From the NCBI RefSeq assembly GCF_000970795.1, contig NZ_KQ034029.1:289097-353096 (forward strand): a stretch of DNA of 64,000 bases, written 5' to 3'. A program made the position numbers and the translations under genes. The notes under the pieces are model-generated. The model saw only the letters and a list, made by a program, of their open reading frames with translations. It was not told the DNA's origin and searched no databases. This DNA comes from Bombilactobacillus mellifer (GTDB lineage Bacteria > Bacillota > Bacilli > Lactobacillales > Lactobacillaceae). Shown piece after piece: positions 1-64,000 of the stretch (within the stretch, counting starts at the first letter, position 1; each line of letters begins with the position of its first letter).

Positions 1-30
1 ACCTCCTAAAAATTAAACAGCCAGTTCTTC

Positions 31-67
31 AAACACGATTTCACCGAAAGGGCGAAATCGTGTTTTT
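31..67 (+). terminator. Rho-independent terminator of a gene left of the window
   Basis: Ten-base-pair arms (33-42 and 54-63) enclose a short loop and are followed by a run of T on the plus strand. It probably ends a plus-strand gene lying outside the left edge. Confidence 0.75.
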
Positions 68-220
68 CTTTGCTTCCATGCTCAAGGCACGCACTTTAAA
101 TTACTAATCATATAAAGAATTGCCTGCGGGAATGTCCAATCATGAACTTTCAGCTTCCATTGCAGCTTCATTAGCAAATACACCAGAACCAGGGCTTTCT
201 TTGGAAAATTCTCTTAACCC

Positions 221-264
221 AAAAAACCTGACAGTGGAAGCAAATTTCCCTGCCAGGTTTTTTT
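221..264. terminator. Bidirectional terminator after mtlD
   Basis: Arms 226-234 and 250-258 pair with one mismatch. A-rich and T-rich flanks make it work on both strands. On the minus strand it closes the mannitol operon about 40 bases after the mtlD stop codon. Confidence 0.75.
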
Positions 265-303
265 ATCTAGATCTCAGTTAATCTCGCGACTGCAGAAAAG
301 CTA

Positions 304-1461
304 TTAGGCTTTGGCATCGCGCTTTTGTTGATAGGTCGTCACAATTTGGTTCACTAACTCATTATCATCTAATCCTGTAATTTGTTGGACAACTTTTGGC
401 ACCGATTGGGTGCGTAATAATTCTTGTAAGTGGACACTTTCATTATCTTGCGGTTCATCAAATGTGAAAATCATCCCCACTGTATCCAATAAAACAGCAT
501 AGTCTAATGCACGCTCCTTTAATTCGCGGATCGGGCGAATAAACCGTTCATCAAAGCCTAATTTACGAATAGGAGTGCGCCCTACCCGTAAAATATCATC
601 CGAAATATATTTATTTTGAAATCGGCTCAAAATTTTGCGTTGGTAGTCTTGATGTGCTTGCGGATCAAACTGCCATTTAGCAATTAACAGGGCTCCCGTT
701 TCCTTCAGCGCACCTTGTACTTGTTGCAGGACTTTAGCATTTTGAATCGCCTCACCAATGGTTTGATAACCATAATAGGCTCCCGTATAAGCTACAGTTG
801 CATGACCAGTATTGACGGAAAATAGTTTGCGTTCAATATATGGTTCTAGATCGGGCACATATACCACCGACTGTAAATGCAGCTGCGGATTTTTCATTTG
901 TGATTCATCCACTACCCATTCTTTGAAGGGTTCCACGGAAACTGCCAAAGGATCCTCATGATGTTGAATCGGCACAATTCGATCTACTGCCGCATTTGGA
1001 AAACCAATATGGGCCTCAGCAAACTCTTGTTGTTGTAGATCTAAATGTTTATAGACTTCTTTTTTTAAAAATTGACTGCCGCCAATCATATTTTCGCAAG
1101 CAATAATGTCTATCGGCTGCGCATTAGCTGCAGTTTGCCGCGCAGCAATGCCTTGGGCAATTAAATCCGCAATAATAGGTAAAATTTTAGGACCAATAGC
1201 TGTGGTTACTAAATCGGTTTGCGCGATGGCCTGGACCACTGCTTGGGGTTGTTGTTGATTATTGAGGCCATCCACATGTTCCACATGAATCTGTTGCTGG
1301 CCGGGAGCTGCTAATTCAATATCATATTCATGCCGTTCATTGAGGGCATCAATGATTGTCGCATTCACATCCACAAAATGAATCGCAAAATTATTGCTGG
1401 CTAAAGTTTCTCCAATAAAGCCTCGGCCAATATTGCCGGCTCCAAAATGTACTGCGTCCAT
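304..1461 (-). CDS. mtlD: Mannitol-1-phosphate 5-dehydrogenase
   Basis: Oxidises mannitol-1-phosphate to fructose-6-phosphate with NAD in the cytoplasm, the step after PTS uptake. The N-terminus carries the family's dinucleotide-binding signature ([15 protein letters not shown]) and later the [11 protein letters not shown] segment typical of MtlD; 385 residues is the normal length. I chose the ATG at 1461 because an AAGGAAG ribosome site lies 9 bases upstream. An in-frame TTG at 1470 would sit on top of that site. The start follows the mtlF stop directly, so translation is probably coupled. It is the last gene of mtlA-mtlR-mtlF-mtlD. A paralogue lies at 39195-40376. Confidence 0.95.
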
Positions 1462-1462
1462 G

Positions 1463-1906
1463 TTATTCAACTTCCTTTAATAAATTAATTATTTCTGTCG
1501 GTGATTGTGCGTTCGACAATTTTTCAACGTTTTTAATATTACTACAAAACAATGCAATCGCTGATAATAACTGCAAATGTTCGCCATTTAAACCGGCAAT
1601 GCCAAAAACAATCGTGACTAATTTTTCCACAGAAGAATCAGTACTAAAATCAATTCCTTGCGGATATTGCACAATCGAAATTCCCGTCTTTTGAATATAT
1701 TGTTTACCTGCTTCGGTTCCATGCGGAATTGCAATAAAGTTACCCATATAGACAGAAACATCTTGATTGCGCGCCAACATCGAATCAATGTAGGGTTTTT
1801 GAACATAACCATTATCGACCAATAATTGTCCCGACAAGGTGATGGCTTCTTCTGGACTTTGTGCGGTTTGATTCAATCGAATTAGTGCTTGATCTAATCC
1901 CTTCAT
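1463..1906 (-). CDS. mtlF: Mannitol-specific PTS EIIA component
   Basis: Cytoplasmic phosphocarrier that passes phosphate from HPr to the EIIB domain of MtlA. It is a single EIIA domain of the mannitol/fructose type (147 residues); the phosphorylated histidine is His62 in the motif AIPHGT. It lies between mtlR (6-base gap) and mtlD (abutting) on the minus strand. The closest relative in the window is the EIIA at 40379-40807, which has the same histidine position. Confidence 0.95.
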
Positions 1907-1912
1907 TTAAAC

Positions 1913-4000
1913 TCACTTCCAATATTTTTCTTTAATCATCGTCCAAGTTAATTGAGCAATTAGTTGTTTCACCTGGGCCAATTGCCCCTGATCATAGACT
2001 AATAAATTATGTTGATCTTCGATAATCGAGCTGGAGATATTACCTAAAAGTTGCAAAATAAATTCACTGGTATTAACCGGTGCCAGCAGTAACAGACAAC
2101 GCCGCATGAGCAATGGTTGATAATCCATACCCGTAATTTCCAAGGGATGCGTTAATTCATAAATCGCAAATAACGGTTGTATGATCGCGGCATTGGTTGT
2201 ATGAAGCAACCCCAAATGGGATTGAGGAATCCCTACTGGGGCAGTTTGCTGCCTTTGGTACAAGGCTTGGGCAACCTGCGCGGCATCTTGGATAAAGCGT
2301 GGTCGTAGTCTTTGGGTTAATAAATTTAAAGTATCAGCTAAGTCAAAATGGCGATTATCGATCGTTTGAAGCTCGACGTTATTTAATAAATTCTGTGCCG
2401 TATCCACATCAATTAACAGTTGATTTAAAGCTAGTTGTGCATCTAAAACCATTTCGTTGCTGACTTTAGGGCTGACATTAACCTGTAATGTACCAAAGCG
2501 CTCTTGCAGATAATCTTTAATTTCCTGCACTTCATTCGTCAGCAATAAAGGTGACACTACTTTGTAAGGATATTGAAAACCAGGCAAGAAAATCGTGGAT
2601 AAAATTAAATCATAATCTTTTAAATTTAATTTTTTTAGATCAGCTATCCGCGAAACTTGATATTGACTGATTTCCGGAATTGTCATTTTTAAACGTTTTT
2701 CTAGAATTTTGACCGTTCCAATGCCATTGGCACAAACAATCAAGACACTGATGGGGGAATGCTGACGTTGTTGTTCAAACGCTGAAGCAAAATGCAATAG
2801 GACATAAGCTACTTCACTGGCTGATAATTGTTCGTTAAAAATTTCTTGCAAGCCTGCGGCTACATTTCGATATAACTGCGGATACTTCTCTATCACATTA
2901 TGCAACACGGGATTGTTAATTTCCGGTAATTTAGAGACTTGCCGCTGTAGAGCCGAACCTAAGTGCAACATTAAATCATCAAATAAAGAATCATCTTTTT
3001 GAAAATCATAGTGGAAAGCTTGCGAAACATATTGAATTAAACTGCGAACTTGATAAGACAGTTGAATGTCATAATCATCTAAAAACAAATTATTGGTTAT
3101 CGAAAAATTCATCCCGGCAATTTGTCCCGCCATAAACTCTACTTCTAAAAGTGTTACTTGTTGCTGAATCGCTTGACTAAATTGATTAAACAGCTGAATC
3201 GCTACATATTGGTATTTAAAAAGCATATCTTGATCCAGCGGCGGCAACTGTCGAATCGGATGTTGTTGTTCTATTCTTTGAGCCGATATAGTTAACATTA
3301 ATAAGAGTTGTTTTAACTGCTTATCCGACAAATGGGCAAATTCCGTTTTGGCTTGCAACTTAAGCGCTTGGCTGGCTTGGTGCAATAACTGTGGTTTTAA
3401 CAGATTAATAAAATACTGGGAAACGGTCGTACTCTTTTGTAAATCCGTCGGAGGCGCATCTAAAATCGCAAACAACTCGTATTCATTAATTTCACTGGCT
3501 AAAATTCCTCCGAGCACTCGCCGTAAGTGACTTTCGGCTCCCACTACGCGGAGTCCTTTGGCCTTCATCCGTTGTAATTGGATTTGATAATCCTGGAAAA
3601 TCTGTTCAATGGTTTGTAAATCTTGCATGATCGTGGTTTTACTAACTTGAAATTCATCCGCTAACGCCTGCATTGTCAAAAAATCGGCAGCTAACAGCAA
3701 CTTGCAAGCTACAGCGCTGCGTCGGGTGCGGGAAGTTTGAATAATACTTTGGTTATGAGCATTTTTCAAACCACGTTGTAACTGTTGCAACTGACTAGTC
3801 GCCCCTTGCAATTGATAGCGACCATTGGTTTTCGATAATTGAATATCAAAGTACTGCAAACTAGTTTCTAATTGAGCTAATTCCCGATAGACAGTCCGTT
3901 TGCTCACCTGTAAATTGGCCATGAGATCTTCCACACGCAGACCGGAAGGATTTTTTAACAGACTACGAGTAATTTCAATTTCCCGACTCGATAAATCCAT
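1913..4000 (-). CDS. mtlR: PRD-containing transcriptional activator MtlR
   Basis: Transcription factor controlled by PTS phosphorylation, expected to activate the mannitol operon. Two N-terminal helix-turn-helix segments (about residues 5-130) are followed by two PTS regulation domains (about 190-290 and 305-412, with histidines near 346 and 403). Then come an EIIB(Gat)-like domain with Cys423 in VLIVCANGIG (416-505) and an EIIA(Mtl)-like domain (about 545-695). The length of 695 residues fits the family. It is encoded inside the operon between mtlA and mtlF, as in several Firmicutes. A candidate target box lies upstream of mtlA at 5948-5969. Confidence 0.93.
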   Translation of the reverse strand: MDLSSREIEITRSLLKNPSGLRVEDLMANLQVSKRTVYRELAQLETSLQYFDIQLSKTNGRYQLQGATSQLQQLQRGLKNAHNQSIIQTSRTRRSAVACKLLLAADFLTMQALADEFQVSKTTIMQDLQTIEQIFQDYQIQLQRMKAKGLRVVGAESHLRRVLGGILASEINEYELFAILDAPPTDLQKSTTVSQYFINLLKPQLLHQASQALKLQAKTEFAHLSDKQLKQLLLMLTISAQRIEQQHPIRQLPPLDQDMLFKYQYVAIQLFNQFSQAIQQQVTLLEVEFMAGQIAGMNFSITNNLFLDDYDIQLSYQVRSLIQYVSQAFHYDFQKDDSLFDDLMLHLGSALQRQVSKLPEINNPVLHNVIEKYPQLYRNVAAGLQEIFNEQLSASEVAYVLLHFASAFEQQRQHSPISVLIVCANGIGTVKILEKRLKMTIPEISQYQVSRIADLKKLNLKDYDLILSTIFLPGFQYPYKVVSPLLLTNEVQEIKDYLQERFGTLQVNVSPKVSNEMVLDAQLALNQLLIDVDTAQNLLNNVELQTIDNRHFDLADTLNLLTQRLRPRFIQDAAQVAQALYQRQQTAPVGIPQSHLGLLHTTNAAIIQPLFAIYELTHPLEITGMDYQPLLMRRCLLLLAPVNTSEFILQLLGNISSSIIEDQHNLLVYDQGQLAQVKQLIAQLTWTMIKEKYWK

Positions 4001-4021
4001 ACCTCTACCCTTTTTTATTCA

Positions 4022-5836
4022 CTATGACTTGAACTGAGCCGCTAATTCTGGATATTCCGGAGCTTGAACAAGATCAGCGACAATTAACAATTGCGCCTTG
4101 GTTAAGTTGGCCGATAACTGCTGCGCCGTTTCGCGATTGGCAATAACTAAAATTGAATCCACATCTTGGATTTCGTTCACAGCTACTTTGCCCACAGCAA
4201 TCTTAGTAACTCCTGCCTTGTGTAATTCATTTTTAAATATCGATTGTGCCATTGTGGCTGAACCTAAATTATGCTCCTGATATACAAATTCAACAGTGTT
4301 AACTTTGGATAATTCTAATCCCGCGATCCCCATGGAACCTGCGGTGGCTGCTGTCGCTGCAGGGGAATTAGTAGGCTCGGGGGTAGCAGTAGCTGCTTGC
4401 TTCTTTTGTAAAATCTGCACAATTTGATCATATTTAGGTGAGTTTAAAAAATTATCCACCGCAACGTGCATGGCTCTAGGTGTTTTTTCCAACGCCCGTG
4501 TTGCTAATTCATTTTGTGTAACAACTAATAAACCTGTTTCATCTTGCAAATTACTAATCGACGTATTAGTGACGGGAATTTGTAAACCGGCTTTGTCCAC
4601 TTTGTCTCGTAAAATGGAGGCTCCCATCGCCGAGGAACCCATCCCGGCATCACAAGCAAAAATAATATGCTGGATTGCGGTTGATTTGGCTAAGGCTTCA
4701 GTAGTTATGGTCGTATCAGCAGCAGTTTTAGTAGCATTTTTCATCGCCGAAACTTGCGCTTGACTTGTTGCTAAATCCGTTGCGGGACTTTTATCACTTT
4801 TTAAAATCACCATGGAAATTACAAAAGAAATAACTGTCGCCACTACTACGCCACTTAATACCGCAATGTAGTTACCCAATCCTTTGGGAGTCATTAATAA
4901 AATAGAAATAATCGACCCCGGTGAAGGAGAGGCCTTTAAGCCCGCACCTAACAAATTAAAAGTAAAGGTTCCGGAAACCCCACCGGCTATCACTGACAAG
5001 AATAAGGCTGGTTTCATCAGTACATACGGAAAATAAATTTCATGAATTCCGCCAAAGAAATGAATAATGGCCGCTCCGGAAGCACTACTTTGAGCACTCC
5101 CTCTGCCAAAGAACATAAAGGCTAATAAAACACCCAGACCAGGACCAGGATTAGGCTCTAGTAAAAACAAAATTGATTTGCCCGCTTGGGCCGAAGCTTG
5201 AATTCCTAAAGGCGTTAAAATTCCTTGATTAATGGCGTTATTTAAAAATAAAATCTTAGCCGGTTCAATAAAAATGTTTACCAAAGGAATTAATTGATGT
5301 TTGATCAACCAATCGACGCCAACAGCTAAAATGGCTGATAAGCCGGAAACCACCGGGCCAATCCCAAAAAAGCCGATAATGGCCAAAATCATACCCAAAA
5401 TACCTGCGGAAAAATTATTGACCAACATTTCAAATCCCTTTTTCGTGCGCGGTTGAGCCCAGCTGTCAAACTTTTTAATTACCCAACCACCTAAAGGACC
5501 CATGGCCATCGCACCAATAAACATTGGAATATTGGAACCGACGATCACACCCATCGTTGCAATGGCTCCCACTACTCCACCACGATGCTGGTCCACCATG
5601 GATCCTCCAGTAAAACCAATTAAAAGTGGCAATAAATAAGTGACCATCGGCGTGATCATTTTGGCTAACTGTTCGTTAGGAAACCAGCCGCTTTTCATAA
5701 AAATAGCGGCAATTAATCCCCAGGCAATAAATGCTCCAATGTTGGGCATGACCATACCTGAGAGTTTACTACCCAAAAACTGCACTTTAGTTTTTAACGA
5801 GGATTTAGCAGATTTGGTTGTTGTAACCTCTTGCAT
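4022..5836 (-). CDS. mtlA: Mannitol-specific PTS EIICB transporter with an extra EIIB-like domain
   Basis: Membrane permease that imports mannitol and phosphorylates it to mannitol-1-phosphate. The EIIC part (about residues 20-345) has the substrate motifs GGIHEIYFPY and PNPGPG. The EIIB domain starts near 390 with phosphorylated Cys395 (FACDAGMGSSAMGASIL). After an Ala/Thr/Pro-rich linker (480-510) a second EIIB-like fold follows (about 513-600), in which the cysteine position is Gln520. This makes the protein 604 residues, against 478 for the paralogue at 42876-44312. I use the ATG at 5836, which has AAGGAG 8 bases upstream, rather than an in-frame TTG at 5872. The conserved NAINHG segment reads NAINQG here. 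Confidence 0.93.
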   Translation of the reverse strand: MQEVTTTKSAKSSLKTKVQFLGSKLSGMVMPNIGAFIAWGLIAAIFMKSGWFPNEQLAKMITPMVTYLLPLLIGFTGGSMVDQHRGGVVGAIATMGVIVGSNIPMFIGAMAMGPLGGWVIKKFDSWAQPRTKKGFEMLVNNFSAGILGMILAIIGFFGIGPVVSGLSAILAVGVDWLIKHQLIPLVNIFIEPAKILFLNNAINQGILTPLGIQASAQAGKSILFLLEPNPGPGLGVLLAFMFFGRGSAQSSASGAAIIHFFGGIHEIYFPYVLMKPALFLSVIAGGVSGTFTFNLLGAGLKASPSPGSIISILLMTPKGLGNYIAVLSGVVVATVISFVISMVILKSDKSPATDLATSQAQVSAMKNATKTAADTTITTEALAKSTAIQHIIFACDAGMGSSAMGASILRDKVDKAGLQIPVTNTSISNLQDETGLLVVTQNELATRALEKTPRAMHVAVDNFLNSPKYDQIVQILQKKQAATATPEPTNSPAATAATAGSMGIAGLELSKVNTVEFVYQEHNLGSATMAQSIFKNELHKAGVTKIAVGKVAVNEIQDVDSILVIANRETAQQLSANLTKAQLLIVADLVQAPEYPELAAQFKS

Positions 5837-5888
5837 ATTTAGTACTCCTTCCCTGCTGAAGCTATCATCCAACCACCCTTCAGCTGTT

Positions 5889-5903
5889 TGTAAAACGTTA
5901 ACA
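5889..5903 (-). promoter_or_regulatory. cre-like LacI-family operator at the mtlA transcription start
   Basis: The sequence TTGTAAAACGTTAACAA (5888-5904 region) is a near-palindrome with TG and CA ends and a central CG. It resembles a CcpA cre but is one base longer than the 14-base consensus. It overlaps the expected start of transcription from the promoter at 5911-5939, which would suit repression. Confidence 0.4.
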
Positions 5904-5910
5904 ATTAATA

Positions 5911-5939
5911 ATGATAAGCACCGCCCTATTACCTAGCAA
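5911..5939 (-). promoter_or_regulatory. Predicted sigma-A promoter of mtlA
   Basis: On the minus strand a TTGCTA box (5934-5939) and a TATCAT box (5911-5916) are separated by 17 bases. The start would fall near 5904, giving a leader of about 70 bases before mtlA. Confidence 0.5.
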
Positions 5940-5947
5940 GCCTAGTT

Positions 5948-5969
5948 TTGGCACAAATGGCTGTGCCGT
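5948..5969. promoter_or_regulatory. Candidate MtlR operator upstream of mtlA
   Basis: The inverted repeat TTGGCACA, six bases, TGTGCC resembles the described Bacillus-type MtlR box (TTGnCACA n4 TGTGnCAA) but with a spacer two bases longer. It ends eight bases upstream of the predicted -35 box, the place for an activator. Confidence 0.5.
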
Positions 5970-6786
5970 TTTCTACCTAAGTAGAATTCTTTTCAACTTC
6001 ATGGATGTAATTGCGGATTAAATACCCGTAATAAAAGACGCATTGGTATTGACCTAACTGTCACTACCTAATGCGCCGTTGTTCGTAGACTGATTTGGCT
6101 AATAGAGCGCTGCGTCTTCTAACTTAAAAGATCTCACCTTTAAATCCAATTGGCCAAAAATGGAAAACTGTAGTCTAGCCCAAGGTTAAATCTAATTCTG
6201 AAACCGATCGTAAATATCCCATAATATATCAATATTGTGCTTAGCGCTTACTTTCTTGTAGTCACTCAACAGCCAAGTTCTCGAGTCTGTTGGGCGTTAA
6301 CTCTCGTAGAAATACTATAAAAATATTCTACAGCTAGTTAAAAATATGGGAGTCCCTTGCCGGTTAATACTCCACAAACCGGTGCCACTTACTTTTCTAA
6401 TGGTTATCAATTTCACAATTATTGATTGGATTAGCGTAATGTTTTAATTGGCATATCCTTGGCAATTCACTGGCGTCCTTTATTCAACAAAAGAATTGGT
6501 GCCATTTCAAAAATTATTAAATTAAATATTCAAATTGTTACCTTTTGCTTTGTAATGAATTTTTTATTCGAAAAACATTTTCTTGAGACTGTTAAAAGAC
6601 TGATACTTGGCAAAATTATTCGCAAATTATTCTTTAAAAAGAGTAATACAAATAATTAATGGTTTTTATTTGACCCTCGATCACAATATTCAGCTCATTA
6701 AAATTCTGGATGCTCCTGGTTAAAAATAATCAGTTGTTAACAATTATTTTAGTTATCTACATCCTGCTTTAACGATGGCTTCCTCA
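5970..6786. other. Gene-free stretch between mtlA and the deoR-type gene
   Basis: About 800 bases with no convincing gene. A 66-codon plus-strand frame at 6459-6659 has no ribosome site and no recognisable motif. Small inverted repeats occur (for example GCCGGTT/AACCGG near 6360-6384). I see no known riboswitch or RNA gene. Confidence 0.4.
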
Positions 6787-7557
6787 TTAAGAAGCCAAGA
6801 TAAGCTTTTCTTGCAAATCTTTCATTTGCGCCACTGCGACTGTCGAAATCTGGGAATCCGTAATAATCGCATCAAAATTCTTAATATCTGAGGTTTTGTA
6901 AGGTGCCGTAAGACTAAACTTACTATGATCTGCTACTAAAATCTTTTTTTTACAGTGCAACATCATTTTTTTAGAAACCTCTACTTCGGAAAAATAATGA
7001 TTCGTCACACCTAAGTCCGGATCAATCCCGCCACAGCCAAAGAAACCCACGTCACAATAAATTTTTTCCACGTTACTAATAGCTAATGGCCCTGTTACCG
7101 AACCCTCACTGTGCCTTAAACTACCACCCAAAAAAATCACTTCGATATTTTCACAATATTCCAAGTACTTCAAGACATTGATTGAAGAAGTCACGACGGT
7201 CACATTTTGTATATTACTATACTTCAATTGATAGGCGATTTTCGAAGTAGTTGTTCCGTAGTCTAAAAAAATGGTCTCGCCGTTATATAGAAACTTTACC
7301 GCAGCATTGGCAATTTGCATTTTTTCATCAATTTGTAATTTAGTCCGTTGATTGTACTTCGTTTCCGTTTTGCTAATTGGCGGAATCTTGGCTCCCCCGC
7401 GAATGACTTCCAGGAGTCCTTTGCTTTTGAGAGCATAAATATCTTTCCGAATTGTCTCCCGCGAAACCCCCAATTCTTTACTCAAATTTGAAATATATAT
7501 TGTTCCATTTTGAGTTAATTTGTTAAAGATAAATTTTTGCCTTTGGTGTATATCCAT
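6787..7557 (-). CDS. DeoR/GlpR-family transcriptional regulator
   Basis: Sugar-phosphate-responsive repressor, 256 residues. The N-terminal winged helix-turn-helix (residues 1-57) holds the family signature LGVSRETIRKDI. The C-terminal DeoRC domain (about 75-230) has the DYGTTTSKIA and FFGCGGIDPDLGVT segments typical of the effector-binding fold. It is transcribed away from the PTS-dehydrogenase operon that starts at 7978, so it most likely controls that operon. GGAGAG precedes the ATG. The effector is probably a ketose or polyol phosphate but cannot be read from sequence. Confidence 0.9.
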   Translation of the reverse strand: MDIHQRQKFIFNKLTQNGTIYISNLSKELGVSRETIRKDIYALKSKGLLEVIRGGAKIPPISKTETKYNQRTKLQIDEKMQIANAAVKFLYNGETIFLDYGTTTSKIAYQLKYSNIQNVTVVTSSINVLKYLEYCENIEVIFLGGSLRHSEGSVTGPLAISNVEKIYCDVGFFGCGGIDPDLGVTNHYFSEVEVSKKMMLHCKKKILVADHSKFSLTAPYKTSDIKNFDAIITDSQISTVAVAQMKDLQEKLILAS

Positions 7558-7903
7558 TATAAACTCTCCATAAATTTAATATAGGCTTCATTATATAATA
7601 AATGAACCTCGTTCTGTTATGAAACCAACAGTCTTCATAAACTAATTTATACAATAATTCCTTGTAAGATCAACATTTTCAATTGTTCTAACTAAGAAAT
7701 GTACTTTAAAAATCCGAAAAATCAGGATTATTATTTAATCTAATTTTATCTATTTATTGATAATAAAAACCAAAGATAAATAAGCTGAACTTGGCAATTA
7801 ACAGCGTCATTGGAAAGTAAAACTTAAAAAAACTAAAATCGACCCTCCTAATAGCTTTGATACTTTTCAGAAAATAAAATAATCTTTAAAATCGTAAAAG
7901 TTA
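7558..7903. other. AT-rich divergent intergenic region
   Basis: Very AT-rich spacer between the deoR-type gene and the PTS operon. It holds no open frame of note. Apart from the promoter and cre listed just downstream I could not single out an operator for the DeoR-type protein. Confidence 0.4.
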
Positions 7904-7931
7904 TTGCAAATAAATTGCAAAGGAATATAAT
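7904..7931 (+). promoter_or_regulatory. Predicted promoter of the galactitol-family PTS operon
   Basis: TTGCAA (7904-7909) and TATAAT (7926-7931) are separated by 16 bases. A second TTGCAA lies at 7915-7920. The start would fall near 7938, about 40 bases before the EIIA start codon. Confidence 0.65.
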
Positions 7932-7939
7932 TGGTTTTG

Positions 7940-7954
7940 TTGGAAGCGCTTTTA
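7940..7954 (+). promoter_or_regulatory. cre site (CcpA) of the PTS operon
   Basis: TTGGAAGCGCTTTTA matches the cre consensus WTGNAANCGNWNNCW at all but one position. It overlaps the predicted transcription start, a typical place for catabolite repression. Confidence 0.65.
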
Positions 7955-7977
7955 ACAAGAAGAAAAGAGGCTAGATT

Positions 7978-8448
7978 ATGACAAAAAAAAGCAGCCTTAG
8001 CTGCTATATCAGTAAAGATTTACTGTTTCTCAATACAAACTTTTCATCGACAAATGAATTATTCCAAGCAGTTTCAAAGCGTGGGTTGAAGTATGGCTTA
8101 GTTAATGACAAGTTTTTGCCAAGCATTGTCCAACGCGAGGCCAAATTCCCGACAGGCTTAGAGCTAGGAAATGTCAATGTGGCAATTCCGCATACAGACG
8201 TCGATACAATCGAACACCCTTTTATTGCCTTAAATACAAACTCCCAAGGAATTAGTTTTTGCAGAATGGATGACTCTACTGTGCACATTCAGGCCCGGGT
8301 AATTTTTATTTTAGGAATGAAAGAGCCTCATGCCCAATTAGAACTCTTACAGAGCTTAATGAATGCAATCCAAAATCCCAATACTTTAAACAACTTAGTA
8401 AATGCCCAAAATTTTGACGACGTTTTGAAGGTGCTTCAAGACTATTAG
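7978..8448 (+). CDS. PTS EIIA component, galactitol/fructose type
   Basis: Cytoplasmic phosphoryl carrier, 156 residues, of the EIIA fold shared by fructose, mannitol and galactitol systems. His72 in NVAIPHTD is the expected phosphorylation site. AGAGG lies 7 bases before the ATG. It is the first gene of an operon with EIIB, EIIC and a polyol-phosphate dehydrogenase and hands phosphate to the EIIB that follows. The family alone does not fix the sugar; the dehydrogenase suggests a pentitol or hexitol. Confidence 0.9.
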   Translation: MTKKSSLSCYISKDLLFLNTNFSSTNELFQAVSKRGLKYGLVNDKFLPSIVQREAKFPTGLELGNVNVAIPHTDVDTIEHPFIALNTNSQGISFCRMDDSTVHIQARVIFILGMKEPHAQLELLQSLMNAIQNPNTLNNLVNAQNFDDVLKVLQDY

Positions 8449-8462
8449 AAAGTGTGATGAAT

Positions 8463-8771
8463 ATGAAAAAAAAGCTGAATGTTTTAGTGGCCTGTGGCGC
8501 CGGAATTGCCACCTCGACAGTAGTAATGAAAAAAGTTGAAGATCTTTTTAAAGAGCATGGAATTGATGCTAACTTAATGCAAATTAAAATTGCCGAAGCC
8601 AGCAGCAAGCAAGATAGTGCCGATATGTTAATTTCTACCACTGTGCTGCCGACTACTTACAAAATTCCAGCGATTAAAGCTATGGGTTTCTTAACAAATA
8701 TTGGGGTCGACAAGTTAAACCAGGAAATTGTCGAGACCGCTCAAAAAATCCAGGCTGAAGCTGCGCAATAA
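8463..8771 (+). CDS. PTS EIIB component, galactitol type
   Basis: Small cytoplasmic EIIB protein of the GatB family, about 102 residues, carrying the phosphorylated cysteine in NVLVACGAGIATSTVV. It takes phosphate from the preceding EIIA and gives it to the substrate bound by the EIIC. The start is uncertain: GTG at 8454, ATG at 8457 and ATG at 8463 are all in frame and no strong ribosome site separates them. I give the last because it begins right before the conserved domain. Tightly spaced after EIIA. Confidence 0.9.
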   Translation: MKKKLNVLVACGAGIATSTVVMKKVEDLFKEHGIDANLMQIKIAEASSKQDSADMLISTTVLPTTYKIPAIKAMGFLTNIGVDKLNQEIVETAQKIQAEAAQ

Positions 8772-8805
8772 TGCAATCGTTATCATCAAGAAAGGAGAAT
8801 AATAA

Positions 8806-10074
8806 ATGGGTGGTTTATCAGAAGCTGTTCACGGCATTCTCAATGTAGGACCAAGTGTCATGCTCCCCGTCATCATTTTTATCGTGGGATTGTTTTTCCG
8901 AGTTAGACCGGGCAAATCTTTAACAGCGGGGATTACTGTCGGCATTGGCATGATTGGTATTAATTTGGTGATTAACTTGCTGACTACCAGCGTCGGTCCT
9001 GCGGCCCAAGCAATGGTAAAACGTTTTGGCCTTAATTTAACCGTCATTGATGCTGGTTGGCCGGCGGTATCTGCCGGCAGTTGGGCGCAACCCGTCTCCG
9101 CGATTATGATTCCTATTATTTTAATCATTAATATCGGCATGATCGTAGCTAATCTCACTAAAACCTTAGATATCGATATTTGGAATTACTGGCACATCAT
9201 TGCTGCCGCCTCGACAGCCTTCATTATTACGAAAAGTTGGTGGTTTAGTATTGTGTGCGGCATTATTTATGAAGTTGCCGTCTTATTAATTGCCGATTTC
9301 ACCGCACCGAAAATCGAAGAATATTATGGCCTGGAAGGAATCAGTTTTCCAACAGGTTCCGCAGATGCTTATGGCTTAATCGGCATTCCGATCAGTATGT
9401 TAGTCAGCAAAATTCCGGGAATTAAAAATTTAGATGCTGATCCGGAGACCATCCAAAAACGTTTTGGTGTGTTTGGGGAACCGATGGTCATGGGGATCAT
9501 TATTGGAATTGCTCTAGCAGCCCTCGGTGGTTATAATTTCCCGAATATCTTGAAATTAGGAATGTCGATGGGCGGTGTAATGTTTTTAATGCCTCGTATG
9601 GTGAAGATTTTAATGGAGGGGCTTATTCCTATCCAAGAAGGAGCCCAAAAAGTTTTACAAGAAAAATACGGCAACCGTAAGCTCTACTTAGGGATGGATG
9701 CAGCTTTGTCTACCGGTGCTCCGGCCACTTTGGCTACTGGTTTATTAATGGTGCCAATCACCTTATTTCTAGCGGTCATTCTGCCGGGAAACCGGGTCTT
9801 GCCTTTCGGCGACTTGGCAAGTATTCCCTTTTTCGTAGCCTTAGTGGTTCCAAGTCGTAAAGGTAACATCGTCCATTCAGTTATTTCTTGCACTATTATG
9901 ATGGTTTTCGCTTTATACATGGCCACCGATTTTGCCCCAGTATTGACTCAAATGATGAATGGGATTGTGAAGTTCCCTCATGGTGCTGCCCAAGTTACTA
10001 ACTTAGATACTGGTGGGAATGTGTTGAACTGGTTAATTTTGAAATTTGCTCAAGTACTCAAACCGTTATTCTAA
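8806..10074 (+). CDS. PTS EIIC permease, galactitol type
   Basis: Integral membrane permease of 422 residues, GatC family, with about ten hydrophobic segments and the family segment GWPAVSAGSWAQPVSA (about residues 83-98). It forms the translocation channel, and imported substrate is phosphorylated by the EIIB. AAAGGAG precedes the ATG at good distance. The gene lies between EIIB and the dehydrogenase. GatC-family permeases carry galactitol, arabitol, xylitol or related polyols; the neighbouring arabitol-phosphate-type dehydrogenase favours a pentitol, which is inference. Confidence 0.92.
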   Translation: MGGLSEAVHGILNVGPSVMLPVIIFIVGLFFRVRPGKSLTAGITVGIGMIGINLVINLLTTSVGPAAQAMVKRFGLNLTVIDAGWPAVSAGSWAQPVSAIMIPIILIINIGMIVANLTKTLDIDIWNYWHIIAAASTAFIITKSWWFSIVCGIIYEVAVLLIADFTAPKIEEYYGLEGISFPTGSADAYGLIGIPISMLVSKIPGIKNLDADPETIQKRFGVFGEPMVMGIIIGIALAALGGYNFPNILKLGMSMGGVMFLMPRMVKILMEGLIPIQEGAQKVLQEKYGNRKLYLGMDAALSTGAPATLATGLLMVPITLFLAVILPGNRVLPFGDLASIPFFVALVVPSRKGNIVHSVISCTIMMVFALYMATDFAPVLTQMMNGIVKFPHGAAQVTNLDTGGNVLNWLILKFAQVLKPLF

Positions 10075-10120
10075 AATTCTCAAAAAAGAAATTGATTTAT
10101 AAAAATAGGAGCGATACTGC

Positions 10121-11203
10121 GTGATGGATTTAAAAAATAAATTAATGGATGCTGTCGTCAAAACAGCCGATGGCTATGATCATATGGAATTAAAACAAAT
10201 ACCTGTCCCTCAGCCACAAAAAGATCAGGTTTTAATTAAAACAGCTTATACTGGCATCTGTGGAACGGATATTCACACTTTTAAGGGTGAATATGCCAAT
10301 AGCGTGACACCGTTAGTTTTAGGTCATGAATTTGCCGGCAAAGTGGTGGCCGTAGGAACAGATGTCAAACAGATTCACGTTGGTGATCGCGTTACTAGTG
10401 AGACTACCTTGGCTACCTGTGGACATTGTGAATATTGTCAACGGCACGAATACAACCTCTGCCCGAATCGAACTGGGATTGGAACTAAAGCTAATGGTAG
10501 TATGGCTAATTATGTAATTTCTAGAGAAGAGAGTGTACACCTTTTACCAGATAATGTCAGTTATAAACTAGCTGCCATGTCGGAACCACTAGCTTGTTGT
10601 GTGCACGCGATGTATCAAATGACTCAAGTTAAGTTGCAAGACAAGATCTTGATCATTGGCCCGGGACCGATGGGGCTGCTCTCTTTACAAATTGCTAAAG
10701 AAATTGGTGCTTGGACCATTGTTTCGGGAATTAATAAAGATAACGACCGCTTAAAAATCGCCCAAAAACTGGGGGCCGACGCAATTGTAAATACCCAAGA
10801 AGAAGATTTGCAAAAAGTCGTCGATCAAGCTACTAATGGTCACGGTCTGGATAAAGTCTACGATTGTTCCGGATCCATTCAAGCGGTGAATGCTGCTTTG
10901 CCACTGTTAACTAAAGGTGGCACGATGCAACAAGTAGGTATTTTTGCCAAACCGGTTAATCCCCTAGATGAAAATATTATCATCCAACATGAACTCACCT
11001 ATCATGGCTCACGTTCGCAAAATCCATTAGATTGGCCCGTAGCTGTACATCTGGAAGCCAAAGGGGCGATCAATGCTGAGCAAATGATCACAAAGGTCTT
11101 TCCTTTAGATCATTGGCGGGATGCTTTTCAGGCCATGATGGACGGCAAAGAATTAAAAGTTCTCATCGCCTCTAATCCCGACGATGAAGATTTACAAAAT
11201 TAA
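10121..11203 (+). CDS. Zinc-dependent polyol-phosphate dehydrogenase, D-arabitol-phosphate dehydrogenase-like
   Basis: Medium-chain dehydrogenase of 360 residues. Catalytic zinc ligands are visible as Cys47 (GICGTDIH) and GHE at 68-70. The structural zinc site is the four-cysteine loop CGHCEYCQRHEYNLC. A Rossmann segment GPGPMGLL follows. As I recall it, the sequence resembles arabitol-phosphate dehydrogenase of enterococci (ITGICG, SETTxxTCG and FVQVGLFA-like segments), so it may make xylulose-5- or ribulose-5-phosphate. Galactitol-1-phosphate dehydrogenase is the alternative. GTG at 10121 has AGGAG 9 bases upstream; ATG at 10124 is possible. Last gene of the PTS operon, followed by a terminator. 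Confidence 0.85.
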   Translation: MMDLKNKLMDAVVKTADGYDHMELKQIPVPQPQKDQVLIKTAYTGICGTDIHTFKGEYANSVTPLVLGHEFAGKVVAVGTDVKQIHVGDRVTSETTLATCGHCEYCQRHEYNLCPNRTGIGTKANGSMANYVISREESVHLLPDNVSYKLAAMSEPLACCVHAMYQMTQVKLQDKILIIGPGPMGLLSLQIAKEIGAWTIVSGINKDNDRLKIAQKLGADAIVNTQEEDLQKVVDQATNGHGLDKVYDCSGSIQAVNAALPLLTKGGTMQQVGIFAKPVNPLDENIIIQHELTYHGSRSQNPLDWPVAVHLEAKGAINAEQMITKVFPLDHWRDAFQAMMDGKELKVLIASNPDDEDLQN

Positions 11204-11256
11204 TAAATTATAGCCTCCGTTGCTTCTTCTAGCAAAGCTGCTGTCAAATCTGCCAG

Positions 11257-11290
11257 CCCTAATTTACCGAATGGAAATTAGGGTTTTTTT
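11257..11290 (+). terminator. Terminator of the galactitol-family PTS operon
   Basis: Perfect nine-base arms (11257-11265 and 11275-11283) with a nine-base loop and seven T residues. Confidence 0.85.
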
Positions 11291-11547
11291 GCTGTGCTAT
11301 TAAATAAGCATTAGCGGCTAACACTGGAGCCAACAATTCAGAAATTAATCCAAACCAGAGCGCGCGCGTAATGTCAAGAAGCTACAATGGTCTGAAATCC
11401 TCCTAAATGAATAAAAAGCAGCTGCTACTCCGGTCTTCGACTGAAGTGCCATCACTGGCCACATTAGGAAAAATCAGGCCCGTAATCTGGGAACCTTTTG
11501 CGTTGTTGAAAGAAGTGGGCCTTATAAGCCCGGTTATTTTGAAAATT
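11291..11547. other. Intergenic region with a coding-like remnant
   Basis: No intact gene. On the minus strand an open stretch of about 40 codons (11381 down to 11262) reads like part of a hydrophobic protein (it contains WFGLISELLAPVLAANAYLI) but has no start codon and is preceded by a stop. It may be the tail of a decayed membrane-protein gene. Confidence 0.25.
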
Positions 11548-12438
11548 TTATAAACATAATTGCGTAATCGTTTGGTTAAATTGCTGTGGTTGCTCCCATT
11601 GGGGAAAATGACCCGACTTTTCAAACCAAATCAGTGGAACCGACTGATCCAGCGTATGTACATAGTCTTGTACGAGCGTGGCCGCAACATGATGATCATG
11701 CCGCCCTTCCACAAAACAAACCGGAACTGAGTAGTGTTGGACGGTTTCAAAATTGATCTGCATTAATTCCGGCCATAAAAATTTAATTGATTGCTGCGAA
11801 CCCCGTAGTCGATTAATCAAAGCTGTCAGGGGATAAGCTTTAGCCGTCAGAAAGGGCTTAATTAACATCGCATAATTGGTTTTTCCATATAAAGAGCCCT
11901 GCTGCTGCACAATTTTTTTGGTTAAATACAAACTATCTGAAATCAAGTTATGTTTTAAATCCAACTTTTTTAGTTTCACACCTTGTTGTTTTAAAAACTG
12001 TACTTGTAATTGCAGATTGTGCCGCATATTAATCACTTGACCGACACCAATATACTGTGCTATTAGCTGAGGGTAGCGCTGAATAAAGAGCATGCCCAAC
12101 ACAGAGCCCCAAGAATGCCCAATCAGAATTAATCGTTCCTGATTGAAGCGCTTTAATAAATACTCTACAAAACTATGGATATCCTCGATAAAAGTTGCAA
12201 TTCGCGGCGGTCGGTGTGCGGAAAATTTATAATAGGATAGACCAGCGCCTCTTTGTTCCAGATTAATAAAATTAAAGTGTTCTTCTAAACTCGCATTAAA
12301 TTTTTGGGTTAAGGGAATACAGCTATCACCTGGTCCGCCATGTAAATATAAAATCAAAGGCTTATGTAAACTATCAGGATTGATCGAAAAATAAAGTTGA
12401 ATGTGATTTAAATACACACTCTCAATTATCGAGGTCAT
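11548..12438 (-). CDS. Alpha/beta hydrolase, prolyl aminopeptidase-like
   Basis: Cytoplasmic serine hydrolase of 296 residues. It has the oxyanion-hole motif HGGPG (33-37) and the nucleophile elbow GHSWG with Ser109, both typical of proline iminopeptidases. Near the C-terminus, acidic and histidine segments (EGRHDHH, KSGHFPQWE) supply the rest of the triad. A helical cap lies between. The substrate is uncertain: N-terminal proline peptides are likely, but other small esters or amides are possible. AAGGAG lies 12 bases before the ATG. It is a single gene on the minus strand with no operon partners. Confidence 0.85.
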   Translation of the reverse strand: MTSIIESVYLNHIQLYFSINPDSLHKPLILYLHGGPGDSCIPLTQKFNASLEEHFNFINLEQRGAGLSYYKFSAHRPPRIATFIEDIHSFVEYLLKRFNQERLILIGHSWGSVLGMLFIQRYPQLIAQYIGVGQVINMRHNLQLQVQFLKQQGVKLKKLDLKHNLISDSLYLTKKIVQQQGSLYGKTNYAMLIKPFLTAKAYPLTALINRLRGSQQSIKFLWPELMQINFETVQHYSVPVCFVEGRHDHHVAATLVQDYVHTLDQSVPLIWFEKSGHFPQWEQPQQFNQTITQLCL

Positions 12439-12665
12439 CTGCTTTCTTTACTCCTTCCAATTAGTTTTTAAGAATTATATTATAGCTTCCACAACAAACT
12501 GGCAACGTTAAACCAGCCCCGGAAAAGTAAAATTTTTCCGGTCGACACTTAGGCTCATTCAACTTGTATGTCATCAGTTGGTGCCAGTAACTAGTAGACG
12601 TAAATCAGAAGGCACTATCTAATTATTTTAATTTTTACCGCGCCAGCCAAACAAAGGCATGCAAT

Positions 12666-12694
12666 TTTACAAAGCTTAAAATTTGAAGTATAAT
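12666..12694 (+). promoter_or_regulatory. Predicted promoter of the LepA-like gene
   Basis: TTTACA (12666-12671) and TATAAT (12689-12694) with a 17-base spacer. The start would be near 12701, leaving a leader of about 235 bases before the start codon at 12936. Confidence 0.65.
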
Positions 12695-12771
12695 CCCAAC
12701 GGTTTGTTTGCAGTAAGGAAACCGGCGATTAAGTCTGAATTACTACCAGTCAAAGGCTTGCCCTAACTGCG

Positions 12772-12807
12772 AACTAATAAACGTTGCTTTATCAGGATTA
12801 GTTTTTT
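12772..12807 (+). terminator. Terminator-like hairpin in the LepA-like leader
   Basis: Arms AACTAAT (12772-12778) and ATTAGTT (12797-12803) are followed by a T run. The hairpin lies inside the leader between promoter and gene, so it could act as an attenuator. An upstream hairpin, CGGTTT with AAACCG (about 12700-12724), may compete or help folding. Confidence 0.5.
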
Positions 12808-12840
12808 CAAATCAGCTCACTTATAAAGGAGTGCTCACTA

Positions 12841-12873
12841 ATGGACCATATTATTCTTTTGATCGGCAGATAG
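12841..12873 (+). CDS. Ten-codon leader peptide upstream of the LepA-like gene
   Basis: A tiny frame encoding MDHIILLIGR with the ribosome site AAAGGAG at good distance, placed after the terminator-like hairpin. Ten bases further on, the small inverted repeat CCCTC/GAGGG (12883-12898) precedes the ribosome site of the GTPase gene. The layout resembles leaders that sense ribosome stalling. No homologue is known to me and translation is inferred only from the ribosome site. Confidence 0.45.
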   Translation: MDHIILLIGR

Positions 12874-12935
12874 CCAGTACTACCCTCTAGATGGAGGGCT
12901 GCGATCATCATGACATAACAGGAAGGACAGAGAAA

Positions 12936-14738
12936 ATGGAGTTAACTCACATTCGAAATTTTTCTATTATTGCTCATATTGATCATGGCAAATCCACTCT
13001 GGCTGATCAAATTATGGCGGTCACACAAACCGTTAGTGCCCGCCAACTTTCGGATCAATTACTAGATGATTTAACAGTCGAAAAAAACCACGGCGTTACA
13101 GTCAAAGCACGGACTGCCCGTAATTTATATCAAGCCGACGATGGTCATGTTTATGAGCTTAATTTAATTGATACCCCCGGACATGTAGATTTTAACTATG
13201 AAGTTGAAAAAAGTTTGGCGGCCAGTGATGGAGCGATTCTTCTCGTGGATGCCACTCAAGGAGTCCAAGCTCAAACTGTAGCTAATTTAAGACTAGCTGA
13301 GCAAGCCGGTTTAGTCATTCTTCCGGTCATTAATAAGATTGACAGCGTTAATGCCCAAATTGCTGCCACCGAAAAACAAATTCGACAACTGAATCCCGAG
13401 CTAGCCCAAGCCCCAATTTTACAAATTTCTGCTAAAACCGGCCAAGGTGTTCCCGAAGTTTTGGAAGCCATTGTGCATTATTTGCCGGCTCCGCAAGGCC
13501 AAGTCCAAGCTCCACTCAAGGCACTCATTTTCGATTCGGTCTATGATCCATTTAAGGGAGTTATTGTCAATTTACGGCTTTTCGATGGTCAATTACAACA
13601 AAATGATCAATTACAACTCATGGCTTCACAAAAGACTTTTCATGTGCATGAACTAGGCATCCTCACACCGGATAGGACACCGACCACTACACTCAAGGCC
13701 GGTGATGTAGGATATCTCATAACCGGAATTAAAGATCCCCAACAAGTCCGCGTTGGCGACACTATTACTTCTGTCAACCATCCGACCGCCCAACCTTTTC
13801 CGGGATACCAACCACCCAAACCTACAGTATTTACTGGGTTATACCCGGTCAAAGATTATAAAACGCTCAAAGAAGCCCTACAAAAATTAACTTTAAACGA
13901 TCCCTCTTTTCAAATATCTCCCGAAACTTCGGATGCTTTAGGACCTGGTTTTCGTGGGGGATTCCTGGGTATTTTTCATTTACAAATTATCAAGGAACGT
14001 CTTTTAAATGAATTTGGTGTCGAAGTACTGACGACAGTGCCTAACGTCACTTATCATGTGCATTTGGCTGAAGCAGCGGATCCGAAACAATTCCTCACCG
14101 TGAACAATCCAGTCCGTTTTCCTGATTTTTCGCAAATCAATTATGTAACTGAGCCCATTTTAAGGGCCACGATCGTGACACCGGAAAATACAGTGAACAA
14201 TGTGATGAAATGGACTGAACACTACAAGGGCGTTTTAATGGATATTCAAAATCAGGGTCAATTAATTAAACTCATTTATAAAATTCCATTATCGGAATTA
14301 GACTATAACTTTTTTAGTCGTTTGAAATCTACTTCACACGGCTACGCTAGTCTTTCCACTAAATTTTTAGACTATGAACCGGCCGATGTAGTTCGTTTAG
14401 ATGTTCGGGTCAACTATAGTCGCGTAGATGCTTTGACTTTTATTATTCATCGGCCAGATGCTCCACAATTAACGCAAAAACTAGTTACCAAATTAAAATA
14501 TACGATTCCGCGCCGCTTATACCCTATGCCAGTGCAAGCAGTAGTGGAAGGCAAAGTCCTAGCCCGGGTGGATGTCCCGCCACTGCGAAAGAATGCCGCC
14601 GCCAATAATGAAAAACGGAGTATTTCGAAGAAACAAGCCCTCTTACGTCGACAAAATCTGAATAAACGTCAAGCTGCTCATAATGACATTGAACTACCGC
14701 AAGAAGTATTTAATGCGATTTTAGATTTAGAAGTTTAA
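12936..14738 (+). CDS. LepA/EF4-type translational GTPase, divergent second copy
   Basis: Ribosome-binding GTPase of 600 residues, the normal LepA length. Nucleotide-binding motifs are AHIDHGKST (about 13-21), DTPGH and NKID. The domain order (G domain, beta-barrel, EF-G-like domains III and V, LepA C-terminal domain) is kept. It differs from canonical LepA: the switch segment usually ERERGITIK reads EKNHGVTVK, and the C-terminal stretch usually containing AKCYGGD reads AANNEKRS. Some lactobacilli carry two lepA genes, and this looks like the divergent one. I chose the ATG at 12936 (AGGAAGGA 8 bases upstream) over an in-frame ATG at 12891. Confidence 0.88.
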   Translation: MELTHIRNFSIIAHIDHGKSTLADQIMAVTQTVSARQLSDQLLDDLTVEKNHGVTVKARTARNLYQADDGHVYELNLIDTPGHVDFNYEVEKSLAASDGAILLVDATQGVQAQTVANLRLAEQAGLVILPVINKIDSVNAQIAATEKQIRQLNPELAQAPILQISAKTGQGVPEVLEAIVHYLPAPQGQVQAPLKALIFDSVYDPFKGVIVNLRLFDGQLQQNDQLQLMASQKTFHVHELGILTPDRTPTTTLKAGDVGYLITGIKDPQQVRVGDTITSVNHPTAQPFPGYQPPKPTVFTGLYPVKDYKTLKEALQKLTLNDPSFQISPETSDALGPGFRGGFLGIFHLQIIKERLLNEFGVEVLTTVPNVTYHVHLAEAADPKQFLTVNNPVRFPDFSQINYVTEPILRATIVTPENTVNNVMKWTEHYKGVLMDIQNQGQLIKLIYKIPLSELDYNFFSRLKSTSHGYASLSTKFLDYEPADVVRLDVRVNYSRVDALTFIIHRPDAPQLTQKLVTKLKYTIPRRLYPMPVQAVVEGKVLARVDVPPLRKNAAANNEKRSISKKQALLRRQNLNKRQAAHNDIELPQEVFNAILDLEV

Positions 14739-14822
14739 CCCCGTACGTTTGGGATTACTACAACCAGCTTTGGCACTTTGGAACACAGGCGGGGTTGAAT
14801 ATTTATCCACGTTTGAGCCCAC

Positions 14823-14859
14823 AAAAAAACTATATCTTGAATTTGAGATATAGTTTTTT
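14823..14859. terminator. Bidirectional terminator between convergent genes
   Basis: Perfect eight-base arms (14830-14837 and 14846-14853), extended by an A run on one side and a T run on the other. It serves the LepA-like gene on the plus strand and the choloylglycine-hydrolase-family gene on the minus strand. Confidence 0.85.
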
Positions 14860-14896
14860 ATTACATATCTGATGACTTATTATTTGAAAATTACTA

Positions 14897-15916
14897 CTAG
14901 TCTAGACTGTGCAGATGATCTGATACATCTATAGGTGTAAAGGTTATGGCTTCGCCTTGAGCTTTTAAAGTTTGGGCTGTGAAAGCCAGGCCCCGACAAC
15001 TCTGAACACACAAGCGCCGTTGCGTCAAATCATATCCTGCCCAATAACGAGTACAATCACTGAGGGGATTATCCGCAGCTTCTTTTTCCAAGCCCCGGGG
15101 CACCATGACAGAGCGAAAGACACCATACAATTGATTTAAACCTTGATCAGCTGAAAAAGGATCCAAATGATTGGCTAACATGGTGGCGCGTACAAAGCGC
15201 GAAGGCGCCGTATAATCTCCCGGCAAGCCAAACATACCGTATCCCGTCCCGGCTTCAATCGGTTGAAGTGTTAAATTAGCACTCACTGATTTAGGCTTTT
15301 TAGGATCTAAATTGTCTAAACTGATATAGTTACGAATATTCGTTAAATGCCAATCATATTCGGGACTATTCGTCATGACCCCAATGCTGTCGTACAGTTT
15401 AAATGCTCCATTATCCGTGGGTTCTAATACTACGCCGGCTTTGGTTTCATCGAAAAAGGTATAATGTAAGGGCAATTCCATACTTTGATCACCGCTCACA
15501 GAAGGCTGATCCAACAAAGCATATTCACCGATATGTTCTTTAATATCTGCTACACTTTTAAAATTAGTTAAAACAAAAGTCACAAATTCTTCGCCCAAAA
15601 GCCCCTTTAAATTCCGCTCTTTTAAGGAGTCAGCAGTTGCATGTGTGGCTTCCATTAGGACTTGAACATCACCTGCCAAGCCATGTTCATTGACCCCATC
15701 ATATAAATAAAATGAGTCTCGACCACCGACACCGATGGCCGCATACTTAGCGGTCCAGGGCTCTAATTGACTATCAATACGAACCCCTTGGGGAATATTG
15801 ACAATACTAGTGGCATCTGTTCCCGGATCTTCGCCAAACATGCCCAAATTGAGATCCATCGTGCGACCATAAAAAACCCGACCCTCGGTTGAAGTCAGTG
15901 TAATACTCGTACACAT
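14897..15916 (-). CDS. Choloylglycine hydrolase / penicillin V acylase family enzyme
   Basis: N-terminal-nucleophile amidohydrolase of 339 residues that splits a linear amide bond. The start at 15916 gives Met-Cys-Thr-Ser, so Cys2 becomes the N-terminal nucleophile once Met is removed. GGGAG lies 8 bases upstream of this ATG. Arg18 and Asp21 match the family's catalytic residues. Upstream in-frame ATG and GTG codons would bury the cysteine. The segment NEHGLAGDVQ lacks the GLNF-like signature usual in bile salt hydrolases, so bile salts are not the obvious substrate; penicillin V, acyl-homoserine lactones or N-acyl amino acids are alternatives. Single gene. Confidence 0.85.
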   Translation of the reverse strand: MCTSITLTSTEGRVFYGRTMDLNLGMFGEDPGTDATSIVNIPQGVRIDSQLEPWTAKYAAIGVGGRDSFYLYDGVNEHGLAGDVQVLMEATHATADSLKERNLKGLLGEEFVTFVLTNFKSVADIKEHIGEYALLDQPSVSGDQSMELPLHYTFFDETKAGVVLEPTDNGAFKLYDSIGVMTNSPEYDWHLTNIRNYISLDNLDPKKPKSVSANLTLQPIEAGTGYGMFGLPGDYTAPSRFVRATMLANHLDPFSADQGLNQLYGVFRSVMVPRGLEKEAADNPLSDCTRYWAGYDLTQRRLCVQSCRGLAFTAQTLKAQGEAITFTPIDVSDHLHSLD

Positions 15917-16073
15917 GTACATCACTCCCTTTTAAGATTAGTACCCTCATTATACCAGCTTCTAATTGATTATCTTCCTTATTATGAGAATTAAATAATT
16001 TTTTTAATAGTAAACTCACTTGAACTCATAATTAGAGATTGCAGCTTCTGGCTCCTATCAGTAATTCACAGCT

Positions 16074-17568
16074 TTGGTTGTAGATCACTTTGACAACTGC
16101 TGGAGTTGGTACAAATCCAAATTCTTACAAAAAATGGCGGAGTATCCGGAATTTGCGGGCAGTCAGGCAAGTGACAATTTATTAGTCCATGGTCGTATCT
16201 TTGATGCAGCTCTGTGGAAAATTCTCCGACAAAAAGTTTTAGAACGGACAGATCAAATCGATATTTTATATTCCACTCCTGCCCAACATCTGCTGCAACA
16301 AGCTGATCGGACAATTGTCGGCGTCCAAATTAAACGTGAAGATCGTATGTTGAACGTTTATGCTAAAAACGGTGTTATTTTGACTTTGGGCGGCTTTGAA
16401 ATAATAATACAATGATTCAGGATTATCTGGGTGAACGGGATCTGCTTCCTTATGGTACTTTATACAATAACGGTGATGGTATCAAAATGGCCATTGAAGT
16501 CGGCGCTGACCTCTGGCATATGCAAAATTATGAACCCGGTGGAGTGGCCAACTTTGCCGAACCGCACGGCAGACGTGCACGTAATATTTTAGGCTGGGAT
16601 AATCTTCGCTCAGGTTCGATTATTTCGGTGGGCGACGACTGTACCCGTTTTATTCCAGAAGATGATATTAATCGGCATGGTCATCGCTATAATTATGGAC
16701 TCTGGTGCATTCCTTTAGCCCAACGGCATCCTTATTTAATTTTTGATAACAAACAATATGAAAAGTTAAAAGCGCAACCAGCTGATGATTATCACAATCA
16801 CATTTTAAGTAAGATCATCCAAGCCGCTACCTTGGACCAATTGGCGGAAAAATTCATGTTCAACCGAAAACCTTGCAGCGTACAATTCAAGATTTTAATT
16901 TCTTTGTCCAACAGGGTAAAAATTATCAATATCAGCGTGATCCACAAACCATGACCGCTTTTTCGGATGAGGGACCTTATTATGCTATTGCGCAGCAGCA
17001 TACTATGCTCAATACTCAAGGCGGGCCGCGGCGCAATGCTCATGCGGAAATCTTAGATACCAATCAACAAGTAATTCCGCATTTATACGGTGCGGGAGAA
17101 TTAGGCCATGTCAATGCTAATCAATACAATGGTGGTGGAGATCTCGCTGATTGTTTGATTTTTGGTAAAATTGCGGGAGAAAACGCTGCCCGTCCAAAAA
17201 CTGATCAGGTCAACCTGGATGCTCACACTTCAGCCAGTGTTCATTCAACATCTACACCATTCCCGACTTCCGATGCTAACAAAACGGTAAACTATTCCAC
17301 TGCTGCAAACCAATATTTAGGCGAATCGCTTGATGGCATTGGTGATCAAATCGTAGTTCGGGTGACAGTCGATGAACACAAAAAAATCCAGAACATTGAA
17401 GTGCTGCAATAAAGCGAATCGGAAGATTACGGTCAAAAAGCTTTGTCAGAACTACCTGCACGAATGATTGCGGCTAATACCTATCAAGTGGATAATATTT
17501 CCGGAGCTTCTAGTTCCAGCCGCGCTCTCAAAGAAGCCGTGAAGAATGCTTTAGATAAAATACCTTAA
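16074..17568 (+). pseudogene. Broken flavin-dependent fumarate/urocanate reductase-like gene
   Basis: Three reading frames in sequence make one protein: a FAD-binding/fumarate-reductase-type region (segments LLVHGRIFDAALWKIL, GAGELGHVNANQYNGGGDLADC) followed by an FMN-bind domain (SGASSSS near the end). The N-terminal FAD dinucleotide fold is missing. Single-base losses, each in an A-rich run, shift the frame near 16405 and near 16855. A TAA at 17410-17412 interrupts the FMN-bind domain, after which the frame stays open to 17568. An intact relative would use the respiratory chain or NADH to reduce an organic acid. It is clearly not functional as it stands. Confidence 0.9.
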
Positions 17569-17593
17569 ATCGTTGCTACTCTACTTTGTTGGT

Positions 17594-17621
17594 AAACCAC
17601 GGCCTTTAGTTGTGGTTTTTT
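17594..17621 (+). terminator. Terminator of the broken reductase gene
   Basis: Arms AAACCAC (17594-17600) and GTGGTTT (17612-17618) followed by T residues, about 25 bases after the remnant's final stop codon. Confidence 0.75.
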
Positions 17622-17754
17622 AAATCTGCTTTGAACGTGTTGCATGCAAACTGGAAAGCTATTGGCTCAAAACGGAGCAAGGTTATACAAAATTTTCTGA
17701 ATCAGTGAGGCTTTTTTCGTTCAGAGCTCATTATAGTTTCTTGACATTAGATCT

Positions 17755-17782
17755 AAAAACTCCTCTGCAGCTGCAGAGGAGT
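17755..17782 (-). terminator. Terminator of the SDR gene
   Basis: A perfect 24-base palindrome (17759-17782) followed on the minus strand by a T run, about 45 bases after the SDR stop codon. Confidence 0.8.
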
Positions 17783-17826
17783 TCGTGTAAAAATTTTGCT
17801 TGTCCGCCAATTGTCTACAATAAGGT

Positions 17827-18606
17827 TTAATGAATTGTAAAACCACCGTCAACTACTAAATCTTCTCCGGTAATCATATTAGATTCTGGAGTGGATAAGA
17901 AGAGGACCGCTGCCGCAATTTCATCTGGTTCGGCAAAACGTTTGGCGGGAATTTGTTGAATCATATCATCTTTCACTTTACCCTGCCAAGCTTTTTCACC
18001 TAATGGCGTATTAACGACTGTCGGGGCAATCCCATTAATATTAATGCCGTAATCGGCCCATTCATAAGCACAAACTTTAATCATTCCTAATAAACTGGCT
18101 TTACTCATGGTGTATGCTACATGCTGATTAATCGCAATAAAGTCAGCTTGTGAAGTAATGCAGACAATTTTTCCACCATTACCTTGTTTAATCATTTGAT
18201 TGGCTACGGCCTGGCAAGCCCGAAAAACACCAATCGCATTAATATTTATATGCTTTTCAATAATGTCGATTGGCATGTCTGTTGCCCGATGTAATTCGAC
18301 AAAACCTGGCATGGCCGCCAAAATATTAACTTGACCAAAAGCGTCCACTGTCTGGCTAACCATTTGATCAACACTTGCTTGATTAGTATCGTCTACGTTT
18401 AAACCGAGTGTCGGCGTATTATATTCTTTGGAAATTTGAGCCGCTAGTTCTTTAACGTTGTCTTTGGTATCTGCAATCGTAACTTTCGCACCTTTTTTGG
18501 CGTACATTCGCACTACTGCTTCACCAATACCACCGGCACCGCCTAAGACAATCGCTACTTTGCCTTTTACATCAAAATCACCATTTACTTTTTCATACTT
18601 GAACAT
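17827..18606 (-). CDS. Short-chain dehydrogenase/reductase, probably polyol or sugar oxidising
   Basis: Classical SDR of 259 residues. The cofactor motif is GGAGGIG (about 22-28), the structural NAG position is atypical (AAMPG), and the catalytic pair is Y-T-M-S-K. Asp46 after beta-2 (TIADTKD) favours NAD over NADP. GAGGAGG lies 7 bases before the ATG. It stands alone, with its own terminator and a striking LacI-type inverted repeat upstream (18728-18752), so it looks inducible. The substrate is unknown; polyol dehydrogenases such as xylitol or threitol dehydrogenase belong to this group, but so do many others. Confidence 0.85.
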   Translation of the reverse strand: MFKYEKVNGDFDVKGKVAIVLGGAGGIGEAVVRMYAKKGAKVTIADTKDNVKELAAQISKEYNTPTLGLNVDDTNQASVDQMVSQTVDAFGQVNILAAMPGFVELHRATDMPIDIIEKHININAIGVFRACQAVANQMIKQGNGGKIVCITSQADFIAINQHVAYTMSKASLLGMIKVCAYEWADYGININGIAPTVVNTPLGEKAWQGKVKDDMIQQIPAKRFAEPDEIAAAVLFLSTPESNMITGEDLVVDGGFTIH

Positions 18607-18727
18607 ATAACTGCCTCCTCTGTTTCAATGCACTTTCACACTACATTTATACTGCGCAGACATAAATTCTTAAAGCTGGTAATTATTATTTAATAATAAT
18701 TCATTAACCTAATTCACTATATCATTG

Positions 18728-18752
18728 ATTAAACGTTTTGTAAACGTTTAAT
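18728..18752. promoter_or_regulatory. Perfect inverted repeat, LacI-type operator upstream of the SDR gene
   Basis: Eleven-base arms ATTAAACGTTT and AAACGTTTAAT with a TGT spacer, about 120 bases upstream of the SDR start codon. The AAACGTTT cores are typical of LacI/CcpA-family operators. No LacI-type gene lies nearby in the window. Confidence 0.6.
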
Positions 18753-18875
18753 ATCCGAACTATTATTATGATAAATAATTGATAATGGTAACTATGCATC
18801 CCCGCTAACGGTATCTAATAATATCCCCTCTTTGTTTTTTTGACTGGAGTTGTATTTCTTCCAGGTCTCGTGCAG

Positions 18876-18908
18876 AAAAAAACCGACGTGTTGTTTCAAC
18901 ACATCGGT
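18876..18908 (-). terminator. Terminator of the adenine deaminase operon
   Basis: Twelve-base arms (18882-18893 and 18897-18908) with one G-T pair, followed on the minus strand by seven T residues. Confidence 0.85.
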
Positions 18909-18934
18909 CTTTAGAATTTAAATATGAATAAAGC

Positions 18935-20731
18935 TTAATTGGCTGTTAAATTTACAATCGGATCAAAGTAAGCTAACTTCGGATAATCAACATTGCCTCC
19001 ATCAGTGATCGCTAATTCGGGAATGGCTGTAATAGGTAAAAAGGATAGATAGAAAAAGGGATCCGGTAGTTGACAACCTAGTTGTTGTGCTGCTGCTTTT
19101 AATTTCTTTTCCTGATCAGCCACTGCTTGCGGTTCCAGATCAGTCGTAATTCCTCCTAGTGGTAATTTTAATAACGCCAAAACTTGACCATTTAAAACCG
19201 CCACTTGGCCACCACCGCATTGGATTAACGTATTGGCGGCTAGTGCCATATCTTGCGTATTAACACCTGCTACCACTAAATTATTGTCATCTGGAGCTGC
19301 TGACGTTGCTAAGGCTCCTTGTTGTAAAGACCAACCTGAAATAAATCCCCTGGCATGATTGTGATTGACTCCGTAACGCTCGATAACCGATACTGCCGCT
19401 GTATCTTGTTGTACATCAGGTAAGACCAGATGATCTTGCACTGCTAATTCGACTGTTTTAGGCCGGCGCATAAAAGGACCCACACTATGAATCGTTGTTA
19501 CTTGGGCATGTCCCTGGTTTAAGTCGACCGTATAATTAAAATCAGCTGCCTGTAAGAGGTCGTGTTTTAACTGACCGCTTAACTGTGGGCTGCGCTTAGG
19601 CGGCGTGAACGTCATTTGTAATTGTTGATTTGCAAAGACTACTTGACCTTTACTAATAACTGTTTGCACATGAAAAGCTGCCGGATCATCTACTAATAAG
19701 ATGTCTGCCGCTTTACCGGGAGCTATGGAGCCAATCTGATCTTCTAAATGATACGCCTGGGCGCCATTAATAGTGGCCATTTGAATGGCCGTCATCGGAC
19801 TGACACCGGCGGCAATTGCTAAACGAATGACATGATCTAGATGCCCTTGGTTTAATAAGTCAGTGACATTCACATCATCGGTACAAAAACTAGTATGCTG
19901 GGCCACGCCACTGGCGGATTTGGTGATGGCCTGAATATTATCGGCTAGAAAATGGGTAACTGATGATTCCCGTAAGACCACATGCATTCCCTTACGAGCT
20001 TTTTCCAGTAACTCTTCGGGACTATAACTTTCATGATCCAAGCAAACACCACTCATTAAGTACTGATTTAATTCCACCCCCCGCGCTAAGGGTGCACAAC
20101 CAAAGATCGGTTTATGATACTTTTGCGCGATGCTCAGAGCTTGCAAGGTGTCTTCATCTTTAATTTCTACAGCTTCTCGGACGGTTTCCCAAACGCCATA
20201 ACAATTAGCTTGTGGCTGGTATTGTTGATGATCTTTAGCGGTGACATTATATTTAATTGTGGAAGCCGGAATCGTATACGGAGTTTTATAAGGTAACCCC
20301 CAAAAGACTTTAAACGGCAGGTTTTCAATTTCGGTAAAAATTTCTGACAGATCATCCAAACCTAACGCCGCAATATATTCATCTAATCCAGAAACAATAC
20401 TGGTAGTCCCATGCGGTAAAACTGCTTGTGCAAAACGTGTCAAGCTTAATTTGCTGCACTCTACATGAATATGACTATCCAAAAGACCTGGTACTAAATA
20501 TTGGCCTTGGGCATCCAGATGGCGCGTCTGTGAACCAACATAAGCACTGACATCCTCATCTACTGCCACAATCCGTTGCTGAAAAACCGCGACATTGGCC
20601 GGATAATACTCTCCTGTATTGACATTCACCAAAGTTCCATTTTCAATTACCAAATCTGCCGGCATTTTTGCTGCTCCGGCATCAATATATTGTTTTAAAG
20701 CTGCTACTGTCGTCACCTTACAGTCATCCAC
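18935..20731 (-). CDS. ade: Adenine deaminase, amidohydrolase type (AdeC)
   Basis: Converts adenine to hypoxanthine and ammonia in purine salvage. The protein of about 598 residues has the amidohydrolase metal motif DSHIHVE (residues 85-91), PHGTTSIV after it, and the C-terminal adenine deaminase domain with GGITTDLEP. It lies 9 bases downstream of the purine permease gene on the minus strand and is surely cotranscribed. The start is unsure: GTG at 20731 sits right after AGAAGG, while an in-frame GTG at 20716 is a little far from it. A second, unrelated adenine deaminase is encoded divergently at 22273. Confidence 0.9.
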   Translation of the reverse strand: MDDCKVTTVAALKQYIDAGAAKMPADLVIENGTLVNVNTGEYYPANVAVFQQRIVAVDEDVSAYVGSQTRHLDAQGQYLVPGLLDSHIHVECSKLSLTRFAQAVLPHGTTSIVSGLDEYIAALGLDDLSEIFTEIENLPFKVFWGLPYKTPYTIPASTIKYNVTAKDHQQYQPQANCYGVWETVREAVEIKDEDTLQALSIAQKYHKPIFGCAPLARGVELNQYLMSGVCLDHESYSPEELLEKARKGMHVVLRESSVTHFLADNIQAITKSASGVAQHTSFCTDDVNVTDLLNQGHLDHVIRLAIAAGVSPMTAIQMATINGAQAYHLEDQIGSIAPGKAADILLVDDPAAFHVQTVISKGQVVFANQQLQMTFTPPKRSPQLSGQLKHDLLQAADFNYTVDLNQGHAQVTTIHSVGPFMRRPKTVELAVQDHLVLPDVQQDTAAVSVIERYGVNHNHARGFISGWSLQQGALATSAAPDDNNLVVAGVNTQDMALAANTLIQCGGGQVAVLNGQVLALLKLPLGGITTDLEPQAVADQEKKLKAAAQQLGCQLPDPFFYLSFLPITAIPELAITDGGNVDYPKLAYFDPIVNLTAN

Positions 20732-20740
20732 CCTTCTGCA

Positions 20741-22096
20741 CTAAGCCATTGTGCCATTTGGCATAATATTTAATATATAAAGTAAAACAATGAACACAAA
20801 CATTAAGGTCCAAGAAATGCCATTGACTTCTTTACGTCTACCCGCTGCAGCCATTAAGAGAGGATAAGTTAAAAAGCCAAATGCAATCCCGTAGGAAATA
20901 TTATAAGTTAACGGCATCCCTGCAATTACCAAAAATGCCGGCAGAGCTACTTCAAATTTATCCCATTGAATATCACGTAAACTTGACACCATTAAGGCAC
21001 CGACAATAATCAAAGCCGGCGCGGTCACTTGATTAGTGACTACCGTCAGTAAAGGTGAGAAAAATAAACTTAAAACAAACAAGAATCCAGTGGTTAATGT
21101 TGTAAGACCGGTTTTACCACCTACGGCAATCCCTGCAGAAGATTCTACGTAAGCCGAAGTGGGGGTGGTCCCCATCACGGAACCGGCTAACATCGAAATC
21201 GAATCAGCCATTAAGGCTTGTCCAATGCGTGGCATTTTATTGTTGCGCATAATGCCCGCTTGTTGCGCCAAACCAATCAAAGTGCCGGCTGTATCAAAAA
21301 ACGCAACCAGCAAAAAAATCAACACTACTGCCCACATTTGCGGATCCGCCAGGGCTGATAAATGCGTAATCCCGACGCCAAAAGTTGGTTGCATGCTGGG
21401 AGCCGCTGACACCCAATGGGTCGGTGTCTTAATAAGCCCGATGACCAGCCCTAAAACCGCCGTTGCAATCATCCCAATAAAAATGGAGCCCGGAACTTTC
21501 CTGGCCATTAAAATCGCAATGACAAAAATACCAAAAATAGTAAGCCAGGTAGTCGGTACTGTCATGGAACCAATACCAACTAAAGAAGATTTATTGGCTA
21601 CGACTAAACCACCGCCTTGTAAACCGACAAAAGCGATAAACAAACCAATCCCAGCCGCCATCGCTAATTTTAAATCTTGTGGAATGGCATCAATAACTAT
21701 CTCACGGACTTTCAGAAACGACAAAATCGTGAATAAAACGGACGCTACAAAAACTCCCGCCATGGCTTTTTGCCACGAAATTCCCATGGCTAAAACAACC
21801 GAATAAGTAAAAAAGGCATTGTCACCCAAACCGGGAGCAATGGCTATCGGATAGTTGGCTAAAAAGGCCATCAACCAACAACCAATGATGGCGGAAATGG
21901 CGGTGGCTGTAAACACAGCCCCTTTATTCATTCCCGCGGCCCCTAAAATGCTGGGGTTAACAAATAAAATGTAGGCCATTGATACAAATGTCGTCAGACC
22001 TGCGGTGATTTCCCGTCTCACCGTAGTCTTTTGTTCTGACAGATGAAAAGTTCGTTCCAAAAACCCTTGGAAGAAAGTTCCCGTTCCTGTCTCCAT
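20741..22096 (-). CDS. Purine permease, AzgA/PbuG type
   Basis: Membrane transporter of 451 residues with about twelve hydrophobic segments, NCS2-related AzgA family. Typical segments are EITAGLTTFVSMAYILFVNP at the N-terminus, APGLGDNAFF and FDTAGTLIGLAQQAG. Such proteins import hypoxanthine, guanine or adenine with protons. I use the ATG at 22096, after a GGGGGA site, instead of the upstream in-frame ATG at 22132 that has no such site. It is the first gene of the operon with the AdeC-type deaminase and divergent from the second deaminase, so adenine is the probable substrate. Confidence 0.88.
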   Translation of the reverse strand: METGTGTFFQGFLERTFHLSEQKTTVRREITAGLTTFVSMAYILFVNPSILGAAGMNKGAVFTATAISAIIGCWLMAFLANYPIAIAPGLGDNAFFTYSVVLAMGISWQKAMAGVFVASVLFTILSFLKVREIVIDAIPQDLKLAMAAGIGLFIAFVGLQGGGLVVANKSSLVGIGSMTVPTTWLTIFGIFVIAILMARKVPGSIFIGMIATAVLGLVIGLIKTPTHWVSAAPSMQPTFGVGITHLSALADPQMWAVVLIFLLVAFFDTAGTLIGLAQQAGIMRNNKMPRIGQALMADSISMLAGSVMGTTPTSAYVESSAGIAVGGKTGLTTLTTGFLFVLSLFFSPLLTVVTNQVTAPALIIVGALMVSSLRDIQWDKFEVALPAFLVIAGMPLTYNISYGIAFGFLTYPLLMAAAGRRKEVNGISWTLMFVFIVLLYILNIMPNGTMA

Positions 22097-22272
22097 AATT
22101 TTTCCATATCCCCCTTCACATGACAATCCCATGTCATTACATTTGAATTATTCCATACAATTAAAAATAATTCAATGCTAAAAGTTCGTTTTTTATGTGT
22201 TTTTTTATTTTTAAAGTGTGTTAAACTAAATTAAACCAGTAAAAAGCAAACATTAATCAGGGAGGATTTTTA

Positions 22273-23295
22273 ATGAATACTACTGTTACTTCTGAATTTA
22301 CCCAGGGGTTACCGAAAGCCGAGTTGCATTTACATATTGAGGGTACATTAGAGCCCCAATTGAAATTAAAACTAGCGCAACGCAATCATGTAGATATTGG
22401 TCAAAAAACCATTGAAGATGTTCAAAAGACTTATGACTATCATGATTTAGCATCTTTTCTGGCAGTTTATTACCCAGCCATGAATGTGCTCCAACACGAG
22501 GAGGACTTTTATGATTTGGCTTGGGCTTATTTACAACGAGCAGCGGCTAATAATGTCCGTCATGTAGAAATCTTCTTTGATCCACAAGCCCATACCAGCC
22601 GCGGAATTCCTTTTGCTACCGTTATCAATGGTTTGCATCAAGCCGTAGTCGATGCCCGGGCTTTAAATGTTGATGCTGCTTTAATTATGTGTTTTTTAAG
22701 AGACTTCTCTAAAGAATCGGCTCGCCAAACTTTAGCCCAAGCAATGCAATATCGCGATAAAATTATCGGTATTGGTCTGGATTCGGATGAACACAATAAT
22801 CCTCCTCTCAAATTTGCTCGCCAATTTGAAGACGCCGCTGCAGCTGGACTTCATCTCACGACGCATTGTGATATTGATCAAAAAGATTCGATTGAACATA
22901 TCCGCCAGGCTCTAGAAATCATGGATGTGGAACGTCTTGATCACGGCACCAACATTGTCGAAGATCCAGATCTTGTCGCGTTAGCAGCCCAACGGAAAAT
23001 CGGTTTAACCGCTTGTCCTTTATCTAACAGTTTTGTTTCCCCTGATATGAAGGGAAAGGAAATAACAGAGCTGCTAAAAGCCGGCGTTCAAATTTCCATT
23101 AATTCCGACGATCCAGCTTATTTTAAAGGATACATTAGTGATAATTACTATGCTGTAGCCCAAAAATATCAATTAACTCAAGCTCAAATTATTCAATTAG
23201 CTAAAAATTCCTTCAATGCGGCTTGGATTAGTGACCAGCAAAAACAACTTTATCTAGCCGAAATTGATCGCTACGTACAGCAATTTCAAGGTTAA
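22273..23295 (+). CDS. Adenine deaminase of the adenosine-deaminase superfamily
   Basis: Metal-dependent deaminase of 340 residues. Zinc ligands appear in AELHLHIEG (His19, His21), in THCDID, and in NSDDPAYF; the catalytic glutamate region is IEHIRQAL. The segments LPKAELHLHIEGTLEP, FFDPQAHTSRGIPF and NSDDPAYFKGY fit the ADE branch (adenine) rather than true adenosine deaminases, which read more like HCHLDG. AGGGAGG lies just upstream of the ATG. It is transcribed away from the purine permease and AdeC-type gene. Adenosine remains a possible substrate. Confidence 0.82.
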   Translation: MNTTVTSEFTQGLPKAELHLHIEGTLEPQLKLKLAQRNHVDIGQKTIEDVQKTYDYHDLASFLAVYYPAMNVLQHEEDFYDLAWAYLQRAAANNVRHVEIFFDPQAHTSRGIPFATVINGLHQAVVDARALNVDAALIMCFLRDFSKESARQTLAQAMQYRDKIIGIGLDSDEHNNPPLKFARQFEDAAAAGLHLTTHCDIDQKDSIEHIRQALEIMDVERLDHGTNIVEDPDLVALAAQRKIGLTACPLSNSFVSPDMKGKEITELLKAGVQISINSDDPAYFKGYISDNYYAVAQKYQLTQAQIIQLAKNSFNAAWISDQQKQLYLAEIDRYVQQFQG

Positions 23296-23307
23296 AAGGT
23301 GAATCCC

Positions 23308-23348
23308 AAAAACCATCGCTGCTCTGGGAAGAAGCGATGGTTTTTATT
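23308..23348 (+). terminator. Terminator of the ADE-type deaminase gene
   Basis: Arms of about twelve bases (23309-23320 and 23333-23344) with a twelve-base loop and a T run. Confidence 0.85.
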
Positions 23349-23425
23349 TGTCTCATTTTATATGATTAAATGCTCTTTTATAAGAGCTGCATTTGCGCAT
23401 GGGAAATGCTGCTAAAGCCTTGCGT

Positions 23426-24616
23426 CTAGACTTTTTGCCGGTGAATTTTTGTCATATACCAATAATGTCCCAAACCGTATAAAGTTAATAAACCCATTCC
23501 CCCAGCAGCAAAGCTAAAGGCTGCCTGCGGTGAACCATCACTTCCAGTGGTAGCCAGCCAATTAACCAGCAGTGGAGAAATCGTACATCCTAAATTAATC
23601 AAAATTAAAACCACAGTCGTAGCTAAATTAACGGCTGCCTCAGGCACCACCGCAGCTACCCAATCAAAAGCATAGGGCACGGCTAAGCCAAAGCCCGTGC
23701 CTAAAATGATAGCCCCGATCACTAACACCACAATCTGGGGTGCATAAGCCATCATTAACAATCCGCCAACTTGCAACAGTAAACTGATGGGCAGTAAAAG
23801 CGTCTGTAATTTTTGTTTGAGTTTGCCATAAATCAAACCCACTGGCCAACCCATTAAGCCTACTAACCCGGAAATTAAAGCTACTTGTTGGACACTAGCC
23901 AGATGCTGTGTCCAAGCTAATTGGGGTAATTTAAAGGTCTGCGTCATAAAAAAAGCATGCATGAAAAACATTAATCCGGCAATCCGCAGGACTGTCCAAT
24001 TCAAATGTTTCCAAGGATGCGACTTCGCAGCCAGCGTTGTAGGCTGCGAAGTCGCTGCGGGCAGCGAAACCACACCGCTAAATAATAACAAAATCGGCAA
24101 GGCCAACAAGTAAATGGCAAAAACCGCGTGCCACCCCCAGTTTAACAACCAACTGACTGCGCCGGAAAACAAGGCAATGCCCAGACTGCCGGTAGCATTT
24201 TGCCAGCCTAACATCGTAGATAATTCCGGACCTTGATAAAACTGTGCTAATAAGCTGACTGCCAAGGAATTATATAGGCCGACACCCACTCCTAATAAGA
24301 AACGCGCCGTCAAAATACCTCCATAATTTGTTGCATAAATCGGATATGAACCGGCGATTAAAACTAGTAATAAACCGAGGATGATGGTCGCTTTGGGCTT
24401 CACCAGCTGAACAAGCAACGGATTAAAGCATAGTCCGACCACGATACCGCTGCCGGCAATTGAACTTAGTAGTTCTACCCCCGTCCGCGAAATCTGGGGA
24501 AAGTCAGCGTACATTAAAGGTAAACTAGGTGAAATTTGTGATGAACTCATTAACATCAAAGATATCGACAATAACGCTGTTTTAAAAAAACTGGATTGCG
24601 GTGAGATTTTATGCAT
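23426..24616 (-). CDS. Major facilitator superfamily transporter
   Basis: Twelve-helix membrane protein of 396 residues with a central cytoplasmic loop near residues 188-205. The segment ARFLLGVGVGLYNS after helix 3 is typical of MFS permeases. The N-terminal half (SQISPSLPLMYADFP) recalls cyanate/nitroimidazole-type MFS proteins (CynX/NimT), but I would not assign a substrate. No partner gene is near. The loop region is encoded by a perfect 14-base inverted repeat (24019-24055). Only a weak GAGG site precedes the ATG. Confidence 0.85.
   Translation of the reverse strand: MHKISPQSSFFKTALLSISLMLMSSSQISPSLPLMYADFPQISRTGVELLSSIAGSGIVVGLCFNPLLVQLVKPKATIILGLLLVLIAGSYPIYATNYGGILTARFLLGVGVGLYNSLAVSLLAQFYQGPELSTMLGWQNATGSLGIALFSGAVSWLLNWGWHAVFAIYLLALPILLLFSGVVSLPAATSQPTTLAAKSHPWKHLNWTVLRIAGLMFFMHAFFMTQTFKLPQLAWTQHLASVQQVALISGLVGLMGWPVGLIYGKLKQKLQTLLLPISLLLQVGGLLMMAYAPQIVVLVIGAIILGTGFGLAVPYAFDWVAAVVPEAAVNLATTVVLILINLGCTISPLLVNWLATTGSDGSPQAAFSFAAGGMGLLTLYGLGHYWYMTKIHRQKV
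24019..24055. repeat. Perfect 14-base inverted repeat inside the MFS gene
   Basis: Arms 24019-24032 and 24042-24055 with a nine-base spacer lie in the part encoding the central loop. GC-rich arms in an otherwise AT-rich gene could form a strong hairpin in DNA or mRNA. There is no T run, so it is not an ordinary terminator. Confidence 0.8.
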
Positions 24617-24832
24617 GCCCGAAGCCTCGCTTTTCTATTCCAAGGATTACTTAAATTTTAGCAGTTTATTACAAGCGCTATCAATAGCCTTCTCATTGGA
24701 CTATCATAATTTAAATTACTAGCACGAAAAAACTTCGAAAATGTTGCGGCTCCAGCCACGGTGCTGTCAGTGGTGAACACCTTTTGATTAGTTGCTTTGA
24801 CATGACATAATCAGATTATTATCATCACAATC

Positions 24833-24870
24833 AAAACGACTGGCTTCATCAATATTGAATACCAGTCGTT
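24833..24870 (-). terminator. Terminator of the tagatose aldolase/kinase operon
   Basis: Nine-base arms (24835-24843 and 24862-24870) followed on the minus strand by a short T run. The loop is long (18 bases), so strength is uncertain. Confidence 0.6.
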
Positions 24871-24887
24871 GCAATTACCTCGCTGAT

Positions 24888-25889
24888 TTAAAGTTGCGTC
24901 ACTTTCTGAGTCCATGGGGTAGCGGTAGCAGCCAAGGCGGTATTAATGCGCTGAATATTGGCGCGACCTTCTGTTTGCAACCACTTTTGGCCAGCCACTG
25001 ACCCTTTGGCGGCAAACGTTTGGGCTCCCGGTTGCCAAGTGGCCCGGCCACAAAGCACTCCATTAAAAGCTGCCCCGGCTTCTTTAGCAAACTGCAATTC
25101 TTCTATGAATAATTTATTGGAAACTCCCGCCGACAAATATATAAATGGTAAGTTTGTAGCCTCACTTTGTTCTTTATAGTATCTTAAAGCTTCAGCACGT
25201 TCATAAACCGGTTGGGTGGTCGAATCCGTATAGCCAGCTACGTATTTTTGATTGACAGGCACTTCTACTTTGAGTACCGTCACTTGATATTGTGGCTTAG
25301 AGAATTCTGCCGTCATGGCAATCACTTTATGCGGTTTAATGCGCGCATAGGCTGCTTCTTGATCAGACGTTATATGTTCATCATAAGCAATTAATTCCAA
25401 AAAGAAAGGTAAATTATACGCCTGGGCCTCGGCACCAATGCGTTCCACAAAGGCTTGTTTACAATCATTGACTTGTTCAGCCGCATCAACGTCATAATAA
25501 AGCAGTACTTTAACAGCATCTACGCCCACTTGCTGCATACGCCCCACGCTTTGATTTTCAATTAAGCGGGGCCACCGAGCTGAAGTGGTCGTATCATAAC
25601 CGGTCTGTTCATAGGCTAACAACAATCCAGCAGAGGCTGCCCGAGCCTGGGCGGCCGGCAATCCATATTCTGGATCCAATAAAATAGCACTCGCAAAAGG
25701 CGTTAATTCTTGTGCGACTAATTTTTTGAAACTGGCTATTTGTTCATGACTGGGTTGGTGCCCTGAAGCTTGAACCATCAATTGCTGTAAAGAGCCACGC
25801 TGATCTAATGCCAAAGCGGAAATAATTTGTTCATTATTGGATAACTTTTGTAGATGCTGCATTTGCACAGCATTCAATTGCAGAACCAT
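24888..25889 (-). CDS. lacD: Tagatose 1,6-bisphosphate aldolase (LacD type)
   Basis: Class I aldolase that splits tagatose-1,6-bisphosphate into glyceraldehyde-3-phosphate and dihydroxyacetone phosphate. It has 333 residues with the LacD start (LSNNEQIISALALDQRG) and the segments AILLDPEYG, GVDAVKVLLYYD, PFFLEL and KVEVPVN typical of the family. GGGAGG lies 7 bases before the ATG. The kinase gene lies upstream on the same strand, with a gap of about 80 bases, so both late steps of tagatose-6-phosphate breakdown are encoded together. LacD also accepts other ketohexose bisphosphates. Confidence 0.9.
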   Translation of the reverse strand: MVLQLNAVQMQHLQKLSNNEQIISALALDQRGSLQQLMVQASGHQPSHEQIASFKKLVAQELTPFASAILLDPEYGLPAAQARAASAGLLLAYEQTGYDTTTSARWPRLIENQSVGRMQQVGVDAVKVLLYYDVDAAEQVNDCKQAFVERIGAEAQAYNLPFFLELIAYDEHITSDQEAAYARIKPHKVIAMTAEFSKPQYQVTVLKVEVPVNQKYVAGYTDSTTQPVYERAEALRYYKEQSEATNLPFIYLSAGVSNKLFIEELQFAKEAGAAFNGVLCGRATWQPGAQTFAAKGSVAGQKWLQTEGRANIQRINTALAATATPWTQKVTQL

Positions 25890-25973
25890 TATTCAACCTC
25901 CCAATATTTCAGTGATATGTTTATAAAAATGTAGTTTTATAAATTTTTTATTCAGGACCCCGCCAGCGGCTTA

Positions 25974-26915
25974 TTATGACATCCTGGATGCCGATAATGT
26001 TTGAATTTTAATCTGTGCTTGTAATTCTTCGATTTGTTGAAAAGTAGTCAGCCATGATTTTTGCGCGGTATCACTCCCCGCAGCAATAGCTTTCACCAAG
26101 TTAGCTTCATCCGTTAAACCTTGATTACGACCAGCGACAAAAGTCCCTAACATGGTATCGCCTGCGCCCGCCGTATTTAAAACGTGAATAGCCGGTGCTG
26201 TTCCATATAAAATTTGCTGGGGTGTAATCAAGACCGCCCCTTGAGCTCCTAAAGACACTAAAACATTTTGGGCACCTTGGAGGACTAAGCTTTGACCCCA
26301 AGTCACAATCTGGGTCAAATTATCAGGCGCCGGTTGGTGAAACCAAGCAGCTAATTCTTCGACATTCGGTTTAATTAAATAAGGGCGGTAGGGTAAAATT
26401 TGTAAAACTTCCGCATAAGCGGTATCCACCACCAATTTAAATCCTTGTTGTTGACTTAATTGTCCGATTTTTTTTAAATACGCCGGTTGGATCCCCTGGG
26501 CAAAACTGCCACAAACGCACAACCAATCTTGGGCAGTTAGCTTTTTTAAGCGCTGCATTAATTGAGCCTGAATCGCTGGTGAAATGATGGGCCCCGCATT
26601 GACTAACTTATATTCCTGGCCCTGATTTAAAACCCGAGTGAAAACATTAATCCGCGTAATACCTTGATCTTTTAAGAAATAATTAGGAATCTGATGGGCA
26701 GTTAAAAAAGAGGAAATATAATCTAAAGTAAAACCCGCACCTACTCCTAAAGCAGTATTAGCAGTCCCCAAGCGCTGCAAAATAATAGAGACATTGACTC
26801 CTTTCCCATTGGCCTGCACTTCATAGTTTTGTGTGCGATTGACTCGATTAGGTTGCATATCTTGCGTAGTAATAAACAAGTCAATGGCAGGATTTAACGT
26901 CAAAGTATAAATCAT
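25974..26915 (-). CDS. Tagatose-6-phosphate kinase / 1-phosphofructokinase family
   Basis: PfkB-family kinase of 313 residues that adds a second phosphate to a ketohexose phosphate with ATP. Seen motifs are the family start MIYTLTLNPAIDL, the substrate loop NGKGVNVS, and the C-terminal ATP signature NTAGAGDTMLGTF with the catalytic aspartate. Next to a LacD-type aldolase it is most likely a tagatose-6-phosphate kinase (LacC). Fructose-1-phosphate kinase is the alternative, but no fructose EII is near. I use the ATG at 26915 (AAGGAG 7 bases upstream); the long upstream extension of the frame has no support. Divergent from the RpiR gene. Confidence 0.87.
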   Translation of the reverse strand: MIYTLTLNPAIDLFITTQDMQPNRVNRTQNYEVQANGKGVNVSIILQRLGTANTALGVGAGFTLDYISSFLTAHQIPNYFLKDQGITRINVFTRVLNQGQEYKLVNAGPIISPAIQAQLMQRLKKLTAQDWLCVCGSFAQGIQPAYLKKIGQLSQQQGFKLVVDTAYAEVLQILPYRPYLIKPNVEELAAWFHQPAPDNLTQIVTWGQSLVLQGAQNVLVSLGAQGAVLITPQQILYGTAPAIHVLNTAGAGDTMLGTFVAGRNQGLTDEANLVKAIAAGSDTAQKSWLTTFQQIEELQAQIKIQTLSASRMS

Positions 26916-26992
26916 CATGATTCTCCTTTTTAACCGCTGAAGATGAAAGTAACCATTTTTAGGTATTGGGGATAAGAAAGCAGTTAGGTATA

Positions 26993-27787
26993 ATGAGTAT
27001 GGTGATGCCAATGCTTTCTAAAATTAACCATGCCAACAAATTAAGCCCCAGTGAACAGTACCTTTGGGATTATCTTGCCCAAAATCGCCAGACAGCTATG
27101 CAATGGTCGATTACTGAATTAAGTGAACATGCTAATGTTTCGACCGCGACTATTGTGCGGACCCTGAAAAAAAAGGGGTTTACCGGATATACTGATTTTC
27201 GCCATGGACGCTTAAAAACTGCGGCGCACAATATTCCCTATTCCGTTTTAGAAAATGCTGATGAACAAATTCAAAATGTAGTTATGCAAAACGAAGAAGA
27301 ATTAAAAAACACTTTAAAAAACTTACAGGTCTCTGTCATTGAAGATACGATTCAACTATTAACCAACGCTCCATTAATTTATCTGTTCGCGCGTGGCTTA
27401 TCAGAAACAATTGCCGAAGAAATGGAATTAAAATTGCAGCTACTGAATAAACAAGTGGCTTATTTTCACGATCCAAATATCATCAAACAAATCGCTGCCA
27501 AGGTCAAACCACACAGTGCAGCAGTCTTTATCACATTAAACGGCCAAACGCCGGAATTAGTCGCTGCGGCCCGGACTTTGAGTAAGATGGACATTCCCCA
27601 AATTGTTTTAACCGCTAACCCGCAAGCGCCCATTTTAAAATATACTGATGAACTCTTTTTAGGTTACCAATCCTTTAATAATTTATTTGATGAATATGAG
27701 GTTCACTCTCGTCTGTCCCTACAAATCATGAGTCGCATTTTATTAGATAGTTACGTAGTCCGTACCCAAACCAATAATCATGGTTAA
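26993..27787 (+). CDS. MurR/RpiR-family transcriptional regulator
   Basis: Regulator of 264 residues with an N-terminal RpiR helix-turn-helix domain (about 1-80, motif ELSEHANVSTATIVRTLKKKG) and a C-terminal SIS sugar-phosphate-binding domain (about 110-240). It is divergent from the kinase-aldolase pair and close to the mannose-family PTS operon, so it probably governs both. The start is uncertain: a TATAAT at 26989-26994 overlaps the ATG at 26993, which would make this message leaderless, or translation starts at ATG 27005 or 27011. No good ribosome site is visible for any of these. Confidence 0.85.
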   Translation: MSMVMPMLSKINHANKLSPSEQYLWDYLAQNRQTAMQWSITELSEHANVSTATIVRTLKKKGFTGYTDFRHGRLKTAAHNIPYSVLENADEQIQNVVMQNEEELKNTLKNLQVSVIEDTIQLLTNAPLIYLFARGLSETIAEEMELKLQLLNKQVAYFHDPNIIKQIAAKVKPHSAAVFITLNGQTPELVAAARTLSKMDIPQIVLTANPQAPILKYTDELFLGYQSFNNLFDEYEVHSRLSLQIMSRILLDSYVVRTQTNNHG

Positions 27788-27800
27788 ATGGTGCGTGTTT

Positions 27801-27814
27801 TGTAAACGGTTACT
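27801..27814 (+). promoter_or_regulatory. cre-like site between convergent genes
   Basis: TGTAAACGGTTACT matches the cre consensus at 13 of 14 positions. It lies just after the RpiR gene and before the end of the convergent dehydrogenase gene, away from any obvious promoter, so its role is unclear. Confidence 0.4.
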
Positions 27815-27924
27815 TACGAGCTTGATTCATCCCTAATATCTTTTATGCTGGAGTTGGTTCCATTATCTTTGTCTGGTTAGTTATTTATTTTGAAACATCT
27901 ATTCAAGAATTAGCCGTCCGTTTT

Positions 27925-28977
27925 TTATTGATTCATTCTGAGGATGATGCGATAAGTTTCCGGATCTAAAGCCCGACGCATGCCGGCTTCAATGTCCGCA
28001 AAAGTGGTATAACCCGCAATAAACGGTTTAACATCAATGACGCCGGTATTTAAAAGATTCAAAGCTTTGAAAAAATCCTGCCCATCGGAATTGGCACTCC
28101 CCATGATTTGTGTCATCCGTCGATGTAATGTATTAGGGCTAAATTGAACTGGATTGTCGGGATGAAAAGAACTATACAGCATCACTTTGCCGCGAATCGC
28201 TGCCATAGCAATGGAATCAGCTACCAAATTGGAATTGCCTACAGTATTAAATACAATATCAGCCCCCTGATCACCAGTCAGGCGCATTACTGCCGGCACC
28301 GCAGCTTCTTGTTTAGGATTAATAAATTCTTGAAAACCCAAATTGGCCATGAATTGTTGCCGCTGGACACTAGGCTCATCAATAATTACCCGCGCTCCTC
28401 GTTGCCGGGCTAAAATGGCATGAAAAGCGCCCATAATGCCGGCGCCAATCACGACTACCGTATCTCCCAGTTGCACATCTGCTGTATCAATACTATGTAC
28501 TACACAAGACAGAGGTTCGGTTAACGCGGCTTCTTCATAAGACAAATTATCGGCCATCGGGAATAATTTAGTAATCGGCACAGCTAAATATTCGGCAAAA
28601 CCACCCATTCCACGAACACTTAAACCGCCCACAGGCTTTTCATAAGAAAAATCAGTACAACTACCTTCTTGTCCAATACGACAATTATGACAGTCCCCAC
28701 AAGAAGTCATTAATCCGACGACTACGCGCTCGCCAACATGCCATAACTTTGGATCAATATCGGCACCCAAGGCGCGAATTACGCCACTTTCTTCATGGCC
28801 GCCAATAAATGGAAATTGGACTGTATTGACACCAGTGAACACGCGTTGTTCCCAAGTACAAAAAGCACAAGCCTTCAATTCTACCAGTACTTCATTGGGG
28901 CGAATTTGTGGCACATCTAAAGTTTCAATGTCTAATTTTTCTATATCATTAAAAATAGCTGCTTGCATCTTGGTCAT
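27925..28977 (-). CDS. Zinc-dependent medium-chain dehydrogenase, sugar-alcohol or sugar-phosphate type
   Basis: NAD(P)-dependent alcohol dehydrogenase of 350 residues. The catalytic zinc site is seen in AFCTWEQ and GGHEESG. The structural zinc loop is CGDCHNCRIGQEGSC, and the Rossmann motif is GAGIMGAF. The usual GICGTD segment reads CAFCTWEQ, so it is a divergent subgroup. AGGAGG precedes the ATG by 12 bases. It is the last gene of the mannose-family PTS operon (IIB-IIC-IID-dehydrogenase). A hexitol-phosphate to tagatose- or sorbose-phosphate reaction would connect it with the kinase and aldolase nearby; that is inference. Confidence 0.85.
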   Translation of the reverse strand: MTKMQAAIFNDIEKLDIETLDVPQIRPNEVLVELKACAFCTWEQRVFTGVNTVQFPFIGGHEESGVIRALGADIDPKLWHVGERVVVGLMTSCGDCHNCRIGQEGSCTDFSYEKPVGGLSVRGMGGFAEYLAVPITKLFPMADNLSYEEAALTEPLSCVVHSIDTADVQLGDTVVVIGAGIMGAFHAILARQRGARVIIDEPSVQRQQFMANLGFQEFINPKQEAAVPAVMRLTGDQGADIVFNTVGNSNLVADSIAMAAIRGKVMLYSSFHPDNPVQFSPNTLHRRMTQIMGSANSDGQDFFKALNLLNTGVIDVKPFIAGYTTFADIEAGMRRALDPETYRIILRMNQ

Positions 28978-29024
28978 TTGAGTCTAAGTCCTCCTTAAAC
29001 TTTAATTAATTTCCCCGGAAACGT

Positions 29025-29873
29025 TTAAAAAATATAAAAACCGGCGCCAACTGCCGCAATAAGAATCAAAATAAACAAGACAGTAGTAGACTTTAATTTG
29101 CGCTGATTAATTAAATAATAGGCTAAAAGAGTAATTGCCACGGGCAGTAGACCTTTAAATAGTTTATCTAAAATCCCGGTTTGTACTTTAAGCGTGGAAT
29201 TTTCTAAGTGTAATTTTAAAGGTGTACTCAAAGTCACATAGTTTACCGTCAAGGCGCCAATTACAATGCCCCCCATAATTTGCGCAATTTGCATGACCAT
29301 CTTTAATTGATGACCTTGCAGGATATTTTGAATGCCTTCGCGGCCAGTATAATAACCGCGCATCCATAAAACGTAGGCAATGGTCCACATAATGGCAAAC
29401 ATGCCCACGATGTAAAAAATCGGTCCGACAAAATTACCCCCGGCAGAAAGACTAATCGCCAGCGATAACATAATGGGCACAATGGTTCCCTGCCATAAAG
29501 TATCTCCAACCCCCGCAAAAGGTCCCATGAGGCCGGTTTTTAAAGAATTGATCGCCGTATCATCAATGGGTGCCCCCAAAGCCCGTTGTTCTTCCAGGGC
29601 AATAGTTAAACCCCCAATGATGCCGCCAAAGTGCGGTTCGGTATTAAAAAATTCCAAATGCCGTTGCATCGCGGCCGCTAAATCAGTTTGGTGGGGATAT
29701 AATTTGCGCAGAACTGGCGTCAACGCAAACAAAAAGCCCGAAGATTGCATCCGTTCATAGTTATAATTGGAATGGGAAAAAAAGGTCCAGCGCCAAAAGG
29801 AACGTTGTACATCTTTTTTAGTAAGTAAATTCTGCTTAGCTGATTGTGTCTGTGAAGTTTGTTGAGCTTCCAT
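29025..29873 (-). CDS. PTS mannose/fructose/sorbose-family IID component
   Basis: Membrane component of 282 residues. The N-terminal half is amphipathic with the family segments RSFWRWTFF and GFLFALTPVLRKLYP. The central part has the conserved GLMGPFAGVGDTLWQGT, and hydrophobic helices fill the C-terminal half. With IIC it forms the permease. I use the ATG at 29873, with AGGAGG 8 bases upstream, rather than the in-frame GTG at 29882. It is separated from IIC by only a few bases. The PTS of this family is otherwise complete here except for an EIIA. Confidence 0.93.
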   Translation of the reverse strand: MEAQQTSQTQSAKQNLLTKKDVQRSFWRWTFFSHSNYNYERMQSSGFLFALTPVLRKLYPHQTDLAAAMQRHLEFFNTEPHFGGIIGGLTIALEEQRALGAPIDDTAINSLKTGLMGPFAGVGDTLWQGTIVPIMLSLAISLSAGGNFVGPIFYIVGMFAIMWTIAYVLWMRGYYTGREGIQNILQGHQLKMVMQIAQIMGGIVIGALTVNYVTLSTPLKLHLENSTLKVQTGILDKLFKGLLPVAITLLAYYLINQRKLKSTTVLFILILIAAVGAGFYIF

Positions 29874-29885
29874 TGCTTGCACCTC

Positions 29886-30644
29886 CTATTTATCGACGAT
29901 TTTAAATTCTAATTGCGTATGCAAGAGCCCAATAATTAAGCCAATGATAGACACTGCAATAATTGGTAATTTCAAATAAACTGCTAAAATAACCCCAATG
30001 GCGTAATAAATTAAAATATTTTTATTATTGATAGATTTTAAAATCATTGCAATTCCTAAAGCCGGTAAAACTCCGCCAATAACATTCAAAATATGCATCG
30101 GTACTCCCTTTAAAGAAGTTAATAAACCGGCTACCGGACCGGAACCAAAATAGACCACCACGGCTGCGGGAATGACTGTAATTACCAATAGAAAAATTTG
30201 TGGTAAGTACATCTGAATACGATCAGCTTTGCGATAATCGGCGTTGGCTGCGGCTTTATCAATTAAATGTAAAAAAGAAATATCCACCGTCATATGCATA
30301 ATCCAAATCACGGTTCCTAACAGCCCAATGGGTACCGCCAAGGTCACGGCGACATTCGGCGTCGTTTTGGAAGCCATAGCTAAAGCGGTCCCCAAAGTAC
30401 CCGCTAAACCGGGATCCATGGGCACCGTGCCCCCAGCAGAAATATATGCTAAAAACGGTAAACTAATGGCTGCCCCATAAATAATTCCTTGAATCGGATT
30501 GCCTAATACAAAACCGACAAACATTCCACAAATTAACGGTCGCGCCATGACTGTCGATCCCAGTAAACTTAACCACGGAGTGCCATTAACACTTAAATAG
30601 TAAATAATGCCGATCAAAAAGGCTTGTAATAAATTGATCTTCAT
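29886..30644 (-). CDS. PTS mannose/fructose/sorbose-family IIC component
   Basis: Integral membrane protein of 252 residues with about seven to eight hydrophobic segments. The family segment RPLICGMFVGFVLGNPIQG (about 36-54) is clear. It forms the sugar channel together with IID. AGAGGTGAAGG precedes the ATG. It lies between IIB and IID on the minus strand, as in mannose-family operons. The sugar cannot be told from the sequence; sorbose, tagatose, mannose, amino sugars or galactitol-like substrates are all handled by this family. Confidence 0.93.
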   Translation of the reverse strand: MKINLLQAFLIGIIYYLSVNGTPWLSLLGSTVMARPLICGMFVGFVLGNPIQGIIYGAAISLPFLAYISAGGTVPMDPGLAGTLGTALAMASKTTPNVAVTLAVPIGLLGTVIWIMHMTVDISFLHLIDKAAANADYRKADRIQMYLPQIFLLVITVIPAAVVVYFGSGPVAGLLTSLKGVPMHILNVIGGVLPALGIAMILKSINNKNILIYYAIGVILAVYLKLPIIAVSIIGLIIGLLHTQLEFKIVDK

Positions 30645-30660
30645 GGGCCTTCACCTCTTG

Positions 30661-31134
30661 TTATAAATATTTAGTAATATTTACTGCCTTGTCACTAGGA
30701 ATGACTTGGACCATGACGTCTGTCCCCGCAGCAATTATTTCCTGGAAAACTTGTCGTTCTGTCGGACTCGCCGCAATATTTCGATATAATTGGGTGCGAT
30801 CTTTTCGCTGAGCCATCCCACCCACATCAACTTGTGCAATGGAGATTCCACGCTTCAACAAATCCGCAATGACTTGGGGCGTTTTGACTAAGATAATAAC
30901 GTGCTGATCTTGGGCATCTGCTTGTAAAAATTTCACCGCATCCTCTAAGGTATCCACCCGTACTTGAATATTTTCCGGTGCTGTCGAAGTGGTGACCAAT
31001 TTTAAAAAATCATCTTGAGCTACTTCATCGTCGATAATTTCAATAACGTTGCCCTTGCAATGTTGCACCCAAGCAGTCATCACTTGACCATGAATTAAAC
31101 GATCATCAACTCGGGTTAAAACAATATTCTTCAT
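30661..31134 (-). CDS. PTS mannose/fructose/sorbose-family IIB component
   Basis: Cytoplasmic phosphocarrier of 157 residues. His15 in TRVDDRLIHGQV is the phosphorylation site of this family, which uses histidine rather than cysteine. AGGAGG lies just upstream of the ATG. It is the first gene of the operon IIB-IIC-IID-dehydrogenase. No EIIA(Man) domain is fused or encoded next to it, so phosphate must come from an EIIA elsewhere in the genome. Confidence 0.93.
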   Translation of the reverse strand: MKNIVLTRVDDRLIHGQVMTAWVQHCKGNVIEIIDDEVAQDDFLKLVTTSTAPENIQVRVDTLEDAVKFLQADAQDQHVIILVKTPQVIADLLKRGISIAQVDVGGMAQRKDRTQLYRNIAASPTERQVFQEIIAAGTDVMVQVIPSDKAVNITKYL

Positions 31135-31607
31135 GACACCACACCTCCTAAACTAAGCTATACATACAAATCAATGAATGGACACTGGTGAGCATTCCTG
31201 TGCTCTAATCGCTGGTGGTCCTAATGCACCGCTTTACAAAAGATCCCTACAGCAATCATTACTACCCGCTTATAAGTCCGTCCGCATTTTGAAAAACCAG
31301 CTAGCGCAACCATTGGTGGTCAACATTTCGGATCGATTAAATCGCTTTCACTAAAAGGATTATGCGAATCCACTAACGCTCATCTGCATCCTTTGGGTTC
31401 TGCGTCCTTATTCACTCCTTTCTTTTTTCCAATCTGAGGAATATTCGGATAAGTTCTCTACTGTTTATTTTAGACAGTCAACGCAGTAAATGTTTTCGTA
31501 TTTCACTAATTAGTTCCTCAAGCGCCCGAAAAAGTTTTCGAAATCTTCACAAATAAAGCTGTTTGGTTTCGATTATGCAATGTTAGCCATTAAGAATTAA
31601 TAACCAC
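31135..31607. other. Long leader/intergenic region upstream of the mannose-family PTS operon
   Basis: About 470 bases without an intact gene. On the minus strand it has a good ribosome site (AAAGGAG, near 31422) followed by short interrupted frames, so a small gene may have decayed here. An EIIA remnant is imaginable but not recognisable. A cre-like TGAAAGCGATTTAA lies at 31338-31351 (minus strand). Confidence 0.3.
31460..31478. promoter_or_regulatory. Inverted repeat upstream of the mannose-family PTS operon
   Basis: ACTGTTTATTTTAGACAGT is a 19-base near-perfect palindrome (arms of nine with one mismatch) next to a TTGACT sequence. It could be the operator of the RpiR-type protein or a repressor. 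Confidence 0.3.
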
Positions 31608-31640
31608 AAAAAAAAAACGCTTCGCCTAAAATCGAAACGT
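31608..31640 (-). terminator. Terminator of the amidohydrolase gene
   Basis: Eight-base arms (31617-31624 and 31633-31640) with one mismatch, followed on the minus strand by a run of about ten T residues. Confidence 0.8.
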
Positions 31641-31670
31641 TTAGTGAACGACTATTTGAATAGTACTTTT

Positions 31671-32861
31671 TTACTTGACTAGAACTCCTGCTTGGTAAAC
31701 TGCTTTATCAGTTTGTGCTACGGCTGTAATATCTTGCAACGGATCGGCTTGCAGAACCAAAAAGTCGGCGACTTTACCTACTTCCAAAGTCCCATAATCA
31801 TCCGCAATATGAAGAACATGGGCGGCGACTGTGCCTGCAGCTTGTAAAGCTTGGAGGGGAGTCATTTCGACTTCATTCACAAAAATTTCCAATTCTTCAA
31901 ACGTACCGGTGGCAAAGCTATTAAATGGTGTTCCCGCATCTGTACCCACTGCAACACTCACGCCGTGTTCAAAGGCCATTTTAATATTTTTCACGAAGTC
32001 ATTTTTCACTTGATCATTTTTGCGAATCATGTAATCAGGCAATTGATCCCGACCATATTTACTAATGCTGGCACAAGCATTCAGCGTAGGGACGAGGTAA
32101 ATTTGATGTTCCGCCATAAAAGCGGCTTGTTGTTCGTCGACATAAATCCCATGTTCAATGGAATCCACTCCCGCGTCCAGGGCATTTTGGATTCCTTGAT
32201 GACCTTGAGCATGGGCGGCGACCGTTTTACTTTTGTGATGTGCTTCTTCAACGGCTACCCGCATTTCTGCCACGGTGGAGGCAGTATCTTCAATATTATC
32301 TCCCGGAGACATGACACCGCCCGTCGCCATCACTTTAATATTGTCGGCTCCTGCTTTTAGAACCAAACGTGCGGCTTTACGGACTTCATCGGGTGAATCT
32401 ACTAAATAAGAAAAGTTACCTCCCGCCTGTTCCGGAAAATCACCATGTCCTCCGGTCATAGACAAAGGTTGTCCAGAACCCAAAATATGCGGTGCGACCA
32501 GGGGTTGCTTTTGTGCTAAAGCTTTTAATTTTAAATCGGTGTTGAATGCACAACCACATTCGCGGATCGTGGTCACTCCAGCATGCAATAACGTATCCAA
32601 GTTACGTAACGCCCGGGCAGTCACCACAGTTTCGGATAATTGCTCCATTTCATTAGTCACCGGGTCCATCATAATATGCGTGTGGGCATTAATCAGGCCA
32701 GGAATCACATATTGTCCTTTCAGATCCACTGTCTGGTCGCTAGCTGGTGGGGTGTTTTGACCCACTTGTTGCACTCGCCCGTTCTCTACTTCCAGCCACG
32801 AGTGTGCTTGCATTGAATTATTAGTCCCGTCCCATAAATTACAATTAGTAAAAACTGTCAT
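31671..32861 (-). CDS. Metal-dependent amidohydrolase, dipeptidase/imidazolonepropionase-like
   Basis: TIM-barrel hydrolase of 396 residues. Metal-site residues are seen in order: GLINAHTH (HxH), the lysine of NIKVMATGGV (likely carboxylated), His in VAAHAQG, His in SIEHGIY, and Asp in GTDAGTP. This set and the sequence around it fit the Xaa-Pro/Xaa-Arg dipeptidase-like group of amidohydrolases, which also contains enzymes for N-acyl amino acids. GGAGGAGC precedes the ATG. The gene is divergent from a membrane transporter at 33035, which may bring in its substrate. The exact reaction is unknown. Confidence 0.85.
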   Translation of the reverse strand: MTVFTNCNLWDGTNNSMQAHSWLEVENGRVQQVGQNTPPASDQTVDLKGQYVIPGLINAHTHIMMDPVTNEMEQLSETVVTARALRNLDTLLHAGVTTIRECGCAFNTDLKLKALAQKQPLVAPHILGSGQPLSMTGGHGDFPEQAGGNFSYLVDSPDEVRKAARLVLKAGADNIKVMATGGVMSPGDNIEDTASTVAEMRVAVEEAHHKSKTVAAHAQGHQGIQNALDAGVDSIEHGIYVDEQQAAFMAEHQIYLVPTLNACASISKYGRDQLPDYMIRKNDQVKNDFVKNIKMAFEHGVSVAVGTDAGTPFNSFATGTFEELEIFVNEVEMTPLQALQAAGTVAAHVLHIADDYGTLEVGKVADFLVLQADPLQDITAVAQTDKAVYQAGVLVK

Positions 32862-32963
32862 ACTTGCTCCTCCAAAAATTTAGTTAAGGTTTTTTAATTT
32901 TTAGTTGTTATTTTAGCAGCATTATAATGCAGATTTCAAGGCCGTTACTCATTTAAATTAAAT

Positions 32964-32991
32964 TTGACTAAATAAAAAATGAGAGTATAGT
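32964..32991 (+). promoter_or_regulatory. Predicted promoter of the membrane transporter gene
   Basis: TTGACT (32964-32969) and TATAGT (32986-32991) with a 16-base spacer, about 45 bases before the start codon at 33035. Confidence 0.6.
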
Positions 32992-33034
32992 ACGTAAACA
33001 TAAATCATTTTTGGTAAAAAGGAGTGGCTGTGAT

Positions 33035-34219
33035 ATGAAATTTATTATCGCCTTTATTGTCGTTATGTTATTTATGCTGATTGGAGAATGGGTTTCGAGT
33101 ATTTCGCATGCCTATATTCCTTCAGTGTTTATTACAGCAGTACTTTTTGCGATTGGTTTTTGGACAATTTTACCAAAAAACATTGTTGCAGATGCATCCT
33201 ATGGTAAAGCATTTGTCGCTATCTGTGTGTCAATGCTGTTAGTCCATCTGGGTACATTAATGAGTTTGAAAGAATTAATTGCGCAATGGAAAGCTGTCTG
33301 TATCGCACTCTTAGGCGTGGCTGGGACTCTGGTTTTATGTCTGACAATTGGGACTTTAATCTTTGATTGGCATACAGTCGTGGCTGCTATCCCTCCACTG
33401 ACAGGCGGAGTGGTTTCTGCCGTGTTAATGACGAGTGGTTTAAAGGCGCAAGGGGCTACGGCATTGATTGCCTTACCCGTTTCGATGTTTGTTTTACATT
33501 CCGTCCTTGGTTACCCTTTAACTTCATACATGCTGCGTACAGAAGGTCGCCGTTTAGTGAAAGAATTTAACGATAACGGCCGCCACTTACCTAAAGAAGC
33601 AGCTGCTGCGAATAATATGGATACCGGCGCAGATGATAATTCTACTGGCGTTTTTCATTTACCTGCAGAATTTCAAACATCAGCTTTTATTTTGGTACGC
33701 GTAGCTGCTGTAGCTTTGTTTAGTAACTGGATCGCCGGTTTTGTTCATATCAACGCAAACGTATTGTGTTTAGTTTTTGGTGTATTAGCACATCAATTCG
33801 GCTTTTTAGAAAGTAGTGCTTTAAATAAGGCCGGAGTCTTTAATTGGTTAATGTATGGTCTTTTAGCTTATGTATTTTCTCAATTAAATATGACCTCACC
33901 AGCCATCATTGGAAGCATAATTGGCAAGATCATTGTGTTAATTGCTTTAGGTTTATTGGGGATGTTCCTAGCTTCTTGGTTACTAGCTAAACCGTTTGGT
34001 ATGACTTGGCATATGGCTTACGCTTGTTCTTTGACTTCTTTATTTGGCTTTCCAGCAGATTATATTTTGACATCAGAAATTGCCCGCACCATGGCTAATG
34101 ATAAAGAAGAAGAAAGTTACTTACTCTACCACATGATGCCTAAGATGCTAGTCGGTGGTTTTGCTACCGTGTCCGTCGCTTCGGTCATCATTGCTTCTAT
34201 TTTCTTAAAATTAATTTAA
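33035..34219 (+). CDS. Multi-pass membrane transporter of uncertain family
   Basis: Protein of 394 residues with about ten to eleven hydrophobic segments in two halves joined by a hydrophilic stretch (near residues 165-200, rich in Asn and Ala). A small-residue motif PPLTGGVVSAVLMTSG in the first half and SLFGFPADYILTSE in the second suggest an inverted-repeat carrier, loosely like GltS-type symporters, but I do not recognise the family. I use the ATG at 33035 after AAAGGAG rather than a TTG at 33011. Divergent from the amidohydrolase, with a strong terminator after it. Confidence 0.75.
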   Translation: MKFIIAFIVVMLFMLIGEWVSSISHAYIPSVFITAVLFAIGFWTILPKNIVADASYGKAFVAICVSMLLVHLGTLMSLKELIAQWKAVCIALLGVAGTLVLCLTIGTLIFDWHTVVAAIPPLTGGVVSAVLMTSGLKAQGATALIALPVSMFVLHSVLGYPLTSYMLRTEGRRLVKEFNDNGRHLPKEAAAANNMDTGADDNSTGVFHLPAEFQTSAFILVRVAAVALFSNWIAGFVHINANVLCLVFGVLAHQFGFLESSALNKAGVFNWLMYGLLAYVFSQLNMTSPAIIGSIIGKIIVLIALGLLGMFLASWLLAKPFGMTWHMAYACSLTSLFGFPADYILTSEIARTMANDKEEESYLLYHMMPKMLVGGFATVSVASVIIASIFLKLI

Positions 34220-34230
34220 CTACCTCCTCC

Positions 34231-34273
34231 AAAAAGAACGCTGTTCTGATTTATGAGAACAGCGTTCTTTTTA
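34231..34273. terminator. Strong bidirectional terminator
   Basis: Perfect fifteen-base arms (34233-34247 and 34256-34270) with an eight-base loop, flanked by A and T runs. It ends the transporter gene on the plus strand. Confidence 0.9.
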
Positions 34274-34411
34274 TTATTAAACATATCACATGACTACTTT
34301 TTCTTCTGAGTTATTATCCAACAAACCCCGGTAACGTTCAACTGGTCATTTGATGGTGCACATAACACACAGTGTCCAGCGGTGACCTGAGCCATAAATT
34401 ATTCCAGATAT

Positions 34412-34445
34412 AAAAATAGCCTGAACAAGTTATCTCTTGTTCAGG
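34412..34445 (-). terminator. Terminator of the LysM protein gene
   Basis: Ten-base arms (34420-34429 and 34436-34445) with a six-base loop and a T-rich tail on the minus strand. Confidence 0.85.
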
Positions 34446-34468
34446 TTCTTGGTACTGATGAGTCTTAA

Positions 34469-35101
34469 TTAATACCAGCCATGTGACTGCCAGAATTGTT
34501 GAGCTGCTGTCCAGGAACCGTAACGCGACACCACGTAATTATTGGCTACCCGTTCTTGATTAGCAGGTGAATAATCCCCATTTAAGTATGAAGCGGACAA
34601 TTGATATTTACCAATATAATTGCCATTTGTGGCACTATATGAACCCCCAGATTCGCGCGCAGCAATCCAATCCCGCGCTGCCGCATCACTATTACTTGGC
34701 GTAGCTGGTGCTGTCGTATAATATGGCGATCTCGTAGCTTGGACCGCTTGTACTGATTGATTATTTTGAGCTGCAGTTTGCTCTTGGGAATCCGCTACAG
34801 CTTGTTGCACGGTATTGGCTTCGGGATTATTTTGTACTTGACTCTGAGAAGCTAATGCAACATGCCCATCATCCTTAAAGACTAACTTTTGCCCTGGATA
34901 AATTAAATTCACATCCGCAATATTATTATCAGCAGCTACCTGGTTCATCGAATTGAGACTTTTTTTAGTCTGCATTAAAATGCCCGATAAAGTATCACCA
35001 GGTTTTACCGTATAAATACTATCTGCATGCGCAACTTCAGAAACACCAAAAAAGGAAACCATTCCCAAAACAGTTGCCACAGCTGCCTGTTTGACTTTCA
35101 T
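34469..35101 (-). CDS. LysM-domain secreted protein, aggregation-promoting-factor type
   Basis: Secreted cell-wall protein of 210 residues. A signal peptide (1-26, cleaved after AHA) precedes one LysM peptidoglycan-binding domain (about 28-75). A Gln/Ala/Asn-rich linker (80-140) follows. The C-terminal domain (about 141-210) starts with AARDWIAARESGGSYSA, where the glutamate is at the lysozyme-like catalytic position, and ends in SHGWY, as in lactobacillus Apf and related muralytic proteins. A WalR-type box lies about 135 bases upstream, matching control of cell-wall hydrolases by the WalRK system encoded at 47-50 kb. Confidence 0.9.
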   Translation of the reverse strand: MKVKQAAVATVLGMVSFFGVSEVAHADSIYTVKPGDTLSGILMQTKKSLNSMNQVAADNNIADVNLIYPGQKLVFKDDGHVALASQSQVQNNPEANTVQQAVADSQEQTAAQNNQSVQAVQATRSPYYTTAPATPSNSDAAARDWIAARESGGSYSATNGNYIGKYQLSASYLNGDYSPANQERVANNYVVSRYGSWTAAQQFWQSHGWY

Positions 35102-35234
35102 AAATATTAATACTCCCCTTTAACATTATCAAAAATTATAAATTGTGCCACAATATTAAAACTACTTTACTACGCCTAGTTTAACAAAACTATGTTACGA
35201 ATGTGTTTCAATCAAGTTATAAATTTTATAAAAT

Positions 35235-35251
35235 ATTACATTTAGATTACA
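35235..35251 (-). promoter_or_regulatory. WalR box upstream of the LysM protein gene
   Basis: On the minus strand TGTAAT, five bases, TGTAAT is a perfect match to the WalR consensus TGTWAH-N5-TGTWAH. It lies 134-150 bases upstream of the start codon of a cell-wall protein gene. Confidence 0.65.
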
Positions 35252-35390
35252 AATTAAGCTACTAATTCTATTACTGCGCATTATCTGACTATTTTCTTTA
35301 GTTTTACTGCCTCTTCTTCTGTCCTGCTAGTCTCGTATGAACTCATTTCTGGTAATGCAAATGGTAATATTTTACCGAAAATATCTCTAA

Positions 35391-35870
35391 TTATTTATGA
35401 TAAGGATTACCAGCATTAATCATAAATAACCGATAAATTTGTTCACATAACACTAACCGCATCAACTGGTGTGGCAACGTCAAACGACCGAAAGAAATAG
35501 CCTGGTTAGCCCGCTGCAAAACACTTGCGCTTAATCCTAAAGAACCTCCGATCACAAATACCAAGCGGCTATGGCCGTAAGTAACTAAATTGGCTACCTG
35601 CGCCGCTAACGCTTCAGATGAATATTGCTGTCCGTCAATGGCTAAGGCAAATACATAATCCTCGGCGTGAATTTTAGCTAAGATCCGTTCTCCCTCGCGG
35701 CTTTTAACTTGTTCTTTTTGAGCGGCACTTAATTTTTCGGGGGCTTTTTCATCAGGAACTTCTATAAGCTGCAATGTACAAAAGGGCTTTAAGCGTTGTG
35801 TGTAATCTTCAATCCCTTGAATTAAATATTTTTTTTTAATTTTGCCTACACTAATTATTTGAATTTTCAT
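35391..35870 (-). CDS. rlmH: 23S rRNA (pseudouridine1915-N3)-methyltransferase RlmH
   Basis: SPOUT methyltransferase that modifies pseudouridine 1915 in helix 69 of 23S rRNA. With the ATG at 35870 it has 159 residues, exactly the usual length. The family signatures are seen at the start ([16 protein letters not shown]), in [10 protein letters not shown] (SAM-binding knot) and at the end ([13 protein letters not shown]). An ATG directly upstream (35873) is also in frame but too close to the AGGAG site. The gene follows the DnaA-box region and htrA, as expected for the walRK-htrA-rlmH neighbourhood of lactobacilli. Confidence 0.97.
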
Positions 35871-35885
35871 CATTACTCCTAAAAG

Positions 35886-36100
35886 TTTTCCACAATTGAT
35901 TTTAGTTCGGTTATCAGCTCTAACGTTGATTCTTAGCGGATCAAAGAGTAAGTGTTAAACCAGTTTTCCTATTTATCCACAAGTTTTGCACAAAACAGGG
36001 GATAACTTATCCGAAATCTTCCTCGCTAGTTTTACACTCTATTCACAGGTTTATCCACAGTTTAGTGGATAACTTACCGACACCAAAACATATTATCCCC
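35886..36100. promoter_or_regulatory. Cluster of DnaA boxes between rlmH and htrA
   Basis: Two perfect plus-strand boxes TTATCCACA lie at 35973-35981 and 36051-36059. Near matches are TTTTCCACA (35886-35894), TTTTGCACA (35984-35992) and, on the minus strand, TTATCCACT (36064-36072). Weaker TTATCC-type sites lie at 35998-36006, 36008-36016 and 36092-36100. An AT-rich stretch follows (36100-36170). The density is like that of a replication origin, but dnaA is not in the window. Confidence 0.7.
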
Positions 36101-36199
36101 TCCGATTTACCGAACTATTTTGAACTACTTTCTTAACAAAAAAACTTCTATTAACTAAACTATTGCGCTTCTGGGGCGCACAACTGACTGGGTGATCAG

Positions 36200-36236
36200 A
36201 AAAAGACCTCACTGCTGAGCCAACTTCAGTGAGGTC
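36200..36236 (-). terminator. Terminator of htrA
   Basis: Ten-base arms (36205-36214 and 36227-36236) followed on the minus strand by five T residues, just after the htrA stop codon. Confidence 0.85.
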
Positions 36237-36264
36237 CTTTCTAATTCAGTGGTCCTAATACGCA

Positions 36265-37515
36265 TTAAGTTGTTTTGGTTAGTTTAACATCGACACTTTG
36301 TAATTTACCATCCCGATAGAATTGAACTTTAATTGTATCACCTACGGCATAGCTATACAGTTTCGTATGCAAATCAGCAATATTTTTAATTTTCTTATCA
36401 TTGATGCTGACAATTACATCGTATTTGCGCAAACCGGCTTTCCGAGCCACGGAATCGGCAGAAGTCGAACCGACCAAGACGCCTTCTGTAACATTTTCAG
36501 GCAATTTGAGAATCGAACGTTGCTGCGAACTTGGCACTTGATCCAAATCAACTACTTTAATGCCTAATTGTGGTCGTTCAATTTTGCCATTTTGTACTAA
36601 TTGATTAATAATCTTGACCACTTCATTACTTGGAATGGCAAAACCCATCCCCTCTACAGAAGTCCCGTCCGTACTGGAAGCTAATTTCATAGAATTAATC
36701 CCAATAACTTGTCCCGCGACATTAACTAGTGGTCCGCCTGAATTACCAGGATTAATTGCGGTATCTGTTTGTAAGACCGTCGCCTGACCTGTAACTTGAC
36801 CGGAACTTTCATCAGTCGTATCAACTGTGCGGTTTTTAGCCGAGATAATTCCTTCGGTCACGGAAGTCGCGTATTTGCTGCCTAAAGGTGAACCAATGGC
36901 AATAACTGTTTCACCTGGATTGACGGCGTCTGAATTGCCAAAGTGGGCGACTGATTTGACTTTATCTGCGGCAATCGATAAAACTGCTAAATCCGTAATA
37001 GCATCAGTTCCGACTTTTTTAGCTGAGACCTTATTGCCGTCACTTAAAATAACTTCTAATTTTTCTGAACCAGCTACAACATGATTATTAGTTACTACAT
37101 AAGCATGGCCATCTTGCTTACTGTAAATTAAACCCGAACCTTCACTAGATTCTTGCAATTTACTTTTATTTGAACTCCCCGAATTATTGTCGCTATTGCC
37201 ATTGCCATATAGACTGCCAAATAATGCACTTAAACTATCGTCACTTTTTTGTTCCCGCTGATAATTTACTACTGAAACGACTGAACCTTTGACTTTTTTA
37301 AAAGCTGTCGTCATTTGATTATGTGATTTGACAGTAACATTACTGATTTGAGTAGTCCCAGCCTTCCCTGAACCATTAGTAACTTGGCCGGCCGGGCTAG
37401 GGTTGCTGTTCCCCCAGTGACTAAACGCAAAATAGCCGATGCCGGTCCCTAATAGTGCTGAGACGAGCGCCACCACGACTATTTTCCATAAGTCCATGTG
37501 ATTTTGATTATTCAA
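36265..37515 (-). CDS. htrA: HtrA-type serine protease
   Basis: Membrane-anchored surface protease and chaperone for misfolded exported proteins. One N-terminal transmembrane segment (about 10-33) is followed by a Ser/Asn-rich linker. The trypsin-like domain has catalytic His145 (NNHVV), Asp175 (TDLAVL) and Ser259 (NPGNSGGPL), and a PDZ domain covers about 315-410. The total is 416 residues. The start is TTG at 37515, supported by AAGGAGG 9 bases upstream; the first in-frame ATG (37497) is too far from it. It lies between the second polyol operon and rlmH. Confidence 0.95.
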   Translation of the reverse strand: MNNQNHMDLWKIVVVALVSALLGTGIGYFAFSHWGNSNPSPAGQVTNGSGKAGTTQISNVTVKSHNQMTTAFKKVKGSVVSVVNYQREQKSDDSLSALFGSLYGNGNSDNNSGSSNKSKLQESSEGSGLIYSKQDGHAYVVTNNHVVAGSEKLEVILSDGNKVSAKKVGTDAITDLAVLSIAADKVKSVAHFGNSDAVNPGETVIAIGSPLGSKYATSVTEGIISAKNRTVDTTDESSGQVTGQATVLQTDTAINPGNSGGPLVNVAGQVIGINSMKLASSTDGTSVEGMGFAIPSNEVVKIINQLVQNGKIERPQLGIKVVDLDQVPSSQQRSILKLPENVTEGVLVGSTSADSVARKAGLRKYDVIVSINDKKIKNIADLHTKLYSYAVGDTIKVQFYRDGKLQSVDVKLTKTT

Positions 37516-37895
37516 AAGAGCGAGCCTCCTTAGTTTAATAAGTATATTGTAGTCAATCTTTATGAAAAAAACATGAAATATCTACTTCTTATTCTGTGCC
37601 ATAAAACCTGTAGGTGCGAGAAATCGTTAATTTACTATAAAAAATTATCATAGTTTCTCATATATCATAAAATGTTGAATAGTCACAGCTACTCATACAA
37701 TATTCCAACAACAGAGCAATAATCTACTCAAGTCAGCCACAAGCCCGCCACTGGCGTCATAAAATATTGACTATACCGCTACTATTATAAAACGTTCTGT
37801 CCCCCGCGGCATGAATTACTTTAAAAAACCAGCCCTCTAGTGTTAAAAAATAGGTACGTTATTTCTTGCTTTTTCTCAAAGACTTTCACGACACC
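37516..37895. other. AT-rich intergenic region upstream of htrA
   Basis: About 380 bases without a gene. It should hold the htrA promoter. I see AT-rich stretches and a TTGACT near the gene but no clear -10/-35 pair and no WalR box. Confidence 0.35.
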
Positions 37896-37933
37896 AAAAA
37901 AAGGAATTAAATTACCCAACATAATTTAATTCC
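37896..37933 (-). terminator. Terminator of the second mtl-like operon
   Basis: Perfect twelve-base arms (37903-37914 and 37922-37933) with a seven-base loop and seven T residues on the minus strand, about 50 bases after the hexuloisomerase gene. Confidence 0.9.
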
Positions 37934-37986
37934 TTTCACTTCAATCCATTATAAAAATCTATTTTCTCTGATTTTCTGTTTCCTAA

Positions 37987-38544
37987 TTATTCCAGATTAG
38001 CATGGCGTTGATCCAATTGTTTTTGCGACAAATGTTTAATTTTTTTTAAATCGACTACCAAGCTGTCATAAAGTAAGAAAGTTAATTGTTCAAAAGCTGA
38101 ACCGTTAGGTTGAATAGATATCTTTTGTGGGACATCGTGCGCCCGCGAAGACGCTCCTGGTAGCTTCACCACGACATCAGCTAATTCTCCTAATACACTT
38201 TGTGGATGAATGGTAATTAAGGCGACCCGCGCTTGAGCCTGTTTAGCTATTTGAGCAGCATTAATCATCCCCTGAGTAAGCCCAGAACCGGAATTAATGA
38301 TTAACAAATCTGTGGAACCAATCGCTGGGGTAGTGGATTCTCCCACAAAATAATCAGTAAATCCTAAATGAACCAGCCGATTGGCAAAAGCGCGGGCAAC
38401 AAAGCCCGACCGCCCAGCACCAGCAATGAAAATGCGATCTGCCTGAAGAATTTCTTGCTCTAAAACTTGAACTTCCTGCGCTTTTACAGCAGTGGCAGCA
38501 GTTAATAATTCTTGTAAAATAGTTGTTAAATTTTCATAATGCAT
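37987..38544 (-). CDS. hxlB: 6-phospho-3-hexuloisomerase (SIS domain)
   Basis: Cytoplasmic isomerase that interconverts arabino-3-hexulose-6-phosphate and fructose-6-phosphate. A single SIS domain fills the 185 residues. Seen are the phosphate-binding segments GAGRSGFVARAFANRLVHLGF and INSGSG(L)TQ and the later NGSAFEQLTFLLYDSLV typical of PHI. AGGAGC lies just upstream of the ATG. It follows the synthase gene by 9 bases, forming the HPS/PHI pair of the ribulose monophosphate pathway. Here the pair is the tail of a mannitol-type PTS operon. Confidence 0.92.
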   Translation of the reverse strand: MHYENLTTILQELLTAATAVKAQEVQVLEQEILQADRIFIAGAGRSGFVARAFANRLVHLGFTDYFVGESTTPAIGSTDLLIINSGSGLTQGMINAAQIAKQAQARVALITIHPQSVLGELADVVVKLPGASSRAHDVPQKISIQPNGSAFEQLTFLLYDSLVVDLKKIKHLSQKQLDQRHANLE

Positions 38545-38553
38545 AATCTGCTC

Positions 38554-39180
38554 CTAGTTTAAAGCCTGTTTAATCGCATGGGCTGCCTGTGTTGGATTCG
38601 CCGCTTTACAAATACCCGAACCCACGATCACTACTTCCGGTTGTAAAGCCACATATGAGGCGATAGTTTGACTGTTAATGCCTCCAGCTACTGAAATCGC
38701 AATATTCGACGCAAATTGTTGGACGACTTTTAAGTCGGCTAAGGGCCGACGGCCCACTGCTTGTTGGTCTGCACCAGTATGGACGGAGAGCATATGTGCT
38801 CCCATCTTTTCCAATTCGCTGACCCGTGTGGCTAAATCAGGACAGCCAATCAAATCTACAACGGTTTTTTTACCCCGGGCGTTGGCTGCTTGAATACAAC
38901 TTTGAATAGTTAAATTATCTGTAATGCTGACCACCGTCACGTAATCTGCTCCCGCCTCAAATCCTAAATTGGCTTCGAATGCTCCACCATCGACAATTTT
39001 TTCATCCGCTAAAATTTCTTTAGTGGGAAAGCGCTGTTTGAATTGTCGTACAGCAGACATTCCCTCTCGGATGACAAGCGGTGTGCCCACTTCAATGATA
39101 TCGACATCATTTTCGATTTGATGAATTAAATTAATCCCTTCACTCAAAGTAACTTCATCTAAAGCCACTTGCAATTTCAT
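38554..39180 (-). CDS. hxlA: 3-hexulose-6-phosphate synthase
   Basis: Enzyme of the orotidine-monophosphate-decarboxylase fold that joins formaldehyde and ribulose-5-phosphate to 3-hexulose-6-phosphate, or runs the reverse cleavage. Its 208 residues show LQVALD at the start and the active-site D-x-K-x-x-D as ADEKIVDGG, then SVHTGADQQ and the phosphate-binding AGGIN and VIVGSGI. The relatives that decarboxylate 3-keto-gulonate-6-phosphate share the fold; the adjacent PHI gene favours HPS. It lies 14 bases after the mtlD-like gene on the minus strand. Confidence 0.9.
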   Translation of the reverse strand: MKLQVALDEVTLSEGINLIHQIENDVDIIEVGTPLVIREGMSAVRQFKQRFPTKEILADEKIVDGGAFEANLGFEAGADYVTVVSITDNLTIQSCIQAANARGKKTVVDLIGCPDLATRVSELEKMGAHMLSVHTGADQQAVGRRPLADLKVVQQFASNIAISVAGGINSQTIASYVALQPEVVIVGSGICKAANPTQAAHAIKQALN

Positions 39181-39194
39181 GATTTTACCCCTTT

Positions 39195-40376
39195 TCAGAT
39201 TTCTCCATCTCGATGCTGAGCCAATAACTGCCGTTGTTGATCATAAGATTTCATAATTTTTTTGAAGGCCGGACTAGCAGCAGAAATCGCTGTAAAATGT
39301 TCAATAGTTTGTGGTAACCCATGGTCTGTTAAATATTTTTGTAAAATGACACATTGTTCATCTTGCGGATTAAAGAATAACAGCGCCGCGGCAATACCTT
39401 TTAACAAAAGTTCATTGGGTAAGCCATATTGTTCTAACTGCACTGCTGGCGCCACCAAACGATCTTGTGGTCCCAATTTGCGAATAGGCGAACGACAAAC
39501 CCGGGCAATCGGATCTTTAATGCCTGGTGTTTGATAGCGGTCAATGGCAAAGTCAATATAATGGTCCAAATCCGCCGCCGTAAAATCATATTTGCGTACG
39601 AGCAATCTAGCAGATTCTTCCATCGTTTGACGCACTTGTTGAACTAGATCTGCGCGGGCAAAAACATCTTGAATAATGTTATAACCTAATACGTAACCTA
39701 TATAACCCGCCCAAGCATGACCGCAATTAATAATATATAATTTACGTTCTAAATATTTTTGCAGATTTTGGGTATATTCTGCCCCTACAATGGGAGGAGT
39801 TTTGGGATCTACCAATTGGGAAGATTCAATGGCTAATTCAAAGCTATCCCCAATGGCCACACTATGCTGGCCGGCCGTGACATAGTCTAAAACCATCCGA
39901 TCGACAACCGTATTCGCAAAAGCAGCGACCGCATCTAAATCAATTAATTCCTGCTGAGTATCTGCTTTTAAAATTTCGTCATGTAAAATTTGACCATTCA
40001 TAAATGCATTTTCACAAGCCAAGATATTTAAGCGGGACTTTTGCAAATGTTGCCGCTGAACCAATCCTTTTAAAATTACAGGGGCAATTTGTGCTAAATT
40101 ATCGGCCCAAACACTAGTAGTAATAAGATCAGCAGATACGATAGCTTCAATTAGGGCCTGAGAATCTTGCGTGGCAGACAAGGCTGTGACGTGATCAATG
40201 GTCACTTTTTGATAAGCATGATTAATTAAATAAAGATCATAGCCCTGGTGCGCATTAATCTGATTAACTAGTGCCGTATTTACATCGACCATGACGATGT
40301 CATAACCGGAATCATGTAAAAGTTGTCCAATAAAACCACGTCCAATACTCCCAGCACCAAAATGAACTGCTTTCAT
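39195..40376 (-). CDS. Mannitol-1-phosphate dehydrogenase-family polyol-phosphate dehydrogenase
   Basis: Long-chain polyol dehydrogenase of 393 residues, paralogue of mtlD at 304-1461. It has AVHFGAGSIGRGFIGQ at the N-terminus and the RSPIRKLGPQDRLV segment in the C-terminal domain, where the catalytic lysine lies. The last third (YGLPNELLLKGIAAAL) differs strongly from the first copy. GGAGG precedes the ATG. It is the fourth gene of the mtl-like operon and is followed by HPS and PHI. Mannitol-1-phosphate to fructose-6-phosphate is the default reaction, but the substrate may be another hexitol or pentitol phosphate. Confidence 0.88.
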   Translation of the reverse strand: MKAVHFGAGSIGRGFIGQLLHDSGYDIVMVDVNTALVNQINAHQGYDLYLINHAYQKVTIDHVTALSATQDSQALIEAIVSADLITTSVWADNLAQIAPVILKGLVQRQHLQKSRLNILACENAFMNGQILHDEILKADTQQELIDLDAVAAFANTVVDRMVLDYVTAGQHSVAIGDSFELAIESSQLVDPKTPPIVGAEYTQNLQKYLERKLYIINCGHAWAGYIGYVLGYNIIQDVFARADLVQQVRQTMEESARLLVRKYDFTAADLDHYIDFAIDRYQTPGIKDPIARVCRSPIRKLGPQDRLVAPAVQLEQYGLPNELLLKGIAAALLFFNPQDEQCVILQKYLTDHGLPQTIEHFTAISAASPAFKKIMKSYDQQRQLLAQHRDGEI

Positions 40377-40378
40377 GG

Positions 40379-40807
40379 TTAAATTACCTCCTGAAACAAA
40401 GTGAGAATCTCATCCTTGGATTGCGTATGACTTAAAAGTTCAATATTTCTTAGATCCGAACAAACCTGGGCAATTTTTCCTAAAATGGCTAAATGTTCAT
40501 TATTTTTACCGGCAATCCCGAAAACTAAATAAACTCGTTCACCATCAAATTCCACTCCTGCGGGTACTTGCACTAGAGAAATTCCCGATGCTAAAATTTT
40601 ATCTTCAGAAGTCACAAGCCCATGCGGAATTGCAACATTATTGCCGATATAAGTTGAGACATCTGCTTCACGTAATAACATATCTTCCACATAAGCATTC
40701 ACAACATAATGATTGCGTACTAAGATCTGACCTGCTAAAGTAATAGCTTCATTTTTAGACTGGCACACTTGGGCTAAACAAATATTATCTTTTGGGAAAA
40801 TCTGCAT
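40379..40807 (-). CDS. PTS EIIA component, mannitol type (second copy)
   Basis: Phosphocarrier of 142 residues, paralogue of mtlF at 1463-1906, with phosphorylated His62 in NVAIPHGL. It feeds the EIICB at 42876-44312. GAGGTGATAAG precedes the ATG. The next gene starts two bases after its stop, so translation is likely coupled. Both copies sit between the regulator and the dehydrogenase, showing a shared ancestral operon. Confidence 0.93.
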   Translation of the reverse strand: MQIFPKDNICLAQVCQSKNEAITLAGQILVRNHYVVNAYVEDMLLREADVSTYIGNNVAIPHGLVTSEDKILASGISLVQVPAGVEFDGERVYLVFGIAGKNNEHLAILGKIAQVCSDLRNIELLSHTQSKDEILTLFQEVI

Positions 40808-40816
40808 CTTATCACC

Positions 40817-42844
40817 TCAAAATATTTCCTCAAAACTGCGTTTAAAGGTCTCCGACAAATAGGCTCTAATTTGTTCCTTATTAGCATTTTCGATCGCTGC
40901 TTGCGTCTTGTTACTAGTGGAAAGATGAATGATAACTTTGCTCAAAACCGAAGTCATACTGGCTACCATCATCGGTCCATGGCAAAAAGTCAAAATTTGC
41001 AGCTTATTTAAAGCACAACAATCAGACTGATTTTGAATCTTCAAAATAAAAATTTTACTATTACGCTTGGTTTGTAATGGACAATTTAAAATAGCGATAT
41101 TTTGTTCTGGTAAACGATAAAAATTTTTGGACCAATTGTAGCTTAATTGTTGGACTTCTTGGCTATTCAATCCGGCATGGCGCTGTAAGTAACTAATGAT
41201 TTGAGTTTGTAAACGCTCTCCTTGAGTAATAGTGATCTTACTGACTTCTAACTCCCGTAGTAATTTCGTTACGCTTTTTAAGATTGTAGTCATCTCGGTT
41301 AAAATGGTTAAAGCATCGCGGCGATCCGGGTTTTTTTGCATCGGGTGTTGCGTGTGACTCAAGCTGCGATATTTATGCGCTTCTACTTTTCTTTCAATTA
41401 GCTCTTTTTCCACGGTACTTAATAATGGTGAAACTCGTAGCAAATCATGTCCTTTAATTTCCAGAGGAACTGTCGATAAAATGAGATCAAACTGTGTTAA
41501 ATCCAAATGCTCCATCTCAATAATAGAAGTGACTTTTTTAACCGTTATTTCCGGAATTTCTCGTTCGACACGACTAGCGAGCATTTTAGCAGAACCCATG
41601 CCACTCGAACAGACAATCAAAACGTTGAAAGAACGTTGAACCAATTTATCCAGGGCAATCGCAAAATACATAACCAAATAACCAATTTCATCGTCAGGAA
41701 AATACTGCGCTCCAAATAATTGTCGTGTCGCCGCGGCCACGATCGTATAAATAGTGGAATAGTTGGCTTGAATCTCCTTAGTTAAAGGATTACGAATGGT
41801 GATGCCTGATTCAATGCGATTAACGGCCTTATTTAAATGACGCTGCAGTCCTCTTAATAAATCATTATCGTTACTTAAAGAAATGCCCAAGCGCTCTTCC
41901 ACTTTTTGAACCAGTAAGTCTGACTTAATCAGCATTGCTTGTCCATCCCAAGAAGTAACGAGATCTTTTTCGCCAATATAAATTTGAATTAACCACCGTA
42001 AATAATCCTGATAGTTATGATCCAGATGACCGTGCACTAAGTTTTGTTGGAGCAAAGTATCAATCTGCTGTGTCTTTTTTGTCAGTGGTGCTATTGATTC
42101 TTGAAAAATAATAGCTTGCTGTTGTTGCCAACTGTTGAACCATAAACCCACTAAAATTGCAAATTCAATTAATTCACTGTCGCTTACTTGAACTTGTTCT
42201 TGTTGCAGAATCGGCATTACCACCGTATAGACATGGGTAAAAAGTTTCCCGAAAGTTTGACTCATTAAATTCAGAAAAGAATTATCAGCAGGTCCTTGCC
42301 CTTGCAACCAATGTAATAATTCGGTGGTTTGACTATCTTTCACGAGCAAATTCATCATGGCAATCTGGCGCTGATAAATAAAGCCCTTCACAAATAAACC
42401 TTCACTTTTTTTACTTATAAGTTGTAAATTCCAGTGCTGGAGTTGTATGCGTACTTGAGGTAAATCTTTTTTGACCGTAGACACAGAAACATTTAAGGCT
42501 AAGGCAATTGTTTTTTGCTTGATGTAATCGGAACTCACTAACAAATAGAGCATTGTCAGATCAATCCGCTCCGTAACTAGATAATCTTGGACCACTTTAT
42601 TTTGGGAAATATTTCGGATAAGTTGAGCAATTACCGACTGTTTGCCTTGAACAATTAAACCTCGTTGCGGAATCGTAATTAACTCTAAATTTTGTTTTTC
42701 AATAACTTGCCGTACAGTCGCTAGTTCACGATAAACCGTACGCTCACTTAACTGAAGCTGACAGGCTATCTGGTGAATAGTTAATGCCTGCCGAGCGTTA
42801 AGCAGTAGCAGAAGAATTTTTTTCAGTCTGCTTGATAAATACAT
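40817..42844 (-). CDS. PRD-containing transcriptional regulator, MtlR-like (second copy)
   Basis: PTS-controlled regulator of 675 residues, paralogue of the MtlR at 1913-4000. Order: two helix-turn-helix segments (about 8-130), PRD1 (about 190-290), PRD2 (300-405), an EIIB-like domain with Cys412 (NVLIVCSSGMGSAK) and a weakly conserved EIIA-like domain (about 525-675). The first PRD2 histidine is present (His336, LQRHLNKA). The second, His403 in the first copy, is replaced by tyrosine (VMYFAIAL). It lies between the EIICB and EIIA genes and probably activates this operon with altered phospho-control. Confidence 0.9.
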   Translation of the reverse strand: MYLSSRLKKILLLLLNARQALTIHQIACQLQLSERTVYRELATVRQVIEKQNLELITIPQRGLIVQGKQSVIAQLIRNISQNKVVQDYLVTERIDLTMLYLLVSSDYIKQKTIALALNVSVSTVKKDLPQVRIQLQHWNLQLISKKSEGLFVKGFIYQRQIAMMNLLVKDSQTTELLHWLQGQGPADNSFLNLMSQTFGKLFTHVYTVVMPILQQEQVQVSDSELIEFAILVGLWFNSWQQQQAIIFQESIAPLTKKTQQIDTLLQQNLVHGHLDHNYQDYLRWLIQIYIGEKDLVTSWDGQAMLIKSDLLVQKVEERLGISLSNDNDLLRGLQRHLNKAVNRIESGITIRNPLTKEIQANYSTIYTIVAAATRQLFGAQYFPDDEIGYLVMYFAIALDKLVQRSFNVLIVCSSGMGSAKMLASRVEREIPEITVKKVTSIIEMEHLDLTQFDLILSTVPLEIKGHDLLRVSPLLSTVEKELIERKVEAHKYRSLSHTQHPMQKNPDRRDALTILTEMTTILKSVTKLLRELEVSKITITQGERLQTQIISYLQRHAGLNSQEVQQLSYNWSKNFYRLPEQNIAILNCPLQTKRNSKIFILKIQNQSDCCALNKLQILTFCHGPMMVASMTSVLSKVIIHLSTSNKTQAAIENANKEQIRAYLSETFKRSFEEIF

Positions 42845-42875
42845 CCTGTCACACCTGCATTCTGCTCAAATCTAT

Positions 42876-44312
42876 CTACTGGCTGTCTTGAATCATTTGA
42901 ATAATTTGCTCATATTCTTCGTTATCTAAATAATTTTTAATTGGAACCACAGGGACCTGTGACTGCTGTTTATAGAGATCTTTTACACGTTCGAATAACG
43001 TATCACTAGTGATAATTAAATCAGCATCATTGGGAATATTATCCAACGCCACATTTTGAACGTGCACGTTTGGTAGATGTGCTTTTTGAACTTTAGCCGA
43101 TAACATTGACGCTCCCATGGCACTAGAACCCATCCCCGCATCACACGCAATAATGATGTTTTGGATCGGGTGACTTGCAGCCACCTTAGCCAGCGTGGAA
43201 CTAGACGAAAAACTGGTTGGAGAGCTTGCGGAATTGGAGTCAGGCATATCTGTTTTGGAAGATAGCGTGACTTGACTAAGTTTTAAGAAGAAACTGACTA
43301 CTAAAAAAGAAACAACTAGGGCCACAAAGTAACAAATAATATTCACCAGCATGGCATTTTTCGGGGACATCATCACTAAGGCCAAAAAACTACCTGGTGA
43401 AACGGCTCCCACTGTGCCGCCATGGAAAATTTGGGCCAGCCATAGAGCGGCTATATTGCCAAACATCGGGCCCAAAATTGTAATAGGTTTTATAAGCGCA
43501 TAGGGAAAAGCAATTTCCCCAATTCCGCCAAAAAACATAATTAATGCTGAAGCTGGAGCAGTACGTTTGGCCACACCCTGACCAAACAAAGAAAACGCAA
43601 GCAATAGTCCCGTCCATGTTCCACCATTAGCTTCTACCATGAATAAAATAGATTTACCCGTTGCGGCTACTTGTTGCAAACCAATGGGTACCATAATGCC
43701 ATGATTAATCGCATTATTGAGAAAAAGTACTTGCGCCGGTTGTACTAAAATACTAGTTAAAGGAATTAAATTGCGCCCCATTAACCATTGCACTCCTGCT
43801 GATAAAAGCGCCAAAATACCGGAAAACAGTGGTTCCACAAAGAGAAAACCTAAAATCAAAATAAGAAAACCGATAATTCCTAAAGAAAAATTATCTACTA
43901 ACATTTCTAAACCCGGTTTAATATAACCGGCAATTAATTTGTCAAATTTTTTAATCAACCAGGCAGCTAAAGGGCCCATTACCATGCCACCAATTAACAT
44001 AGTAATATGTGAACCAATGACCACCCCCATTGTGGCTAAAGCACCAATCGCACCACCACGTTTGCCATAAACATTAAAACCGCCCACATAGCCAATTAAA
44101 ACGGGCATTAAATATTTTAATAAAGGTGCTACAAGGCCATTTAATCGGGCATTGGGGAGCCAACCCGTAGGAATAAAAAAGGCTGCTAATAGTCCCCAAG
44201 CAATAAAGACACCGATATTGGGCATGACCATTGCACTCAAGAAACCGCCCATTTCTTGAATTTTTACTCGGAGTGAATTCAGAGATAATTTTGCATTACT
44301 ATTATTTTGCAT
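42876..44312 (-). CDS. PTS EIICB permease, mannitol family (second copy, altered substrate motifs)
   Basis: Membrane permease of 478 residues: EIIC (about 20-345), a Ser-rich linker (350-373) and one EIIB domain with Cys390 (IIIACDAGMGSSAMGASML). It is the same family as mtlA at 4022-5836 and lacks that protein's second EIIB-like domain. Substrate-region motifs differ: GGIHEIYFP is GGIGEIAFP here, and the PNPGPG segment is NGGTWTG. A sugar alcohol other than mannitol is therefore plausible. The ATG at 44312 is preferred over an in-frame TTG at 44327. First gene of the operon. Confidence 0.9.
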   Translation of the reverse strand: MQNNSNAKLSLNSLRVKIQEMGGFLSAMVMPNIGVFIAWGLLAAFFIPTGWLPNARLNGLVAPLLKYLMPVLIGYVGGFNVYGKRGGAIGALATMGVVIGSHITMLIGGMVMGPLAAWLIKKFDKLIAGYIKPGLEMLVDNFSLGIIGFLILILGFLFVEPLFSGILALLSAGVQWLMGRNLIPLTSILVQPAQVLFLNNAINHGIMVPIGLQQVAATGKSILFMVEANGGTWTGLLLAFSLFGQGVAKRTAPASALIMFFGGIGEIAFPYALIKPITILGPMFGNIAALWLAQIFHGGTVGAVSPGSFLALVMMSPKNAMLVNIICYFVALVVSFLVVSFFLKLSQVTLSSKTDMPDSNSASSPTSFSSSSTLAKVAASHPIQNIIIACDAGMGSSAMGASMLSAKVQKAHLPNVHVQNVALDNIPNDADLIITSDTLFERVKDLYKQQSQVPVVPIKNYLDNEEYEQIIQMIQDSQ

Positions 44313-44335
44313 CGTCCTTTCCCCCAATAGTTTTT

Positions 44336-44349
44336 TATAAGCGCTTACA
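44336..44349 (-). promoter_or_regulatory. cre site of the second mtl-like operon
   Basis: On the minus strand TGTAAGCGCTTATA matches the cre consensus at 13 of 14 positions. It lies directly downstream of the predicted -10 box, about 25 bases before the start codon. Confidence 0.7.
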
Positions 44350-44355
44350 TTTCTT

Positions 44356-44384
44356 ATAATAGTGAGCTGTTCCTGGAAATGCTA
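44356..44384 (-). promoter_or_regulatory. Predicted activator-dependent promoter of the second mtl-like operon
   Basis: On the minus strand TATTAT (44356-44361) is preceded at 17 bases by a poor -35 box, TAGCAT (44379-44384). A weak -35 with an upstream palindrome suits activation by the MtlR-like protein. Confidence 0.45.
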
Positions 44385-44393
44385 CCCTTGCTA

Positions 44394-44440
44394 GAGCCAG
44401 CTTTGGCAAAACCAAATTGCCAAAACTAGCTCATTTTTTT
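44394..44440. promoter_or_regulatory. Long palindrome upstream of the second mtl-like promoter
   Basis: Arms of 15 bases (44394-44408 and 44418-44432, two mismatches) with core TTTGGCA/TGCCAAA. On the plus strand it is followed by seven T residues and could act as a terminator, but no plus-strand gene ends here. Its place upstream of the -35 box suggests an activator site, as for the box near mtlA. Confidence 0.45.
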
Positions 44441-44495
44441 GTTAGACTAAATAATTAGTAACTTATTTCCCATTTTCAATGCAAATCAGTCCACA

Positions 44496-44522
44496 ATAAA
44501 AAGCAATCCTGAAAGGATTGCT
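44496..44522 (-). terminator. Terminator of the walRK operon
   Basis: Nine-base arms (44502-44510 and 44514-44522) and a T-rich tail on the minus strand, after the yycJ stop codon. Confidence 0.85.
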
Positions 44523-44559
44523 TTACTAAGAAATAATAATGCACTCAAGCTGCCCTAGC

Positions 44560-45360
44560 TCAAATAAGTTGCAGTTTTGTAGCTTGTTGGGGCTTAGTAT
44601 CATACAGTTGAAAATCGTGTCCCACATTAAAGTCTTGTGCTTGCAACATTTGTGTTACCGTCTGCCGAGCCAAAGTAGGGTAATTATTATGGGGACTCAA
44701 ATGGCCTAAATAAATGTTTTTGGTACGGCGCCCAATCACATCTGCCAAGACTTCGGCGCCGTCAGCATTTGACAAATGCCCTTCATCTCCTAAAATCCGT
44801 TGCTTCAATGGCCAAGGGTAAGGCCCATGGCGTAACATTGCTAAATCATGATTACATTCTATCAAAATACCATCGGCATTTTTAATAATATATTTCACCC
44901 GCTCGGAGACATAACCGGTATCAGTTAAATCGACGAATGATTTACCGTTATAATGAATATTATAAAATTGCGGATCAGCTGCATCATGAGAAACACTAAA
45001 ACTTTCAATATCCATTTCCCCTAAACTGATGACAGAATTAGGCGGAAAAATATGTTTTTGAGCCGGATCAATCGGTCCAATTTTATGAGCCATTGCCGAC
45101 CAGGTTTTTTGATTAGCATAAACATCTAATTGATAACGTCTGGCTAACACTCCGACTCCTTGCACATGATCACTATGTTCATGAGTCACTAACAAAGCCT
45201 GTACTTGAGCGAGATCTTGACCAATACTAGCCATTAATTGTGCGATTTTCTTACCGGACAAACCTGCATCAATCAATATTTTTTGATGCGGCGTTTGGCA
45301 ATATAAACAATTGCCACTGCTGCTACTAGCCAAGACACTGACTTGTAGCGTATCATTCAT
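44560..45360 (-). CDS. yycJ: Metallo-beta-lactamase-fold hydrolase YycJ/WalJ
   Basis: Cytoplasmic metallohydrolase of 266 residues, last gene of the WalRK operon. The metal motif is THEHSDH (His60, His62, Asp64, His65). The N-terminus reads VLASSSSGNCLY, typical of this family, and the downstream ECNHD segment adds further ligands. YycJ proteins are linked to DNA or cell-wall homeostasis; a 5'-exonuclease role has been proposed in Bacillus. Its start overlaps the yycI stop by eight bases. Confidence 0.93.
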   Translation of the reverse strand: MNDTLQVSVLASSSSGNCLYCQTPHQKILIDAGLSGKKIAQLMASIGQDLAQVQALLVTHEHSDHVQGVGVLARRYQLDVYANQKTWSAMAHKIGPIDPAQKHIFPPNSVISLGEMDIESFSVSHDAADPQFYNIHYNGKSFVDLTDTGYVSERVKYIIKNADGILIECNHDLAMLRHGPYPWPLKQRILGDEGHLSNADGAEVLADVIGRRTKNIYLGHLSPHNNYPTLARQTVTQMLQAQDFNVGHDFQLYDTKPQQATKLQLI

Positions 45361-46171
45361 CGACTATCACTCCCAGTGAACTGGCATTTTTCATTAAGCC
45401 GCCGTTAAAAGCATTAATTTTTCGAATTTCCATATTTTTATTACCCTTCGTTACAAACCCCACATACCAAATGGGGATATAAATCGTGCTACCTTTAAAA
45501 TTCAACAATTTATTATACGCTAAACTTGTCCATTTAACTTGGGAATTATTGGGTATTTCATTATTTGTATATAAACTATCCACGGCCCGCCGTTCACTAA
45601 TCGTAGACTGCTTTTCTCGAAGGACATTGAGTTTACCAATATAGGTTTGCTGATAACCTACCAGCCGCCCTTGGGCCAGTTGAAACGTTAACCGCCCATT
45701 TAAACTATAAAATTGTCCCCATTTTTGGGTTTGAACATACACTAAATTATTGCGATCTGATAAATTAGCACAATATTGATACTCTTTGCCAAACAGCACA
45801 TTTTGATCTTTGTTTTTATACTTATTAATTGTTTTCCAAGGTTGACTACTAAAAACCAATATCGGTTCATCTAAAGTACTATTGATTTGATCTTTGTCGC
45901 TATTATAACTAATACTTTGATTGCGTAATTTGGTATAATCACGCAAAGTATGATGTTCGGTACTAGCTAAATAATAACCATGACTCGGATGATTGTCGAG
46001 TTTGCCTGCTAAGGTAATGTTATCTTGACTCATTTCCTTAGTTAAGCTGGAGCCTCCGGCCGAACTGATGCTTACCACTGCATTGCGGCTTTGACGATAC
46101 GATGAAAACAAGAAGATGTCTAAGGCAATAAAAACAAATAAAAAAATTACTTCAATTCTTTTAAAGTCCAT
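45353..46171 (-). CDS. yycI: WalK regulatory protein YycI
   Basis: Membrane-anchored regulator of the WalK kinase, 272 residues. One N-terminal transmembrane helix (about 7-23, EVIFLFVFIALDIFLF) is followed by an extracytoplasmic domain. YycI and YycH form a complex with WalK and tune its activity. The DFKRIE start and the single helix fit the family. It starts 3 bases after yycH and overlaps yycJ. Confidence 0.93.
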   Translation of the reverse strand: MDFKRIEVIFLFVFIALDIFLFSSYRQSRNAVVSISSAGGSSLTKEMSQDNITLAGKLDNHPSHGYYLASTEHHTLRDYTKLRNQSISYNSDKDQINSTLDEPILVFSSQPWKTINKYKNKDQNVLFGKEYQYCANLSDRNNLVYVQTQKWGQFYSLNGRLTFQLAQGRLVGYQQTYIGKLNVLREKQSTISERRAVDSLYTNNEIPNNSQVKWTSLAYNKLLNFKGSTIYIPIWYVGFVTKGNKNMEIRKINAFNGGLMKNASSLGVIVDE

Positions 46172-46174
46172 GTT

Positions 46175-47500
46175 TTACCTTTCTGGATTTAACCATTCAT
46201 CCAATGACTTCCACTGGTCATTCATGCGAATATAATATCGCGGAACTAAATCAATGATGCTTTTATTTTGAGAATCCTGCGTCCAAGTATAGCCCACACT
46301 TAAATCTTGAATATTATGAATATTGTAACCAAATTTTTTTAAGCTGGTCAAAACTTCTGCGGTGGTCGGTAATTGGATTTCTTTTTGCGAAGTAGGGACT
46401 GGGACTTGTAAAATTTTTTTAGAAAAATTCATAGTCGTGCCATTTTTGGTAAACGTAACATCCGTCGCGCCAGTGTTGCCAGAATGAAAAATAGGAAAGC
46501 CTTCTGCAAAATTGCGAAAAATCACTTGTTGCGAACGAGGTAAATACCGATAAAGGTGCAGTCCCGTCAAAGAGTTGCCGGTTTCCACCAAATTTTGATA
46601 AGCCTTGACAAAAGTAGCACTGGTCGTCGGGGGAACTTTCATCTTGGCATAATTCGTATAAGATACCAAGCCGGTATTGTGATCCACTCTTAATAAGCGG
46701 TTCCCATTTCGATAAATAACTTGATTACCCGAGGTGTGTGAAGTAATATCTGAAACTTGCTTAGTACCCAACAAGTTCGAGATATAACTGTTATCATCCT
46801 GGAGGGTCATAAGATAACTAATGACCTTCAAACGGACCGGTTGTGTATAGAATAATTGAATTTTTTTATTAAAGAGCGCTTGATTCACATTAACAACAAA
46901 ATTTTGCGCCTGCAGCAGTTTTTTTAAACGTTGTGCATTTAAATGACGGACTTGTACTTGATAAATCGTATAGTTTGGATCATTTAATAAATATAAACGG
47001 GCCTGTTGCGTTTTCCAATCCATTACCAGCATCACCCGGCGCAAATTGAAGTCGCGGGCGCGATGTAAAGCCGGCTGGTGTACTGCTTTGGCAAAAACAT
47101 TGCAACTTACCGTTGTCGGATAAATCATTTGCAATGAATCATTATAATTTAAAAATTTTTGATATTGATGTTCATCTTTTTGCACTATTTGCCGCAACCC
47201 AAATAGACGAGTATGCTGCAAAACCTGAAAAATTTCATCAACTGTACTGTATTTATAATTATAAATTAATTGTGATTGGTTATTCTGAGTCACGATTAAT
47301 TTCGTGGGGGCAAAGACTTCATTCATATTGGTATTTTTAGAAAGTGACTGCGGATGATGGCTGACAGACTGGACACTACTGAATTGCGTATCTGGTTGAT
47401 ACTTGGCATTATTCGTCCAAATTAACCAAGATAAAATTACGCTCGTGGCGACCGCAACAAATAACAAGATCCGTAAAACGTGGCTACTCAAACGCTTCAT
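46175..47500 (-). CDS. yycH: WalK regulatory protein YycH
   Basis: Membrane-anchored partner of YycI that modulates WalK, 441 residues. It has a short cytoplasmic start, one transmembrane helix (about 9-30) and a large extracytoplasmic part. I use the ATG at 47500, which has AGGAGG upstream and overlaps the end of walK. A long in-frame extension to 47620 runs through walK and has no support. The sequence is little conserved apart from the membrane anchor, so naming rests on length, topology and gene order. Confidence 0.9.
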   Translation of the reverse strand: MKRLSSHVLRILLFVAVATSVILSWLIWTNNAKYQPDTQFSSVQSVSHHPQSLSKNTNMNEVFAPTKLIVTQNNQSQLIYNYKYSTVDEIFQVLQHTRLFGLRQIVQKDEHQYQKFLNYNDSLQMIYPTTVSCNVFAKAVHQPALHRARDFNLRRVMLVMDWKTQQARLYLLNDPNYTIYQVQVRHLNAQRLKKLLQAQNFVVNVNQALFNKKIQLFYTQPVRLKVISYLMTLQDDNSYISNLLGTKQVSDITSHTSGNQVIYRNGNRLLRVDHNTGLVSYTNYAKMKVPPTTSATFVKAYQNLVETGNSLTGLHLYRYLPRSQQVIFRNFAEGFPIFHSGNTGATDVTFTKNGTTMNFSKKILQVPVPTSQKEIQLPTTAEVLTSLKKFGYNIHNIQDLSVGYTWTQDSQNKSIIDLVPRYYIRMNDQWKSLDEWLNPER

Positions 47501-49364
47501 CCCACTCACCTCCTGTTTCTTGAGGATCATAAGGCAGAGAAATATAGAAAGTAGAGCCGCGATTTTCCGCGCTATTGACCCATATATGCCCCCCTTGTGC
47601 TTCAATAACCTCTTTGGCAATTGACAGACCTAAACCAGTTCCGCCTTGCTGACGTGAGCGGGCCTTGTCGACTCGATAAAAACGTTCAAACACCTTTTTA
47701 ATATCTTTACGCGGAATGCCCAAGCCTTGATCCGCAATACTTAAAATGAGATTATTTTGCGTATCTACTAAGCGGCAAGTAATAATTCCCCCATCTGGAG
47801 AATATTTGATGGCGTTATTCATAATATTATCAATGGCCTGCGTTAATTTATCGGGATCAATCTCTACCCAGAGATCTTTATGTGTAAATATTCTTTTAAT
47901 CGTATAACGTTTGACGGTGGTGCCTGCTTTTTCTGCTTTTTCGCGATCCTTGGCCAACAACATATCAAACCGATCCAAAATATAATTGAAAAACTCATTG
48001 AAATTCACTAATTCCAGATTAATCTTGGTGGTACCCTGATCTAGCCGTGACAAACTCAATAAAGAAGTGATCATCCGAATCATCCGATCCGTTTCATCTT
48101 GAATCACATTTAAAAAACGCGGAGCTAACTGGGGATCGGCCATCGCCCCATCATTGAGGGCTTCTACATAACTGCGCAGACTAGTCAAAGGCGTCCGTAA
48201 TTCATGGGAGACATTAGACACAAACTGCCGCCGATCGCGATCAATTTTTTGCTGTTCAGTTACATCATGCAACACACAGACCAAACCCGTGGTAAAACCG
48301 GTATTCCGTTTGATTAAAGAAAAGTCGGCTTGTAAGATTAAGTCATCTTCATATTCTGCCGATTGTTCAATAATTCGTTCCGCCTGATTATCTAACAAAT
48401 CTTCAAAACTGGTCGTCGCGCTAATTCCTAACAATTCTACTAAGGGTTGGTTCACGGCGGTTTGCGGATCTGTATTCAAAAATTCACAAGCGGTTTCATT
48501 AATAATAATAATATTGCCATGGCGATCCGTGGATAAAACCCCATCGCTCATTTGACTCAACACGCTATCTAAACGCGTTCGTTCTGCATCAGAATTTTCT
48601 TGTTCTTCTTCGACTTTGATGGATAAGTTATTAACTGCAATTGCTAATTGTCCTAATTCATCTTCACTATACACTTTCACTTGTCCGGAATAATCCCCGG
48701 CGGCCATCCGCAAAGCCTGCTTTTTCATTTCCGCAATGGGTCGGGTAATGGCCCGGGCCACAACAATAGAAATCAGGGCCCCTAATAAACCCGCTACTAG
48801 GGAAGCTACAAAAAAGGTAAAAACTATATCGTTAATATTTTTGTAAACTGAATCCATATCTGCCCGCGTATAAATCGCGCCAACTATTGCATTATTGCCT
48901 GTAGTCGAATTTATCAAAGGGGTGATGGATAAATAGTAGCTACCTTCCCGATCACTGTGTGAAATCTGTGTCACTTTGCGCCCGGAATACAGAACACTTT
49001 TAATCTGGGGATTGGTGGTACGTTTACCGACTAAATCTTGAGTATTATTAGCTTTGGAAGCAACAATTTGTCCTTGATTATTCACTACCACAATCTCGGA
49101 AATTTGTTGTCCACTACTGTATTCGGTGATTGCAGCTCGTGTCTGGCGCCGGGACTTAGCTGTGTTTTTGGATAAATTATTAGCTAGTGGCGTAGTGATG
49201 TAAGAAGGCAGCTGGACTTGAGTTTCAAAACTTTGAATATTTTGCTGCTCTAATCGATGCACAAAATAAGCCCCGATAATTTCAATCGTGCTTAACAACA
49301 GCAAAATAAAAATCACTGAAATTTTAAATTGAATAGAGCTAAAAAAGCTAAATTTCTTTTTCAC
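47484..49364 (-). CDS. walK: Cell-wall sensor histidine kinase WalK
   Basis: Essential sensor kinase for cell-wall metabolism, 626 residues. The order is TM1 (about 13-35), extracytoplasmic Cache/PAS-like domain (36-180), TM2 (181-204) and HAMP (about 201-255). Then come a cytoplasmic PAS domain (265-370), the HisKA domain with His387 (VSHELRTPL) and the HATPase (about 490-620, with NNAIKYSP and GLGLSIAKEV). The start is GTG at 49364 with GAGGG 8 bases upstream. It is followed by yycH with a 17-base overlap and preceded by walR. Confidence 0.97.
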   Translation of the reverse strand: MKKKFSFFSSIQFKISVIFILLLLSTIEIIGAYFVHRLEQQNIQSFETQVQLPSYITTPLANNLSKNTAKSRRQTRAAITEYSSGQQISEIVVVNNQGQIVASKANNTQDLVGKRTTNPQIKSVLYSGRKVTQISHSDREGSYYLSITPLINSTTGNNAIVGAIYTRADMDSVYKNINDIVFTFFVASLVAGLLGALISIVVARAITRPIAEMKKQALRMAAGDYSGQVKVYSEDELGQLAIAVNNLSIKVEEEQENSDAERTRLDSVLSQMSDGVLSTDRHGNIIIINETACEFLNTDPQTAVNQPLVELLGISATTSFEDLLDNQAERIIEQSAEYEDDLILQADFSLIKRNTGFTTGLVCVLHDVTEQQKIDRDRRQFVSNVSHELRTPLTSLRSYVEALNDGAMADPQLAPRFLNVIQDETDRMIRMITSLLSLSRLDQGTTKINLELVNFNEFFNYILDRFDMLLAKDREKAEKAGTTVKRYTIKRIFTHKDLWVEIDPDKLTQAIDNIMNNAIKYSPDGGIITCRLVDTQNNLILSIADQGLGIPRKDIKKVFERFYRVDKARSRQQGGTGLGLSIAKEVIEAQGGHIWVNSAENRGSTFYISLPYDPQETGGEWDEAFE

Positions 49365-49397
49365 AAGCTATGCCCTCGCACTATTATCAACGCTGCG

Positions 49398-50120
49398 TTA
49401 CGAATCTGTAGCGTTCGCTTCATCACCATCTCTAAAGTAATACCCCACGCCCCGCCGGGTAATTAAATATTCCGGATTACTGGGGTCGGTCTCAATTTTT
49501 TCGCGTAAGCGTCGCACCGTGACATCTACCGTCCGCACATCCCCAAAATAATCATAACCCCACACAGTTTGTAATAAATTATCACGAGTTAAGACTTGAT
49601 TGAGGTGTTGAGCTAAGTAATATAATAATTCAAATTCGCGGTGAGTTAATTCGATTTCGTGATTATTTTTAGTGACGGTATAAGAATCGGGAGAAATCGT
49701 TAATTCACCTACCACAATTTGCGATTTTTGTTGACTAGCATCGGGGGCTGCATTAACTTTTTGGCGCCGCAAATTGGCTTTGACCCGGGCCACTAATTCG
49801 CGATTAGAAAACGGTTTGGTCACATAATCGTCCGCACCCATTTCTAAGCCAAGCACTTTATCCAATTCCGAATCTTTAGCGGTTAACATAATAATGGGTG
49901 TATCTTTGGTTTTGCGTACTTGACGAGCCACTTCCAAACCATCAATTTTGGGCAGCATCAGATCTAAAATAATTAAATTAGGATCTTCCTCACTAACTTT
50001 GTTGAGGGCTTCTTCACCATCAAAAGCAACTACCGTTGTATAGCCTTCCTTTTCCAAATTGTACTTGATAATATCCGAAATGGTTTTTTCATCGTCAACG
50101 ATTAAAATTTTACTGGGCAT
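49398..50120 (-). CDS. walR: Response regulator WalR
   Basis: OmpR-family regulator of 240 residues. The receiver domain (1-120) has phosphorylated Asp53 (IILDLMLP). The winged-helix DNA-binding domain (about 140-235) contains [14 protein letters not shown]. It binds TGTWAH-N5-TGTWAH; a perfect copy lies upstream of the LysM gene at 35235-35251. I use the ATG at 50120 with AAAGGAGG upstream, not the upstream in-frame start at 50180. First gene of the walR-walK-yycH-yycI-yycJ operon. Confidence 0.97.
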
Positions 50121-50199
50121 AAAAAGATATCCCTCCTTTATTTTCCCCTCCAGTATACTAATTTTGCCACATGATGACAAAATTCTTTACTGGAAGTCA

Positions 50200-50228
50200 T
50201 TGTCAATTCCTCTGGAATATGCTATTAT
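50200..50228 (+). promoter_or_regulatory. Promoter of the tRNA-Lys gene
   Basis: TTGTCA (50200-50205) and TATTAT (50223-50228) with a 17-base spacer, ending 16 bases before the tRNA. Confidence 0.65.
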
Positions 50229-50244
50229 GTTTTTTGTGCTAAAT

Positions 50245-50317
50245 GGGTGGCTAGCTCAGCTGGCAGAGCAACGGACTCTTAATCCGTGGGTCCAGGGTTC
50301 GATCCCCTGGCCACCCA
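50245..50317 (+). tRNA. tRNA-Lys (anticodon CTT)
   Basis: A 73-base cloverleaf. The acceptor stem GGGTGGC pairs with GCCACCC, the anticodon stem ACGGA/TCCGT encloses the loop CTCTTAA with anticodon CTT, and the T arm reads CCAGGGTTCGATCCCCTGG. The 3' CCA is not encoded. It has its own promoter and terminator and stands alone, divergent from walR. Confidence 0.96.
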
Positions 50318-50327
50318 TAACTTAATC

Positions 50328-50371
50328 AAAGCTGACATCTCACTATAAAAAGTTGAGATGTCAGCTTTTTT
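50328..50371 (+). terminator. Terminator of the tRNA-Lys gene
   Basis: Perfect fifteen-base arms (50328-50342 and 50354-50368) and six T residues. Confidence 0.92.
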
Positions 50372-50805
50372 ATTGATTTCGTTTCTAATATATATAAGTC
50401 ATACCAACTTTAAATAGCTAAATTCAAATTAGACGAATCAAAAATTATCCTCTATGGAGTGGTCGCGGCCATCTATTGGAAGCTTTTGGACATCATTGAA
50501 CGAGTGGCCCATGAACTAACTTACAGTATCTGCGGTCAAGATCGTTGGATGCGTCATTCCCTAGTCGGAAATAAGCTCTCTTTTGGGATTCTGAACAAAA
50601 ATAACAACCTTCTGTCAAACATTATTAGTTAATAATCCTGCCGCACCATTTGCTCTTAAATACAACAAGAATTGGGACCCCGAGTTACAAAGAACTGGCT
50701 TTCTATCCATTCATTAAAAAAAATTAAAATTTCCTCAAAGTATTCTCAAATTTCCACAAAACTGATATAGTGTGAACCAATCCAACGGCAGAAAGGATGA
50801 TCTTC
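50372..50805. other. Intergenic region with a possible gene remnant
   Basis: On the plus strand about 50410-50632 is open for about 70 codons without a start codon (it contains IYWKLLDIIERVAHELTY). It reads like coding sequence but matches no family I recognise. The rest should hold the azlC promoter; TATAGT near 50767 could be its -10 box. Confidence 0.25.
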
Positions 50806-51510
50806 ATGAATTCGAATTTAAATTTTGCCACGGCTTGTCGCGAAACTCTGCCTACGATTTTTGGTTATATTGGGATTGCTGCCACTTTCGGTATTATTGG
50901 CCGGACTTTAGGTTTTACCTTTTGGCAAGTTTTATTAACTTCCGCGCTAGTTTATGCTGGCTCTGCCCAATTGACCGCTTTAAATATGATTGCAGCGGGA
51001 AATCCTGTCCTATCCGTGGTAATTGCCACTTTTTTGGTTAATTCGCGTATTATTTTAATGAGTACGACCATCGCTAGTTATTTTCAAAAAGATTCTTTAA
51101 GTAAAAATATTTGCCTGGGTAGTTTTTTGACTGATGAAAGTTTTGCTTTGGGCATGAATAAAATCAATTACACCCATGGTCGGTTATCTTTTCAATGGTT
51201 GAACACGACTAATATTTTATCTTATCTTACCTGGGTGGGAGCAACTGCTGTAGGTGCTGGGATCGGCACAGCCGTTAAGAATCCGCAAAAGTTTGGATTA
51301 GACTTTGCCATTGTAGCGATGTTTTTAGGGCTTTTATATTTACAAGTTATTTCTGATCAACAATTAAATCGTTTTTTACAAATTTGTGTGATTGGCGGAA
51401 CCATGGTTTTAACGTATCTGAGTTTAATTGTTTTACCCGCTAATTTAGTTATTATTGGCGTAACCATCTGGGGCTGTACTTTGGGGGTGTGGTTGAAACA
51501 TGTTCTCTAA
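50806..51510 (+). CDS. azlC: AzlC-family branched-chain amino acid exporter subunit
   Basis: Membrane protein of 234 residues, larger subunit of the AzlCD exporter. The family segments TLPTIFGYIGIAATFGIIG, YAGSAQLTAL and SFLTDESFAL are present, with about seven hydrophobic segments. I use the ATG at 50806, 9 bases after AAAGG; an ATG at 50797 sits on that site. The last codons overlap the azlD start by 11 bases, typical for coupled synthesis. Export of branched-chain amino acids or analogues is the known family role. Confidence 0.9.
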   Translation: MNSNLNFATACRETLPTIFGYIGIAATFGIIGRTLGFTFWQVLLTSALVYAGSAQLTALNMIAAGNPVLSVVIATFLVNSRIILMSTTIASYFQKDSLSKNICLGSFLTDESFALGMNKINYTHGRLSFQWLNTTNILSYLTWVGATAVGAGIGTAVKNPQKFGLDFAIVAMFLGLLYLQVISDQQLNRFLQICVIGGTMVLTYLSLIVLPANLVIIGVTIWGCTLGVWLKHVL

Positions 51511-51817
51511 AACGATGTTCACGATCATTGTTTGCGGCTTGGCAACTTGGCTGTCTCGTGTCTTACCGTTTGTTCTTTTAAAATATTGGCGTTTACCAGC
51601 TAAAATCGCGGAATTTTTAGCTTTTGTTCCGATTGTGATCATGACCACTTTGTGGTTTAGTAATTTATTTACGCCCCATGTAGGGCAGTTGCCTACTTTA
51701 AATACCAATTACCTGATTGCCTCCTTGCCCACAGTATTAGCCGCCATGCTAAGTAAAAATTTACTAGTTCTTGTTATGGTAGGAGTGGTTTCCTTGGCTT
51801 TTTTACGATGGCTTTAA
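51500..51817 (+). CDS. azlD: AzlD-family branched-chain amino acid exporter subunit
   Basis: Small membrane protein of 105 residues with three to four hydrophobic segments. The AzlD pattern is seen in GLATWLSRVLPFVLLKYWRLP near the start. It is the partner of AzlC and overlaps its gene. A weak, mismatched hairpin with a T-rich end follows at about 51887-51938. Confidence 0.9.
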   Translation: MFSKTMFTIIVCGLATWLSRVLPFVLLKYWRLPAKIAEFLAFVPIVIMTTLWFSNLFTPHVGQLPTLNTNYLIASLPTVLAAMLSKNLLVLVMVGVVSLAFLRWL

Positions 51818-52069
51818 AAATTGCTTGAATCCTCCAACACACCTTTTTCGCCAGATCGCCGTTCTGCCTCTCCCAAAAACCTACAAACAGTCGTCCAAGA
51901 GCGGTCAATTGCCCTCGCGGCGGCTGTTTTCTGATCTATCAAAACAATTATTATAAATCCTATTGAATTGAATTAGAAATAACTGGCAGACACCTGGCTA
52001 TCAGCGCTACGCCAGTCCTTACTTTGGTAGAAGACTATCGTTCATGGACGTTGGATCGTAGCAAAATAT
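51818..52069. other. Intergenic region between azlD and the sugar kinase operon
   Basis: Holds a weak terminator-like structure (about 51887-51938) and otherwise no gene I can support. Short frames near 51980-52085 and 52150-52341 look partly coding-like but lack ribosome sites and recognisable motifs. Confidence 0.3.
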
Positions 52070-52081
52070 TAAAGCGCTTTA
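52070..52081. promoter_or_regulatory. LacI-type palindromic operator upstream of the kinase operon
   Basis: TAAAGCGCTTTA is a perfect palindrome with the central CG usual for LacI-family operators. It lies 10 bases before the -35 box. Confidence 0.45.
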
Positions 52082-52091
52082 TGAAAAAGCA

Positions 52092-52121
52092 TTGACAAAT
52101 TTAAATTTAGTAATTGATAAT
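52092..52121 (+). promoter_or_regulatory. Predicted promoter of the kinase-epimerase-isomerase operon
   Basis: TTGACA (52092-52097) and GATAAT (52116-52121) are 18 bases apart. The leader to the kinase start is about 210 bases. Confidence 0.6.
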
Positions 52122-52126
52122 AGAGT

Positions 52127-52140
52127 TGTAATCGGTTACG
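52127..52140 (+). promoter_or_regulatory. cre or LacI-type operator at the kinase operon promoter
   Basis: TGTAATCGGTTACG matches the cre consensus at 13 of 14 positions and overlaps the expected transcription start. Confidence 0.6.
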
Positions 52141-52337
52141 TATCAATAATTGATGGTTTATGGTCTAGATACTAACCGAGCAGTCATCAATTGGGATGCC
52201 GCGGCGTCTTCAATCGCTCAGGGAAAGGATGAGGCCTATTGCACACAATTTTATATATCTCCAATTATTAAAGTTTTCGATTATTACGTTAACTTTTTCG
52301 CTCCATCTTTACGTCAGACATGTAAGAAGGCGATACT

Positions 52338-53258
52338 TTGAAGTTCGATGTAATTGTCATGGGAGGTATTAATGTAGATTTATTAGTCCACGTGCAGCAA
52401 TATCCTCCCTATGGTACTAATGTTCCTGCGCAAAGCCTAGAAATTAACGTTGGTGGTAAAGGTGCCAATCAAGCAGTCGCTGTAGTTAAACAACACGTGC
52501 GTACCACTTTAATTGGCAGCATTGGCGCTGATCAATGGGGCCAGCAAGCCCTGGATTCTTTAACTCAAAATAACATTTTGCCAGATCAGGTAGTCATCAA
52601 ATCCACGGCAGCCACGGGCACCGCTGTCGCGGTTGTGGATCAAACAGGTGAAAATACTTTAATGGTCGTTTTAGGCGCCAATTTGGCACTGACTCGTGAT
52701 GATATTCTCACAGTTATGCAGGATTTAGAAGCCAATATCTTTCTCACTAATTTAGAAACTAGTCGTGAATCAGTGTTAACTGCTTTACAACTCGCACATA
52801 AAAAAGGAATGTATATCATTGTCGATCCCGCACCGGCCAGTTCTTATTTTCCGGAGGTTTTGCAATATGCTGATCTCGTAACTCCTAATAAAGAAGAAAC
52901 TCAACAAATCACCGGAATCCCTGTGGGAAACTTTGCGGAGGCTCAAAAAGCGGCTTATTTGATTACCCAAAAAGGCGTTCCGAAAGCCATTGTCAAACTG
53001 GGTTCCCTTGGTAGCGTTTTATATGAGGCTTCCACGCAACACTTTACGATCATTCCAGCAACCCCCGTTCAAGCTGTCAATACCGTCGGCGCCGGTGATA
53101 CCTTTGCCGGGGTCTTAGCCGCTAATTTAGTTCAAGATCCCGACAATTTAGTAAGCGCTATCAAAACAGCATCTAAAGCAGCCGCGCTGAAGGTAGCTCG
53201 GAGCGGCGGTCAAGCTGCTATTCCCACTCAAGAAGAAATTGCTCAATTTTCCATTTAA
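52338..53258 (+). CDS. Ribokinase-family (PfkB) sugar kinase
   Basis: Cytoplasmic kinase of 306 residues that phosphorylates a sugar with ATP. The N-terminal GGINVDLLVHV, the substrate motif GGKGANQAV (about 38-46) and the C-terminal ATP signature NTVGAGDTFAGV with the catalytic aspartate are typical of RbsK. The start is TTG at 52338, 7 bases after AAGG. It leads an operon with an Rpe/AlsE-type epimerase and an RpiB/LacA-type isomerase. Ribose is the default substrate, but the neighbours would also fit allose, allulose or another rare sugar. No transporter gene is present. Confidence 0.88.
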   Translation: MKFDVIVMGGINVDLLVHVQQYPPYGTNVPAQSLEINVGGKGANQAVAVVKQHVRTTLIGSIGADQWGQQALDSLTQNNILPDQVVIKSTAATGTAVAVVDQTGENTLMVVLGANLALTRDDILTVMQDLEANIFLTNLETSRESVLTALQLAHKKGMYIIVDPAPASSYFPEVLQYADLVTPNKEETQQITGIPVGNFAEAQKAAYLITQKGVPKAIVKLGSLGSVLYEASTQHFTIIPATPVQAVNTVGAGDTFAGVLAANLVQDPDNLVSAIKTASKAAALKVARSGGQAAIPTQEEIAQFSI

Positions 53259-53285
53259 AATCTTACCAGGAAGAAGCGAAAAACT

Positions 53286-53945
53286 TTGCAGAATAAATTT
53301 TTCAGTCCCTCACTGATGTGTGCTGATTTCACCAAATTACCTCAAGAAATCCACGATCTGGAAGCGGCAGGGGCGGACTCTTTTCATTTAGATATGATCG
53401 ATGGTAATTTTGTCGCCAATTTAGCCTTAGGCTTACAAGACGTGCAAGCTATCCGCGCTTTAACCACCAAACCCTTAGCAGCCCACATGATGATTAATAA
53501 TACCCATCGTTATATTCAACTGTTTGCCCAACAACTAGGTGTGGATACTTTGTATATTCATCCCGAAGCCGATCCACAAATTGTCAAAAGTTTCATGGAA
53601 ATCAAAGCTTACCATAAACACTGTGGTGTCGTTATCAGCCCCAACACCTCCATTGCAATGGTAGAAGAATTATTTAATCTAGTTGATTTTGTGTTAGTCA
53701 TGACCGTTAATCTGGGCTTTGCAGGTCAAACTTATTTAGATTTTGTAACCACTAAAATTAAAAAATTAATTCCTTATAAACAAAAGTATAACTTCCAAAT
53801 TGTCGTGGATGGCGCGATTTCTCCTGCTAAAATTGCCGAATTAGGGGCTATTGGAGTGGACGGTTTTGTTTTAGGAACTTCGGCGCTGTTTAACAAAAAA
53901 GAAGCTTACCAGGATATTTTGCCCCAACTGAGAGAATTGAATTAG
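53286..53945 (+). CDS. Ribulose/allulose-phosphate 3-epimerase family protein
   Basis: TIM-barrel metal-dependent epimerase of 219 residues. Metal ligands are seen in FHLDMIDG (His and Asp), in AAHMM (His) and in VVDGAI (Asp). The segment usually MTVNPGFGGQ reads MTVNLGFAGQ here, and GTSALFN near the end recalls AlsE (allulose-6-phosphate 3-epimerase) more than housekeeping Rpe. The start is TTG, with AGGAAG upstream. Between the kinase and isomerase genes it would convert a ketose phosphate at C3. Confidence 0.85.
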   Translation: MQNKFFSPSLMCADFTKLPQEIHDLEAAGADSFHLDMIDGNFVANLALGLQDVQAIRALTTKPLAAHMMINNTHRYIQLFAQQLGVDTLYIHPEADPQIVKSFMEIKAYHKHCGVVISPNTSIAMVEELFNLVDFVLVMTVNLGFAGQTYLDFVTTKIKKLIPYKQKYNFQIVVDGAISPAKIAELGAIGVDGFVLGTSALFNKKEAYQDILPQLRELN

Positions 53946-53964
53946 AAAGAAGGAACAGATTATT

Positions 53965-54426
53965 ATGAAATTAATTTGTGGATGTGATCCCGCCGCGGTG
54001 AGATTTTATAACAAAGTCTTACAAGCTCTCAAAGCAGAAGGCTATGACCTCGAAGATGTCGGTTGTTATTCAGAAAATGCCGGTCATGGTGGCAAGTTTG
54101 CGGAAATTGCCACCACTGTCGGTCAGAAAGTTCTAGCTGACGAGGATGCGTTTGGCTTTCTTATGTGTGGTACCGGTCAAGGCATGGCGATGGCCGCTAA
54201 CAAAATTCCCGGCATTCGCGCCACGCTTTGTTATGATGTCCTACCGGCTGTTTTAGCCAAAAATGATAATAATGGGAATGTCTTATGTACTGGTGCTTGG
54301 ATGATGGAAAAAAAGGGTCTGGATTATACCATGGCAGTTATTCATGCCTGGTTATTTAGTAACTACACCGGCACTCATGAAAAAGGCATGGCTGCTTTAA
54401 AACAGTTAGATGCCGCCAAACAATAA
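53965..54426 (+). CDS. RpiB/LacA/LacB-family sugar-phosphate isomerase, divergent
   Basis: Aldose-ketose phosphate isomerase family, 153 residues. The GCD start motif (ICGCDPAA, Asp8) and the anion loop CGTGQGMAMAANK with the catalytic cysteine are present. The region that usually reads HNDANVL has NDNNGNVL here, so the ring-opening histidine at that place is lost. AAGGAAC precedes the ATG. As the last operon member it could supply the ketose phosphate for the epimerase. Function in detail is unsure because of the missing histidine. Confidence 0.82.
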   Translation: MKLICGCDPAAVRFYNKVLQALKAEGYDLEDVGCYSENAGHGGKFAEIATTVGQKVLADEDAFGFLMCGTGQGMAMAANKIPGIRATLCYDVLPAVLAKNDNNGNVLCTGAWMMEKKGLDYTMAVIHAWLFSNYTGTHEKGMAALKQLDAAKQ

Positions 54427-54459
54427 AAGAGACTTGGCTTTGGCAATTGCCAGCTTAAT

Positions 54460-54491
54460 GCCCTTCCCTTGTCACAAGTGGAAGGGCTTTT
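54460..54491 (+). terminator. Terminator of the kinase-epimerase-isomerase operon
   Basis: Eight-base arms (54460-54467 and 54480-54487) with a twelve-base loop and four T residues. Confidence 0.8.
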
Positions 54492-54591
54492 AGATCTCGC
54501 TACTCTTGTCCAGACGAACATCTACTTAGTTTTCCATTTCCAGTTTACTTATGCGATAATATCTACAATAAGTCACCTCAGAGGTTGCAAC

Positions 54592-55800
54592 ATGCTGAAA
54601 AATAAACATCTTACTTTATACGTCACCGGTAGTATCGCTGCTTATAAAGCTTTACAGCTGACGCGCTTGTTAGTGCAGCACCAGGCACAAGTGCGCGTCG
54701 TGCTAACAGCAGCGGCACAAAAATTTATCACCCCTTTAAGTTTTCAAACGTTATCCAAACATTCTGTCCTCACAGATACTTTCGCGAGTGGGAATCCACA
54801 CACCGTGGAACATATTGAACTCGCCGATTGGACTGAACTGGCCGTGATTGCCCCGGCTAGCGCTGATATCATCGCCAAATTAGCTCATGGACAAGCAAAT
54901 GATTTAGCCAGTCTGGCGTTAATGGCTACTACCGCCCCTAAATTGATCGCCCCGGCGATGAATAGTCATATGTGGAACAATCCGGCAGTGCAACGTAACG
55001 TGGCCCAACTCAAACAGGATGGTTATGCTTTTGTCGATCCCCAAGAGGGTTTTTTGGCAGAAGGCTATACAGGCAAAGGCCGCATGGCCGAACCTGCACA
55101 AATTGCTGCCCTGGTCGATGCTCATTTTATAAAACCTAGTCCCAGATTACAAAATCAGCCCATTTTAGTCACTGCTGGCGGGACGCGGGAACGCTTAGAT
55201 CCGGTGCGCTTTTTAGCTAATGATTCTTCCGGCAAGATGGGCTATGCTTTAGCGCAAGTTTTGCAGCAGCGTGGTGCGCAAGTGACGTTAATTTCTGCAC
55301 CGACAAAGCTGCAGCCCCCAGCCCAAGTCCACCTGATTCCGGTAACTACGACAGAAGAAATGGCCACCGCAGTAAAGCAGCAATTTCCTCACATGCGGGC
55401 CTTAATTATGGCCGCTGCCGTTGCTGATTTTCGTCCACCACAAGTCGCTGCGCAAAAAATTAAAAAACAGCCCGATCAAACTACTTGGCAATTGCCTTTA
55501 ATTAAAACTGTAGACATTTTACAAATGGTCGCCCACCTGAAACAACCGCACCAAGTTACCATAGGCTTTGCCGCAGAAACATCGGAATTAATTGAGCAGG
55601 CAACTGCCAAATTACGCCGGAAACATTTAGATTTAATTGTGGCCAATAATGTCGCCCAACCGGGCGTCGGCTTTAATAGTGATACTAATCAGGTGACTTT
55701 TATCAGCCCCCACCAACCGCCCAAAAGCACCCAATTATTATCCAAAACCGCCATCGCTGCTTTAGTCATTGACCAGCTGGAAATGTTGTTACAATCGTGA
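54592..55800 (+). CDS. coaBC: Bifunctional phosphopantothenoylcysteine decarboxylase / phosphopantothenate-cysteine ligase
   Basis: Two consecutive steps of coenzyme A synthesis. The N-terminal CoaC flavoprotein domain (about 1-180) has VTGSIAAYKA, the APAMN motif (APAMNSHMW) and the substrate lid GKGRMAEP. The C-terminal CoaB domain (about 185-402) has VTAGGTRERLDPVRF, AAAVADFRP and the NDS/NNV nucleotide segments. The length of 402 residues is normal. The ATG at 54592 with GAGG upstream is the start; an in-frame extension to 54469 runs back into the previous terminator. Single gene. Confidence 0.96.
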   Translation: MLKNKHLTLYVTGSIAAYKALQLTRLLVQHQAQVRVVLTAAAQKFITPLSFQTLSKHSVLTDTFASGNPHTVEHIELADWTELAVIAPASADIIAKLAHGQANDLASLALMATTAPKLIAPAMNSHMWNNPAVQRNVAQLKQDGYAFVDPQEGFLAEGYTGKGRMAEPAQIAALVDAHFIKPSPRLQNQPILVTAGGTRERLDPVRFLANDSSGKMGYALAQVLQQRGAQVTLISAPTKLQPPAQVHLIPVTTTEEMATAVKQQFPHMRALIMAAAVADFRPPQVAAQKIKKQPDQTTWQLPLIKTVDILQMVAHLKQPHQVTIGFAAETSELIEQATAKLRRKHLDLIVANNVAQPGVGFNSDTNQVTFISPHQPPKSTQLLSKTAIAALVIDQLEMLLQS

Positions 55801-55905
55801 TGTAGTTATCCCTATGATTGGCGGGTATTTCTCATGGCTTACAGCTTACTTGGCAGCTGTAAATTTTTTATAATAAGTGGGAATACTGATAAAAAAGTGA
55901 GATTA

Positions 55906-56264
55906 ATGGATAATAAAGCTATTGTGACGAAGTTCTACCAAGAAGTTTTTCAAGCAGGGGATTTATCGCATCTGGATACTTACATGAGAGATGATTATCT
56001 TCAACATAATCCCACTGTCAAAGATGGCAAAAAGGGCTTTCGCGAATTTATTACGGGATTTTTAAAAATGCAACCCACCATTGAGATTATTAATTTGAGT
56101 GCGGATCACAATATGGTGTATGTCTTCTTTAAATGCACATTAGCCAACGGGCACGTCAATAAAGTGTGTATCGCTTACAAGCTGGTCAATTAGCCGAACA
56201 CTGGGATATTATTGAACATAATGTCGAAAAGATCCAATCCGTGAATAACAATGGCCTTTTCTAA
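55906..56264 (+). pseudogene. SnoaL-like (nuclear transport factor 2 fold) protein, frameshifted
   Basis: Begins as an intact SnoaL/NTF2-fold protein (KAIVTKFYQEVFQAGDLSHL, DDYLQHNPTVKDG). The frame ends early at 56193 after HVNKVCIAYKLVN. From about 56172 another frame continues with the expected family ending (YRLQAGQLAEHWDIIEH to a TAA at 56262-56264). A small deletion around 56165-56175 explains this. Proteins of this kind are polyketide-cyclase-like or of unknown function. The gene is a recent pseudogene unless the shift is a sequencing error. Confidence 0.8.
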
Positions 56265-56373
56265 CAGACAGCATGTTTCCGTTCGATACCTATGTCAGCT
56301 TTGGAAGTAATTGCCGACTGTAACGTGTGCCTGGGTGATGTTGTCAGTGCCCCCCATTTTGATGCAGACCTAT

Positions 56374-56410
56374 AAAAAACAAGCAGAAACTTTTCTGCTT
56401 GTTTTTATTT
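56374..56410. terminator. Bidirectional terminator after the SnoaL-like remnant
   Basis: Arms of about twelve bases around AAACAAGCAGAA with a short loop and A/T runs on both sides. It also lies downstream of the convergent DUF1129 gene. Confidence 0.8.
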
Positions 56411-56527
56411 TATAAAGAATCTGGAAATCCCAGCTAGTGGTTCATAATTGTTTGGTTTTATTCCAGACCGTGTCTTGATATAAAACCCGAATTAAGTATG
56501 CCAAAGCTCATTGCAGCAGCTATGATT

Positions 56528-57280
56528 CTATCGGCCGGTAAAAGAATTATATTTAATGTGGTAATAATGGCGGAATAACCAACGCGCACCATAAGCACAA
56601 GCTGCTAGTATAATATAGAGCCACGGATTTAAAATCGGATTAATCACCGGTGGTAAAATTGTAGTAATAAACATAATCGCATACATGACCAACAAGCCGA
56701 AAACTAAAATTAACGAAATCCGCCAAATCGGCTGCCGCTTACTCCGGGCTTGTTGCATCTGCTGCGTAAACCACGTAATAAGAATCCCCCATAAAATGGA
56801 CAATAAAATAATAGTTACAATCCCACTTTGATTACTGCGATCGGGATGCTTGGTTGTAAAACCCACAATCCCATACATGACCGTGAAAAGAGCCCCAAAC
56901 AATAAAGAATTATCGACGCTGGCTTTCCAAAATTCGGGCATCCGGGAAGTATTTTCCGGTTTTTTATTCAGTAAAGCATTCACTTTTTGATCCACTGTGC
57001 CATACAATTGCCGCGCCGGTGTCCCTTGGATTTGCGCTTGAATAATTTCTACGAGTAAATTATCAATTAGCGATTGCGCTTGCGCTGCAGTCTTACCCTG
57101 CGCTATGAGCGCTTTTCGCAAGCGAAATAAATAATCTTCATTCCGCTTACTTAATTTAGCCTGCAATTGATCAGTGCTGGCCTGAGCAATTTTTTGTTGC
57201 ACATCTTTTTGTTGGGCTTTTTTTTGCACTCGCACTTGTTGTTTTTGTTGAGCCGCCTGATTTTTTTTCCTAGGGTCCAT
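56528..57280 (-). CDS. DUF1129-family membrane protein
   Basis: Protein of 250 residues with a Gln/Lys-rich, probably coiled-coil N-terminus (1-60). A helical segment (FRLRKALIAQGKTAAQAQSLID) and four hydrophobic segments (about 125-245) follow. This matches the DUF1129 family of lactobacilli and streptococci, which usually lies next to ychF. Function is unknown. AAGGAG precedes the ATG. The gene is the last of the minus-strand block rsmG-noc-soj-spo0J-DUF951-ychF. Confidence 0.87.
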   Translation of the reverse strand: MDPRKKNQAAQQKQQVRVQKKAQQKDVQQKIAQASTDQLQAKLSKRNEDYLFRLRKALIAQGKTAAQAQSLIDNLLVEIIQAQIQGTPARQLYGTVDQKVNALLNKKPENTSRMPEFWKASVDNSLLFGALFTVMYGIVGFTTKHPDRSNQSGIVTIILLSILWGILITWFTQQMQQARSKRQPIWRISLILVFGLLVMYAIMFITTILPPVINPILNPWLYIILAACAYGARWLFRHYYHIKYNSFTGR

Positions 57281-57296
57281 TAATTCTAACTACTCC

Positions 57297-58397
57297 TTAA
57301 ACGTTAAATCTAAATTCAATAATATCACCGTCTTGCACTTCATAATCTTTGCCTTCCAACCGTAAACGTCCTGCTTCTTTAACGGCCTGAATACTTTGAT
57401 AGTGATCTAAATCCGCAAAAGAAATAGTTTCCGCTTTAATAAATCCACGTTCAAAATCTGAATGAATCAACCCCGCCACTTGTGGTGCCTTCATGCCGCG
57501 GCGAAAAGTCCAAGCCCGGGTCTCCGGACCACCAGCTGTAAAAAAGGTTGCCAAGCCTAATAAATGATAACTAGCCCGGATTAAACGATCTAATCCCGAC
57601 TCACTAACTCCTTCGGCCTCTAAAAAATCTTGTCGTTCTTCATCCGGTAACTCGGCAATTTCTTCTTCAGTTTTGGCCGAGATGGCCAGCACTTCCGCTT
57701 GTTCTTGAGCAGCATAAGCTTTAATTTGTTGATAATAAGCTGATTCTTCGGGGTTGGCCATATCTGCTTCAGCAATATTGGCGACATACAAGACTGGTTT
57801 GGAAGTTAATAGAAATAAGCCATGCACAATTTTTTGTTCAGCAGCGGTAAACTCTAAACTACGCACAGCCCCGCCAGCTTCTAAGACTGGTTTGATTTTT
57901 TGGAGTACTGCTAATTCAGCCAGTGCGGCTTTATCTTTAGTCTTCGCCACTTTTTCCACTTTGGCATAGCGTTTATTGACGCTATCCAGATCTGCAATGC
58001 TTAATTCTAAATTAATTGTCGCAATATCTTCTACGGGATCAATTTGACCATTCACATGCGTGACGTTATCATCATCAAAAGCCCGCACCACGTGCACAAT
58101 CGCATCCACTTGTCGTATATTTTCCAAAAATTTATTGCCTAAGCCTTCACCTTGGCTAGCACCTTTTACAATGCCGGCAATATCCGTAAATTCAAAAGTA
58201 GTGTGCACAATTTTTTTGGCGGGGATTAATTCATCAATTCGCTGTAATCTCGAATCAGGTACTTCTACCATGCCCACATTAGGATCAATGGTGGCAAAAG
58301 GATAATTCGCCATTTCGGCGCCCGCTTTAGTAATTGCGTTAAATAACGTTGATTTGCCGACATTAGGTAAACCAACAATTCCTGCTGTTAATGCCAT
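57297..58397 (-). CDS. ychF: Redox-regulated ATPase YchF
   Basis: Obg-related P-loop NTPase that prefers ATP and associates with ribosomes. With the ATG at 58397 it has 366 residues, the family length. Seen are GLPNVGKSTLFNAIT (P-loop), the switch DIAGIVKGAS and NxxE-type NIAEAD in place of NKxD, then the coiled-coil region and C-terminal TGS domain (AWTFRRGMKAP, DYEVQDGDIIEFRFNV). AAGGAG is 7 bases upstream; an ATG two codons further up is less well placed. It follows the DUF951 gene closely. Confidence 0.97.
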   Translation of the reverse strand: MALTAGIVGLPNVGKSTLFNAITKAGAEMANYPFATIDPNVGMVEVPDSRLQRIDELIPAKKIVHTTFEFTDIAGIVKGASQGEGLGNKFLENIRQVDAIVHVVRAFDDDNVTHVNGQIDPVEDIATINLELSIADLDSVNKRYAKVEKVAKTKDKAALAELAVLQKIKPVLEAGGAVRSLEFTAAEQKIVHGLFLLTSKPVLYVANIAEADMANPEESAYYQQIKAYAAQEQAEVLAISAKTEEEIAELPDEERQDFLEAEGVSESGLDRLIRASYHLLGLATFFTAGGPETRAWTFRRGMKAPQVAGLIHSDFERGFIKAETISFADLDHYQSIQAVKEAGRLRLEGKDYEVQDGDIIEFRFNV

Positions 58398-58408
58398 GCG
58401 CAAACTCC

Positions 58409-58660
58409 TTAATCAAAAATTCGTGGTATTTGTAACTTTTGGGGATCCAAATAAAACTCTTCGCTCTCGGCCTTCACTTCATGAGCCTGTGTGATCATCT
58501 TTTTAAATTTTTTTTCAAAATACGACCGCTTTAACATCACTTGATGTCCGCAACCCAAGCAGCGCACTTTAATATCGGCACCTAAGCGCACCACTTCCCA
58601 CCGGTTGACCCCGCAAGCATGCTGTTTTTTCATCATCACAATGTCGCCTAAATTATACAT
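58409..58660 (-). CDS. DUF951-family small protein
   Basis: Basic protein of 83 residues with the DUF951 pattern: an N-terminal YNLGDIVMMKKQHACGVNRWEV followed by IKVRCLGCGHQVML. Cysteines of the CxxC pair (CLGCG) and the upstream HACG could bind a metal. It is nearly always found between parB and ychF in Firmicutes, as here. Function is unknown. AGGGGGG precedes the ATG. Confidence 0.93.
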   Translation of the reverse strand: MYNLGDIVMMKKQHACGVNRWEVVRLGADIKVRCLGCGHQVMLKRSYFEKKFKKMITQAHEVKAESEEFYLDPQKLQIPRIFD

Positions 58661-58670
58661 GTTGGCCCCC

Positions 58671-59534
58671 CTAATCGAGCGAAATATTTAATAATTCTAA
58701 AATGCGATTCAAATCTGTCGTCGAGGCAAAATCAATCTGAATTTTGCCCTTGCCACTCTTATCATGCGTTACTTTGACTTGAGTGCCAAATTTATCAATT
58801 AATTGCTCTTCGGTGGCTTGAATAAAAGGCGAACGCGTGCCGGTGGTTTTTTTTGTTTTGACGCTTACCGGTTGATTGACTAAGGCCTCTAATTGTCGTA
58901 CAGTTAATCCCTTGTGAACGGCCGTTTGGGCGACGGCGTCAATTTTTTGCGGATCTTTCAATGTTAAAAGCGTCCGGGCTTGGGCCATGGTCAATTTACC
59001 ATTGACCAATAATTTTTTAGTTTGCATGGGTAAAGATAGCAAACGTAAATAATTAGCAATATAAGGCCGGCTTTTGCCTAATTTTTCGGAAATTTGTTCT
59101 TGAGTCAGATGTAATTTTTCAATCAAAGTCTGATAAGCTTGGGCTTCTTCAATCGGGTTTAAATCTTCGCGTTGCAAATTCTCCAAAACCCCAATCTCCA
59201 TCATTTGACTTTCATCCAGCGTTCGCACAATTGCAGGCACGGTGTCTTTGTGCGCCAACTTGCTGGCCCGAAAGCGGCGCTCGCCCACCACAATTTGATA
59301 ACCATTAACACTTTTACGGACAACAATCGGTTGAAACACACCATTTTCGGCAATTGATTGAGCTAATTCTTCCAAGGCCGTTTGATCAAATTCTTTGCGG
59401 GGTTGATAAGGATTAGGTCGGATCTCGGTCAATGGAATATCGATCACATTTTCGGCACTAATTTCTTCATTTTCAAAATCGGAAAAAATCGCACCAATTC
59501 CGCGGCCTAAACCACTCTTCTTTTTTTCAGGCAT
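58671..59534 (-). CDS. spo0J: Chromosome-partitioning protein ParB/Spo0J
   Basis: parS-binding CTPase clamp of 287 residues. It starts with KKSGLGRGIGAIF, a ParA-interacting segment. Next come the CTP-binding ParB domain with ENGVFQPIVV and GERRFRA, then a helix-turn-helix (QEQISEKLGKSRPYIANYLRLL, about 140-165) and a C-terminal dimer domain. Its start overlaps the end of soj by eight bases, so both are coupled. It spreads from parS sites to load condensin near the origin. Confidence 0.96.
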   Translation of the reverse strand: MPEKKKSGLGRGIGAIFSDFENEEISAENVIDIPLTEIRPNPYQPRKEFDQTALEELAQSIAENGVFQPIVVRKSVNGYQIVVGERRFRASKLAHKDTVPAIVRTLDESQMMEIGVLENLQREDLNPIEEAQAYQTLIEKLHLTQEQISEKLGKSRPYIANYLRLLSLPMQTKKLLVNGKLTMAQARTLLTLKDPQKIDAVAQTAVHKGLTVRQLEALVNQPVSVKTKKTTGTRSPFIQATEEQLIDKFGTQVKVTHDKSGKGKIQIDFASTTDLNRILELLNISLD

Positions 59535-60291
59535 TGTTTCGCATGACCTCCTTCGCTAATTGCAAATAAACTGTTGCGCCGCGCGATTTGCGGTCAAAAT
59601 CAATAATCGGCAATCCATAACTCGGGGCTTCCGCTAAGCGGGTATTGCGGGGAATGATAGTGTGATAGACATGATCGCCAAAATAATTGCGCACCTCATT
59701 GACGACTTGATTTCCTAAATTGGTTCGGGCATCATACATCGTCAAAAGAACCCCTTCAATCTTGAGATCCGGATTAAAATGCTTTTGGACTAAGCGAATC
59801 GTATTCAGCAATTGGCTTAAACCTTCTAAAGCATAATATTCACTTTGGACTGGAATAATAATCGAATTACTTGCAGTAAAGGCATTGATTGACAATTGGC
59901 CTAAAGAAGGCGGACAATCTACTAAAATATAATCATAGCTGTCTGTCACCGTTTGAATGGCTTCTTTCAAACGGGTTTCCCGCGCCATCATCGAGGTGAG
60001 CTCAATTTCCGCACCGGCTAACTGAATGGTCGCCGGGACAATATCCAGCCGCGGCCGTTTCGTATGCAAAATAGCGTCCGGCAGGGGCATTTCATTAATA
60101 ATAACATCATAAATGTCTTGTGCCACATCTACTTTTTTGATTCCCAAACCACTAGTCGTATTGCCTTGGGGATCAATATCGATGACCAACACTCGCTGTC
60201 CTAATTCCGCTAAACAAGCCCCTAAATTGATGGTTGTCGTTGTTTTGCCAACGCCGCCTTTTTGGTTAGCTAAAGAAATCACCCTAACCAT
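59527..60291 (-). CDS. soj: Chromosome-partitioning ATPase ParA/Soj
   Basis: Deviant Walker-type ATPase of 254 residues. The P-loop KGGVGKTTT (11-19), the Walker A' DIDPQGN and the switch DCPPSLG are present. It binds DNA and works with Spo0J, and in Bacillus it regulates DnaA. AAGGAGG lies upstream of the ATG. It overlaps noc by eight bases before and spo0J by eight bases after. Confidence 0.97.
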   Translation of the reverse strand: MVRVISLANQKGGVGKTTTTINLGACLAELGQRVLVIDIDPQGNTTSGLGIKKVDVAQDIYDVIINEMPLPDAILHTKRPRLDIVPATIQLAGAEIELTSMMARETRLKEAIQTVTDSYDYILVDCPPSLGQLSINAFTASNSIIIPVQSEYYALEGLSQLLNTIRLVQKHFNPDLKIEGVLLTMYDARTNLGNQVVNEVRNYFGDHVYHTIIPRNTRLAEAPSYGLPIIDFDRKSRGATVYLQLAKEVMRNNA

Positions 60292-61120
60292 GTTGATCCT
60301 CCTTTTGCACTGTAATAATCATTTGGTACTCCTGGTCTCCATCAGTTTCCTGATACGTAAATTCGGCTCCATTTTTTTGCGCTAATTGGACGGACTCCCG
60401 AATGGTATTAATAGATAACTGCGGATCACGAGATTTAAGTGCTGTAATCGAGTGTTGTTTGGGAGTAGCACGTTTAGCTGGTTGCTTGAGCTGTTTAACC
60501 AAGCGTTCTGTCGCCGCCACGTTTAGTTGTTGCTGCAAAATTTTGTATAAGGCCGTTTGTTGCTGACTCGCTGTTAAACTGACTAAAGCGCGCCCGTGAC
60601 GGGAAGTTATTTGACCAGCAATTAAAGCTTGTTGCACGGTAGCATCTAGTTTGAGCAACCGTAATTTATTAGCAATATAAGACTGACTCTTGCCTAATTG
60701 GGCTGCTAAGTCTTCTTGGCGCAAATTATTCATTGCCGCTAACTTTTTATAAGCTCGGGCTTCTTCAATCGGGTTTAAATCTTGCCGCTGTAAATTTTCG
60801 ATCAGTGCCAAAGAGGCGCTTTGTTGATCACTATAATTACGAACCAATGCTGGGATGGTCGTCCATTTTAATTGCTGGGCTGCCCGAAATCGGCGCTCTC
60901 CGGCAATAATTTCATATTGTTGGGCGCCTACTTGACGCACGATAATCGGCTGTAATAAACCATTCTTGGCTAATGACTGCGCTAATTCTGTCAGTTGATC
61001 AGGTGCAAAGGTGCGCCGTGGTTGGTACTGACTGGGTTTAATTTGGCTTATTTCCAAATCACGGATAGTATTGTCTTCGGATGAAACTTTACGTTCTAAA
61101 AATTTATCGAAAAAAGACAT
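60284..61120 (-). CDS. noc: Nucleoid occlusion protein Noc
   Basis: ParB paralogue of 278 residues that blocks division over the nucleoid. The N-terminal part (DKFLERKVSSED) supplies the membrane-targeting helix region. The ParB-type domain has GLLQPIIVRQ and GERRFRAAQQ, and the helix-turn-helix reads EDLAAQLGKSQSYIANKLRLL. The position between rsmG and soj is the Bacillus-type order and separates Noc from Spo0J. AGGAGG precedes the ATG. Confidence 0.94.
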   Translation of the reverse strand: MSFFDKFLERKVSSEDNTIRDLEISQIKPSQYQPRRTFAPDQLTELAQSLAKNGLLQPIIVRQVGAQQYEIIAGERRFRAAQQLKWTTIPALVRNYSDQQSASLALIENLQRQDLNPIEEARAYKKLAAMNNLRQEDLAAQLGKSQSYIANKLRLLKLDATVQQALIAGQITSRHGRALVSLTASQQQTALYKILQQQLNVAATERLVKQLKQPAKRATPKQHSITALKSRDPQLSINTIRESVQLAQKNGAEFTYQETDGDQEYQMIITVQKEDQHG

Positions 61121-61132
61121 CCTGTTCTCCTC

Positions 61133-61849
61133 CTACAAAGGTTCTCTGCTAGGTGTACCAGGTTTACGAGGATATTTAGTCGGTGTAGTAGAGATTTTAT
61201 TGATGAGCACTAGCTCGCGTTGCCCCGCATCATGAGGTAGTGAAAAAGCCTGGATTTGGTGAACTTGTCCTCCTAAAATGTGAAGAGCTTTTTGAGCCGC
61301 TGCTACCTCTGCTGCGGTTTTAGTGGCTTTTAAAGCAATAAATTGACCGCCTACTTTAACCGTCGGTAAACACAATTCTAATAAAGTCGGTAAGCTAGCT
61401 ACCGCCCGCGCAGTAGCAAAATCAAAGTGTTCCCGATACTGCTTTTGATGGCCTAAATCTTCGGCGCGTTGATGTATGAGGGTCACATCCGTCAAATGCA
61501 GCCGCTGAACCAACGTTTGTAAGAAGTTAATACGCTTGTTTAAAGAATCGACTAGCGTCAATTGCAACTGGGGATTCGCAATTTTTAAAACCAAACCGGG
61601 AAAACCAGCGCCGGAGCCGATATCTATTAAACTGACCGGCTGAGCCAATTGTGGTTGCACAAATAGAGGAGTTAAAGAATCATAAAAATGTTTTAAATAA
61701 ACTTGGTCACTATCTGTGATAGCCGTCAAATTCATAACTTGATTCGCTTCATTTAATAATTGATTATATACTTGTAATTGATGCATCTGCTCCGGAGTTA
61801 AAATTACTCCTTGCTGAGCTGCTAAGTGTTGTAGTTCCTCGGGATTCAT
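61133..61849 (-). CDS. rsmG: 16S rRNA (guanine527-N7)-methyltransferase RsmG
   Basis: Methylates G527 in the 530 loop of 16S rRNA using SAM. Its 238 residues show the SAM motif DIGSGAGFPGLVLKI (about 77-91), LVDSLNKRINFL and ATARAVASLPTLLEL. GAGGAG precedes the ATG. It is the first gene of the rsmG-noc-soj-spo0J block. A hairpin-type terminator/attenuator and an inverted repeat resembling parS half-sites lie in its leader. Confidence 0.97.
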   Translation of the reverse strand: MNPEELQHLAAQQGVILTPEQMHQLQVYNQLLNEANQVMNLTAITDSDQVYLKHFYDSLTPLFVQPQLAQPVSLIDIGSGAGFPGLVLKIANPQLQLTLVDSLNKRINFLQTLVQRLHLTDVTLIHQRAEDLGHQKQYREHFDFATARAVASLPTLLELCLPTVKVGGQFIALKATKTAAEVAAAQKALHILGGQVHQIQAFSLPHDAGQRELVLINKISTTPTKYPRKPGTPSREPL

Positions 61850-61863
61850 AAGCCACTCCTCTC

Positions 61864-61886
61864 GTGAAACAATATTGTTGTTTCAC
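61864..61886. promoter_or_regulatory. Inverted repeat of parS-like half-sites upstream of rsmG
   Basis: GTGAAACAA and TTGTTTCAC face each other across five bases. Each equals most of a half of the parS consensus TGTTTCACGTGAAACA, but in reversed order, so it is not a proper parS site. Confidence 0.4.
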
Positions 61887-61907
61887 AGTTTATCCTATCT
61901 TAAAAAA

Positions 61908-61961
61908 AGGTCTAACGCAATCATCTACTCTAAAGATTCCTGAGTTTTTAGACCTGCTTTT
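61908..61961. terminator. Terminator-like hairpin upstream of rsmG
   Basis: Eight-base arms AGGTCTAA (61908-61915) and TTAGACCT (61948-61955) with a 32-base loop and T or A runs on both sides. With no gene between it and rsmG it may be an attenuator of the rsmG operon or end a small transcript. Confidence 0.45.
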
Positions 61962-62064
61962 TTCATTCATAACAGCTGGAAAAGGGTTGGCAAAATTTAT
62001 CCTAATTATTATAATGTAGCTCAACAGTGGCGTAATTGGATGTCACAAAGTAGGGGGGAAGAAT

Positions 62065-62589
62065 ATGCCTTTAATTTATTTACGGCCTAGTCAAAAGACC
62101 GATGTACCCGCAATTATGGCTATTTTAACTAAAGCCAAAAAGTTATTAGCTGCCGATCAAATCGATCAATGGCAAAATGGCTATCCCAATGTGGAACAAA
62201 TTCAAGCTGATATTCAACAACAAATTAGTTGGGTTTTGATGGTTAATCAGACCATTGCAGCGACCGCAGCTTTAATGTTAACGCCGGAACCTACCTATCG
62301 AGACATTCGACAGGGTCATTGGCACAATTCGCAACCTTATGCAACGATTCACCGCATCGCCGTGGACCCACAATTACGTGGCCAGCGGCTGAGCACAATT
62401 TTATTATCGAACTTAGTCACCGTTGGTTTACAACAGCAACGATTTAATTTTCGAGTTGATACTCATCCGCAAAATTTACGCATGCAACATGTCGTCCAAC
62501 AAGCCGGTTTTCAAAAACGCGGGGAAATTAAAGTCACGGATGGTTTGCGTTGGGCTTATGAACTCAATTTACCAGTCATAAAAGCTTGA
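62065..62589 (+). CDS. GNAT-family N-acetyltransferase
   Basis: Acetyl-CoA-dependent acetyltransferase of 174 residues. Motif A is HRIAVDPQLRGQRLSTILL (about 95-113), and the end FRVDTHPQNLRMQHVVQQAGFQKRG has the typical GNAT pattern N..M...Y/V...GF. The substrate is unknown. AGGGGGG precedes the ATG. It is a single plus-strand gene divergent from rsmG. Confidence 0.88.
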   Translation: MPLIYLRPSQKTDVPAIMAILTKAKKLLAADQIDQWQNGYPNVEQIQADIQQQISWVLMVNQTIAATAALMLTPEPTYRDIRQGHWHNSQPYATIHRIAVDPQLRGQRLSTILLSNLVTVGLQQQRFNFRVDTHPQNLRMQHVVQQAGFQKRGEIKVTDGLRWAYELNLPVIKA

Positions 62590-62708
62590 AACCGCTCTAA
62601 TCGGGTCTTGGCGATGACTAGGAATCCCGTTTTGTCCCAACAAAGAAGCTAGCCTGTACCCAGAGATTTTACACGCGCTAAAGATTCTAATTGATTTAAG
62701 GAGACATT

Positions 62709-63374
62709 ATGCCAACTATTAAAATTGCTTATCTATATGAAGACTTAATGAACACTTATGGAGATGCTGGCGATGTCAAAATTATTTGTTATTTTTTAAA
62801 ACAACGAGGCTTTGACAGCCAAGTAGTGAACGTGAGCTTAGAAGCAGAATTCAATGCTTTTGATTATGATTTTATTTTCTTTGGCGGCGGCCAGGATTTA
62901 GAACAAACGGTCGTAGCTCAAGACGTTCAACGGCATCGACAGACGATTGCCGACTATATTGAAGCCAATCGTCCCATGCTGTGTATTTGTGGCGGCTATC
63001 AATTTTTAGGCAGTTATTATAAAACCAGTGGTGGTCAGACGATTCAATGTTTAGATATTTTGCCGTTGCATACGATTTTTAATCCTCAAAAACGCATGAT
63101 CGGCGATACTCACTATACTACGCAATATGGTGAGGTCCGGGCTTTTGAAAATCATAGCGGTCAGACGTTTTTTGATAGTGCGCAGTTGCAGCCTTTTGGC
63201 CAGATGATCAGCGGCTATGGGAATAATCCTCATGACGGGGTAGAAGGTTTGCAATACAAACAAACTATTGGCAGCTATTCTCATGGTCCGTTATTAAAAA
63301 ACGTCAATGTGGCGCAAGCTTTGGTGGATCAGATTATTAACAACTTTCAAACACACCGTCTCGCCCAAAAATAA
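62709..63374 (+). CDS. gatD: Lipid II isoglutaminyl synthase, glutamine amidotransferase subunit GatD
   Basis: Amidotransferase of 221 residues that supplies ammonia for amidation of D-glutamate in lipid II together with the ligase MurT. The CobB/CobQ-type domain has the nucleophile Cys94 in CICGGYQFLG and His192 in SYSHGPLL, plus the start IAYLYEDLMNTYGDAGD typical of GatD. AAGGAG precedes the ATG. Unusually, murT is not next to it: a GNAT gene lies upstream and an MFS gene downstream. Confidence 0.92.
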   Translation: MPTIKIAYLYEDLMNTYGDAGDVKIICYFLKQRGFDSQVVNVSLEAEFNAFDYDFIFFGGGQDLEQTVVAQDVQRHRQTIADYIEANRPMLCICGGYQFLGSYYKTSGGQTIQCLDILPLHTIFNPQKRMIGDTHYTTQYGEVRAFENHSGQTFFDSAQLQPFGQMISGYGNNPHDGVEGLQYKQTIGSYSHGPLLKNVNVAQALVDQIINNFQTHRLAQK

Positions 63375-63407
63375 ACGCCCAATGGGCTTAGAGCAGTAGC
63401 ATTTTAT

Positions 63408-63436
63408 AGAAGCAGGTTTTCACTGCTTCTTTTTTT
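63408..63436 (+). terminator. Terminator of gatD
   Basis: Eight-base arms AGAAGCAG (63408-63415) and CTGCTTCT (63423-63430) with a T run. Confidence 0.88.
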
Positions 63437-63477
63437 ACGCAATAAAATATGTATAATTAAAGAATATTTTAAGTTAT

Positions 63478-63494
63478 GTCACCTTTTAGGTAAC
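63478..63494. promoter_or_regulatory. Inverted repeat between the -10 box and the start of the efflux gene
   Basis: GTCACCT, three bases, AGGTAAC is a near-perfect inverted repeat placed about 20 bases after a TATAAT (63452-63457) and right before the ribosome site. The position would suit a repressor of the drug-efflux gene. Confidence 0.4.
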
Positions 63495-63513
63495 AAAAAA
63501 AGGAGTAATGACC

Positions 63514-64000
63514 ATGACAGCTACAGCTTCTAGCTATCAAACTGATCCGCAAGTACAACAACATCGGTGGTTAATTTTGACCGCCATTGGTTTATTAACT
63601 TTTATGTCTACACTCGATGGCAGTATTGTCAATATTGCCTTACCAGTCATTAATCGCAGTCTGCATATTCCGATGAACCAGGCAGAATGGATTGTCTCAC
63701 TTTATTTGATCATTATCTGTTCATTAATTTTATTTTTTGGCAAATTAAGTGATACATGGGGCAAAATCAAAATTTTTCGCCTCGGTAGTCTCCTATTTAT
63801 CCTCGGTTCTTTACTAGCAGGGTGGCAAGTCAATCTGACTTTTCTTTTAGGAGCACGGGCCATCCAAGCGATCGGGGCTTCAATGACTATGGCCACTAAT
63901 AACGGCATCATTACGGAAATTTTCCCCACCACCGAACGCGGGCGGGCTTTAGGCTTGATTGGTTCTTTCGTAGCCCTGGGATCCATTGCCGGTCCGGGCA
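63514..64000 (+). CDS. MFS multidrug efflux transporter, DHA2 (EmrB/QacA) type, cut by the window end
   Basis: First 162 codons of a proton-driven drug exporter. Helix 1 contains LLTFMSTLDGSIVNIALP, the DHA2 signature with the acidic residue in LDGSIVNIALP. Motif A appears as GKLSDTWGKIKIF, and helix 4 has RAIQAIGAS. About five of the expected fourteen helices are inside the window. AAAGGAG lies 8 bases before the ATG. The drug specificity is unknown. Confidence 0.88.
   Translation, partial: MTATASSYQTDPQVQQHRWLILTAIGLLTFMSTLDGSIVNIALPVINRSLHIPMNQAEWIVSLYLIIICSLILFFGKLSDTWGKIKIFRLGSLLFILGSLLAGWQVNLTFLLGARAIQAIGASMTMATNNGIITEIFPTTERGRALGLIGSFVALGSIAGPG

Follow-up and report, generated by a model that had tools for sequence, protein, structure and literature searches.

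The locus raises the question of what two enzymes of formaldehyde fixation are doing at the end of a phosphotransferase system (PTS) operon of the mannitol type. The known roles of 3-hexulose-6-phosphate synthase (HPS) and 6-phospho-3-hexuloisomerase (PHI) lie in methylotrophy, in the detoxification of formaldehyde, and in pentose synthesis by archaea. PHI equilibrates D-arabino-3-hexulose 6-phosphate with fructose 6-phosphate via a 2,3-enediol, and HPS interconverts 3-hexulose 6-phosphate and ribulose 5-phosphate plus formaldehyde, a toxic compound, with an equilibrium that favors condensation. Our main reading, to which we give a probability of roughly 0.4, is that the locus is a self-contained catabolic operon, probably acquired horizontally, for a polyol other than mannitol, with PHI and HPS as its entry point.

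Six intact open reading frames (ORFs) lie on the minus strand at positions 37987 to 44312 of the window, that is, the whole 64-kb stretch of DNA analyzed. They code, in order, for a mannitol-type EIICB (EIICB2, 42876 to 44312), an MtlR-like regulator (40817 to 42844), an EIIA component (40379 to 40807), a polyol-phosphate dehydrogenase that we call MtlD2 (39195 to 40376), HPS (38554 to 39180), and PHI (37987 to 38544), separated by successive gaps of 31, 9, 2, 14, and 9 bp. EIICB2 starts at the ATG at 44312, which is preceded by an AAAGGA ribosome site (the ORF listing reaches a TTG at 44327). The regulator, with HTH, PRD, and PTS EIIB-like regions, matches the Pfam families PRD, HTH_11, and Mga, with a weak PTS_IIB match, and shares 38% identity with the MtlR found at the equivalent place in Vagococcus; EIIA belongs to PTS_EIIA_2 (PF00359, 117 bits). 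Upstream of EIICB, on the same strand, there is a cre-like site, TGTAAGCGCTTATA (44336 to 44349), putatively for catabolite control by CcpA, which is the sole match to the strict pattern TGWAARCGYTWNYW on both strands of the window. Downstream of PHI, at about 37897 to 37937 on the minus strand, an intrinsic terminator is formed by the hairpin AAAGGAATTAAATTA-loop-TAATTTAATTCCTTTTTTT followed by a T run (-17.2 kcal/mol, z of -5.7, with none of 200 shuffles equally good). A promoter scan at the operon gave scores not above those of shuffled sequence. With their tight packing, one cre-like site, and one terminator, the six genes form one operon. The gene order, the shared terminator after PHI, and the agreement of the first four genes with the mannitol operon at 304 to 5872, all claimed in an earlier note on this DNA, are borne out.

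The whole cassette (37897 to 44524, minus strand) is placed between two genes that we take, from sequence and position, to be yycJ (44560 to 45360) and htrA (36265 to 37515). The former, which precedes the operon, has its own terminator-like hairpin at 44524 to 44500. In all six of the other genomes searched in the genus, yycJ and htrA are directly adjacent and the site is empty, so the cassette is an insertion that brings signals for its control and termination along with it, and horizontal acquisition is the simplest, and probable, explanation. The G+C content of the operon (0.38 to 0.42) is not distinct from that of the rest of the window. None of the six congeners has an MtlD2 match at an E value of 1e-80, and use of MtlD2 may therefore be strain specific.

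A broader view came from searching genome contigs with MtlD2 alone, so that any HPS and PHI neighbors were unselected. Members of the MtlD2 clade were found in 12 genomes, each time clustered with HPS and PHI: four Lactobacillaceae (the window and the genomes G231, G331, and G242), Vagococcus acidifermentans, Enterococcus florum, four Paenibacillus, Propionispora, and Glycomyces tenuis. The ninth match of the contig scan (L021) was a short chance match and was excluded. The three additional Lactobacillaceae were the only further MtlD2 carriers among 398 genomes of the family, and no others were detected in 29 genomes of the Vagococcus family or in 30 of the genus of G231. The module is sporadic in distribution.

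Three arrangements were distinguished. Group A, formed by the window, Vagococcus, G231, G331, and G242, combines a mannitol-type EII with MtlD2, HPS, and PHI; a HAD phosphatase gene adjoins the Vagococcus and G231 operons. Group B (Paenibacillus, Propionispora, Enterococcus, and Glycomyces) usually starts with a GntR gene, followed by a SorE-like sorbitol-6-phosphate dehydrogenase (SDR), a mannose-type PTS, MtlD2, DhaL, DhaK, HPS, and PHI. Group C, with eight Lactobacillaceae loci, contains a mannose-type PTS, HPS, and PHI, in many cases accompanied by genes for a small membrane protein and a DeoR regulator, and none of the kinds of dehydrogenase searched for. The earlier note had suggested looking for the same six-gene order in other Lactobacillaceae. 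The module is present in three of them, with a DeoR regulator, but the identical order is that of V. acidifermentans. A chance neighborhood can be discarded given the association in all 12 genomes, with two HPS/PHI lineages, and the shared order in Vagococcus. The combination of a single MtlD2 clade with two HPS/PHI lineages suggests functional coupling more than a shared accident. The functional link proposed between HPS/PHI, a PTS, and a polyol-phosphate dehydrogenase is supported by these same observations, and we are highly confident that this is a genuine module with both enzymes belonging to the PTS pathway.

Both the transporter and the dehydrogenase point away from mannitol. EIICB2 scores below the curated cut-offs for its family (NF011663, 513.5 bits versus 589; TIGR00851, 389 versus 468) and has an altered substrate motif, GGIGEIAFPY, where mannitol-type proteins have GGIHExYFPY. 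The glutamate of GIHE matters for mannitol binding. The mannitol-type motif is absent in all five EIICB2 relatives, and the group A EIIC family carries GGI(G/A)E, H264M, and Q209H, whereas EIICB1 and EIICB3 of the same genome keep GGIHExYFPY and H264. The EIIC part gave no match to solved structures.

MtlD2 belongs to the polyol-specific long-chain family, with both Mannitol_dh domains (PF01232 and PF08125) and the catalytic residues K212, N217, and H220 conserved, and is distinct from MtlD. It falls below every curated MtlD cut-off, with a best equivalog score of 342.3 bits versus 356; MtlD1, from the mannitol operon of the same genome, reaches 649.5 bits (cut-off, 357). Comparison with MtlD1 and two mannitol-1-phosphate dehydrogenases of known structure revealed four clade-wide changes, E176G, W181L, Y285G, and T218C, the last lying between the catalytic residues N217 and H220. 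The MtlD2 proteins form one clade (support of 91/90 with the outgroup included), and the closest dehydrogenase outside it (G1058/L099, 46%) also has C218 and L181, G176 and G285 being confined to the clade. This outgroup gene is part of an ordinary-looking mannitol operon, mtlR-EIICBA-mtlD, with a GIHE motif, and no HPS or PHI was found near it within the 19 kb read. Against plasmid sequences, MtlD2 had one match (36%), in an unannotated Arthrobacter record. Since EIIC lacks GIHE, the MtlD2 pocket is changed, and the MtlD cut-offs are missed, we consider it quite probable that the operon mainly serves a substrate other than mannitol.

HPS (TIGR03128, 260 bits versus an equivalog cut-off of 200) and PHI, a SIS domain protein (TIGR03127, 215.5 bits versus 160), are clear family members. 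The HPS motifs D59-x-K61-x-x-D64 and H134-x-G-x-D138 are intact (the closest solved relative is 3f4w), as are the GAGRSG and C-terminal HANLE motifs of PHI; all catalytic positions are retained, which rules out degraded enzymes. The HPS of the window departs from the family at two otherwise near-invariant positions (15 and 182), its PHI at none. In the HPS tree, 25 HxlR-type or other pairs are opposite all members of groups A, B, and C (SH-aLRT of the branch, 94), and the same division is seen in the PHI tree, apart from a single row on the HxlR side (L053) and the divergent proteins of a third operon described below. In both trees, the window and Vagococcus proteins join group B, and those of G231, G331, and G242 (L009 to L011) join group C. 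These are quick trees, with modest inner support and long window branches (0.83 for HPS and 0.81 for PHI), and some functional change is therefore possible. PTS-linked HPS proteins differ from the HxlR type by fixed differences at positions 7, 66, 72, 76, 88, 91, and 183. No HxlR regulator is present in or adjoining the window operon, and most HPS/PHI pairs of the family lie outside the PTS-linked groups, 13 of these other loci having an HxlR-like gene, recognized by sequence inspection, as is typical of formaldehyde detoxification. A control search of 14 genomes matched Bacillus subtilis, as expected. Judged by their sequences, the window HPS and PHI belong to a PTS-linked lineage that is separate from the HxlR-type detoxification pair.

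How the six proteins might work together can be proposed from their families, and we put forward the following chemistry tentatively, at somewhat less than even odds. EIICB and EIIA would import and phosphorylate the polyol, and MtlD2, to judge from the chemistry of its family and its altered pocket, would oxidize the phosphorylated polyol, yielding a hexulose 6-phosphate. PHI would interconvert this product and fructose 6-phosphate through the 2,3-enediol common to 3-hexulose 6-phosphate, and HPS would link 3-hexulose 6-phosphate with ribulose 5-phosphate and formaldehyde. The simplest candidate products of MtlD2 are D-allulose 6-phosphate (from allitol or altritol) and 3-hexulose 6-phosphate, the former fitting because it shares its enediol with fructose 6-phosphate. 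HPS may work mainly in a reversible manner, either scrambling C2 by retro-aldol/aldol reactions or recapturing formaldehyde, and not as a net splitter; if PHI alone suffices, those would be the only roles left to it. Group C, where a PTS and HPS/PHI occur with no dehydrogenase seen, suggests that the product of the PTS can be a direct substrate of HPS/PHI. In groups A and B, MtlD2 could start from a polyol and provide that hexulose phosphate or a similar one. This scheme does not account for the SDR and DhaK/DhaL of group B.

An alternative is that these HPS and PHI homologs act on a sugar phosphate that differs in chain length or stereochemistry (a pentulose, a heptulose, or a branched ketose), in which case their ribulose monophosphate pathway names would be misleading. 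The separate PTS-linked lineage with its fixed differences and the DhaK/DhaL genes of group B operons are in its favor, as is a third operon in the same genome (L012), which codes for a DeoR regulator, a barrel protein resembling RPE/AlsE, a divergent PHI-like protein with GRVL in place of the GRSG motif, the dehydrogenase MtlD3, EIIA, and the mannitol-type EIICB3 that keeps GIHE. A relative of this operon in G208 has the same gene set followed by a transketolase-like ORF (named by eye and unscored). Similar PTS and dehydrogenase genes are paired here with other sugar phosphate enzymes, and, beyond this alternative, the operon supports the general design. However, HPS and PHI of the window pass their equivalog cut-offs with their catalytic motifs retained, and we regard a changed function as unlikely.

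A second alternative, which seems rather unlikely, is a net split: the dehydrogenase would yield 3-hexulose 6-phosphate, or PHI would convert its product into it, and HPS would carry out a net split into ribulose 5-phosphate and formaldehyde, feeding a phosphoketolase or pentose phosphate route. The required genes are all within one operon, the catalytic motifs of HPS are intact, and archaea use HPS/PHI in the splitting direction for pentose synthesis. However, the equilibrium of HPS lies toward condensation, formaldehyde is toxic, some relatives have only a PTS and HPS/PHI, and, apart from HPS, no gene for formaldehyde consumption was observed in the window operon or in the related operons read. 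Of the earlier idea of polyol uptake, oxidation, and a C1 split, the single operon and the link of HPS/PHI with PTS and dehydrogenase are supported; the net split may occur but is disfavored.

The pair could also act in its usual fixing direction, capturing formaldehyde released from the substrate (e.g., a hydroxymethyl-branched polyol) or traveling with the operon as a hitch-hiking detoxification unit. This direction is the thermodynamically favored one, and HPS and PHI are formaldehyde detoxification genes in B. subtilis and probably also in the HxlR-linked lactobacilli. Against it, there is no nearby HxlR gene, the HPS/PHI lineage is a separate one, the pairing with MtlD2 is kept across phyla, and no enzyme of the operon except HPS would release formaldehyde, all of which makes this explanation quite improbable. 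Last, a spare mannitol operon whose fructose 6-phosphate is turned into pentose phosphates by HPS/PHI would agree with the gene order of the mannitol operon at 0.3 to 5.8 kb but is very unlikely, given the changes in EIIC and MtlD2 described above and a genome that already encodes glucose-6-phosphate dehydrogenase (zwf) and transketolase (tkt), which also speaks against the earlier suggestion of pentose phosphate supply.

The reading that we prefer, a polyol operon entering through PHI and HPS, would add a fourth role to those known for HPS/PHI, with a PTS operon feeding an oxidized polyol to them. If true, it would provide functions for genes now named mannitol and methylotrophy enzymes, and it makes testable why nonmethylotrophs carry a PTS-linked HPS/PHI lineage. 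More generally, and with a little less than an even chance, there may be a widespread, undescribed catabolism of polyols (and sugars) in nonmethylotrophs via 3-hexulose 6-phosphate, in which HPS/PHI are catabolic, either by C1 splitting or by hexulose phosphate epimerization via bound or transient formaldehyde. Each part belongs to a known family, and, in line with the earlier impression that no such polyol pathway had been described, we found no description of a PTS-polyol operon with HPS/PHI, or of its likely role, in the open-access literature. In the scheme of a Lacticaseibacillus casei transcriptome study, HxlB/HxlA are drawn as a route from fructose 6-phosphate to ribulose 5-phosphate, with no polyol link (PMC7716342).

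Among known systems, the closest in structure is the mannitol operon mtlA-mtlR-mtlF-mtlD of the same genome (304 to 5872), which shares the first four gene families and their order, a PRD-type regulator, and the K-N-H dehydrogenase family. The window operon differs by having GIGE for GIHE, a dehydrogenase with a changed pocket and scores below the MtlD cut-offs, one EIIB without the extended C terminus, and the added HPS and PHI. Adjacent HPS and PHI genes with intact catalytic motifs are shared with hxlR-hxlA-hxlB of the B. subtilis type, from which the operon differs by the absence of HxlR, its PTS-linked lineage, the cre-like site, and the PTS genes. The L-sorbose/sorbitol PTS operons (sor and gut) resemble the group B relatives in their mannose-type PTS and SorE-like sorbitol-6-phosphate dehydrogenase, but MtlD2, DhaK/DhaL, and HPS/PHI are extra, and the window operon lacks both the SDR and the mannose-type PTS. 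A design in which a polyol enters through a PTS and is then oxidized by a polyol-phosphate dehydrogenase is also that of D-arabitol operons, like atlABCD of Bacillus methanolicus, with the PTS AtlABC, dehydrogenases, and a BglG-type regulator, and the systems of Enterococcus avium and Listeria cited in the same paper (PMC6685057). HPS/PHI are not listed in the account given there of the arabitol operon, which is compared here by description (PMC6685057). Finally, the D-allose/D-allulose 6-phosphate route would likewise convert an off-pathway hexulose 6-phosphate into fructose 6-phosphate, using AlsE; the window operon has PHI/HPS and no AlsE or RPE homolog, whereas in the third operon an AlsE/RPE-like gene replaces HPS.

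The genome that carries the window also contains a third mannitol-type operon (locus L012, 7757-13030, equivalent to about 59.7-65.0 kb of contig C3 of genome G000), which comprises genes for DeoR, an RPE/AlsE-like protein, a divergent PHI-like protein, MtlD3, EIIA, and EIICB. The EIICB retains the GIHE motif of mannitol-type EIIC proteins, and in the PHI-like protein GRVL replaces the PHI motif GRSG. Genome G208 has a relative of this operon (L095, 5510-10742), and after its last gene comes an ORF named by eye as transketolase-like (L095, 3447-5441). The 616-aa EIICB of the first mannitol operon (window 4022-5872) has a long C-terminal extension past EIIB, and two separate stretches of it match the model.

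The operons of L014 to L020, from Paenibacillus, Propionispora, Enterococcus, and Glycomyces, code for a SorE-like SDR, a mannose-type PTS, MtlD2, DhaL, DhaK, HPS, and PHI. The dihydroxyacetone kinase-like pair DhaL/DhaK has no obvious role in the proposed scheme of PTS import, oxidation by MtlD2, and entry into central metabolism through PHI/HPS. At other loci (L062, L065, L068, L079, and L081 to L084), HPS/PHI occur with a mannose-type PTS and a small membrane protein, without a dehydrogenase of the kinds searched for, and these are apparently an uncharacterized sugar operon. Near the L084 set lies an ORF named by eye as transaldolase/fructose-6-phosphate aldolase-like (10713-11393).

HAD phosphatase genes adjoin the Vagococcus operon, divergently (L013, 3185-3868), and the DeoR gene in genome G231 (L009, 3640-4302). 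The Vagococcus protein comes, with scores below the cutoffs, close to the hexitol phosphatase and beta-phosphoglucomutase models.

Last, a very divergent third HPS/PHI lineage (L077, 3287-4455; L087, 5778-6940; L088, 5343-6505) adjoins a sugar kinase-like and a permease-like gene, both named by eye, and shares 30 to 36% identity with the HPS/PHI of the window.
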